Source: a virus. From it: 29,001 bases of DNA. This document shows positions 1 through 29,001 of the stretch, piece by piece. The notes beneath the pieces were generated by a model, which was not told the origin of the DNA, ran no database searches, and saw nothing but the letters and a program-made list of their open reading frames with translations. The stretch's first letter is position 1. Every line of letters begins with the position of its first letter. Location of the stretch: the IMG/VR virus record IMGVR_UViG_3300045738_001928, positions 1 to 29,001 of that record; one strand, 5' to 3'. Both the position numbers and the translations under genes were made by a program.

Positions 1-2
1 GC

Positions 3-1304
3 ATTGTCGGCAAAACCATCCCCACCAATCAGGTGGTGGTGGGTTCCGTGCAGAAAATGTGCAAGCGTCAACCCATTGACGGTCTCGGGCTTATCGTTAT
101 TGATGAGGCGCATCGGGCTGTAGGAAATTCCTATAAGACCATCCTGGAGGCGCATCCGGGCGTAAATGTGCTCGGGTTAACTGCAACACCATACCGGGCA
201 GATGGTAAAGGGTTGTCGGAAGTTTTCGATGAGATGGTTGTAGTGGCAACCCCTCGAGAACTCATGAACGAAGGCTACATCGCAACCCCTCGCGTAATGG
301 CCCCTACAAAAATCGACTATGCCGAGCTTAAGCGCAAAGGGCGCGATTTCGATATGGATGATGCTGCCGAGGCAATGGTGTTTTTGTCGGGCCGAATTGT
401 AAAACACTGGCTCGACTGGGCACAATCCAGACCCACCGTTGTATATGCCTGCAACATTAAACATTCAAAATCGCTGACCCGTGCATTTCTTGATGAAGGA
501 GTAAGCGCAGCACACCTTGATGGTACGACACCGTTAAAAGAGAGGGTTAAGATTCTCACCGACCTAAGAGAAGGTCGCGTGGGCGTAGTCTGTAACGTGG
601 GCGTACTGACAGAGGGTTGGGATCTACCTTCTTTGAGTGTGTGCGTTCTCGCCAGACCAACGATGAGCACGGGTCTTTATTTGCAGATGGTCGGCAGAGT
701 GCTGAGACCCCTTGAAGGGAAAGACAAGCCACTAATCCTGGACCATGCTGGGTGTGTTCGAGAGCACGGTAAGCCACAAGACCATCGCTCGTTTTCGCTC
801 GAGGGTGGGCTCGAGAAAAAAGGCAAGCGCAAGCGCACAAACCTGCGCGTGTGTGATTGGTGCGGCGCAGTGGGAAGCGTAAACGATAAGGCCTGTAACG
901 ATTGCCGGATGCCGTTTAGGGAGATGATTCCCGGCGTAGATGAGAGCAACAGCGAATTGGTCGAGCTTCTTGATGAGGGGTTTGCTCAAATCAAACGCTG
1001 CGTTCAAGGGTGCGGTGAGACTGTCCATCGAAGGGCCCAGTGGGGAGCCTACTGGCATCGCTTAAGCTGCAGTATCGGTTGCACAAATCGGTGGGTGCTT
1101 TTCCCACCCAAAATTGCATCTACCGAGAACAAACAAATCGAGTACGAGTTTTTATTGAGGGAATGTCTTAAACGGCGAAACAGGCTCGGATGGGCAAAAC
1201 ATAAATACAGGGCCATTTTTGGCGTGTGGCCAAGAGGACTGAGGGGTAATAACGATGCAGGAAGACGTATTCAGACGCTTTTGTGGGCTGCTGCACAGCG
1301 ATAG
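3..1304 (+). CDS. DEAD/DEAH-box superfamily 2 helicase, 5'-truncated
   Basis: This is the C-terminal two thirds of an SF2 nucleic-acid helicase. The reading frame is open to the left edge, so the start and Walker A motif lie outside the window. Visible in order are the VVVGSVQKM strand, motif II IDEAH, motif III LTATP, then a second RecA domain with TVVYACN, a strand ending in AAHLDGTT, LTEGWDLP (motif V) and QMVGRVLRP (motif VI). After the helicase core comes a zinc-ribbon-like CDWCG...CNDC pair and further Cys residues (CVQGCG, CSIGC), then a basic tail. The order matches phage and restriction-type SF2 helicases acting on branched DNA or replication forks. The last 50 bases overlap the start of the primase gene, so the two are probably co-translated. 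Helicase assignment is firm; substrate and exact role are inference. Confidence 0.92.
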   Translation: MVGKTIPTNQVVVGSVQKMCKRQPIDGLGLIVIDEAHRAVGNSYKTILEAHPGVNVLGLTATPYRADGKGLSEVFDEMVVVATPRELMNEGYIATPRVMAPTKIDYAELKRKGRDFDMDDAAEAMVFLSGRIVKHWLDWAQSRPTVVYACNIKHSKSLTRAFLDEGVSAAHLDGTTPLKERVKILTDLREGRVGVVCNVGVLTEGWDLPSLSVCVLARPTMSTGLYLQMVGRVLRPLEGKDKPLILDHAGCVREHGKPQDHRSFSLEGGLEKKGKRKRTNLRVCDWCGAVGSVNDKACNDCRMPFREMIPGVDESNSELVELLDEGFAQIKRCVQGCGETVHRRAQWGAYWHRLSCSIGCTNRWVLFPPKIASTENKQIEYEFLLRECLKRRNRLGWAKHKYRAIFGVWPRGLRGNNDAGRRIQTLLWAAAQR

Positions 1305-2139
1305 TGACACCCTGGAGTGGTTTGCAAAGAGATACCGTGACAACTCGGTGCGAAAGTTCCGGGGTACGCTCGATGAGCAGGTACAGAATGTCGGCAAGCT
1401 TGAGCTGGCTGGTTACGATGTGCATGTGTGTATCAACACCGGCACAGAGCGTACTACCGGGGGCATCAACACATATCACGGCTGCTTTATTGATGTCGAT
1501 TACAAATCTGGGCATCACGCAAAACATGATTTTAGAATGCCACCACACTTCGCTGTTCAAACCGGAAACGGTTGGCATATCCACTGGTTACTTGAGCCTG
1601 GTGGGGATATCGCTGAGTGGCGATTAGTACAAAAGGCACTTGCTCGAAAATTTCAGACAGATGAGGCAGTAAATCTTGCAACACAACTGGTGCGACCAGC
1701 GGGGTTACGCTATAATAAAACCGCAACGAACCGACTTGGTGACGACTGTCATACGCGACTGCGTACCAACACAAAATCACCGGCAAGGCGCTATACCCTT
1801 GATGAACTCATTATTGGTTTTGGTCTCGTTCTAACGCCCAGACCTGTTTTTTTGGCGCGAGAGATCACAATGAAAAACCGGGGGTGTGCGGGTGCAAGAG
1901 CAGAGCAGTACTTAAATAAAATGGCGATTGCCGTCGAGGGTGATGCGGGCAGTATGCAGACGTATAAGGCCTGCAAGGTTGGATGCGACTTTGGCGTAAG
2001 CATGGATGTATTTTGGCCAGCCCTTTTGGGATGGAATTGCAGATGCTCACCACCATGGGACGAGCGCGAACTGCAGCAAAAGCTGGAGAGCGCATATAGA
2101 AATCAAACACGTAATTTTGGATGGAGGATGAGTGCATAA
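1255..2139 (+). CDS. Archaeo-eukaryotic-type (RepB-like) DNA primase
   Basis: This 294-residue protein should make primers for phage DNA replication. It carries the three AEP superfamily signatures in order: FIDVD with the metal-binding Asp pair at residues 80 and 82, GNGWHIHWLL with the catalytic His near 108, and RPAGLRYNKT at about 147-156. These resemble the RepB-type primase family. Residues from about 215 on (a YLNKM segment, the WN at 260-261, PPWDEREL near 267) look like the helical C-terminal region often found after such primases. The gene starts inside the end of the SF2 helicase gene and ends by overlapping the start of the SF3 helicase gene (TAATG), so the three form one translational unit. 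A split primase and SF3 helicase on separate chains contrasts with the fused P4 alpha-type protein. The family call is strong; activity is inferred. Confidence 0.85.
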   Translation: MQEDVFRRFCGLLHSDSDTLEWFAKRYRDNSVRKFRGTLDEQVQNVGKLELAGYDVHVCINTGTERTTGGINTYHGCFIDVDYKSGHHAKHDFRMPPHFAVQTGNGWHIHWLLEPGGDIAEWRLVQKALARKFQTDEAVNLATQLVRPAGLRYNKTATNRLGDDCHTRLRTNTKSPARRYTLDELIIGFGLVLTPRPVFLAREITMKNRGCAGARAEQYLNKMAIAVEGDAGSMQTYKACKVGCDFGVSMDVFWPALLGWNCRCSPPWDERELQQKLESAYRNQTRNFGWRMSA

Positions 2140-3593
2140 TGCAATGTACGGATTTGTCGAATGTTGATTTATTGGTTAAGGCACACGGGGAGCACATGCG
2201 ATTTGTGCCGGAATGGGGAAAGTGGCTCATCTGGGACGGGCATAGGTGGAGAACCGACATCACTGGTCAGATTATTCGCTGGATGTCTGTCATCGTGCGT
2301 AAGAAATATTATTGGTCGCAGAAGTGGTCACTCGAGCCGAACATCACCGACAACGAGCGGGAGAAAAGAAGAGCTGTTCATGAATGGTGGCGAAGAAGCG
2401 GCAGTACCGCAAAACTCCACGCAATCGAGCGACTAGCAAGGTCTTACGAAGGCATCCCTGTGGGGTATGAAGAGCTTGACCAAAAACCAGACCTGCTTAA
2501 TCTTAAAAATGGCACCTTCGATTTAAAAACAGGGGAACTGCGCGACCACTCGCCAGATGACCTGCTTACGAAAATGGCGCGAGTCGAGTTTGACCCTGAT
2601 GTTGTTGCGCCCAGGTGGGACAAGTTTATTGACGAGGTGCTCTGCGGAGACAAAGAGCTTATCGAGTTTGTGCGCCGTATTTTTGGGTACGCTCTTACCG
2701 GACACACTCACGAGCAATGCTACTTTTTTCTGCATGGGTTTGGGTGCAATGGTAAATCGACGCTCGTTAATGTCATTCATCATATGCTTGGCGATTATTC
2801 GCAGACCTGTGCGCCGAATTTATTTGTAACCAATGGCGGAGACGCACACCCAACGGGGGTGGCGCGGCTTTGTGGTGCGCGTTTTGTGGCCAGCACAGAG
2901 ATTGAGGGCAAGGACAAGCGACTGGCCGAACAGTTGTTGAAGCAGGTTACTGGTGGCGAGGCCATGGTGGCACGAAGAATGCGCGAGGACTTCTGGGAAT
3001 TTACGCCTACGCTAAAATTATTTCTAAGTGCAAATTCACTTCCGCATATTGAAGGGTCCGACCATGGGACATGGAGACGGATTCATAAAATCCCGTTCAA
3101 TCTAACAATTCCAGAAGAGGATAGGGATAGCGACCTTCTCTATATTTTAGAAACATACGAACTCAGCGGTATCTTTAACTGGATTTTCCAAGGGTGCCAA
3201 GACTGGTACAGGGCGGGACTCCAACCACCGGAATGCTCCAAGGAAGAGACTAAGAAGTGGCGCGGGATATGTGACCCACTCGAGGGGTATTTAGAAGAGG
3301 CCACCGCACACGGTAAGAGTATGCCTGAGCAGCAGAAAGACCAAATGTATGCCTGGCTCGATGTCGATAAGGATAACGAAAAGAAATCAATTCCAGTGAG
3401 TGACTTTCAGACAGGCTATCGGTCCTGGCTCAAAAGTAATGGGCTTGATGTCGTTGGGGGTCGCAAGATTTCCGGGGATATGGAAGCAAAGGGTTTTACC
3501 AAGGACCGCGTGACTGCAAGGTCGCAAACTCGCTACGCATGGTTAGGTATTGAAGCTATTTCCCTCGTTCCAAAAAAGGAGCCAGCTTTATGA
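2139..3593 (+). CDS. D5/P4-type SF3 replicative DNA helicase
   Basis: This 484-residue protein belongs to the phage/plasmid primase-helicase C-terminal family (D5_N plus SF3 AAA+ helicase). Residues 10-190 form the D5_N-like region (WGKWLIWDGHRW near 26-37, LLNLKNGTFDL near 119-129). The ATPase follows, with Walker A GCNGKST at 202-208, a Walker B strand RFVASTEIE near 248-256, the sensor strand LKLFLSANSLP near 292-302 and an arginine motif TWRRI near 311. A C-terminal extension from about 375 may be a small DNA-binding domain. SF3 enzymes form hexamers that unwind origin DNA. The start at 2139 overlaps the primase stop as TAATG and has GGAGG upstream; an in-frame ATG at 2121 would add six residues. 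The candidate origin repeats begin 78 bases after its stop. Confidence 0.93.
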   Translation: MQCTDLSNVDLLVKAHGEHMRFVPEWGKWLIWDGHRWRTDITGQIIRWMSVIVRKKYYWSQKWSLEPNITDNEREKRRAVHEWWRRSGSTAKLHAIERLARSYEGIPVGYEELDQKPDLLNLKNGTFDLKTGELRDHSPDDLLTKMARVEFDPDVVAPRWDKFIDEVLCGDKELIEFVRRIFGYALTGHTHEQCYFFLHGFGCNGKSTLVNVIHHMLGDYSQTCAPNLFVTNGGDAHPTGVARLCGARFVASTEIEGKDKRLAEQLLKQVTGGEAMVARRMREDFWEFTPTLKLFLSANSLPHIEGSDHGTWRRIHKIPFNLTIPEEDRDSDLLYILETYELSGIFNWIFQGCQDWYRAGLQPPECSKEETKKWRGICDPLEGYLEEATAHGKSMPEQQKDQMYAWLDVDKDNEKKSIPVSDFQTGYRSWLKSNGLDVVGGRKISGDMEAKGFTKDRVTARSQTRYAWLGIEAISLVPKKEPAL

Positions 3594-3606
3594 CTGTTAC
3601 GCTGCG

Positions 3607-3626
3607 CGTCAATAATCTGACGATTT
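3607..3626 (+). terminator. Possible weak terminator after the helicase operon
   Basis: A 5-bp perfect stem, CGTCA (3607-3611) with TGACG (3618-3622), encloses a 6-base loop and is followed by ATTTT. It lies just after the SF3 helicase stop, where transcription could end. The stem is short and the T run is poor, so this is only a candidate. Confidence 0.25.
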
Positions 3627-3670
3627 TCCAAACCCCCATTAAAACAAACCTTTTTCTTTTGGCGCGAACC

Positions 3671-3886
3671 TTGTCAGTTCAAAAGTAACAATCTGAACTG
3701 ACAATGACGTATATAATGATAACAGTATGTTATATTAATCTTGTCAGTTCAAATACACATATTACATATCACACAACCTGAGATTGAAATCACCCCTATA
3801 CAGAATTGGCCTTACCGATTTTTGAATATGAACTGACAAGATTCTGCTAAGTCGCTGGAATTGTTAATATGGACCTTGTCAGTTCA
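3671..3886. repeat. Iteron-like array of five TTGTCAGTTCA repeats; candidate replication origin or operator
   Basis: The gene-free stretch 3594-3906 holds five exact copies of TTGTCAGTTCA: plus strand at 3671-3681, 3741-3751 and 3876-3886, and minus strand at 3694-3704 and 3829-3839. Orientation alternates strictly. The pairs 3694/3741 and 3829/3876 have identical geometry, divergent with exactly 36 bases between them. Copies 3 and 4 share AATCTTGTCAGTTCA, and copies 2 and 5 share TTGTCAGTTCAGATT. The intervals are AT-rich, with a perfect TATAAT at 3712-3717. Placement straight after primase and helicase genes favours an origin bound by an initiator. The inverse complement contains CTGACA, close to a -35 box (on the minus strand CTGACA, 17 bases, TGTTAT at copy 3), so a cooperative repressor/promoter region is the main alternative. 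Confidence 0.8.
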
Positions 3887-3906
3887 GATTTTTTTGCCGG
3901 GAATAT

Positions 3907-4263
3907 GTGTTAGAATGGTTAATGACGCTCCCCAGAACCATAGATGCGGGGTGGGCGGTTTTCGGGATACAATATAGTGCTGGTCTCGAAATCGAAAATG
4001 AGAAAATGTTTGGTTATGTTGATTTTGACGAGCGCCTTGTCAGAATAAACACCGATGCTCCGCTACCGATGCTCCGAGAAACTCTTTTACACGAGTGTCT
4101 GCATATCATTTTTGCAGGCGTGGGGTTAGGAGAGGAAAAAATAGTAACGAACAACGAGAACCTGACCGAGCAGTCCACAAAGGGACTGATGTTGTTCTGT
4201 CGGCTAAATCCATTTTTGTTTAAGTGGCTTCTTTATGGTGAGGGGTTTTATGACTCCAAGTGA
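3907..4263 (+). CDS. Small HExxH putative zinc metallopeptidase-like protein
   Basis: A 118-residue protein with a clear zinc-peptidase helix, LLHECLHIIF, in which His62, Glu63 and His66 form the HExxH motif. The N-terminal half (LPRTIDAGWAVFGIQY, then GYVDFDERLVRINTD) is the compact beta region that precedes the helix in small phage ImmA/IrrE-like proteins. Those relatives either cleave repressors or have structural roles; the substrate here is unknown. The start used is GTG at 3907, preceded by GGGA; ATG at 3922 (MTLPRTID) is equally plausible and would fit the usual family start. It is the first gene to the right of the repeat array, 20 bases after its last copy, so its promoter probably lies within the array. 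Its end overlaps the nuclease gene. The motif is certain; enzymatic function is inference. Confidence 0.7.
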   Translation: MLEWLMTLPRTIDAGWAVFGIQYSAGLEIENEKMFGYVDFDERLVRINTDAPLPMLRETLLHECLHIIFAGVGLGEEKIVTNNENLTEQSTKGLMLFCRLNPFLFKWLLYGEGFYDSK

Positions 4264-4654
4264 AGAGCAGGAGCAAACGGCGGTTGTCAGGTGGCTTAGG
4301 CGCAACAATGTTTTGTTTACGCATCCCCCCAACGGGCTCATTAAGTCGAAGGTGACCGGTGCCAGGGCTAAACGGATGGGTGTTTCGGCAGGGGTGCCAG
4401 ACCTTTTGATCTTTACGCCGCCGCCGAGGAGAACGCAGGCGTGTGGTGTGGCAATTGAAATGAAGAGGAGGAGAGGCAGGCGTGTAGTAAGCCTTCACCA
4501 GCAGAAGTGGCTCAGGGGGCTAGAGGAGGTGGGGTGGCTGACTTACGTGGTGGACGGAGCCTCCGAGGGCATCCGGCTTCTCAAAGAGCTTGGGTATTAT
4601 ATAGGGGAGGGGAGTGAAGGGGCACGAGGCCCCTCCATATCCGATGCAGACTAG
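4250..4654 (+). CDS. VRR-NUC domain nuclease
   Basis: A 134-residue stand-alone VRR-NUC protein of the PD-(D/E)xK nuclease superfamily. The catalytic signature is GVPDLLIF (Asp near residue 55) followed by VAIEMKRR (the E-x-K pair), then SLHQQKWLRGLEEVGW and a LTYVVDGASEGI strand, the usual order for this family. The N-terminal EEQEQTAVVRWLR helix and HPPNG segment are also typical. Phage VRR-NUC enzymes are thought to resolve or cleave branched DNA, fitting the adjacent replication genes. The chosen start at 4250 has GAGGGG four bases upstream; an in-frame ATG at 4235 is less likely. It overlaps the HExxH gene by 14 bases. Its amber stop shares the tetramer CTAG with the stop of the convergent leftward gene. 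A 6-bp GC stem (AGGGGC/GCCCCT, 4618-4634) lies in its 3' end. Confidence 0.9.
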   Translation: MTPSEEQEQTAVVRWLRRNNVLFTHPPNGLIKSKVTGARAKRMGVSAGVPDLLIFTPPPRRTQACGVAIEMKRRRGRRVVSLHQQKWLRGLEEVGWLTYVVDGASEGIRLLKELGYYIGEGSEGARGPSISDAD

Positions 4655-4992
4655 AGACAATTCAACATACATATTGTGTCCCGAGGTAGCTGGAACTTGA
4701 TCAAAGCGGCTTGCTCGACCGCATTACTGACAAGCATTGCTCCTTTCACATGCGGCTTTATATCCTCGAAGAAGAGGTATCTACCGACCTCCGTTTCGCA
4801 GATGTACCTCAGCATTGTTGGATCGATGACATAGGGCCCAGGGAGTATCATCATTACCCCCTTGGCCAAGTCACCTTCCTCCCATTCCTTTCGGACCATC
4901 CTCACATGACGATGCTCCAGTGTACGGTCACACAGTTTACAGAACTTTAAATTCTTTGGTTCAAGATTTGAACTACATTTCTCACAATACAT
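4651..4992 (-). CDS. Zinc-ribbon-like protein of unknown function
   Basis: A 113-residue protein starting MYCEKCSSNL. The first 24 residues hold two CxxC knuckles, CEKC and CKLC, about 13 residues apart, a typical zinc ribbon. The rest (EWEEGDLAKGVMMILPG..., then YICETEVGRYLFFEDIK and the AMLVSNAVEQAALIKFQLP segment) resembles no family I recognise. The start is fixed by a perfect AAGGAGG six bases upstream; the frame is open a further 18 codons but those precede the ribosome binding site. It is the last gene of the leftward cluster, and its stop overlaps the nuclease stop on the other strand. It follows the 48-residue gene with one base between. Confidence 0.72.
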   Translation of the reverse strand: MYCEKCSSNLEPKNLKFCKLCDRTLEHRHVRMVRKEWEEGDLAKGVMMILPGPYVIDPTMLRYICETEVGRYLFFEDIKPHVKGAMLVSNAVEQAALIKFQLPRDTICMLNCL

Positions 4993-4993
4993 T

Positions 4994-5140
4994 TTAAACC
5001 TCCTTGGTCTTTCTGAATTCCTCTTGGAAATCCTTTTTAGCCGCATACTCAGAGTAGTATAGATATCTCCGCTTCACCCACTGCCCGTCGACAATGTCGC
5101 TGATAAGTATCCATCCACCGTCTTGTTTTTTAATAATCAT
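4994..5140 (-). CDS. Small hypothetical protein (48 aa)
   Basis: A 48-residue gene starting MIIKKQDGGWILISDIVDG and ending FRKTKEV. It has a strong AAGGAGG seven bases before its ATG, and its own last codons (AAG GAG GTT TAA) form the ribosome binding site of the next gene, one base away. The sequence is charged with many aromatic residues (WVKRRYLYYSEY), and the N-terminal half looks like a short beta hairpin. No family is recognised. Signals at both ends make it a credible gene despite its size. Confidence 0.65.
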   Translation of the reverse strand: MIIKKQDGGWILISDIVDGQWVKRRYLYYSEYAAKKDFQEEFRKTKEV

Positions 5141-5151
5141 TTTAATCCTCC

Positions 5152-6003
5152 TTAGTTAAATAGTGCATAGGGTGTTTCAATCCAGCTCACGAACTTGCTT
5201 GTTCGTATATCAAATCCATTATTGGGCCGCTTAGGACTCAGCCATACTGCTGAATTCTTTGGGTCAAGGAATCTACTGTCATGGTAATCTCCGTCCACTA
5301 CGGTGTGTCCGTGCCATGTCCTCGGCATGACATCACTGCAGAATGACACGTTCCATCCCATAGCCAGCGCCTCTATTGCTTTCTTATGATTACTGGATGA
5401 CTCACTAAACGTTAAATAATAATTGCTTGGCAGTGTGTCCTTATCAAGCCTATCAAAGATTTTGGTATAATCATGAAACTGGACCTGATCAAAGTCCTTG
5501 AACATCCATGGTGCCATTATCTCCCATGGTATGTCTGTTGTTCCATTGCCACGAAAAGATGGTATTGCATCTCTCCGGAGAGCAGCCCTGATATGTGTCT
5601 CAAGGTCATGATACAGGATAGTGAAAAACACTTGCGGCATATACAGCAGCATATAAACCCTCCGCGAATAGGTCTTATCTGGTCCATTGTGCAGCATCCC
5701 GCACCCGCCATACTGTATGCACGGGAAGATACAAGCGTCTGCCTCTCCACATGCATTCACCAGCCCACTGCTGGTATGCGCTGCCATATAGATTGTTGCA
5801 TCGTAGGAACGGACTTCGTTCTTATTCGATTTAACCATCTTGGTACTGGCGCTACTTAACAGCTTATGTTTCATGCCAAGGCCAATGCTATGAGCCAGGG
5901 CCCACGCTTCTTTTATTGGGATGAGCCAAGGTTTCTCCATTTCAGTATTAAGTTTCTCAGTATTTTGACGCACCTGTGCATCGTCGATAATGGGTAATCT
6001 CAT
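5152..6003 (-). CDS. Gp88/DUF7227-like phage protein
   Basis: A 283-residue protein resembling a widespread phage family related to mycobacteriophage L5 Gp88. Recognisable blocks are the Cys cluster at residues 85-101 (CGEADACIFPC, then C101), an Arg-rich helix (HIRAALRRD), the FDQVQFHDYTKIFDRL segment, YYLTFSESSSNHKKAIEAL, a WNVSFCSD strand and the C-terminal VVDGDYHDSRFLDP block. In relatives the Cys residues have been suggested to bind a metal, but no activity is established as far as I know. The start has AGGAGA eight bases upstream. It is the largest gene of the leftward cluster and sits between small genes of unknown role. Family call moderate to good; function unknown. Confidence 0.75.
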   Translation of the reverse strand: MRLPIIDDAQVRQNTEKLNTEMEKPWLIPIKEAWALAHSIGLGMKHKLLSSASTKMVKSNKNEVRSYDATIYMAAHTSSGLVNACGEADACIFPCIQYGGCGMLHNGPDKTYSRRVYMLLYMPQVFFTILYHDLETHIRAALRRDAIPSFRGNGTTDIPWEIMAPWMFKDFDQVQFHDYTKIFDRLDKDTLPSNYYLTFSESSSNHKKAIEALAMGWNVSFCSDVMPRTWHGHTVVDGDYHDSRFLDPKNSAVWLSPKRPNNGFDIRTSKFVSWIETPYALFN

Positions 6004-6029
6004 TTTAATCTCCTAAATGTTTTGGGTTA

Positions 6030-6203
6030 TTATTCTATTGGCTCAGGGCCATATTTTTCTTTGTTCCAACATTCTGAGCACAGCACATTGGTAGTGCCGA
6101 AGGCTACAGCTTCATGGTTGGAATCCATCCACTCCTCATCAATATTTCCATACTCGGAAGTATGGTACGCGACCCTTTTGTCGCATAGGTCACAGCAGAT
6201 CAT
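6030..6203 (-). CDS. Small double-CxxC protein (57 aa)
   Basis: A 57-residue protein starting MICCDLCDKRVAYH, with a second knuckle CSEC near the C-terminus, so probably a small zinc-binding protein. The FGTTNVLCSECWNKE end resembles the FGTT...CDSCHEK end of the leftward gene at 11279-11473, suggesting a shared family. GGAGAAG lies five bases before the ATG and is itself the 3' end of the upstream gene. The frame is open upstream but those codons precede the ribosome binding site. Function unknown. Confidence 0.68.
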   Translation of the reverse strand: MICCDLCDKRVAYHTSEYGNIDEEWMDSNHEAVAFGTTNVLCSECWNKEKYGPEPIE

Positions 6204-6204
6204 T

Positions 6205-6390
6205 TTACTTCTCCTCTTCTTCAAGAACGGCATCTTGATAACAGTATTTACATAAGTGAAACTTGCGTGGTGGATTGATGAGCGATCCAAATGCCTCGCT
6301 GTAGTATTCTTTTGTTATATAGTAACTGTTGTATTCCCCATCGGTATTAGCGGATACGCCATACGCCAGACAGAGACTGCAGTGGTTCAC
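6205..6390 (-). CDS. Small double-CxxC protein (61 aa)
   Basis: A 61-residue protein starting at GTG (MNHCSLCLAYG) with CSLC at the N-terminus and CKYC near residue 47, so probably zinc-binding. Its GTG overlaps the TGA of the preceding gene (GTGA) and there is little Shine-Dalgarno sequence, so translation is likely coupled. Its C-terminus, a run of Glu followed by Lys, is encoded by the GAG GAG AAG that serves as ribosome binding site for the next gene one base away. Like its neighbour at 6030-6203, it is a short paired-knuckle protein of unknown role. Confidence 0.62.
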   Translation of the reverse strand: MNHCSLCLAYGVSANTDGEYNSYYITKEYYSEAFGSLINPPRKFHLCKYCYQDAVLEEEEK

Positions 6391-6713
6391 TTTTTCATCG
6401 TCGGTGCCCTCTTTAAAATCATCTCATAATCGGAGCCCTTCCATTTGTCTATAATGAGCTTACCGTCATGCTGAATCATGCTGGCATCTACATAAATGGT
6501 CCATCCTGCATATCCAATATACATACATCCGTGGTTTTCACAGTCCATGTCTGGGCCTCCTCCATTAAGTTGCATGCTTGCAACAACTTTTTTCTTGTAC
6601 TTTATATTTATCTTTACTGGTTCGTCGTCATCCCAACGAGCAGTACATGGATTAATATAAATATTTCTTTCTTTCATGGTCATCTCCTTTTTTATTGCTC
6701 GGTTAAATTTCAT
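6387..6713 (-). CDS. Hypothetical protein with two possible start sites
   Basis: A 108-residue protein of unknown function. Two starts in the same frame both have good ribosome binding sites: ATG at 6713 after GGAGGAGAAG, and ATG at 6677 (MKERNIYINP) after AAAGGAG. The longer form adds 12 residues, MKFNRAIKKEMT. The body (DEPVKINIKYKKKVVAS, then CENHGCMYIGYAGWTIYVDAS) looks all-beta with alternating charged and hydrophobic residues, ending in a basic tail. The stop overlaps the GTG of the next gene. No family is recognised. Confidence 0.65.
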   Translation of the reverse strand: MKFNRAIKKEMTMKERNIYINPCTARWDDDEPVKINIKYKKKVVASMQLNGGGPDMDCENHGCMYIGYAGWTIYVDASMIQHDGKLIIDKWKGSDYEMILKRAPTMKK

Positions 6714-6714
6714 T

Positions 6715-7002
6715 TTACTTCTCCTCCTTCTTTACGTAGCCCCTAAACTGATCCAGATAGTATTCATCAACGTTACATTTAAACTTAGCTAATAACTTTG
6801 GATTTTCTTCTTGCTCCTTTTCCTCAATCCTCGGCAAACCATCAAGGTCACCAAGTGTTTCAATGACCTCCCATCCGATCTCAATCATTCGTTCTTCGAT
6901 GATGGCGGCGTGTTTGTGTAAAAATGCCTCTGCTTCTGTTGCTGAAACTCCAAATATGACCAAAACATCTTCAGCCCCCCATGCGACTATGGCTTCTCTC
7001 AT
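6715..7002 (-). CDS. Hypothetical protein (95 aa)
   Basis: A 95-residue acidic protein starting MREAIVAWGAEDVLVIFG. The N-terminal half looks helical (ATEAEAFLHKHAAIIEERMIEIGWEVIETLG); the C-terminal part is charged and ends in KKEEK. A strong GAGGAGAAG precedes the ATG and is formed by the last codons of the upstream gene, whose stop directly abuts the start. Its own EEK stop sequence provides the ribosome binding site of the next gene. The middle resembles a short helix-turn-helix-like fold, but not well enough to name it. Confidence 0.67.
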   Translation of the reverse strand: MREAIVAWGAEDVLVIFGVSATEAEAFLHKHAAIIEERMIEIGWEVIETLGDLDGLPRIEEKEQEENPKLLAKFKCNVDEYYLDQFRGYVKKEEK

Positions 7003-7269
7003 TTACTTCTCCTCTTTGTTGATACGCACGGAAAATCCTAATTTGCGTATAAGTTTAATATCTTCATCGCTGACAAATTCTCTTAAGGATATTTTAACAA
7101 AGCACCATGCGCGTTCGCATGTAGGACTTAGATTTCCTTCTTCATCTTCGCTTAAATAAATTGTCATCTTTTTCTCCTTCTTTAGTAACCGCGCATAAAT
7201 GCTTGGTTCATGTTTCTTTAGTTGAGCCCTGCGCCTGAGTTGCGCTTGGCTGATTTTTTCTTTATTCAT
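7003..7269 (-). CDS. Hypothetical basic/acidic two-part protein (88 aa)
   Basis: From ATG 7269 this is an 88-residue protein whose first 34 residues are strongly basic (MNKEKISQAQLRRRAQLKKH...) and whose remainder (MTIYLSEDEEGNLSPTCERAW...) is acidic then mixed. The start overlaps the stop of the methyltransferase-like gene as ATGAATAA, with GAGG six bases upstream. A second in-frame ATG at 7167 has its own AAGGAG site and would yield a 54-residue protein. Either or both forms may be made. The ending NKEEK is encoded by the next gene's ribosome binding site. No family is recognised. Confidence 0.62.
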   Translation of the reverse strand: MNKEKISQAQLRRRAQLKKHEPSIYARLLKKEKKMTIYLSEDEEGNLSPTCERAWCFVKISLREFVSDEDIKLIRKLGFSVRINKEEK

Positions 7270-7870
7270 GGTTAGCCTCATAGACTGCCTTCGCAAATAG
7301 TTCTGATGTTGCACTTCTGATATTGGCTCTCTCCTTTCCCGGTGGTTCCAGCCATATCTTTTCAGTGACATGACTTGGTTTCTTGGTTATAGATTTTTCA
7401 GGCATGGTAAATTTGTTAGTCCATAGCCATGTCTCCTTCTGGTAGTCCTCACCATACTCCCATGGTGTAAACTTCTGGTCTGGCTTGCGCCATGCAGTGG
7501 TTAGTCTGCTCATTGGCTGCTCAATCATCCATGTGCAGTTAAACCACTCACAGATGCTTGCCACGGCATCGACAAGGATCAATGAGTCAAGATACATTTT
7601 TCTTCCCTTCTTCTTAAAGTCTCGCGCTCCGCTCAGAGCAAGGTTGGTACAGGGCGGGAAGCCAAATATTACATCTGGTTTACCTCCCATTGTGTTTTCT
7701 ACCCAAGGCGGGGTAATGCTGCGAACATCACCCCACATATATAGAATTCCATTATGTACTCTATCCCTGCGGATAGAATGCTGGATGTCTATGGCTAGAC
7801 AGTCATGTCCTGCATCTGCCCATGGCTGGAGCATATGCCCGGTCTTTTCACAAAGGCTAAGAATCTTCAT
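7262..7870 (-). CDS. Phage cytosine-C5 DNA methyltransferase-like protein
   Basis: A 202-residue protein of the short phage Dcm-like family. It has a motif I-like start (MKILSLCEKTG, then GHDCLAIDI for the cofactor pocket), the catalytic loop GFPPCTNLALSG with PPC at residues 72-74, and a later WMIEQPMS segment. The last corresponds to the ENP/ENV motif, here EQP (117-119). The AWRKPDQKFTPWEYG and RSATSELFAKAV segments are typical of the phage form. It should transfer methyl groups to cytosine, perhaps protecting phage DNA, but the Asn-to-Gln change and the short C-terminal target-recognition part leave room for an inactive or specialised enzyme. The start at 7870 overlaps the previous stop as ATGA, with GAGGG just upstream. 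Confidence 0.82.
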   Translation of the reverse strand: MKILSLCEKTGHMLQPWADAGHDCLAIDIQHSIRRDRVHNGILYMWGDVRSITPPWVENTMGGKPDVIFGFPPCTNLALSGARDFKKKGRKMYLDSLILVDAVASICEWFNCTWMIEQPMSRLTTAWRKPDQKFTPWEYGEDYQKETWLWTNKFTMPEKSITKKPSHVTEKIWLEPPGKERANIRSATSELFAKAVYEANHE

Positions 7871-8364
7871 TTGACCCTCGCATCCCAGTGACACTCTTCA
7901 GTCTCTGGCTCTTCATCCTCTGCTCGGTTGTATACCCACGCTTTTGGCTCTTCATCCTTAAGCGTCCCAAAGGTTTCATTCGTTGACCTCCCGCTTATCT
8001 GGCCTACGACTAGGTCTACGGGAAACTTGTAAAGTTTATGTGTTAATAGATGTTCTCCAATCATTGGATATTTTGGGGCTCTTTCACTAATGTCCACCAA
8101 GGAATACGCTTTCCCCTGGGCCATAAAGGTTGCACCATAGTGATCAGCCGTTAGACCAAAACGCGGCGCTCTTTTTGCGAAGTCTGTAGGGACTCCATTT
8201 TCCTGCATACAGGTAAAAGAGAACTTGGCTGTAAATTGTCCAATGTCTTCGCGAAAGCTTCCGCTTTCATATTTGATCAAAACCCCCTCTTGTTTCGCGA
8301 GAGTCTTTAGTGCTAGTTCTGCTAGTTCAGCTAAACGTCTTACTTTTTTGCTTGTCATTTTCAT
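7867..8364 (-). CDS. Hypothetical protein (165 aa)
   Basis: A 165-residue protein starting MKMTSKKVRRLAELAEL. It has a helical basic N-terminus, a central mixed region (FTAKFSFTCMQENGVPTDFAKRAPRFGLTADHYG split by turns), and an acidic C-terminus with several Glu/Asp runs before DARVK. No family is recognised. AGGAGAAG precedes the start. Upstream in its direction of transcription lies a 76-base gap with a strong hairpin, so this may be the first gene of a separately controlled half of the leftward cluster. The stop overlaps the methyltransferase-like start (ATGA). Confidence 0.68.
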   Translation of the reverse strand: MKMTSKKVRRLAELAELALKTLAKQEGVLIKYESGSFREDIGQFTAKFSFTCMQENGVPTDFAKRAPRFGLTADHYGATFMAQGKAYSLVDISERAPKYPMIGEHLLTHKLYKFPVDLVVGQISGRSTNETFGTLKDEEPKAWVYNRAEDEEPETEECHWDARVK

Positions 8365-8381
8365 TTACTTCTCCTGTTAAT

Positions 8382-8434
8382 GGCGCACCGATGCATTGCT
8401 GCACTGATGCGCCTTTTTGTTTTTTATTTTTATT
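8382..8434 (+). terminator. Strong intrinsic terminator reading rightward, antisense to the cluster
   Basis: GGCGCA (8382-8387) pairs with TGCGCC (8408-8413), and the inner TGCA (8392-8395) with TGCA (8400-8403) around a four-base loop, with wobble or mismatch between. On the plus strand the stem is followed at once by a long T-rich tract (8414-8434, TTTTTGTTTTTTATTTTTAT). This is a textbook Rho-independent terminator for rightward transcription, although both flanking genes are leftward. Read leftward there is no U tract after the stem, only ATTAAC and a ribosome binding site. Confidence 0.75.
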
Positions 8435-8440
8435 GGTGAT

Positions 8441-9172
8441 TTAAACTAAGCTGAGAAACTGGTCATGCAGCTCGATGCGCTTCTTCATTGCGCGATTGGG
8501 AGATGTCTCCATCTTGAAAGCCTCGGTACATGCATTATAAAGCTGTAATGAAGTACCATCCTTGTGCTCCTTATATGTTGGCTCATGCCATTCCTTGAGA
8601 GCCTTTTCGTAGACTCTTGGTGATAGCACGTTTTGCCCACGTAGTACGCCAAGTGCCTCCCATGCCCACGTATCGCACATTGGCTTCTCTCGCATTGTGT
8701 CAATATCGTTAAGCATCTTAACGTAGGATTCTCCAACCTTATGGACGGAGTCCTGAACTAGCTGCTTGACTGATTGCCACACATTCAGCGTGTGCTTCTT
8801 TGCTACAACGATGTCTCCTGTGAACATGCCGTTGGCACAAACAAATACCTGAGCCCCGAACGCAAAACCCACGCTTATGGATTTGTCATAACTATTTCGA
8901 TATGCAATTGACGGTCCTATATAACCATCATTGCCTCGAAACGATGCCATTCCAAACAGACACTTGCCGTCTCGTGACAGTCCAAAGGTGTTATCCTTAA
9001 GCTGAAACTGAGGCAGCATATCAACCAGGTCTGTTGATACATACTCCACAATTCTATCGTGCGGCACCGGCATGTATGTGCTTGTCTCTTGCGGGAGAGG
9101 CACACTCATGATTTCCGAGAGCGTTGCAGGATTTAACATTGCGGTTGCTGATGTACTCATTAAATTTGTCAT
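8441..9172 (-). CDS. DUF932-like phage/plasmid protein
   Basis: A 243-residue protein resembling the DUF932 phage/plasmid-like family. The core resemblance is IAYRNSYDKSISVGFAFGAQ followed directly by VFVCANGMFTGD, a conserved block in that family, after an FGLSRDGKCLFG strand. C-terminal helices (LNVWQSVKQLVQDSVHK, then the ALKEWHEPTYKE segment) also fit. The biochemical role of DUF932 proteins is not established as far as I know; they are common on phages and plasmids. The start at 9172 has CGGAGAAAACA upstream, the same cassette used at two neighbouring starts; an in-frame ATG ten codons upstream lies before the ribosome binding site. The oppositely facing terminator follows it. Confidence 0.74.
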   Translation of the reverse strand: MTNLMSTSATAMLNPATLSEIMSVPLPQETSTYMPVPHDRIVEYVSTDLVDMLPQFQLKDNTFGLSRDGKCLFGMASFRGNDGYIGPSIAYRNSYDKSISVGFAFGAQVFVCANGMFTGDIVVAKKHTLNVWQSVKQLVQDSVHKVGESYVKMLNDIDTMREKPMCDTWAWEALGVLRGQNVLSPRVYEKALKEWHEPTYKEHKDGTSLQLYNACTEAFKMETSPNRAMKKRIELHDQFLSLV

Positions 9173-9241
9173 TGTTTTCTCCGTTTTGACGCAACTATCC
9201 ATTGTAGGATGTTTCTGCGCCGAATTGTTAATTAGTTTTAG

Positions 9242-9310
9242 TTAAGATAAGATTATTATTATTTTTGCTATGTAGTCAGCCAGCACGATTGCCAGGAATA
9301 GATTATCCAT
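9242..9310 (-). CDS. Possible 22-residue hydrophobic peptide
   Basis: A 22-codon frame encodes MDNLFLAIVLADYIAKIIII then LS, almost entirely hydrophobic and long enough for one membrane helix. Its ATG overlaps the stop of the upstream gene as ATGGATAA and has the strong AAGGAGAAAAC cassette that starts neighbouring genes. The remaining 69 bases to the next gene (9173-9241) contain nothing else evident. It may be a real membrane micropeptide or a decayed gene remnant. Confidence 0.4.
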   Translation of the reverse strand: MDNLFLAIVLADYIAKIIIILS

Positions 9311-9755
9311 TGTTTTCTCCTTCTTCTTTTGTATCGCCTTCAATTATTTTTATCCAAAACGGCGGTATTGATTGCCAGTGTTTTTGCAGTTGATAAAACA
9401 GTTGGGTAAGTTGTCTATGTATGACCTCCTTTACGTTGCTCTGTGTTACTATTGTCTCCATGTGGCAAATTTCTAGCACTTGGCCAGCGGTCTCATCTAG
9501 GGCATCCATTCTTTCTTTAAGCTCATTCATCCCTGCTTTCAGGTTCTCAATTGCAGGATTATCTTCAATCTTTGCCACTCTGTCATAAAGTTCCTTAATC
9601 ATGGCCGTAGTTGCAGCCTGAAAACATGACGGTTGTAGTTCTTCGCTTTGCTTTTCTGCCGAAAATCCTTCGGTTGCAACCTCTAGTTCTGTAATGCTCT
9701 TCTGCATGTCGATGAGCAACTCTCCAAAATTGTTTATGGTTCTTAAATTAGTCAT
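9303..9755 (-). CDS. Hypothetical coiled-coil protein (150 aa)
   Basis: A 150-residue protein that is mostly helical and probably a coiled coil (KSITELEVATEG, then KELYDRVAKIEDNPAIENLK and the MNELKERMDALDETAG segment), with a more hydrophobic, aromatic C-terminal stretch (FYQLQKHWQSIPPFWIKII). No family is recognised; oligomerisation is likely. The start overlaps the preceding stop as ATGACTAA with AAGGAGAAAAC upstream. Its own end, GENNG, is encoded by the ribosome binding site of the following micropeptide. Confidence 0.66.
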   Translation of the reverse strand: MTNLRTINNFGELLIDMQKSITELEVATEGFSAEKQSEELQPSCFQAATTAMIKELYDRVAKIEDNPAIENLKAGMNELKERMDALDETAGQVLEICHMETIVTQSNVKEVIHRQLTQLFYQLQKHWQSIPPFWIKIIEGDTKEEGENNG

Positions 9756-9945
9756 TGTTTTCTCCTTCTCTTTCTATAAGTTCTAAGCAGTGTTGATACT
9801 CTTCGCAGTATGCATGATACTCTGGACCTTCTGGGTCACTCTTTCGCATTCCTGCTTCACTCCGCTCCAACCACTCCATAATTCGGCCATACTCTGTTTG
9901 TACTTTGACCTCTCTTACTTGTGGGACTCTTGTGTTGTTATACAT
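9748..9945 (-). CDS. Hypothetical acidic helical protein (65 aa)
   Basis: A 65-residue protein starting MYNNTRVPQVREVKV and predicted helical in its second half (AYCEEYQHCLELIEREGENND). The start at 9945 is chosen because AGGAGAAG lies seven to eight bases upstream; an ATG at 9963 that overlaps the previous stop would add MRRSKD but would place the ribosome binding site inside the gene. The C-terminal GENND is again encoded by the next gene's ribosome binding site. Function unknown. Confidence 0.62.
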   Translation of the reverse strand: MYNNTRVPQVREVKVQTEYGRIMEWLERSEAGMRKSDPEGPEYHAYCEEYQHCLELIEREGENND

Positions 9946-9959
9946 ATCTTTACTTCTCC

Positions 9960-10145
9960 TCATGTGTGAGTGTGTCCATCGGGCTCGATGCCATAGAACA
10001 CGTTTTTGATTTCAATGCCGATATAGGCACTACCAACTCCAAACGAAAACTTTCGTCTGAATTGCTTATATGTGTCACCATTGCCATGGCGAACCCACAG
10101 GGCCTTGACTGCCTTACGCTGACATTTAGTTATTGGGTTGTTCAT
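9960..10145 (-). CDS. Small hypothetical protein (61 aa)
   Basis: A 61-residue basic protein starting MNNPITKCQRKAVKALWVRHG. The N-terminal half is helical and basic, the second half (FGVGSAYIGIEIKNVFYGIEP) probably beta. The layout suggests a small nucleic-acid-associated protein, but nothing specific can be said. AAAGGAGAG precedes the start, which overlaps the previous stop (ATGA); its stop overlaps the ATG at 9963. Confidence 0.63.
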   Translation of the reverse strand: MNNPITKCQRKAVKALWVRHGNGDTYKQFRRKFSFGVGSAYIGIEIKNVFYGIEPDGHTHT

Positions 10146-10417
10146 TTTATCTCTCCTTTACTTGTTGCGTTGACCAGCTCATCCATGTCTTCAATGTATT
10201 CATACGGTACCTGACGCTTCCTCCAAAATTGTGGAAACTTAATCTTTAATAGTGCTATTTGTTTCTCATAGAACTCATATCTGTTTGTCCACTCCTCTTG
10301 TTTCTCTGGGTAGAGCATACACTCTGTAATGTTGTGCTCATTCAGCATTCTCTTCATGGCAACGTAGCATTGTACGACTGCCTCTTGTGCTTGGTCTTCA
10401 GTAAGTTTATAACTCAT
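10142..10417 (-). CDS. Hypothetical helical protein (91 aa)
   Basis: A 91-residue protein starting MSYKLTEDQAQEAVVQCYVA. It looks all-helical with many charged and aromatic residues (EEWTNRYEFYEKQIALLKIK). No family is recognised. The start overlaps the end of the preceding gene by 11 bases and has only AGGA-type Shine-Dalgarno sequence some distance upstream, so coupling is probable. Its stop overlaps the next start (ATGA). Confidence 0.62.
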   Translation of the reverse strand: MSYKLTEDQAQEAVVQCYVAMKRMLNEHNITECMLYPEKQEEWTNRYEFYEKQIALLKIKFPQFWRKRQVPYEYIEDMDELVNATSKGEIK

Positions 10418-10865
10418 TGCAAAGTCCTTCCTCTTGTAGTTGTGGTAAGCTCAGGTGGTCCAGGGCTTGTACTGCATCTGTTGCTTGTTCCATTGCGACC
10501 TCCCAGCACACACAGTTGTCGTCATGTTCTGGCCTTTCGCCACATAGCCCAGTGCAGGGGATATCCTCCTCATTGACTTTGGCCACCTTGTATCTGGCAA
10601 CTACTGCCAGTTTCTTTTCTATTTTATCTTGAAGCTCAAGGCTTTCGGTTATCCTCTTTAGATACTCTTCGCGGCGACAGTAATATATTTCTGTCTCAAG
10701 CCAGACAATGTGTCCCATGTCTTCCTCCTCCTTGATGACTTCGCGCAGATGTTTCATTGGCATCTCCCTCTTCTCTCCGCGCACGTATGTGCCATCCTGA
10801 TAGACAATCCATTCCTTTAGTTGACGGTTCATCTTGTAGATTGTAATTACTTTTTGGCTTTTCAT
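10407..10865 (-). CDS. Hypothetical protein with C-terminal Cys cluster (152 aa)
   Basis: A 152-residue protein starting MKSQKVITIYKMN. The first part resembles a small beta domain (KEWIVYQDGTYVRGEK), followed by a helical stretch (EYLKRITESLELQDKIEKKL) and then Cys residues in CTGLCGERPEHDDNCVCW near residues 103-120 that could bind a metal. Function unknown. The start at 10865 is supported by AAGGAGAAG; codons further upstream precede it. The start overlaps the stop of the 54-residue gene (ATGA). Confidence 0.66.
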   Translation of the reverse strand: MKSQKVITIYKMNRQLKEWIVYQDGTYVRGEKREMPMKHLREVIKEEEDMGHIVWLETEIYYCRREEYLKRITESLELQDKIEKKLAVVARYKVAKVNEEDIPCTGLCGERPEHDDNCVCWEVAMEQATDAVQALDHLSLPQLQEEGLCNEL

Positions 10866-11026
10866 TTTACTTCTCCTTCTTTTTGTTGGAACACGCATAC
10901 AACGCATGGTCCTTCATGTTCTGTTGAGCAACTCGGACAGGTGCTCCTCTGTTCGCTTTGCTCATCACGGTTGCTGTTGTTCCAGGCATCACAGTTGTTT
11001 TCATAAACTTGTTCTTCCATTTCATT
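10862..11026 (-). CDS. Small double-CxxC protein, start uncertain, possibly frameshifted
   Basis: This frame gives 54 residues ending with a zinc-knuckle pair, CPSC and CVVC, then FQQKEGEVK, and its stop overlaps the next ATG as ATGA. The start is unclear. The usual local cassette AAAGGAGAATGAA points to an ATG at 11021 in another frame, which reads MEEQVYENNCDAWKQQQP and stops. The ATG at 11026 in this frame is only one base from the AGGAGA; a third option is ATG 11005. Removing one A in the GGAAAC run near 10981 would join the well-initiated start to the knuckle-bearing end. A sequencing error, a mutation or frameshifting could explain this. Confidence 0.5.
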   Translation of the reverse strand, partial: NEMEEQVYENNCDAWNNSNRDEQSEQRSTCPSCSTEHEGPCVVCVFQQKEGEVK

Positions 11027-11046
11027 CTCCTTTGTTGCTTGTTGAT

Positions 11047-11277
11047 TTAGAAGGGCACCATGTCCTCAGTCCATCGCCAATAGAGTCGCGCACCAACATC
11101 ATATTTGCCATATCTTGCTTCCAGCTCTACTTCCCGGCATGGGTGGGCTAGTCGATAATGCTTAAGGCTTATCCCTCCTATCTTGTATGAATCGGTTGGG
11201 TATTGGTTGATGTTGAACCAAAATCCCAGCTTTATACCTAGCCATGACATCGGGATGTTTATGTAGATCTGTTTCAT
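11047..11277 (-). CDS. Hypothetical beta-rich protein (76 aa)
   Basis: A 76-residue protein starting MKQIYINIPMSWLGIKLGFW. Alternating hydrophobic and polar residues with many Tyr/Trp (YKIGGISLKHYRLAHP, then GARLYWRWTEDMVPF) suggest a small beta barrel or sheet. The start at 11277 is set by AAAGGAG six bases upstream; the frame is open well beyond it, but that part lies inside the neighbouring CxxC gene. No family is recognised. Confidence 0.6.
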   Translation of the reverse strand: MKQIYINIPMSWLGIKLGFWFNINQYPTDSYKIGGISLKHYRLAHPCREVELEARYGKYDVGARLYWRWTEDMVPF

Positions 11278-11278
11278 T

Positions 11279-11473
11279 TCATTCTCCTTTCTCGTGACAT
11301 GAGTCACAGACGTTAGGGTCTCTGTCGGTGGTGCCAAAGAACTCTCTTTCGGAGATGCCTCGCCCACACACTTCACAGTTTGACCAGAGACAGGCTGCTT
11401 CGTGTGCCTCGGCTTCTGTCTCATATTCAATCTCTCGCTCATCTACTGGTTCAGGAACTCTTTCAACTGTCAT
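11279..11473 (-). CDS. Small double-CxxC protein (64 aa)
   Basis: A 64-residue protein starting MTVERVPEPVDE, very acidic at the N-terminus, with CEVCGRG near residue 33 and CDSCHEKGE at the end, a treble-clef or zinc-ribbon-like arrangement. FGTT lies between the knuckles as in the gene at 6030-6203. AAAGGAGAATGAA precedes the ATG, and the same cassette starts the next gene; the C-terminal residues KGE are encoded by that cassette. Probably zinc-binding; function unknown. Confidence 0.66.
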   Translation of the reverse strand: MTVERVPEPVDEREIEYETEAEAHEAACLWSNCEVCGRGISEREFFGTTDRDPNVCDSCHEKGE

Positions 11474-11499
11474 TTCATTCTCCTTTGCTGTTGTTGTTG

Positions 11500-11724
11500 C
11501 TACTGTTGTGGAATGCGCTTAGGTGTAAGCTTGCTAACGGTTACTTGTTGCAGTAGAGGCTTCTTCAACCATTTGCACTTGTCCAGGCGTTGGTGAAGAG
11601 CAGCAAGCGTTGGTGACTTGACTACCCAGCCGAACCCCCAATCGTATTGCTTCGCTTTCGCAAATGTCTTGTGGGTCTTGGCCTTGACTGCTAAACTTGG
11701 ATACACTGTCACTCGGTAAGTCAT
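11500..11724 (-). CDS. Hypothetical basic protein, first gene of the leftward cluster (74 aa)
   Basis: A 74-residue, strongly basic protein starting MTYRVTVYPSLAVKAK. It has a short beta-like start, a DWGFGWVVKSP segment, a Lys/Trp-rich helix (LDKCKWLKKPLL) and a PKRIPQQ tail. Basic charge and position suggest a nucleic-acid-associated early protein, but that is inference. The start at 11724 is fixed by AGGAG five bases upstream; upstream in-frame codons would run through the leader hairpin and are not favoured. Confidence 0.62.
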   Translation of the reverse strand: MTYRVTVYPSLAVKAKTHKTFAKAKQYDWGFGWVVKSPTLAALHQRLDKCKWLKKPLLQQVTVSKLTPKRIPQQ

Positions 11725-11747
11725 GATAACTCCTATTTGTTGTGGAA

Positions 11748-11785
11748 GGGGTTCGTCCCCCTCACTGGTTAGGGGGACGGTTCCC
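11748..11785 (-). promoter_or_regulatory. Strong hairpin in the leader of the leftward cluster
   Basis: CGTCCCCCT (11754-11762) and AGGGGGACG (11771-11779) form a perfect 9-bp stem with an 8-base loop, extended outward by GGG/CCC pairs (11748-11750 with 11783-11785) across a small internal loop. Read leftward it ends about 25 bases before the first ATG. There is no T run on either side, so it is not a standard terminator. It could stabilise the leader, bind a regulator, or be an attenuation element. Confidence 0.55.
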
Positions 11786-12114
11786 GCCACTAATCGGGTG
11801 TTATGTCTGATCCGTAAGCATGTTAGAGCGGTCAAGGCCTAGAGATGAGACCATAGGGCACGTATACCTGTAACGGATTGACTCTCATCCTTGTAAGTAT
11901 TCGTAACCCTTGATGTTATACATATGTTACTAAGCTACTATACCTCACTAAACAGAACAAACCCCTCACATTTGGTACGACTTTCATGACATACAACACC
12001 ACTACCACCACCCACCTCCACGAGAGCACCTCTGGGTCCCATCTAAAGTAATATATGACCCATTTGCACACGATTTGGGTTTGAATGACTACCACAAATA
12101 TGTAACAATTTTAG
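11786..12114. promoter_or_regulatory. Divergent control region between leftward cluster and late operon
   Basis: No gene is visible here. The region must carry promoters for both directions but no strong sigma-70 pair stands out. Visible structure includes GATGAGA/TCTCATC (7 bp) flanking about 40 bases near 11843-11890, and three alternating TGGGT elements before the late operon: TGGGTC at 12033-12038, its inverse GACCCA at 12057-12062, and TGGGT at 12076-12080. TTGAAT at 12081-12086 with TAACAA 16 bases later is a weak promoter candidate only a few bases before the ATG at 12115. Confidence 0.4.
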
Positions 12115-12537
12115 ATGCCTGTAGATTTCCTAAGTGCGTTCCCTGCCATCACGGATAGGGTCGACAGAACCGTTTTCGTGAGGGGCCTCGAGCAGGATAT
12201 GGCCGAAATTCTGGTGGGGAGGGGGTATGTGGTTGTTGAGCTGATGACGATGCCCCGAAACAACCCGGTTGAGGAGCAAACCTACCTGTTGGCAAAGTGC
12301 CAAGCGATGGAGGAGGGCACGATAGCATTTACAACCGAAGACCGTCGAACCCTGGAGCTTGCCATGAAGAGCGCGGGTCTTCTCGATAGCAAAAGAACCA
12401 TGCTAAATCTGAAAGTCGATATAGATGGAGATGACGTTGAAAAAATGTTAAACTGGAACAATTCGCGCCATACGCTTGCAGAAAACAGCACAGTGCAAGC
12501 CGCGAAAACTTTTAAAGAACTCAAGGGAAAAAACTAA
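12115..12537 (+). CDS. First late gene, possible terminase small subunit
   Basis: A 140-residue protein with no clear family signature. Its position as first gene of the late operon, its size and the helical middle (TTEDRRTLELAMKSAGLLDS) followed by a short acidic oligomer-like segment suggest a terminase small subunit, which recognises phage DNA for packaging. Two structural-type genes separate it from the large subunit, which weakens that inference. There is no recognisable Shine-Dalgarno sequence before ATG 12115, so either the mRNA is leaderless or a later Met (for example MPRNNP, residue 46) is used. Its stop abuts the next ATG. Confidence 0.6.
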   Translation: MPVDFLSAFPAITDRVDRTVFVRGLEQDMAEILVGRGYVVVELMTMPRNNPVEEQTYLLAKCQAMEEGTIAFTTEDRRTLELAMKSAGLLDSKRTMLNLKVDIDGDDVEKMLNWNNSRHTLAENSTVQAAKTFKELKGKN

Positions 12538-13179
12538 ATGCCATTTGTGGAACCTGATTGGGAGGAGTTTGACTTAGGCATTCTTGAGCGATTTAGCTAC
12601 GACTGGACCCAGTCGCTAATCCTCCAGCAGGGCGACCCAACCATAACCGCCCTAACCCTATACCCCGATACGATAACTGCAGTGGTATCAGACACGGCAG
12701 TTTCTATAACAGTCGTCGCAACCTACGACACCGGCATTCAGGCGAACGTAACAAACGCCTGCGAGTTTATCTCAAACAACATGGCGGCAGTGCATGTTTC
12801 TGGTGGTGGAGTGATAAATTTTGCCGCTGCCTTCGACGGGACAATCACGGTCACCAGCGATAATGGTGTAACCGCAACAATCCCATACAGTGTGTCTGCC
12901 CTTCCTGTAATTACCGTAGGCGGCACAACAACTGAGACGGGTGAGGAAATAGACCCAGTTCCATATGTCCACACCTTTTCCGATGGTGAAATTATCGACG
13001 CGACTAGAATGAACGACAATTTTACTTCTCTCGCCAATAAATTTGGCAATATTTCAAATAACGACCTATCAATGAGTGCGCGAATTTCTGCGTCCAAAAT
13101 CGCCGGTCTTCAGGAAGCATCTGAAGTGAAGGTTCTGGTTTCGGACTGGGCTCGAGGGGTCGGACTAATGGAGGATTAA
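12538..13179 (+). CDS. Ig-like (BIG2-like) appendage protein with duplicated C-terminal module
   Basis: A 213-residue protein. Residues about 33-135 (ITALTLYPDTITAVVSD, then VSITVVATYDTG and GTITVTSDNGVTATIPYSV) look like a bacterial Ig-like group 2 domain, often found on phage surface proteins. After a Thr/Gly linker comes a module HTFSDGEIIDATRMNDNF plus KFGNISNNDLSMSARIS that closely matches most of the tail-region protein at 25626-25889. This suggests a decoration or appendage protein that docks through the shared module. It starts right after the previous stop and overlaps the next start (TAATG). Role inferred from domains. Confidence 0.68.
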   Translation: MPFVEPDWEEFDLGILERFSYDWTQSLILQQGDPTITALTLYPDTITAVVSDTAVSITVVATYDTGIQANVTNACEFISNNMAAVHVSGGGVINFAAAFDGTITVTSDNGVTATIPYSVSALPVITVGGTTTETGEEIDPVPYVHTFSDGEIIDATRMNDNFTSLANKFGNISNNDLSMSARISASKIAGLQEASEVKVLVSDWARGVGLMED

Positions 13180-13778
13180 TGTCAACAGCAACAGATAATA
13201 GCCACGTAAGGATTCGGTTTACCATCGATGAAAGTTCAAGTTCTGACTTCAGCGATGGCCAAATTGGATACTCTGGCGGCATGGAGAGCACGTTTAGCTC
13301 CAAGGCGTTTATGACCGAGAAGCTCGATGCAACTCAGATTGAATATGATGCTAACGGCGATGTCGTAGCCGATTCAGAAACCCACCCAGGAGCGATACTC
13401 TTGGACCTGGGTGGAATGAAAAATATTGAGTCACTTGTTGTTCGCAACAGAGGCATAACAGGCAACGCTAAGGTTGTCTGGACCGGCCCGACAAGCTCAT
13501 ACCTTGAGCAGAAGGTAGTGTCAGGACACCCAACCATACCCGATGGAACACCTCTTTGGTATGACGGAAACGTACCTCCTGCAGAGATTATTACCGATAT
13601 GGGAGATGAAAATAGGGTCATGATTACTATCGAAGTATTAGCAGAACAAATGGGCCAGTCCATAGTTCCACCTGGGCGTTTTATGATCCTTGCATCCGTG
13701 CAGGATGATTCCGTTATTGCCGTAGAGGGTATTGGTCAGGACGTTCCCGTAGAAATTCTTATTTTTGGAGAGAAATAG
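13179..13778 (+). CDS. Putative virion surface/appendage protein (199 aa)
   Basis: A 199-residue protein rich in Gly, Asp, Ser and beta-prone residues (GAILLDLGGMKNIESLVVRN, NRVMITIEVLAEQ, GRFMILASVQDD), probably an all-beta virion protein. The pattern resembles sugar-binding or galactose-binding-like modules in tail proteins, but no family can be named. It overlaps the Ig-like gene by one base and its amber stop is followed, in the same frame, by the terminase gene after only five codons. It likely works with the Ig-like protein. Confidence 0.66.
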   Translation: MSTATDNSHVRIRFTIDESSSSDFSDGQIGYSGGMESTFSSKAFMTEKLDATQIEYDANGDVVADSETHPGAILLDLGGMKNIESLVVRNRGITGNAKVVWTGPTSSYLEQKVVSGHPTIPDGTPLWYDGNVPPAEIITDMGDENRVMITIEVLAEQMGQSIVPPGRFMILASVQDDSVIAVEGIGQDVPVEILIFGEK

Positions 13779-13793
13779 ATCCAGTACAGCAGC

Positions 13794-15665
13794 GTGATAG
13801 CGCACTGTGTTGATATTCTCGAGGGGGCAGGGCTAGAGGGAAAATACCTCACCACCACAAACTTCCTTGATTATTCCGATTTGGTGCGAGATGCTATTAA
13901 AGAGTGGCCTGCACAGGAACGCGAAGAGTGCGATTGGCTAAAGGATTTTGTACTAGCCTTAAGAAAATTTAGGGATGACTTTTCCGACATTGTCAGCGCA
14001 GACCCTATGGTGCTCTATAAGCCAGCCCACAGCGTTGCCGAAAGTTTCCACGCCTCACCCGCCCTTATCCGCTATTTTCGTGGCGGGAATAGAATATCAA
14101 AAACCGTATCGGGATTTGCCGAGCACTACTTTCACCTTACAAACCACCATCCATTTAGACCACACCCGTTACCCCCATCTCCAAACGCAACCTTCATTGT
14201 AGGGGTAAACTTCTCGAAGTATTCCAAGGCGGTTTTTGAGCGCAAGTTTTTGAGTGGCGAGACGGGGAACCCATTGAGCCCGATGTTTCCAACGAGCGGA
14301 AAGTGGTTCTATCACTATGACGAGAGAAAAAAGCTTCTGCAAATTGCCTGTCCAGAATGTGCCGAGAAGGGGCTTGCTCAGAGTTGTCCTCATCCAAAAG
14401 CCTCGGTGATTCTTTTCTCTGATGGTGAGGGACCAAGTCCAATCATGGGTGGACAGTTTGGACTTGCTCATTACGATGAGCACATCAGGCACGACTTTTT
14501 CGGTGAGACAATGAAACGCCTGGAAACAGTGCCTCAGTCATCGCTGATTATAACGGGCACACCGCTCCAAGGTAAGGCCGCTTGGGAGCATCAGGAACTT
14601 ACGTTGTTGGATATGGCGGGACCACCAAAGAACCTTGTGCCGGGAACGGACCAACCAATCGTATCCCTACATACAATCGATCAATATTCTGCAGGGCTTG
14701 TCCCTAAGCCTCGAATCGATGCTTCATGCAACATGATGTCTGCCCCAGAAATCGAAGCAAGAGTTTATGGACGACCCGCTGCTTTTTCGGAGAGCGCAGT
14801 TTTTCATCTTCAAACACTCCACGAGATGTCAGTCAAAGCAATAAAGCCCCGCAGAGGTGAGTTAATTCTTGACCAAGAAAAAATGATAGACGCTACTGAA
14901 AAAACCATCCCCGGATTTAAGAAGACAAAGGACGGTGCAATCAGGGTGTGGGAAGAACCAATCCCCGGAGAGCAGTATATTATTGGTGCTGATGTTGCTT
15001 TTGGTCTAACCAATCGAGATGCCTCTGCAGCAATCGTTTTAAAGATGAAACGAATGAACTCGATGGACATACGTTTTGAAATGGTTTCCTCTTATCATGG
15101 TTGGATCAACTCACTCAACTATGCAGAAGAACTAATTAAGCTTGGAATGTATTATAATTCCGCGCTTCTCGTACCTGAGCGCAGGGGTCCTGGTGATGCC
15201 ACGATTCAACGGATAAAAGAGTTTGGATATTGGAATCTGTTTCGAGATAGTAACTCGCCTGCCGCAGTCATGCATGGCCTAGACTCCCAATTTGGTCTCG
15301 ATACAAATGTGTCCACAAAGGGTTTAATGGTTTCAGTTTTGCAAAAAACAATATACGATAGAATAACCCACATTTGTACCATACGCATCCCTTGTTTTGA
15401 AACGCTAGAGCAACTCGGAACGTATGGTCAAGAAATGACTCCCAGTGGGCAGAGTGTAAAGTTTCAAGGAGCCGGCGGCTCTCACGATGACCTTGTTGTG
15501 GCCCTATTCCTTGGCGTTTTTGCAGCAAAAGTCTACCCTGTTTTTGACGTTGAACAGGCAGTAAAGGCTGAAAGATCAGTCTCTCTAAAGCCGCATATCT
15601 CGCTAGAGGACCAAGAGGTGTGGGATGATTTGAGGCAAGAGGTAAAGGGTACAGATGCTAACTAG
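13794..15665 (+). CDS. terL: Terminase large subunit (packaging ATPase/nuclease)
   Basis: A 623-residue terminase large subunit, the motor that cuts and packs phage DNA through the portal. The ATPase has Walker A GGNRISKT at 97-104, Walker B with Asp228-Glu229 (LAHYDE) and the coupling motif IITGTPL near 252-258. The RNase H-like nuclease has IIGADVAFG (Asp400), LLVPERRG (Glu462) and GGSHDDLVVALFL (Asp565/566). Between Walker A and B is an unusual Cys/His cluster, CPEC at 186-189 and CPH at 198-200, possibly a zinc site. The start is GTG without a clear ribosome binding site, in frame with the preceding gene across a TAG and five codons; initiation by coupling or limited readthrough is possible. 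It overlaps the next gene. Confidence 0.93.
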   Translation: MIAHCVDILEGAGLEGKYLTTTNFLDYSDLVRDAIKEWPAQEREECDWLKDFVLALRKFRDDFSDIVSADPMVLYKPAHSVAESFHASPALIRYFRGGNRISKTVSGFAEHYFHLTNHHPFRPHPLPPSPNATFIVGVNFSKYSKAVFERKFLSGETGNPLSPMFPTSGKWFYHYDERKKLLQIACPECAEKGLAQSCPHPKASVILFSDGEGPSPIMGGQFGLAHYDEHIRHDFFGETMKRLETVPQSSLIITGTPLQGKAAWEHQELTLLDMAGPPKNLVPGTDQPIVSLHTIDQYSAGLVPKPRIDASCNMMSAPEIEARVYGRPAAFSESAVFHLQTLHEMSVKAIKPRRGELILDQEKMIDATEKTIPGFKKTKDGAIRVWEEPIPGEQYIIGADVAFGLTNRDASAAIVLKMKRMNSMDIRFEMVSSYHGWINSLNYAEELIKLGMYYNSALLVPERRGPGDATIQRIKEFGYWNLFRDSNSPAAVMHGLDSQFGLDTNVSTKGLMVSVLQKTIYDRITHICTIRIPCFETLEQLGTYGQEMTPSGQSVKFQGAGGSHDDLVVALFLGVFAAKVYPVFDVEQAVKAERSVSLKPHISLEDQEVWDDLRQEVKGTDAN

Positions 15666-15936
15666 TTTCTATTTGCTCATATTTTTGGTAACATTAGCTC
15701 TTATTGCTGTTGTCCGTGTCAACAAATTGCACACAACAGCAGAGGCAGAAGCAATCCTGTCATTTAATGCAATGCAAAAAAGCATTGACGAGCTTCGCGA
15801 CCTGCTTAAAGAGCAGGAAGAGGGAAATCTTGAGCTTGTTGACCGGGTAAAAAAGCATAAGGAACCACTTCCGGAAGATACCAAGACCATTACGCTTGAA
15901 GATGGTATCAAGTACGAAATTGTTGGGGGTTATTGA
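15655..15936 (+). CDS. Small single-pass membrane coiled-coil protein
   Basis: A 93-residue protein with an N-terminal hydrophobic helix (FYLLIFLVTLALIAVV, residues 5-20), then a charged coiled-coil-like region (QKSIDELRDLLKEQEEGN) and a C-terminal tail. This topology, N-in with a long periplasmic coil, resembles inner-membrane spanins, and lysis genes sometimes sit near terminase genes; a virion or membrane role in packaging is an alternative. The start overlaps the end of terL, with AAAGGG upstream, and its TGA overlaps the next ATG (TGATG). No holin or endolysin is visible nearby, so the spanin idea is tentative. Confidence 0.6.
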   Translation: MLTSFYLLIFLVTLALIAVVRVNKLHTTAEAEAILSFNAMQKSIDELRDLLKEQEEGNLELVDRVKKHKEPLPEDTKTITLEDGIKYEIVGGY

Positions 15937-16127
15937 TGATCAAGGGATTCTCCTTGCAGGACATGCTAAATCCGCAAAAGCCAAAGGTGAGCGAAGGCTC
16001 TCTTAAGTCTGCGCTCGACGAGAGAATGTTCCCCTTCCGCAAGGCCCAGTTTAAACCCACCAAGGATACGATGAAGAAAGCCACGCTTTCCAGGGTTCTC
16101 AGTTCCATGGACTTTCAAGGAAAATAA
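15936..16127 (+). CDS. Small basic hypothetical protein upstream of portal (63 aa)
   Basis: A 63-residue basic protein starting MIKGFSLQDMLNPQKPK and ending SSMDFQGK. It is mostly polar, Lys-rich and probably flexible with one amphipathic helix. GGGGGT lies five bases before the ATG. It overlaps the preceding stop (TGATG) and the portal start (TAATG), so it is translated with the packaging genes. No family is recognised. Confidence 0.6.
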   Translation: MIKGFSLQDMLNPQKPKVSEGSLKSALDERMFPFRKAQFKPTKDTMKKATLSRVLSSMDFQGK

Positions 16128-18226
16128 TGGAAGAATCAGAAAACAAAGATTCTATTGGGGTTCTCGAGGGAACCTCGCCAGCAAAAAAATATTCTCCAAG
16201 CGATGAAGAGAAAAAGCTTTTAGGTAGACTCGATGCTCGGCTCAATGAGGCAACTCAGGATAGAACCACCATAGAGCAGGTATGGGAACTAGGCCGATGT
16301 TACTATAATGGCGATTATGTTTTGGCGAAAAACTCCATTACCGGTGATCTTGTTAAATTTCGCAAGGACAACACCGGCTCAGAAGAAAATATCATCAGGC
16401 CAATTGCTCGAGCACTGGTTGGAAAACTGGCTCGAGTAATCCCGAGCTGTACCGTTCTTCCAAGGACTGACGATCAGTCTGACCTTAAGGCCTCTCAGGC
16501 GAGTGAGAGTTTTCTCGATTATATCACCCGAAAAGAGAAGTTAAGACTGAAATATCTGAAGGCACAAAAGCAACTCGCTTGGGCCGGAACTGCTGTATTT
16601 CAAGTAGCCTGGGATAAAGATGCAGGCCAGATAGTGTCTTGGTGTGAGGAATGTGGATACAACGGAGAGCGCGAGGATGCCGAGCAAGAGTGCCCACAAT
16701 GCACCATGGCGATGATGTCCGAAGGAGTTGTTGGACAACCAGCACCCATCCTTAAGGAAATAAACGAGGGTGACCTTAGAGTTATACTGCACGATGTTGG
16801 CGACTTTCTTCCCGAGCCCGGAGTACGCGACCCAGAGAAAATGCGGTGGTGTGTGGTCAAAAAAGCCATCCCCGTGAGTGAGGTTCGTAGAAGATTTCCG
16901 CACAAGGCTGAGTATATTTCAGCCGATGATGGGATTTACGAGTCCCACTTTATGGAAGATGATATCGCCCCACTACACGAACACACATTCCTATATGAGT
17001 GGCACGAGGTTCCAACGGAGCAGTTCCCTGATGGTCGATTGATTTTCTCGACCGGCAGCATGATACTCTCAGAGCAGCCATCTCCATACCATGAGCTAGG
17101 CAGACTACCATTCTATTTTCATCGATTTGATCCAAATCCCAGCGACTTCTGGGGCCAACCCTTTATTGTATCGTGCTATAAGATTCAGGACGAGCGAAAC
17201 CATTTACTTTCGCAGGTTAAGAAAAATCGAGAACTCACCAACAACCCCAAACTAAAGGTTCCATTTGGTTCAGGCATAAGCGCCGACCGAATGAACACAA
17301 CAGCCGGGGAGATCATAAAATATAAGGCCCATGCGGGAGAGGTTCGCTACCTCGAAATACCGGGGTTCCCAAATTACGTTTATGCCGAGCTAGAGAGGTT
17401 GGAAGAGGCTGTTCGCAAGGCAGCGTCCGTAACTGAGCATGAGCTTGGAATGTCTGGAAAGAGTGGCGAATCAGGAAGATATGCCGCCATCCTTGACTCT
17501 CAGTCCCAAGAATCAATGACAGGTGTTATCGTAGAAAATATCGAGGAGTGGAAAGAGCTTCACCGAGCGATACTCGTTATGGCACAGACATATTACGATG
17601 AGAATCGAACTTGGTCTATTCTTGGAAAAGACAAGTTACATAACTTCACTTGGAAAGATGCTTCCCTTAAAAGCGGATGGGATATTGCGCTTAACGAGTC
17701 GGACTCTCTTTCAACTAATTCAGCAATCAGGCTCGGTCAGGCAGAACGACTCCTGCAGGCCGGAATCTTTACCGACCCAGCGACAGGCATGTTAGATATA
17801 AAAGCATTTTCGCAAATGGCTGGAATTCAGATGCCAGGTACTGCAGTTGATACAGATGGTTCTGAACGGGCCTATTTCTCTCAGGTCCCAGAAATTATTG
17901 CTTCTGGAGAAATGATTACGCCTAAACCATGGGATGATGCCAAAGTGGCAGCAGAGGAGCTTTTGGTTTGGCTAAGAGGATCAGGAAGGTCTGCCCCACA
18001 ACAGCTTGTCGAGCAGGTTGCACAGCTATGGATGGGATATGTTTCAGTGATGCAACCAACCCCTCTTGATGCCGACATAATGCCGAACGGCATGGGACAG
18101 CAGCAACAGCCACAACAAGGAGGTGCCGGCTTACCAAGTTCCGGAAGCTCGGCAGATCAGATGGTGCAGGAAGCAGACTCCGCAGGAGAGTCGATAGCTC
18201 GACCCGGGGCAATGCATGAGGGCTAG
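16127..18226 (+). CDS. Portal protein
   Basis: A 699-residue portal, the dodecameric ring through which DNA is packaged and ejected. The identification rests on the N-terminal core (CYYNGDYVLAKNSITGD, NIIRPIARALVGK, an AQKQLAWAGTAVFQVAWD helix), the FYFHRFDPNPSDFWGQPF and IVSCYKIQDERNHLLSQVKK segments of the stem region, and the later ASVTEHELGMSGKSGESG crown-like loop followed by a long helical section. These match podovirus-type portals. A CEEC...CPQC knuckle pair at residues 173-192 is inserted in the wing region and may bind zinc. The C-terminus is Gln/Gly/Ser-rich and probably disordered. AAGGA precedes the ATG, which overlaps the previous stop. Confidence 0.88.
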   Translation: MEESENKDSIGVLEGTSPAKKYSPSDEEKKLLGRLDARLNEATQDRTTIEQVWELGRCYYNGDYVLAKNSITGDLVKFRKDNTGSEENIIRPIARALVGKLARVIPSCTVLPRTDDQSDLKASQASESFLDYITRKEKLRLKYLKAQKQLAWAGTAVFQVAWDKDAGQIVSWCEECGYNGEREDAEQECPQCTMAMMSEGVVGQPAPILKEINEGDLRVILHDVGDFLPEPGVRDPEKMRWCVVKKAIPVSEVRRRFPHKAEYISADDGIYESHFMEDDIAPLHEHTFLYEWHEVPTEQFPDGRLIFSTGSMILSEQPSPYHELGRLPFYFHRFDPNPSDFWGQPFIVSCYKIQDERNHLLSQVKKNRELTNNPKLKVPFGSGISADRMNTTAGEIIKYKAHAGEVRYLEIPGFPNYVYAELERLEEAVRKAASVTEHELGMSGKSGESGRYAAILDSQSQESMTGVIVENIEEWKELHRAILVMAQTYYDENRTWSILGKDKLHNFTWKDASLKSGWDIALNESDSLSTNSAIRLGQAERLLQAGIFTDPATGMLDIKAFSQMAGIQMPGTAVDTDGSERAYFSQVPEIIASGEMITPKPWDDAKVAAEELLVWLRGSGRSAPQQLVEQVAQLWMGYVSVMQPTPLDADIMPNGMGQQQQPQQGGAGLPSSGSSADQMVQEADSAGESIARPGAMHEG

Positions 18227-18409
18227 ATGACACTGGATGAGGCTAGAAACTATATGGTAGAGCGTGTTAAAATGGCCAAATATAATGGCCGAACGGATAT
18301 TGATATCGACCTCGATACCGCAATTGATATAACCGCAGCACTTATTGAACATACTTGGGACGACAACACAGACCCAATAGGCCTTTCAAATGTGGATAAA
18401 ATGCGATAA
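18227..18409 (+). CDS. Small acidic hypothetical protein (60 aa)
   Basis: A 60-residue protein starting MTLDEARNYMVERVKMAK, with an amphipathic helix then an Asp-rich middle (TDIDIDLDTAIDITAALIE). It starts immediately after the portal stop without its own clear ribosome binding site, so coupling is likely. It could be a small head or portal accessory protein; no family is recognised. The 77 bases to the next gene hold only very short stems (GCGG/CCGC, CGTC/GACG). Confidence 0.55.
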   Translation: MTLDEARNYMVERVKMAKYNGRTDIDIDLDTAIDITAALIEHTWDDNTDPIGLSNVDKMR

Positions 18410-18486
18410 AATGGAAAAATTTCGACTATGCGGCGTAACCGCTATTTAAACCGTCTGCTGGACGTAATCTAAGCAATGGAGGAATT

Positions 18487-19431
18487 ATGAGTGAAGAGGC
18501 AACAACAGAATCTGAGATAACGGGAGATATCATAGAATCCGGTGACAAGTTCGTCGTGGAGGAAAGTAGCCCAGAAGTCCAAGAGGATAGTTCGCCCCAA
18601 GAAGATGCAGAGAGTGAATCAACCAACGAGTTTGGTGATGCATTATCCGCGCTCGACAGTATTCTTAATGAAGAGGGTACTGATGAGGTTAAAACCGAAA
18701 ACAAAGAGGAGCAGCAAGAAGCACCACAAGAAGGTCGCGCTCAAAAACGCATACGTGGGTTAAATACGGATCTAAAATCCTCGCAGGAGACAAATCTTCA
18801 ACTACAGCAGCAGATGCAGACAATGCAGCAGCAGCAGCAGGAAATGCAAAATAAGTTTCTTGAGGCGTTGAATGCACAGAAGCAGCAGCAGCAGGAAGAA
18901 GAATATCAGGACCCTGCAGAGGAATTTAAAAATAGCGTCATAAATGATGCTATGGGAAAATTGAATCCGGAACTCACCACGCTAAAAAAAGAGTTTGATG
19001 CGTTAAAGAACAGCATGACCGAGCAGCAGCAGGAAGCGCAAGCGTCAGCACAAAAGCAGGAATATATACGAGAAGCAGACACTGCAACTCGAGATGTGTT
19101 CTTTGCGGGTGAGGCTGATGATGTACCCAAGGACCTACAAGAGGGATTATCGACAATCACGATGATGTTTCAATGGTTGACCGGGTCTAGTGCAACCGAC
19201 TCTGCGAAAATGGCAAAAAGAACGGCACTGCAGTATGCAAAGACGGAACTCTCCCGCCAAGGGAAGTCATTGAAGGCAAAAAGAAATGCCTCTATGACCA
19301 CTGAAGCACCGAGTCCTGATGGTCGTTCAAATGTCGATGGTGATGGCTCTCCCAGTTTTGAACAATTACGAAGCAATGGCTTTCGCGATGAGCTTGATTG
19401 GGCAGTCGCTGGAATGCCAAGCTTAGATTAA
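18487..19431 (+). CDS. Scaffold protein
   Basis: A 314-residue acidic protein directly before the capsid gene, where scaffolds sit. The first 85 residues are extremely acidic, followed by Gln-rich coiled-coil sequence (LQLQQQMQTMQQQQQEMQNK; a second run QKQQQQEEE), further helical and Gln-rich stretches, and a C-terminal part rich in basic residues (the SRQGKSLKAKRN segment) that would bind the capsid shell. Scaffolds guide capsid assembly and leave before or during packaging. CAG codon runs at about 18805-18895 encode the glutamines and may be unstable in length. GGAGGAATT precedes the start. No protease domain is seen. Confidence 0.82.
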   Translation: MSEEATTESEITGDIIESGDKFVVEESSPEVQEDSSPQEDAESESTNEFGDALSALDSILNEEGTDEVKTENKEEQQEAPQEGRAQKRIRGLNTDLKSSQETNLQLQQQMQTMQQQQQEMQNKFLEALNAQKQQQQEEEYQDPAEEFKNSVINDAMGKLNPELTTLKKEFDALKNSMTEQQQEAQASAQKQEYIREADTATRDVFFAGEADDVPKDLQEGLSTITMMFQWLTGSSATDSAKMAKRTALQYAKTELSRQGKSLKAKRNASMTTEAPSPDGRSNVDGDGSPSFEQLRSNGFRDELDWAVAGMPSLD

Positions 19432-19446
19432 ATTTAGGAGATTAAA

Positions 19447-20715
19447 ATGGCTGGAGTCAGCATAGGGGATTTTGGAGCATCTTTTATTAAATATTTGCCC
19501 AAAGTGACCAAAACATTAAACATGACCTCCATTGCACGGAAAATCCCAAAAGGGAAAATGCAATGGAAAGGTGAAGAGCACGTAGAGAAAGTAATTCATC
19601 TACAGCCCAGCGGAAGTATCAACCCAGGTACTTACGATGGTGCGCCCTTGCCAGAAGCAAGCAAACAAACATACGGTCGCATCAAGGCGTATCGTACATT
19701 CCTGTCAGGAACCGTTCAGGTCACCGATGGTGCGCTACGCGCCATTACCGACAAGCAGAGTGCCATTTCGGTGGTAAACTCTGAATTGCGCGGCCTAATG
19801 GAAGGTATCCGTAAACTAGAGAATTTCAATTTTACCCGAGATGGATCTGGTAAAATGTGTACTGTTGGCGAAGATGCTGACGGCAGCGATGGCTCTATCA
19901 GCGTTGATGATGGTCGAGGTCTTTGGGCTTCTAAGGACTTTTCTGTGTTTGGACCGGGTGAATCTGGCGCACTCAAGGGATCGTTCGTCTGTGACAAGGT
20001 TGACCGTGCGCTTGACGCTAACGGTAAGGCCACAGTGAAGATCTCAGGATTAAGCCTTGAATCTGGCGAGACTATCGCCACAGGTGATGAGGTTTACTGG
20101 GGAACAGGGGATAACTGTGCCAAGGGCAGGGTTTTCCAGGGTCTTGATAAGATGATTGATGACTCCCCCGGAGATTTTCAAACACTAAACGTTTCGGACT
20201 ACCCGCACTACAGCAGCCCTGTTTTGCGTATCCCTGTCGATGCAGGCACTGGTTTACCAGGCGACCTGCAGGCACGGCATTTCCGTGAAATGTTGGCGAT
20301 GTTAAAGCAGGAAGGTGCTGGCAATTTGCACGGCATGACTGTTTTGACAAATGTCTGGAACTGTCTTGACGTTGAAGAGCTATATGAGGGTCAAATGCGA
20401 ATTACACCTGATACCAAGACCACTGGTCTTGCTGCGGTTAGATTCCAATCCTCATTAGGTTCCATTAAAATTGTAACCGATCCAGACTGTCCTTATGGCA
20501 CTATGTACTTCTTAGACCCTAGCGAGTTAACTCGTTTGGTTCAACATGAGTTGGCATGGCGTAAGAATGGTAAGGGCGGCGCAATTTTTAGAGCAAGCGA
20601 CGAGAAATTAATTTATCGTGCATCTTGCTTTGAAATGATGGAAATGTTCATTGAAAAACGTAACACATCAGGTAAAATAGTAGGACTCTCATCGAGTCAC
20701 TCTAGTGCTTATTAA
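19447..20715 (+). CDS. Major capsid protein
   Basis: A 422-residue protein immediately after the scaffold, with AGGAGATTAAA before its ATG: the best-initiated gene in this part of the operon. The sequence fits an HK97-fold capsid protein: an N-terminal arm, the SKQTYGRIKAYRTFLSGTVQ extended strand, the VNSELRGLMEGIRKLENFNF helix (spine-helix-like), a Gly/Asp-rich central insertion, and C-terminal strands such as IKIVTDPDCPYGTMYFLD and a LIYRASCFEMMEMFIEK end, where P-domain and A-domain elements would lie. The family was called from order and pattern, not from a specific motif. Confidence 0.85.
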   Translation: MAGVSIGDFGASFIKYLPKVTKTLNMTSIARKIPKGKMQWKGEEHVEKVIHLQPSGSINPGTYDGAPLPEASKQTYGRIKAYRTFLSGTVQVTDGALRAITDKQSAISVVNSELRGLMEGIRKLENFNFTRDGSGKMCTVGEDADGSDGSISVDDGRGLWASKDFSVFGPGESGALKGSFVCDKVDRALDANGKATVKISGLSLESGETIATGDEVYWGTGDNCAKGRVFQGLDKMIDDSPGDFQTLNVSDYPHYSSPVLRIPVDAGTGLPGDLQARHFREMLAMLKQEGAGNLHGMTVLTNVWNCLDVEELYEGQMRITPDTKTTGLAAVRFQSSLGSIKIVTDPDCPYGTMYFLDPSELTRLVQHELAWRKNGKGGAIFRASDEKLIYRASCFEMMEMFIEKRNTSGKIVGLSSSHSSAY

Positions 20716-21260
20716 TGCACCCACCTGATTGGATAACCGACGAGGTTGAGCGAACCCACCCTGACGCTAGGTTGGGGTGGGTTGGCAAAGACAGGGAGTC
20801 ACCAGACGATGAACTCAACTTGGGTTCATTTGCGCTGGTGCAACTCCTTAAGAAGAGAGCCGCAGATAGAACCATTTGTGAGCGTTGGAATGACCAAGGA
20901 CCACTTTTTGGGTCAACTTTTGACTCGCTAATTTGGACACCGGTATGGATTTCAAATGTAAGCAAAGAAGATGTCTGCAGCGGTAAGGTGATACCATTAT
21001 TGAAGCGATGGATTACGCCGATTCAAGAGAGGCTCGATGAAGTAAATATTCAACGAGGTCGAGATTATGAATCGATGGCAGAGTCAATATCGCATGAACT
21101 TGGGACTGAAATATTTAAGCAGTCCCAAAAGAGCATTGATAAGCCGCGCTATGTCGCGAGAAAACATATGCCTGACTCAGTAAAAGATAAACTGTCAGGA
21201 AAAGAGCACCAAAACCTCACCGATGTTTTCATGCACAAAGCGCCGAACTTGGTAAAGTAA
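20715..21260 (+). CDS. Hypothetical structural protein after capsid (181 aa)
   Basis: A 181-residue protein starting MHPPDWITDEVERTHPDA. It contains Trp-rich N-terminal segments (GSTFDSLIWTPVWISN), a helical middle (KRWITPIQERLDEVNIQRG) and a basic C-terminus. Its place between capsid and adaptor suggests a head-completion or connector protein, but no family is recognised. The start overlaps the capsid stop (TAATG) with no Shine-Dalgarno sequence, so it is probably made by coupled re-initiation at lower level than capsid. Confidence 0.62.
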   Translation: MHPPDWITDEVERTHPDARLGWVGKDRESPDDELNLGSFALVQLLKKRAADRTICERWNDQGPLFGSTFDSLIWTPVWISNVSKEDVCSGKVIPLLKRWITPIQERLDEVNIQRGRDYESMAESISHELGTEIFKQSQKSIDKPRYVARKHMPDSVKDKLSGKEHQNLTDVFMHKAPNLVK

Positions 21261-21899
21261 ATGGCGAAAAAATTCGACCTCTCTCAGATCAGGGAGAAGG
21301 TAGCTTTCATTCTAAATTTTAATGAAGGTCAATTAGATAGCGACTTTTCAAAGGCGCAGATTGATATGGCTATCAACGAGTCATATCTTGACGAGGTATC
21401 TGCCGCTATCGAAGAGGGTGACCGAAGATGGTTTCACCACACACAGGATATTATTTGGCCGGAAAAGCAACGTGTCCTCACCCTGCCAGACAGTATCGCT
21501 GGTAAAAATATAATAAATATAAAGTGCGAGAATACATCCCAACCCGTCAAGCTCGAGGACTACAACAGGCTTGCCTGGAGTAGAATTACCGGACCGACAA
21601 AAACGAAAACCCTAAGTGTCACATACATGCCTGAACCATCATCGCTTATCAACGACTCCGATGAGCCATATCTCGTTCCAAGAAGACATAGGCATGTCAT
21701 CGCTTGGGCAGCGGCAATATTGCTACGCCAAGTGGCCGACGAGGTCGCACCGCAGCAGTGGGTTATAAGACACCAGCAAATTCGACTCCGTTTTTGGAGC
21801 GACATAACAAGAGGCCGACCCATCGAGGGTGGGGTGCCAAGAATAAGCCAAGACGGCTACGAGGAGGATATATATGAATTCCAGATCACAGAGTATTAA
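21261..21899 (+). CDS. Head-to-tail adaptor-like protein
   Basis: A 212-residue protein with features of podovirus adaptors (tail tubular protein A/gp4-like): an N-terminal helix pair (SQIREKVAFILNF, SKAQIDMAINESYLDEV), a central beta region around IWPEKQRVLTLP, and a helix after a Pro/His-rich loop (PRRHRHVIAWAAAILLRQVA). In relatives this protein extends the portal and anchors the tail nozzle. Its start directly follows the previous stop. It overlaps the next gene by 26 bases. The assignment rests mostly on order and layout. Confidence 0.65.
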   Translation: MAKKFDLSQIREKVAFILNFNEGQLDSDFSKAQIDMAINESYLDEVSAAIEEGDRRWFHHTQDIIWPEKQRVLTLPDSIAGKNIINIKCENTSQPVKLEDYNRLAWSRITGPTKTKTLSVTYMPEPSSLINDSDEPYLVPRRHRHVIAWAAAILLRQVADEVAPQQWVIRHQQIRLRFWSDITRGRPIEGGVPRISQDGYEEDIYEFQITEY

Positions 21900-22776
21900 G
21901 AGGCGCAAGATTGTGTCGATTATGAATCGCACAGATGTGCTGCAGACGCACTATACCGACGAGGGAGAGATCTATCAACTTTCACCGTACGAGGTTCGTG
22001 ATGTTAGTGGAAACGTAGCGGAGGGATTTATTAGGGAGTGCGGCATGAAGAACGTCAGCGAGTATACTCCCACCCCTATACCCATAAAGCCCGGTGAGGA
22101 TATGGCGCATGTCGCAAACATGACCGGAAATCCGTTTATGACGGAACTACAGGAGTTTAAAGAGTTCGACCCTTCCACGGGGAAGGAAAAGGTAGTCTAT
22201 AGGAAGAACCCACAGGTTAAGCCGCAGGTTATTCGACATAAAATGATGCGAGGGGAGAAACTCGTACAGTCGCCCTATGGTGGAAATGAGCTTTTAAATT
22301 TAGGGTCTGTTGATGTTGAGATACCCCCTTACTCCCTACACTTGGTTCCGCTGCGGATCGCCACTTGGTTGTCTGCCAGGGAAGCCAACACATCGTCAAT
22401 ATCTGGGTTTAATGCTATTCGCGTTATTACTGGCGACCTGCCAAATTTTAGGCCAAACGAAAACTGGGAATTAGATGAACTTCGATACTGGATTTTGATG
22501 GTTAAGCCAGATGTTGATGATGCAGTACTTGGGCTCTCGGAAAAACAACTTACAACTGCGGGCCTCGAGGACACAATTATAGACAAGAAGATCCTGCTCA
22601 TTCATGCAGCGCATTTTCTCATTGCCGACGATAGATACTCGGTGCCATCGCAGAAGAAATTTCAAATGATGTATGAGAAGCACCGCGACGAGATAAACAA
22701 AAAGGCTCGAGTGGACGGAATGAAACGTAAAAAACTGGAGACAGAAACGGAAGGCAGTGTCTCGGAGTCACTATAA
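21874..22776 (+). CDS. Putative head-tail/tail structural protein (300 aa)
   Basis: A 300-residue protein of unknown family between the adaptor-like and nozzle-like genes. The start has GGAGG seven bases upstream. Segments include an N-terminal basic stretch (SRSQSIKRRKIVS), a middle with several Pro-rich turns and beta strands (VDVEIPPYSLHLVPLRI), a WELDELRYWILMVKPDVDDA helix and a very basic C-terminal helix (HRDEINKKARVDGMKRKKLE). It probably joins the tail or the inner surface of the connector. Its end overlaps the next gene by 20 bases. Confidence 0.62.
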   Translation: MNSRSQSIKRRKIVSIMNRTDVLQTHYTDEGEIYQLSPYEVRDVSGNVAEGFIRECGMKNVSEYTPTPIPIKPGEDMAHVANMTGNPFMTELQEFKEFDPSTGKEKVVYRKNPQVKPQVIRHKMMRGEKLVQSPYGGNELLNLGSVDVEIPPYSLHLVPLRIATWLSAREANTSSISGFNAIRVITGDLPNFRPNENWELDELRYWILMVKPDVDDAVLGLSEKQLTTAGLEDTIIDKKILLIHAAHFLIADDRYSVPSQKKFQMMYEKHRDEINKKARVDGMKRKKLETETEGSVSESL

Positions 22777-25000
22777 ATATCTAGGGATAAAACCCAACGG
22801 CGGCATCAACGAGAGCGAGGATGGCTGGAAAAAGAACCAATTAAGGATTGCCCGGAATGCTTGGGCACCCCGTAGGGTTCTTGAACAACGACCCGGTTAT
22901 ACCGGAGTCACATCCACCTACTACTCGGATTATGATGTTGTCGAAGAGGGAGAGGACCTCGTTCTGGTTGGGGCTAAAGGTACTGTCTTCACACAAGCCG
23001 GTTCTGGGTTGGATCTGACCCTACACGAATTCGGTGATCGCGATCGGTGGTACTTTGGCCTGGAAGACCCGAACGTAGATGGTGTTGCCGTTGAGCACAC
23101 TCCTCAAAAAAGCAATATGACCGTTACTGCGGAATATTGTGATGAGTCTGGCTGGTCCAGACTCGGTGGCGCGGAACTAACGTCCTCCGGTTCCGCGCCG
23201 CTATCTAAAGCAGAAAGGCATCTCGGTGGTGATATTTTTGTCTATAATTTTGCTGCTCCGCAAAATTGGGCCAAGAGGATTCTCGATGATCTCCCCTTAT
23301 CGCCAGAAAAATATTGGATACGGTTCACCTTGCGAAAGAGAGAGGACGAGTTCTTCAAGGGGTCCAGCGTGACTGAACAAATTGATAACGTCAATACGCT
23401 GACAACCCCACCGGCAGCAGAGCAGATGAATGTACGCACCTCTATTGATGGGGTGAAGTCAAACAAGTACTTCGAGGAAAAAACCGACCAAGAGGAATTT
23501 GGAACACAGTATCCGGTAAAACTCGCAAACCCAAAGACAATAAAAAGCTCTATTGCCGCAAGGGGTTTATTCATCGCCCAGTTCCCCAACGGCAAGCGAT
23601 ATATATCAGTAAGATCGACGCACGATGGTCTTCAGTTTGACAATATGGCTTCTCTCGATTTTGAGGACCTTTACTCGCACAAGAGCACAAAGAAAAGCGA
23701 GGACATACCCCCTTCAGCCGCAATCATACCGCAGAGCGAAGAGATGTATATTGCATATGGCGGTGTTGTCACTAGACATTCCATACCATTTAAAACTGCG
23801 GCATCTGACAATAATGAGATTTTATTAGACGAGGTAGAGGAGACGGTTAGTGAATATACTATCTCTGCCGATGTAGACCAAAGGGAGTCTGTTGTTGGTA
23901 AGTATGGCGTGTATTCCACCGAATACATCACCACTGGCATCGAGGATGATTGGCCAGAAGCTAATCTTATAGCGTTCCAGCAAAACCGTTTTTGGTGCGT
24001 GGAAAAGAAATACCCACACATTCTTCGCTGGAGTGCGCCATTTCCGTACCATAAGGTGTGGCCAAAAATGAGCGGAACTGTGCTTTTTGAAAACGACAAC
24101 TCACCAATAACAGCCATTACAGAGCATTTTGGAACGACTATTGTATTTAAGCAAGACTCTATCTGGTCACTTAAATATATGGGCCAGACGGCAGATAACA
24201 CCGACTTGGATACATATGTTGCACATCGCTCCGTTGCTGGCATTGGTGCCGTGGCACATCGCTCGATTCAGTCTGTCGAGGGGCGGTTACTGTTTATGTC
24301 CGAGGATGGAATATACGCATATAATGGTGGAGAAGCCGCAAAACTAAGCCTCAGAATTCAAGATACTATCGATCGCATAAACCCATCGCGCCGCGCCTTC
24401 GCCACCAGTTGTCACTGGCGCAGGAAAAACTGTTACCTTCTCTCCGTTGCCCTTGATGATAGCACCCACAATAATGCAACAATTTGTTTTGATTATAGAA
24501 ACAATGCTTTTTGGGTCTGGGACGGTTTTGACGTTGCGGATTGGATTGTGGACGAGAATCAAGATGATGATGAGGTCCTATATTTTGTTAAGGGTGATGG
24601 TGACATTTGCTCGTTTGATGCAGGCAGCGATGATTTCGGGGCAGCAATTAACATTGAGCTTGAAACACATCGACTCGGTAAAGAGGACGGCAGGACGAGA
24701 AACTTGCGCCTTATTGAGGTGGCAGGGTCATCTGCCATAAAAGATATAGATATACACGTATCGGCAAATGACGGATTAAAGGGCTCGAAAGACACTAAGA
24801 TTAGCTTCTTAGGTGGCGAAAAATTCAACGATGGTCGGTTTGGTTCTGCAGTATTTCCACCACTAACGATGGCTCGACGCAGGGTTGCGACACGCATAAC
24901 CGGGCAATGGATTCAATTAAACATCAAGCACAGCGCAACCGGCGTTCTTCCTGAAATACACCAGATAGACCTTGGTCTTAATCTATTAGGGAGGCGATAA
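22757..25000 (+). CDS. Tail nozzle (tail tubular protein B-like) protein
   Basis: A 747-residue protein resembling podovirus tail nozzle or stabilisation proteins. The N-terminus shows the typical Gly-Gly-Ile-Asn segment (IKPNGGINESEDGWKKNQL), the ARNAWAPRR strand and LEQRPGYT (residues 30-49). Long beta-rich stretches follow, with a propeller-like series in the second half: LIAFQQNRFWCVEK, ITAITEHFGTTIVFKQDSIW, GRLLFMSEDGIYAYNGGEA, NCYLLSVALDD, NNAFWVWDGFD. These nozzles close the tail channel until ejection. The start is GTG at 22757 with GGAAGG upstream. The TAA overlaps the next ATG. Confidence 0.78.
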   Translation: MSRSHYKYLGIKPNGGINESEDGWKKNQLRIARNAWAPRRVLEQRPGYTGVTSTYYSDYDVVEEGEDLVLVGAKGTVFTQAGSGLDLTLHEFGDRDRWYFGLEDPNVDGVAVEHTPQKSNMTVTAEYCDESGWSRLGGAELTSSGSAPLSKAERHLGGDIFVYNFAAPQNWAKRILDDLPLSPEKYWIRFTLRKREDEFFKGSSVTEQIDNVNTLTTPPAAEQMNVRTSIDGVKSNKYFEEKTDQEEFGTQYPVKLANPKTIKSSIAARGLFIAQFPNGKRYISVRSTHDGLQFDNMASLDFEDLYSHKSTKKSEDIPPSAAIIPQSEEMYIAYGGVVTRHSIPFKTAASDNNEILLDEVEETVSEYTISADVDQRESVVGKYGVYSTEYITTGIEDDWPEANLIAFQQNRFWCVEKKYPHILRWSAPFPYHKVWPKMSGTVLFENDNSPITAITEHFGTTIVFKQDSIWSLKYMGQTADNTDLDTYVAHRSVAGIGAVAHRSIQSVEGRLLFMSEDGIYAYNGGEAAKLSLRIQDTIDRINPSRRAFATSCHWRRKNCYLLSVALDDSTHNNATICFDYRNNAFWVWDGFDVADWIVDENQDDDEVLYFVKGDGDICSFDAGSDDFGAAINIELETHRLGKEDGRTRNLRLIEVAGSSAIKDIDIHVSANDGLKGSKDTKISFLGGEKFNDGRFGSAVFPPLTMARRRVATRITGQWIQLNIKHSATGVLPEIHQIDLGLNLLGRR

Positions 25001-25626
25001 TGTCATTTGTAGCCATCCCCGGAAAAATAGGCAAGAGGTCGGGTGAGGACCGTGCAATTAACGAAGCTGAGTTTGAAGCTATCGCCAGAGGGCACATTCC
25101 AACCTATATTCAGTCCGGGGTTATAGGCACACAGAAGAGTGAATTATCTAAATTTGCCACCACAATTGGCAGTGTCGCTCCAGAAAACAACATCTTTACC
25201 CTGGTCAGACTCGACCCTCTTTATATTGGCATGTATGTCAATCAAAGCAGAATAAGGGTTGCACAGGCGGCACCAGGAGCAACCTGTTCGTTTGCTATTT
25301 ATCAGCTTATTGGCAGTAACTTCGCACAAGTGCCAGGAACTCAATGTCGCGTTGATTGCAGCGAAATTGGCCTAATAGAGAAGAACCTGAAACGCAGCGT
25401 AAAACTCAGTGAAAAGGGTGAATATTACATAGGCACATATCTTGAGGGTGGGTATCCGGCACTCTTTGGCTACAACTTCTCAGGTGGCAGTCTTTTCGAT
25501 GTCATGGTTGCATCACCAAAAACAACCCCAGTTATGTCCATTAGTGTGGATGAGCTAGACAGAGTGCCACCTCTAAACGTGCCCATTATATCGTATTTAA
25601 CCCCAAAGGCGGGGGGTCTGCTCTAA
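25000..25626 (+). CDS. Putative tail appendage protein (208 aa)
   Basis: A 208-residue, beta-rich protein starting MSFVAIPGKIGKRSG. The middle has strand-turn patterns of small sugar-binding or fibre modules (YIGMYVNQSRIRVAQA, then ATCSFAIYQLIGSNF and GEYYIGTYLEGGYPALFG), and it follows the nozzle gene, where appendage genes are common. A tail-fibre or spike part is likely, but no family can be named. The start overlaps the previous TAA, with GGGAGGCG upstream, and its stop overlaps the next ATG. Confidence 0.65.
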   Translation: MSFVAIPGKIGKRSGEDRAINEAEFEAIARGHIPTYIQSGVIGTQKSELSKFATTIGSVAPENNIFTLVRLDPLYIGMYVNQSRIRVAQAAPGATCSFAIYQLIGSNFAQVPGTQCRVDCSEIGLIEKNLKRSVKLSEKGEYYIGTYLEGGYPALFGYNFSGGSLFDVMVASPKTTPVMSISVDELDRVPPLNVPIISYLTPKAGGLL

Positions 25627-25889
25627 TGCCTGTTAGAAATATCCACACGTTTCGAGATGCCGAAGTGATAGACGCAGACCGTCTAAATAGGAACTTCAAG
25701 AAAATTCAAGCCAAATTTGGTACAATTTTAAATGAGGATATACATATATCTGCCAGCATCTCTGGCAAAAAAATCACGGAGAATTCCCAGAAAATCCCCA
25801 TCAAGATGGAAAATGTCAGATGGGATGGTGCCCTTAGCAAAAAAGCATCCTCATATTCCCCAGACTTAGGATGGTATCTCCAGGAGTAG
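25626..25889 (+). CDS. Small tail module paralogous to the Ig-like protein C-terminus
   Basis: An 87-residue protein, most of which (IHTFRDAEVIDADRLNRNF, KFGTILNEDIHISASISGKKI) matches the C-terminal module of the gene at 12538-13179, with shared HTF, D-E-IDA-R-N-NF, KFG-I-N-D and SA-IS-KI positions. The pattern resembles connecting segments of tail-fibre proteins. The tail after the module (WDGALSKKASSYSPDLGWY) differs. It probably provides a docking or trimerising segment for appendages. The start overlaps the previous stop (TAATG); three bases separate it from the next gene. Confidence 0.7.
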   Translation: MPVRNIHTFRDAEVIDADRLNRNFKKIQAKFGTILNEDIHISASISGKKITENSQKIPIKMENVRWDGALSKKASSYSPDLGWYLQE

Positions 25890-25892
25890 TAC

Positions 25893-26339
25893 ATGACAGT
25901 GAAAAATTACGAACTTCCCAATTTTGGCAATTTTATTGGAGCACAGGCTCGATTAGTTGGGCTTGCGTGTCTGCCAGACGTAAACACCGATAAACCTTGG
26001 ACGCTAAATTCCGTTAGCTTTTTCGCGAATAAGAAATCAGAACTTCCCGCTGACGCTGCATCTTCCGAGCCGACCACACTGCTTCTCGCTGCTGGATATT
26101 TCGACAATCAGGGCGAGTGGGCAGTCGATAATCAAATTGTTGTCTCTTATAATATCGAGATTGCACCGTCAGCATTCGTTTATGGAACCGCAACCGCGCC
26201 GGGTGGGTCGGTAAAGATGGACTTTGGAGACGCAAGTGGCCCATTCTTTCTGGCGCTCTTTGCCGATGCAAATGATGCCGATGACTGGCTGGCAGAACGA
26301 GAACTTACACTTTCAACCTACATTCAGAGGGATATCTAA
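25893..26339 (+). CDS. Putative tail appendage protein (148 aa)
   Basis: A 148-residue, mainly beta protein starting MTVKNYELPNFGNFIGAQA, Ala/Gly-rich with strands such as TTLLLAAGYFDNQGEWAVD, NQIVVSYNIEIAPSAFVYG and GPFFLALFADANDADDW. It looks like a compact beta-sandwich virion protein. AGGAG lies six bases before the ATG. It follows the paralogous module gene in the way the 199-residue protein follows the Ig-like gene at the other end of the operon, though the two do not look alike in sequence. Function inferred from position. Confidence 0.62.
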   Translation: MTVKNYELPNFGNFIGAQARLVGLACLPDVNTDKPWTLNSVSFFANKKSELPADAASSEPTTLLLAAGYFDNQGEWAVDNQIVVSYNIEIAPSAFVYGTATAPGGSVKMDFGDASGPFFLALFADANDADDWLAERELTLSTYIQRDI

Positions 26340-27406
26340 TGCTTCACCAAACAGGAGGAAGACCTCCACCACCACCATCACTACCACCACAAGGCGGCGG
26401 GGCAGGTTTTCAACAAACATCATTCGCACAAATGCAGAATAGAATTCCAATGGCAAGAAGGAAGGTACCAAGGTCAGGTATTCCGGGCGCAGGTATTCCG
26501 GGCGCAGGTATTCCGGGCGCAGGTGTTCCAGATGCGGGTATTCCATCCGGCCCCGACAACCTCCCACCAATTCCAGGAGGGGAAGGTGCGCCACCTCCTC
26601 CAACCAACCCACCACCACCTAGGTTTGAATTGCCTGAAGAGTTTCAAAACTTGGACCTTGACCAGGTTACAAAAATGAAGACAGACCTAGTCAGAAAGGT
26701 TCTACCTGAATCTGCAAAAACATACACGGGAGACCCCCCGCCCATGAGTGCCGAGGAATCAGAAGCACAATATGCAGGGAGTAATCCAGCAGCAGCAGAA
26801 GCAGCAGAGCGGATAATAAACGAACCACCACCAGGGGAATCCTCGCGGGGGGATGGCATCGACTACCAAGATGCCCTTGCAGGACTATTGGGGCGAAATA
26901 AGGAAGTATACGACAGGGACATGGAGAATGTACACGGCTTGAGGGCCAAGCTCGAGCGTGATGCCGCAAGCAATAATGCAATTGCAGGCTCTACTGGTGC
27001 CGGTGGATTCTTTGGTGCTCTATCATCAGGGGCAAATCAGCAGGCAGTAAATGCCATGGCCGATGCCTCGCAAAAACATGCTGCCAGAGAGATTGATATA
27101 CGTCTCGATGTTCTTGGCAAGCAAATTCAGCAGGCAGAAAATGCCAAGGACCGCGATGCAACCAAGGCGCTCAAAGATAAGTATGAGCAATACCTGCGCG
27201 ACAGAATGGCGCTTCAGTTCCCTCTGCCACCAGATGAAGATGAACTGGCGAAGCAGGAGAGGCAGAAGTATTTGGATAACATCGGTCCGGTGGACTCAGA
27301 AGGGCTGGCCACCAACGTAACCACACACAGCGGTGAGCCCGAGAAGAAGAGAGATTACCTGGCCCCCATAAAGAAGACGCTATCAGTGCTCAATCCATTC
27401 GATTAG
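26339..27406 (+). CDS. Pro-rich, elastin-like-repeat virion protein, possible ejection protein
   Basis: A 355-residue protein. The N-terminal 95 residues are extremely rich in Pro, Gly and Ala with a short run of IPGAG pentads (residues about 47-68) followed by GAPPPPTNPPPP. The rest is Ala/Asp/Glu/Lys-rich and helical (GLRAKLERDAASNNAIAG; HAAREIDIRLDVLGKQIQQA; then ATKALKDKYEQYLRDRMALQ). A Gly-rich loop lies near GSTGAGGFFGALSSG. This composition and the position suggest an internal or ejection protein, or a flexible tail part. The start overlaps the previous stop (TAATG) and lacks a strong ribosome binding site. The final bases of the gene are one arm of a 16-bp inverted repeat. Confidence 0.66.
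   Translation: MLHQTGGRPPPPPSLPPQGGGAGFQQTSFAQMQNRIPMARRKVPRSGIPGAGIPGAGIPGAGVPDAGIPSGPDNLPPIPGGEGAPPPPTNPPPPRFELPEEFQNLDLDQVTKMKTDLVRKVLPESAKTYTGDPPPMSAEESEAQYAGSNPAAAEAAERIINEPPPGESSRGDGIDYQDALAGLLGRNKEVYDRDMENVHGLRAKLERDAASNNAIAGSTGAGGFFGALSSGANQQAVNAMADASQKHAAREIDIRLDVLGKQIQQAENAKDRDATKALKDKYEQYLRDRMALQFPLPPDEDELAKQERQKYLDNIGPVDSEGLATNVTTHSGEPEKKRDYLAPIKKTLSVLNPFD
26477..26551 (+). repeat. 15-bp tandem repeat encoding IPGAG pentads
   Basis: Three identical units of GGTATTCCGGGCGCA run at 26477-26491, 26492-26506 and 26507-26521, followed by two diverged units (GGTGTTCCAGATGCG at 26522-26536 and GGTATTCCATCCGGC at 26537-26551). They encode G-I-P-G-A three times, then G-V-P-D-A and G-I-P-S-G. 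Exact units suggest recent slippage or expansion. Confidence 0.85.
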
Positions 27407-27535
27407 TGTCGTATCGGTGACGACTAAGGAGAAAAAATGCAGACATATAGAGACGGCAGTTATGAGCTATCAAGAAATCAACCAGGCCAGGTAGCCGGTC
27501 AAGTAGATGATCAAAATACATACGACACTAATCGA
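27399..27535. repeat. 16-bp perfect inverted repeat spanning a gene start
   Basis: TCGATTAGTGTCGTAT at 27399-27414 is the exact inverse of ATACGACACTAATCGA at 27520-27535, 105 bases apart. The left arm contains the stop of the 355-residue gene (27404-27406); the right arm lies 28 codons into the next gene. The Shine-Dalgarno site AAGGAG and the start at 27437 lie in the loop. In mRNA this could form a long-range stem affecting translation or RNase III processing. Confidence 0.8.
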
Positions 27536-27964
27536 TTTGGTGAAGCTCAAAAGAGAATGGCCGAACTCCAGGCAGAGACAGAGCGCATCCAAAAGCAGTT
27601 AGAAGAGGATGGCAAAAAAACCTGGAGGGACTATGCGGGCGCGGCTCTCAATAGGGGTGTACAGGGCGGGACAATGGCCGGACAAGCCTCGGGCTGGAAC
27701 CCATATGCCATTGCTGCGGGTGCTGTTGGTGGTGCAGGCGTTGGGCTTTTTGAAAAACACAACGAACGTGGACCGCAGAGTGGTGGCGACATGAGCGGAG
27801 CATTCGCAAGTGTAAATGATTCGATTCGCTATCAAATGGCGCAGGACATGTACGATCGACAAATGCGAATGATGTCACCGCAACAGCAGGCAAGTATGAA
27901 AACGCCACAGGCAAATGGGCAACCCATTAATCATCCAGGGTCACGACCCTTGAATGAGTTTTAA
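27437..27964 (+). CDS. Gly-rich putative internal/ejection protein (175 aa)
   Basis: A 175-residue protein starting MQTYRDGSYELSRNQPG. The first part is polar and helical with a coiled-coil stretch (EAQKRMAELQAETERIQKQLEE); the centre is a Gly/Ala-rich hydrophobic region (AIAAGAVGGAGVGLF) of the sort seen in DNA-ejection and membrane-interacting proteins; the C-terminus is Gln/Met-rich (YDRQMRMMSPQQQ). AAGGAG lies six bases before the ATG, one of the clearest initiation signals among the last genes. A role in DNA ejection is inferred only from composition and position. Its start lies in the loop of the inverted repeat. Confidence 0.62.
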   Translation: MQTYRDGSYELSRNQPGQVAGQVDDQNTYDTNRFGEAQKRMAELQAETERIQKQLEEDGKKTWRDYAGAALNRGVQGGTMAGQASGWNPYAIAAGAVGGAGVGLFEKHNERGPQSGGDMSGAFASVNDSIRYQMAQDMYDRQMRMMSPQQQASMKTPQANGQPINHPGSRPLNEF

Positions 27965-27966
27965 TA

Positions 27967-29001
27967 ATGCCTGGACTCGGAGATACACTTTTTACCAACA
28001 TGCTTCGCATGGCGAGTGCTGAAAACCAACGCGCACGAGACGATAAGCAACGGCGCGAGTTTCAATTGCAGGAGCAGGAAACTGCCGCAAAGGACGAGGC
28101 TAATCGTCGAATAAGCGCATCGCAACTCGGGATGAAACAGGACCAAGATGCTTGGTACAAGCAGCAGTTTGAAGTCGCAGAGGAGCAGGGTCGAATCGCA
28201 GGGGTAAATGGTGGCGAAATGCCTGTCTATGAAAATGCGAACGCAAGTGCCTATGCTCAAAAGGGCTTTCAGATAGGGCAGGCAGAGGCCTCAAAAACAA
28301 AGTACGAAATAGATGAGCGCGACCACAAGAGAAGGCAGTGGGCTGCTGAATTCAACCAAAGGGGAGAGGATCAAAGCGCAAGGCGAAAGTCATACGATCA
28401 ACGAACAGCCTCAAGGGACCGAAATACCCTAGCAAGCGAGAAGAATACCTTTAGCGAACCGTTAAAGCTTCAGCTTAAAATGGTTGGTTCAAAGTACAAG
28501 GAGCTATTCGCCGGAACTTCTCCATATAAGCACACCCCTGGGATTCCCCAGATGGTGACTGGCACGGGGGAGAAGGACTGGGGTTCGCGGGTGCAGGCGA
28601 AAGACGAGGATGGCTTCAAGCTGTGGAAAACACCGCCAAAAACATCCGGTGATGACGACTATGACAATACGGTCAAGGGTTTATATGGGGAATGGGCACA
28701 AGAGGTCCGAGGTATTCTTATGGCAGCAGGCCATAAAGTGCCTCCGGGCAACGATGAGGCCCTCGTAAAAGCTATAGGAAACATCACGATGAGCCCTGCT
28801 GGCTCTAATTCCGAGAGAAGAGAGAGGGTTGACCTTAATGCCTCTGACAGTGCCGTAGAGCAGCCAAATGAAGAAATGGATGAAATAGATGCAGTGGCAG
28901 ATCTTGGGCTTATCGGAGATGGCAAAGAGGAAGAAGACGATTTAATCGACCAAGTTTTGGATGGGATTAAAGGGTTTTTTGGTTCCGCTAAGAAAAAGCG
29001 C
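27967..29001 (+). CDS. Coiled-coil virion protein, 3'-truncated (345+ aa)
   Basis: An open frame from ATG 27967 (MPGLGDTLFTNMLRMASAEN) runs to the window edge without a stop, giving at least 345 residues. It is highly charged, with Gln/Glu/Arg-rich coiled-coil sequence at residues 18-160 and a globular part near GTSPYKHTPGIPQ, then an acidic stretch (EMDEIDAVADLG; GKEEEDDLID) and a final GFFGSAKKKR. The basic end suggests the true C-terminus may be near, but that lies outside the window. It follows the Gly-rich gene by two bases and probably belongs with the ejection or internal virion set. No family is recognised. Confidence 0.62.
   Translation, partial: MPGLGDTLFTNMLRMASAENQRARDDKQRREFQLQEQETAAKDEANRRISASQLGMKQDQDAWYKQQFEVAEEQGRIAGVNGGEMPVYENANASAYAQKGFQIGQAEASKTKYEIDERDHKRRQWAAEFNQRGEDQSARRKSYDQRTASRDRNTLASEKNTFSEPLKLQLKMVGSKYKELFAGTSPYKHTPGIPQMVTGTGEKDWGSRVQAKDEDGFKLWKTPPKTSGDDDYDNTVKGLYGEWAQEVRGILMAAGHKVPPGNDEALVKAIGNITMSPAGSNSERRERVDLNASDSAVEQPNEEMDEIDAVADLGLIGDGKEEEDDLIDQVLDGIKGFFGSAKKKR

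Follow-up and report, generated by a model that had tools for sequence, protein, structure and literature searches.

A fixed-spacing array of 11-bp sites 3' of a D5-family helicase gene as a probable phage replication origin

We describe five exact copies of the 11-mer TTGTCAGTTCA that alternate in orientation (+ - + - +) within positions 3671-3886 of a viral contig of 29,001 bases (IMG/VR record IMGVR_UViG_3300045738_001928, referred to below as the window). This array is probably the DNA replication origin of the phage, or the initiator-binding part of it, and would belong to a type of origin located 3' of D5-family helicase genes. Its location, its conservation in a related phage, its low duplex stability and a comparison across 63 loci favor the origin that an earlier note on this DNA had proposed, whereas the other half of that proposal, a multi-site operator in which CTGACA doubles as a -35 box, was not supported.

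Sequence features of the array

Sites 1 to 5 were located by exact match at 3671-3681 (+), 3694-3704 (-), 3741-3751 (+), 3829-3839 (-) and 3876-3886 (+), just where the earlier note had placed five alternating 11-mers. In order, the gaps between them measure 12, 36, 77 and 36 bases and are 75, 78, 66 and 58% A+T, in agreement with the AT-rich intervals that it had described. Between convergent sites the gaps are 12 and 77 bases, the latter being the central gap at 3752-3828, and the two divergent pairs share a gap of 36 bp as claimed (pair A, sites 2-3, gap 3705-3740; pair B, sites 4-5, gap 3840-3875). The array reads most simply as a divergent pair with a 36-base gap that occurs twice, 135 bases apart, together with site 1. 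Conservation had also been thought to extend into the flanks, and over the ten sites of two phages the conserved word is indeed longer than 11 bases, being roughly AYC-TTGTCAGTTCA-RAT with single deviations.

When the remainder of the 29,001-base record was searched, a check that the earlier note had called for, no further copies of TTGTCAGTTCA were found at 0 or 1 mismatch. Allowing 2 mismatches adds six scattered matches, giving a total of 11 in the whole record against 9.8 expected by chance. The remaining clusters of repeated 9- to 11-mers in the window all lie in coding sequence. Elsewhere in the window a 15-bp tandem coding repeat at 26475-26544 (ORF 26339-27406) produces a collagen-like GIPGA run, and a perfect 16-bp inverted repeat, TCGATTAGTGTCGTAT, at 27399-27414 and 27520-27535 (105 bases apart), spans the junction of two structural-region ORFs. 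The first gene of the contig is truncated, as seen by comparison with a 515-aa homologue.

Duplex stability calculations place the least stable 60 bp of the window at 3710-3769, where they overlap the first divergent pair, and the homologous segment is also the least stable 60 bp of the relative described below (G001). At lengths of 40, 100, 150 and 300 bp the array region ranks among the top two in the window and comes second or third in G001. The 3705-3740 gap and the adjoining first part of the 77-bp gap form a candidate melting region. GC skew in the window tracks gene direction and gives no guide to an origin, and no DnaA boxes were found near the array, three matches being scattered through the window.

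Conservation of sites and spacing in a related phage

The close relative is PBAS01000039.1 (G001), a sequence of 33,121 bases from a Phycisphaeraceae MAG that is also present in IMG/VR and whose SF3 and primase-like proteins are 91% and 86% identical to those of the window. The earlier note had suggested looking for the repeat geometry in related phages, and in G001 the array, located at 16934-17149, keeps all five positions and every spacing. Alignment of the two phages over 375 bases contains no internal indel, and substitutions affect 2 of 55 site positions compared with 41 of 161 spacer positions (Fisher p = 1.2e-4), indicating that both the sites and their spacing are constrained. Sites 1, 3 and 5 are identical in the two phages; sites 2 and 4 each tolerate one substitution, which counts against the origin reading. 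The central gap is the least conserved part of the array (22 of 77 positions differ). Intergenic changes lack codon periodicity, unlike those in the following gene, where 28 of 42 fall at third positions, and the array is therefore not a hidden coding region.

In G001 exact sites are confined to the array, with a single 1-mismatch copy at a distant position in a coding region. G001 carries additional sequence, apparently a gene, that separates the helicase gene from the array, and we read in the window just the last codons of this extra gene. The array has thus stayed intact while its upstream neighbor changed, although the splitting of helicase and array in G001 also counts against the origin reading. 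A further point against it is that this particular array is known in two phages only, the window and G001. Scans of viral contigs found no exact divergent or convergent site pairs, a direct-repeat scan of these contigs returned only G001 and two unrelated coding repeats, and protein searches with the primase-like protein and with the product of the next gene matched G001 alone. The two coding repeats are in metagenome phage contigs (L079 61-131 and L081 11-81) in which the 11-mer occurs twice within a terminal 60-base coding repeat, with 141 bases identical between the contigs at this place. They probably derive from a single phage contig that was split at the repeat, each being one of its ends, and their match to the 11-mer is a chance one.

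The adjacent helicase gene and its context

The array begins 78 bases past the stop codon of the gene at 2121-3593 (+), which is the immediate 3' position seen in PICI-type origins. The encoded protein, our candidate initiator, matches D5_N (E = 1.4e-34) and DUF5906 (E = 6.7e-9) in Pfam, in keeping with the SF3 helicase that the earlier note had named among the replication genes. Its AlphaFold2 model, made with 32 sequences, has a mean pLDDT of 86.9 and contains a C-terminal winged-helix-like unit at residues ~423-475. Foldseek matches to this model include the ASFV PrimPol, the SaPI5 primase-helicase (7ola, TM by target 0.71) and vaccinia D5. The Pox_D5 family, which covers D5-like C-terminal regions, is matched by 15 of 32 homologues, whereas the window protein falls short of it. 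The protein has the architecture of a PICI-type initiator, a helicase resembling D5 and SaPI Rep that carries a DNA-binding domain at its C terminus.

A rightward run of genes for a DEAD helicase, a primase-like protein and the SF3 helicase ends at the array. The product of the middle gene (1255-2139, +) had been called a RepB-like primase, an assignment that Pfam did not uphold since no match lay above the cut-off (just PriCT_1, at E = 0.15); AEP-type motifs read by eye suggest that it is primase-like. To the left of the shared helicase genes, G001 has genes for an integrase, SSB and RecT, a weak match to YqaJ and a gene whose product carries two HTH domains of the Cro/CI type, and from this gene content the phage is probably temperate. 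A small hairpin (3607-3622, +), read from the window sequence and under the scan threshold, precedes the array. Its counterpart in G001 is terminator-like (GCGTCA-6-TGACGC-TTTTTC; scan, L001 7774-7791), and it is weaker in the window.

Repeats 3' of other D5-helicase genes

Were the array an origin that this helicase recognizes, repeats would be expected 3' of the gene also in relatives whose DNA is unrelated. Across the surveyed loci, clusters of exact 9-mers do peak at the 3' end of the D5 gene. A strict 11-mer cluster test missed paired tandem iterons and was therefore replaced with an inverted-repeat score (arms 30-160 bases apart, score of at least 12, 300 bases around and after the stop codon). 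With this test, inverted iteron-type repeats were present after the D5 stop in 18 of 37 loci compared with 15 of 1022 other windows (p = 4e-20). Because the idea had arisen from part of these 37 loci, we gathered a second set chosen by D5_N family alone in genomes from the phylum of G002, and here inverted repeats were found 3' of the D5 gene in 12 of 26 loci as opposed to 3 of 197 (p = 1.6e-10). After removal of near-identical copies, the 270 bp 3' of the gene contain an inverted repeat of the iteron type in 30 of 63 D5-helicase loci, with the window itself counted among the 30, versus 20 of 441 other gene ends (p = 5e-18), although the survey p-values overstate the evidence because the loci share ancestry.

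In the inverted-repeat test about half of the D5 loci gave no signal, which counts against the origin reading and tempers the broader result, and a few pairs with high scores, for example the one in L058, may be something other than iterons. Typical arms consist of tandem 9- to 10-mers, as in TTGGAACAGTCGGAACAGTT-43-AACTGTTCCAACTGTTCCAA of L031. At locus L044 (7591-7886), AAGTGTTCT occurs nine times in both orientations 240-540 bases past the D5 gene. These copies are missed by the 270-base test, so the iteron-bearing fraction is probably a lower bound.

An element, TTTCCGGTTAA / TTAACCGGAAA, was seen between the iteron arms of L002, L003, L010, L027, L030, L031, L039 and others, often forming both arms of a stem with CGCG-rich sequence inside, and it may be a second shared origin element. 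At 1 mismatch, TTCCGGTTAA has 11 matches 3' of D5 genes compared with 10 in all other sequence, an enrichment of ~30-fold. The TTTCCGGTTAA element is absent from the window.

In published work Cch2, a D5_N helicase, binds repeats downstream of its own gene through its C-terminal domain, and SaPI origins are located directly downstream of rep (PMC7581432). Our own data agree with this. Over 24 loci, the similarity of iteron arms rises with the identity of the C-terminal winged helix when the helicase core is controlled for (partial r = 0.24, permutation p = 0.0025), compared with 0.03 (p = 0.36) for core identity with the winged helix controlled. Given the small effect, an imperfect alignment of the domain and the removal of a handful of loci by judgement, we take the correlation as support and not as proof.

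Alternative explanations

The five sites could be a multi-site operator through which a phage or host regulator controls the gene that begins at 3922 and possibly also the last part of the operon upstream. Several equal sites across 216 bp would fit a cooperative repressor. By sequence reading, site 5 ends ~20 bases ahead of a possible extended -10 element, TGTTAGAAT (3908-3916, +), which was picked out by eye, is kept in G001 and was missed by the consensus scan. Nevertheless we find an operator unlikely, though least so for site 5. No sigma-70-like promoter was detected at the array in a scan of 3400-4200, and exact sites occur nowhere else in either phage, which speaks against CTGACA serving as a -35 box. 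Repeats at many promoters, the finding that the earlier note had said would point to an operator family, were searched for and not found: site copies with up to 1 mismatch are lacking elsewhere in the window, and the one in G001 is the distant coding copy mentioned above. The CI-like gene of G001 is >4 kb from the array and has no such site beside it. An operator also leaves unexplained the repeats 3' of D5 genes in other elements, although an origin may regulate transcription as well. We note that the gene at 3922 lacks an evident Shine-Dalgarno sequence and may start ~6 bases past the possible -10 element, and that its mRNA could for these reasons be leaderless; the minus-strand genes of the window, unlike this gene, have strong AAGGAGAA leaders.

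The inverted copies could instead act by pairing in a single strand, as a hairpin origin comparable to those proposed for pRN1 and phage BIP-1 or as an RNA element. The region folded as single-stranded DNA is more stable than its shuffles (z = -3.1), and a stem-loop 3' of a primase-helicase gene has been proposed as an origin (PMC4234260), but low folding energy is expected of any set of inverted copies. Both within-site substitutions in G001 are uncompensated, from which it appears that the site sequence and not the pairing has been kept, and Rfam contains no match for the region. We consider a structured strand very improbable, and we give equally little credence to a phage attachment site whose core would lie in the 77-bp gap, with the five sites as arm-type sites of the integrase. 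A tyrosine integrase is present in G001 and is probably encoded by the window phage as well, and the P4 attP also has arm repeats, of ~12 bp in mixed orientation. Yet int in G001 is ~7 kb away on the opposite strand, the would-be core is the poorly conserved central gap, no convincing match of the region to a host chromosome was found outside the phage contig, and the window contains no tRNA. A pac/cos site was set aside because the array lies ~10 kb from the TerL-like gene.

Comparison with known origins

The origin reading that we prefer has its closest parallels in phage satellites. The P4 crr lies directly 3' of the alpha (primase-helicase) gene behind an annotated terminator, much as the array lies 3' of its helicase gene, and it is made of a duplicated unit in which short iterons of either orientation flank a 35-bp gap. 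The window similarly has opposed sites around ~35-bp gaps, twice, 3' of a helicase gene, but this likeness in gap length is suggestive only since site polarity cannot be equated between the two. P4 alpha binds its origin repeats with a winged-helix domain (PMC4234260). P4 differs in having 8-bp, partly tandem iterons and a second element, ori1, 4.5 kb off, and in fusing primase and helicase in alpha where the window has separate proteins. The P4 iteron, GGTGAACAG, is not found in the array, whose own iteron (TTGTCAGTTCA / TGAACTGACAA) resembles it only in part.

PICI origins are immediately 3' of rep and comprise two iteron sets around an A+T-rich region (PMC6092414). The array shares this position and its helicase structurally matches the SaPI5 protein, but SaPIs and PICIs are satellites while the window is from a full tailed phage with five spaced, alternating single 11-bp sites. 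Sites 1-3 and 4-5 lie on either side of the 66% A+T central gap; however, their orientations alternate, so that they do not form tandem sets, and the gap richest in A+T falls inside the first group. The putative SCCmec Cch2 origin likewise pairs a D5_N-type helicase with repeats downstream of its gene, these being three short direct iterons (AAGTG) in contrast to the inverted arrangement here (PMC7581432). In pRN1 the non-coding DNA 3' of the primase-SF3-winged-helix gene is essential for replication (PMC4234260). This proposed origin and that of phage BIP-1 share with the array a non-coding location 3' of a replication-helicase gene, but each is a stem-loop of ~100 nt described as not iteron-like (PMC4234260), and in the window such pairing is not conserved.

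The earlier note had read the spacing as a hint of a cooperatively bound dimer; D5-type helicases are hexameric. We infer a mechanism in which the 2121-3593 helicase would bind the 11-bp sites through its C-terminal winged helix, form opposed hexamers on the divergent pairs and melt the A+T-rich DNA at about 3705-3770, and the neighboring primase-like protein would prime synthesis. With somewhat less than even confidence we suggest that the array is a P4/PICI-type origin of variant design, where two divergent pairs, each with a fixed 36-bp gap and each placing opposed helicase hexamers, stand in for the tandem iteron sets and one extra site is added, and that the origin layout so far regarded as a peculiarity of PICIs is common to phages and prophages with D5 helicases from several bacterial phyla.

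The 3'-of-helicase layout was already known from the phage satellites P4 and SaPIs, and it is widespread here among D5-helicase phage-like elements; its frequency among them is a more interesting result than the single array. The link between winged helix and iteron sequence offers a testable recognition code, and the small, fixed-spacing array of the window would be a convenient substrate for questions of D5/SF3 helicase loading. If the layout is as common 3' of D5-family genes as our survey suggests, origins could become predictable from sequence in uncultured phages.
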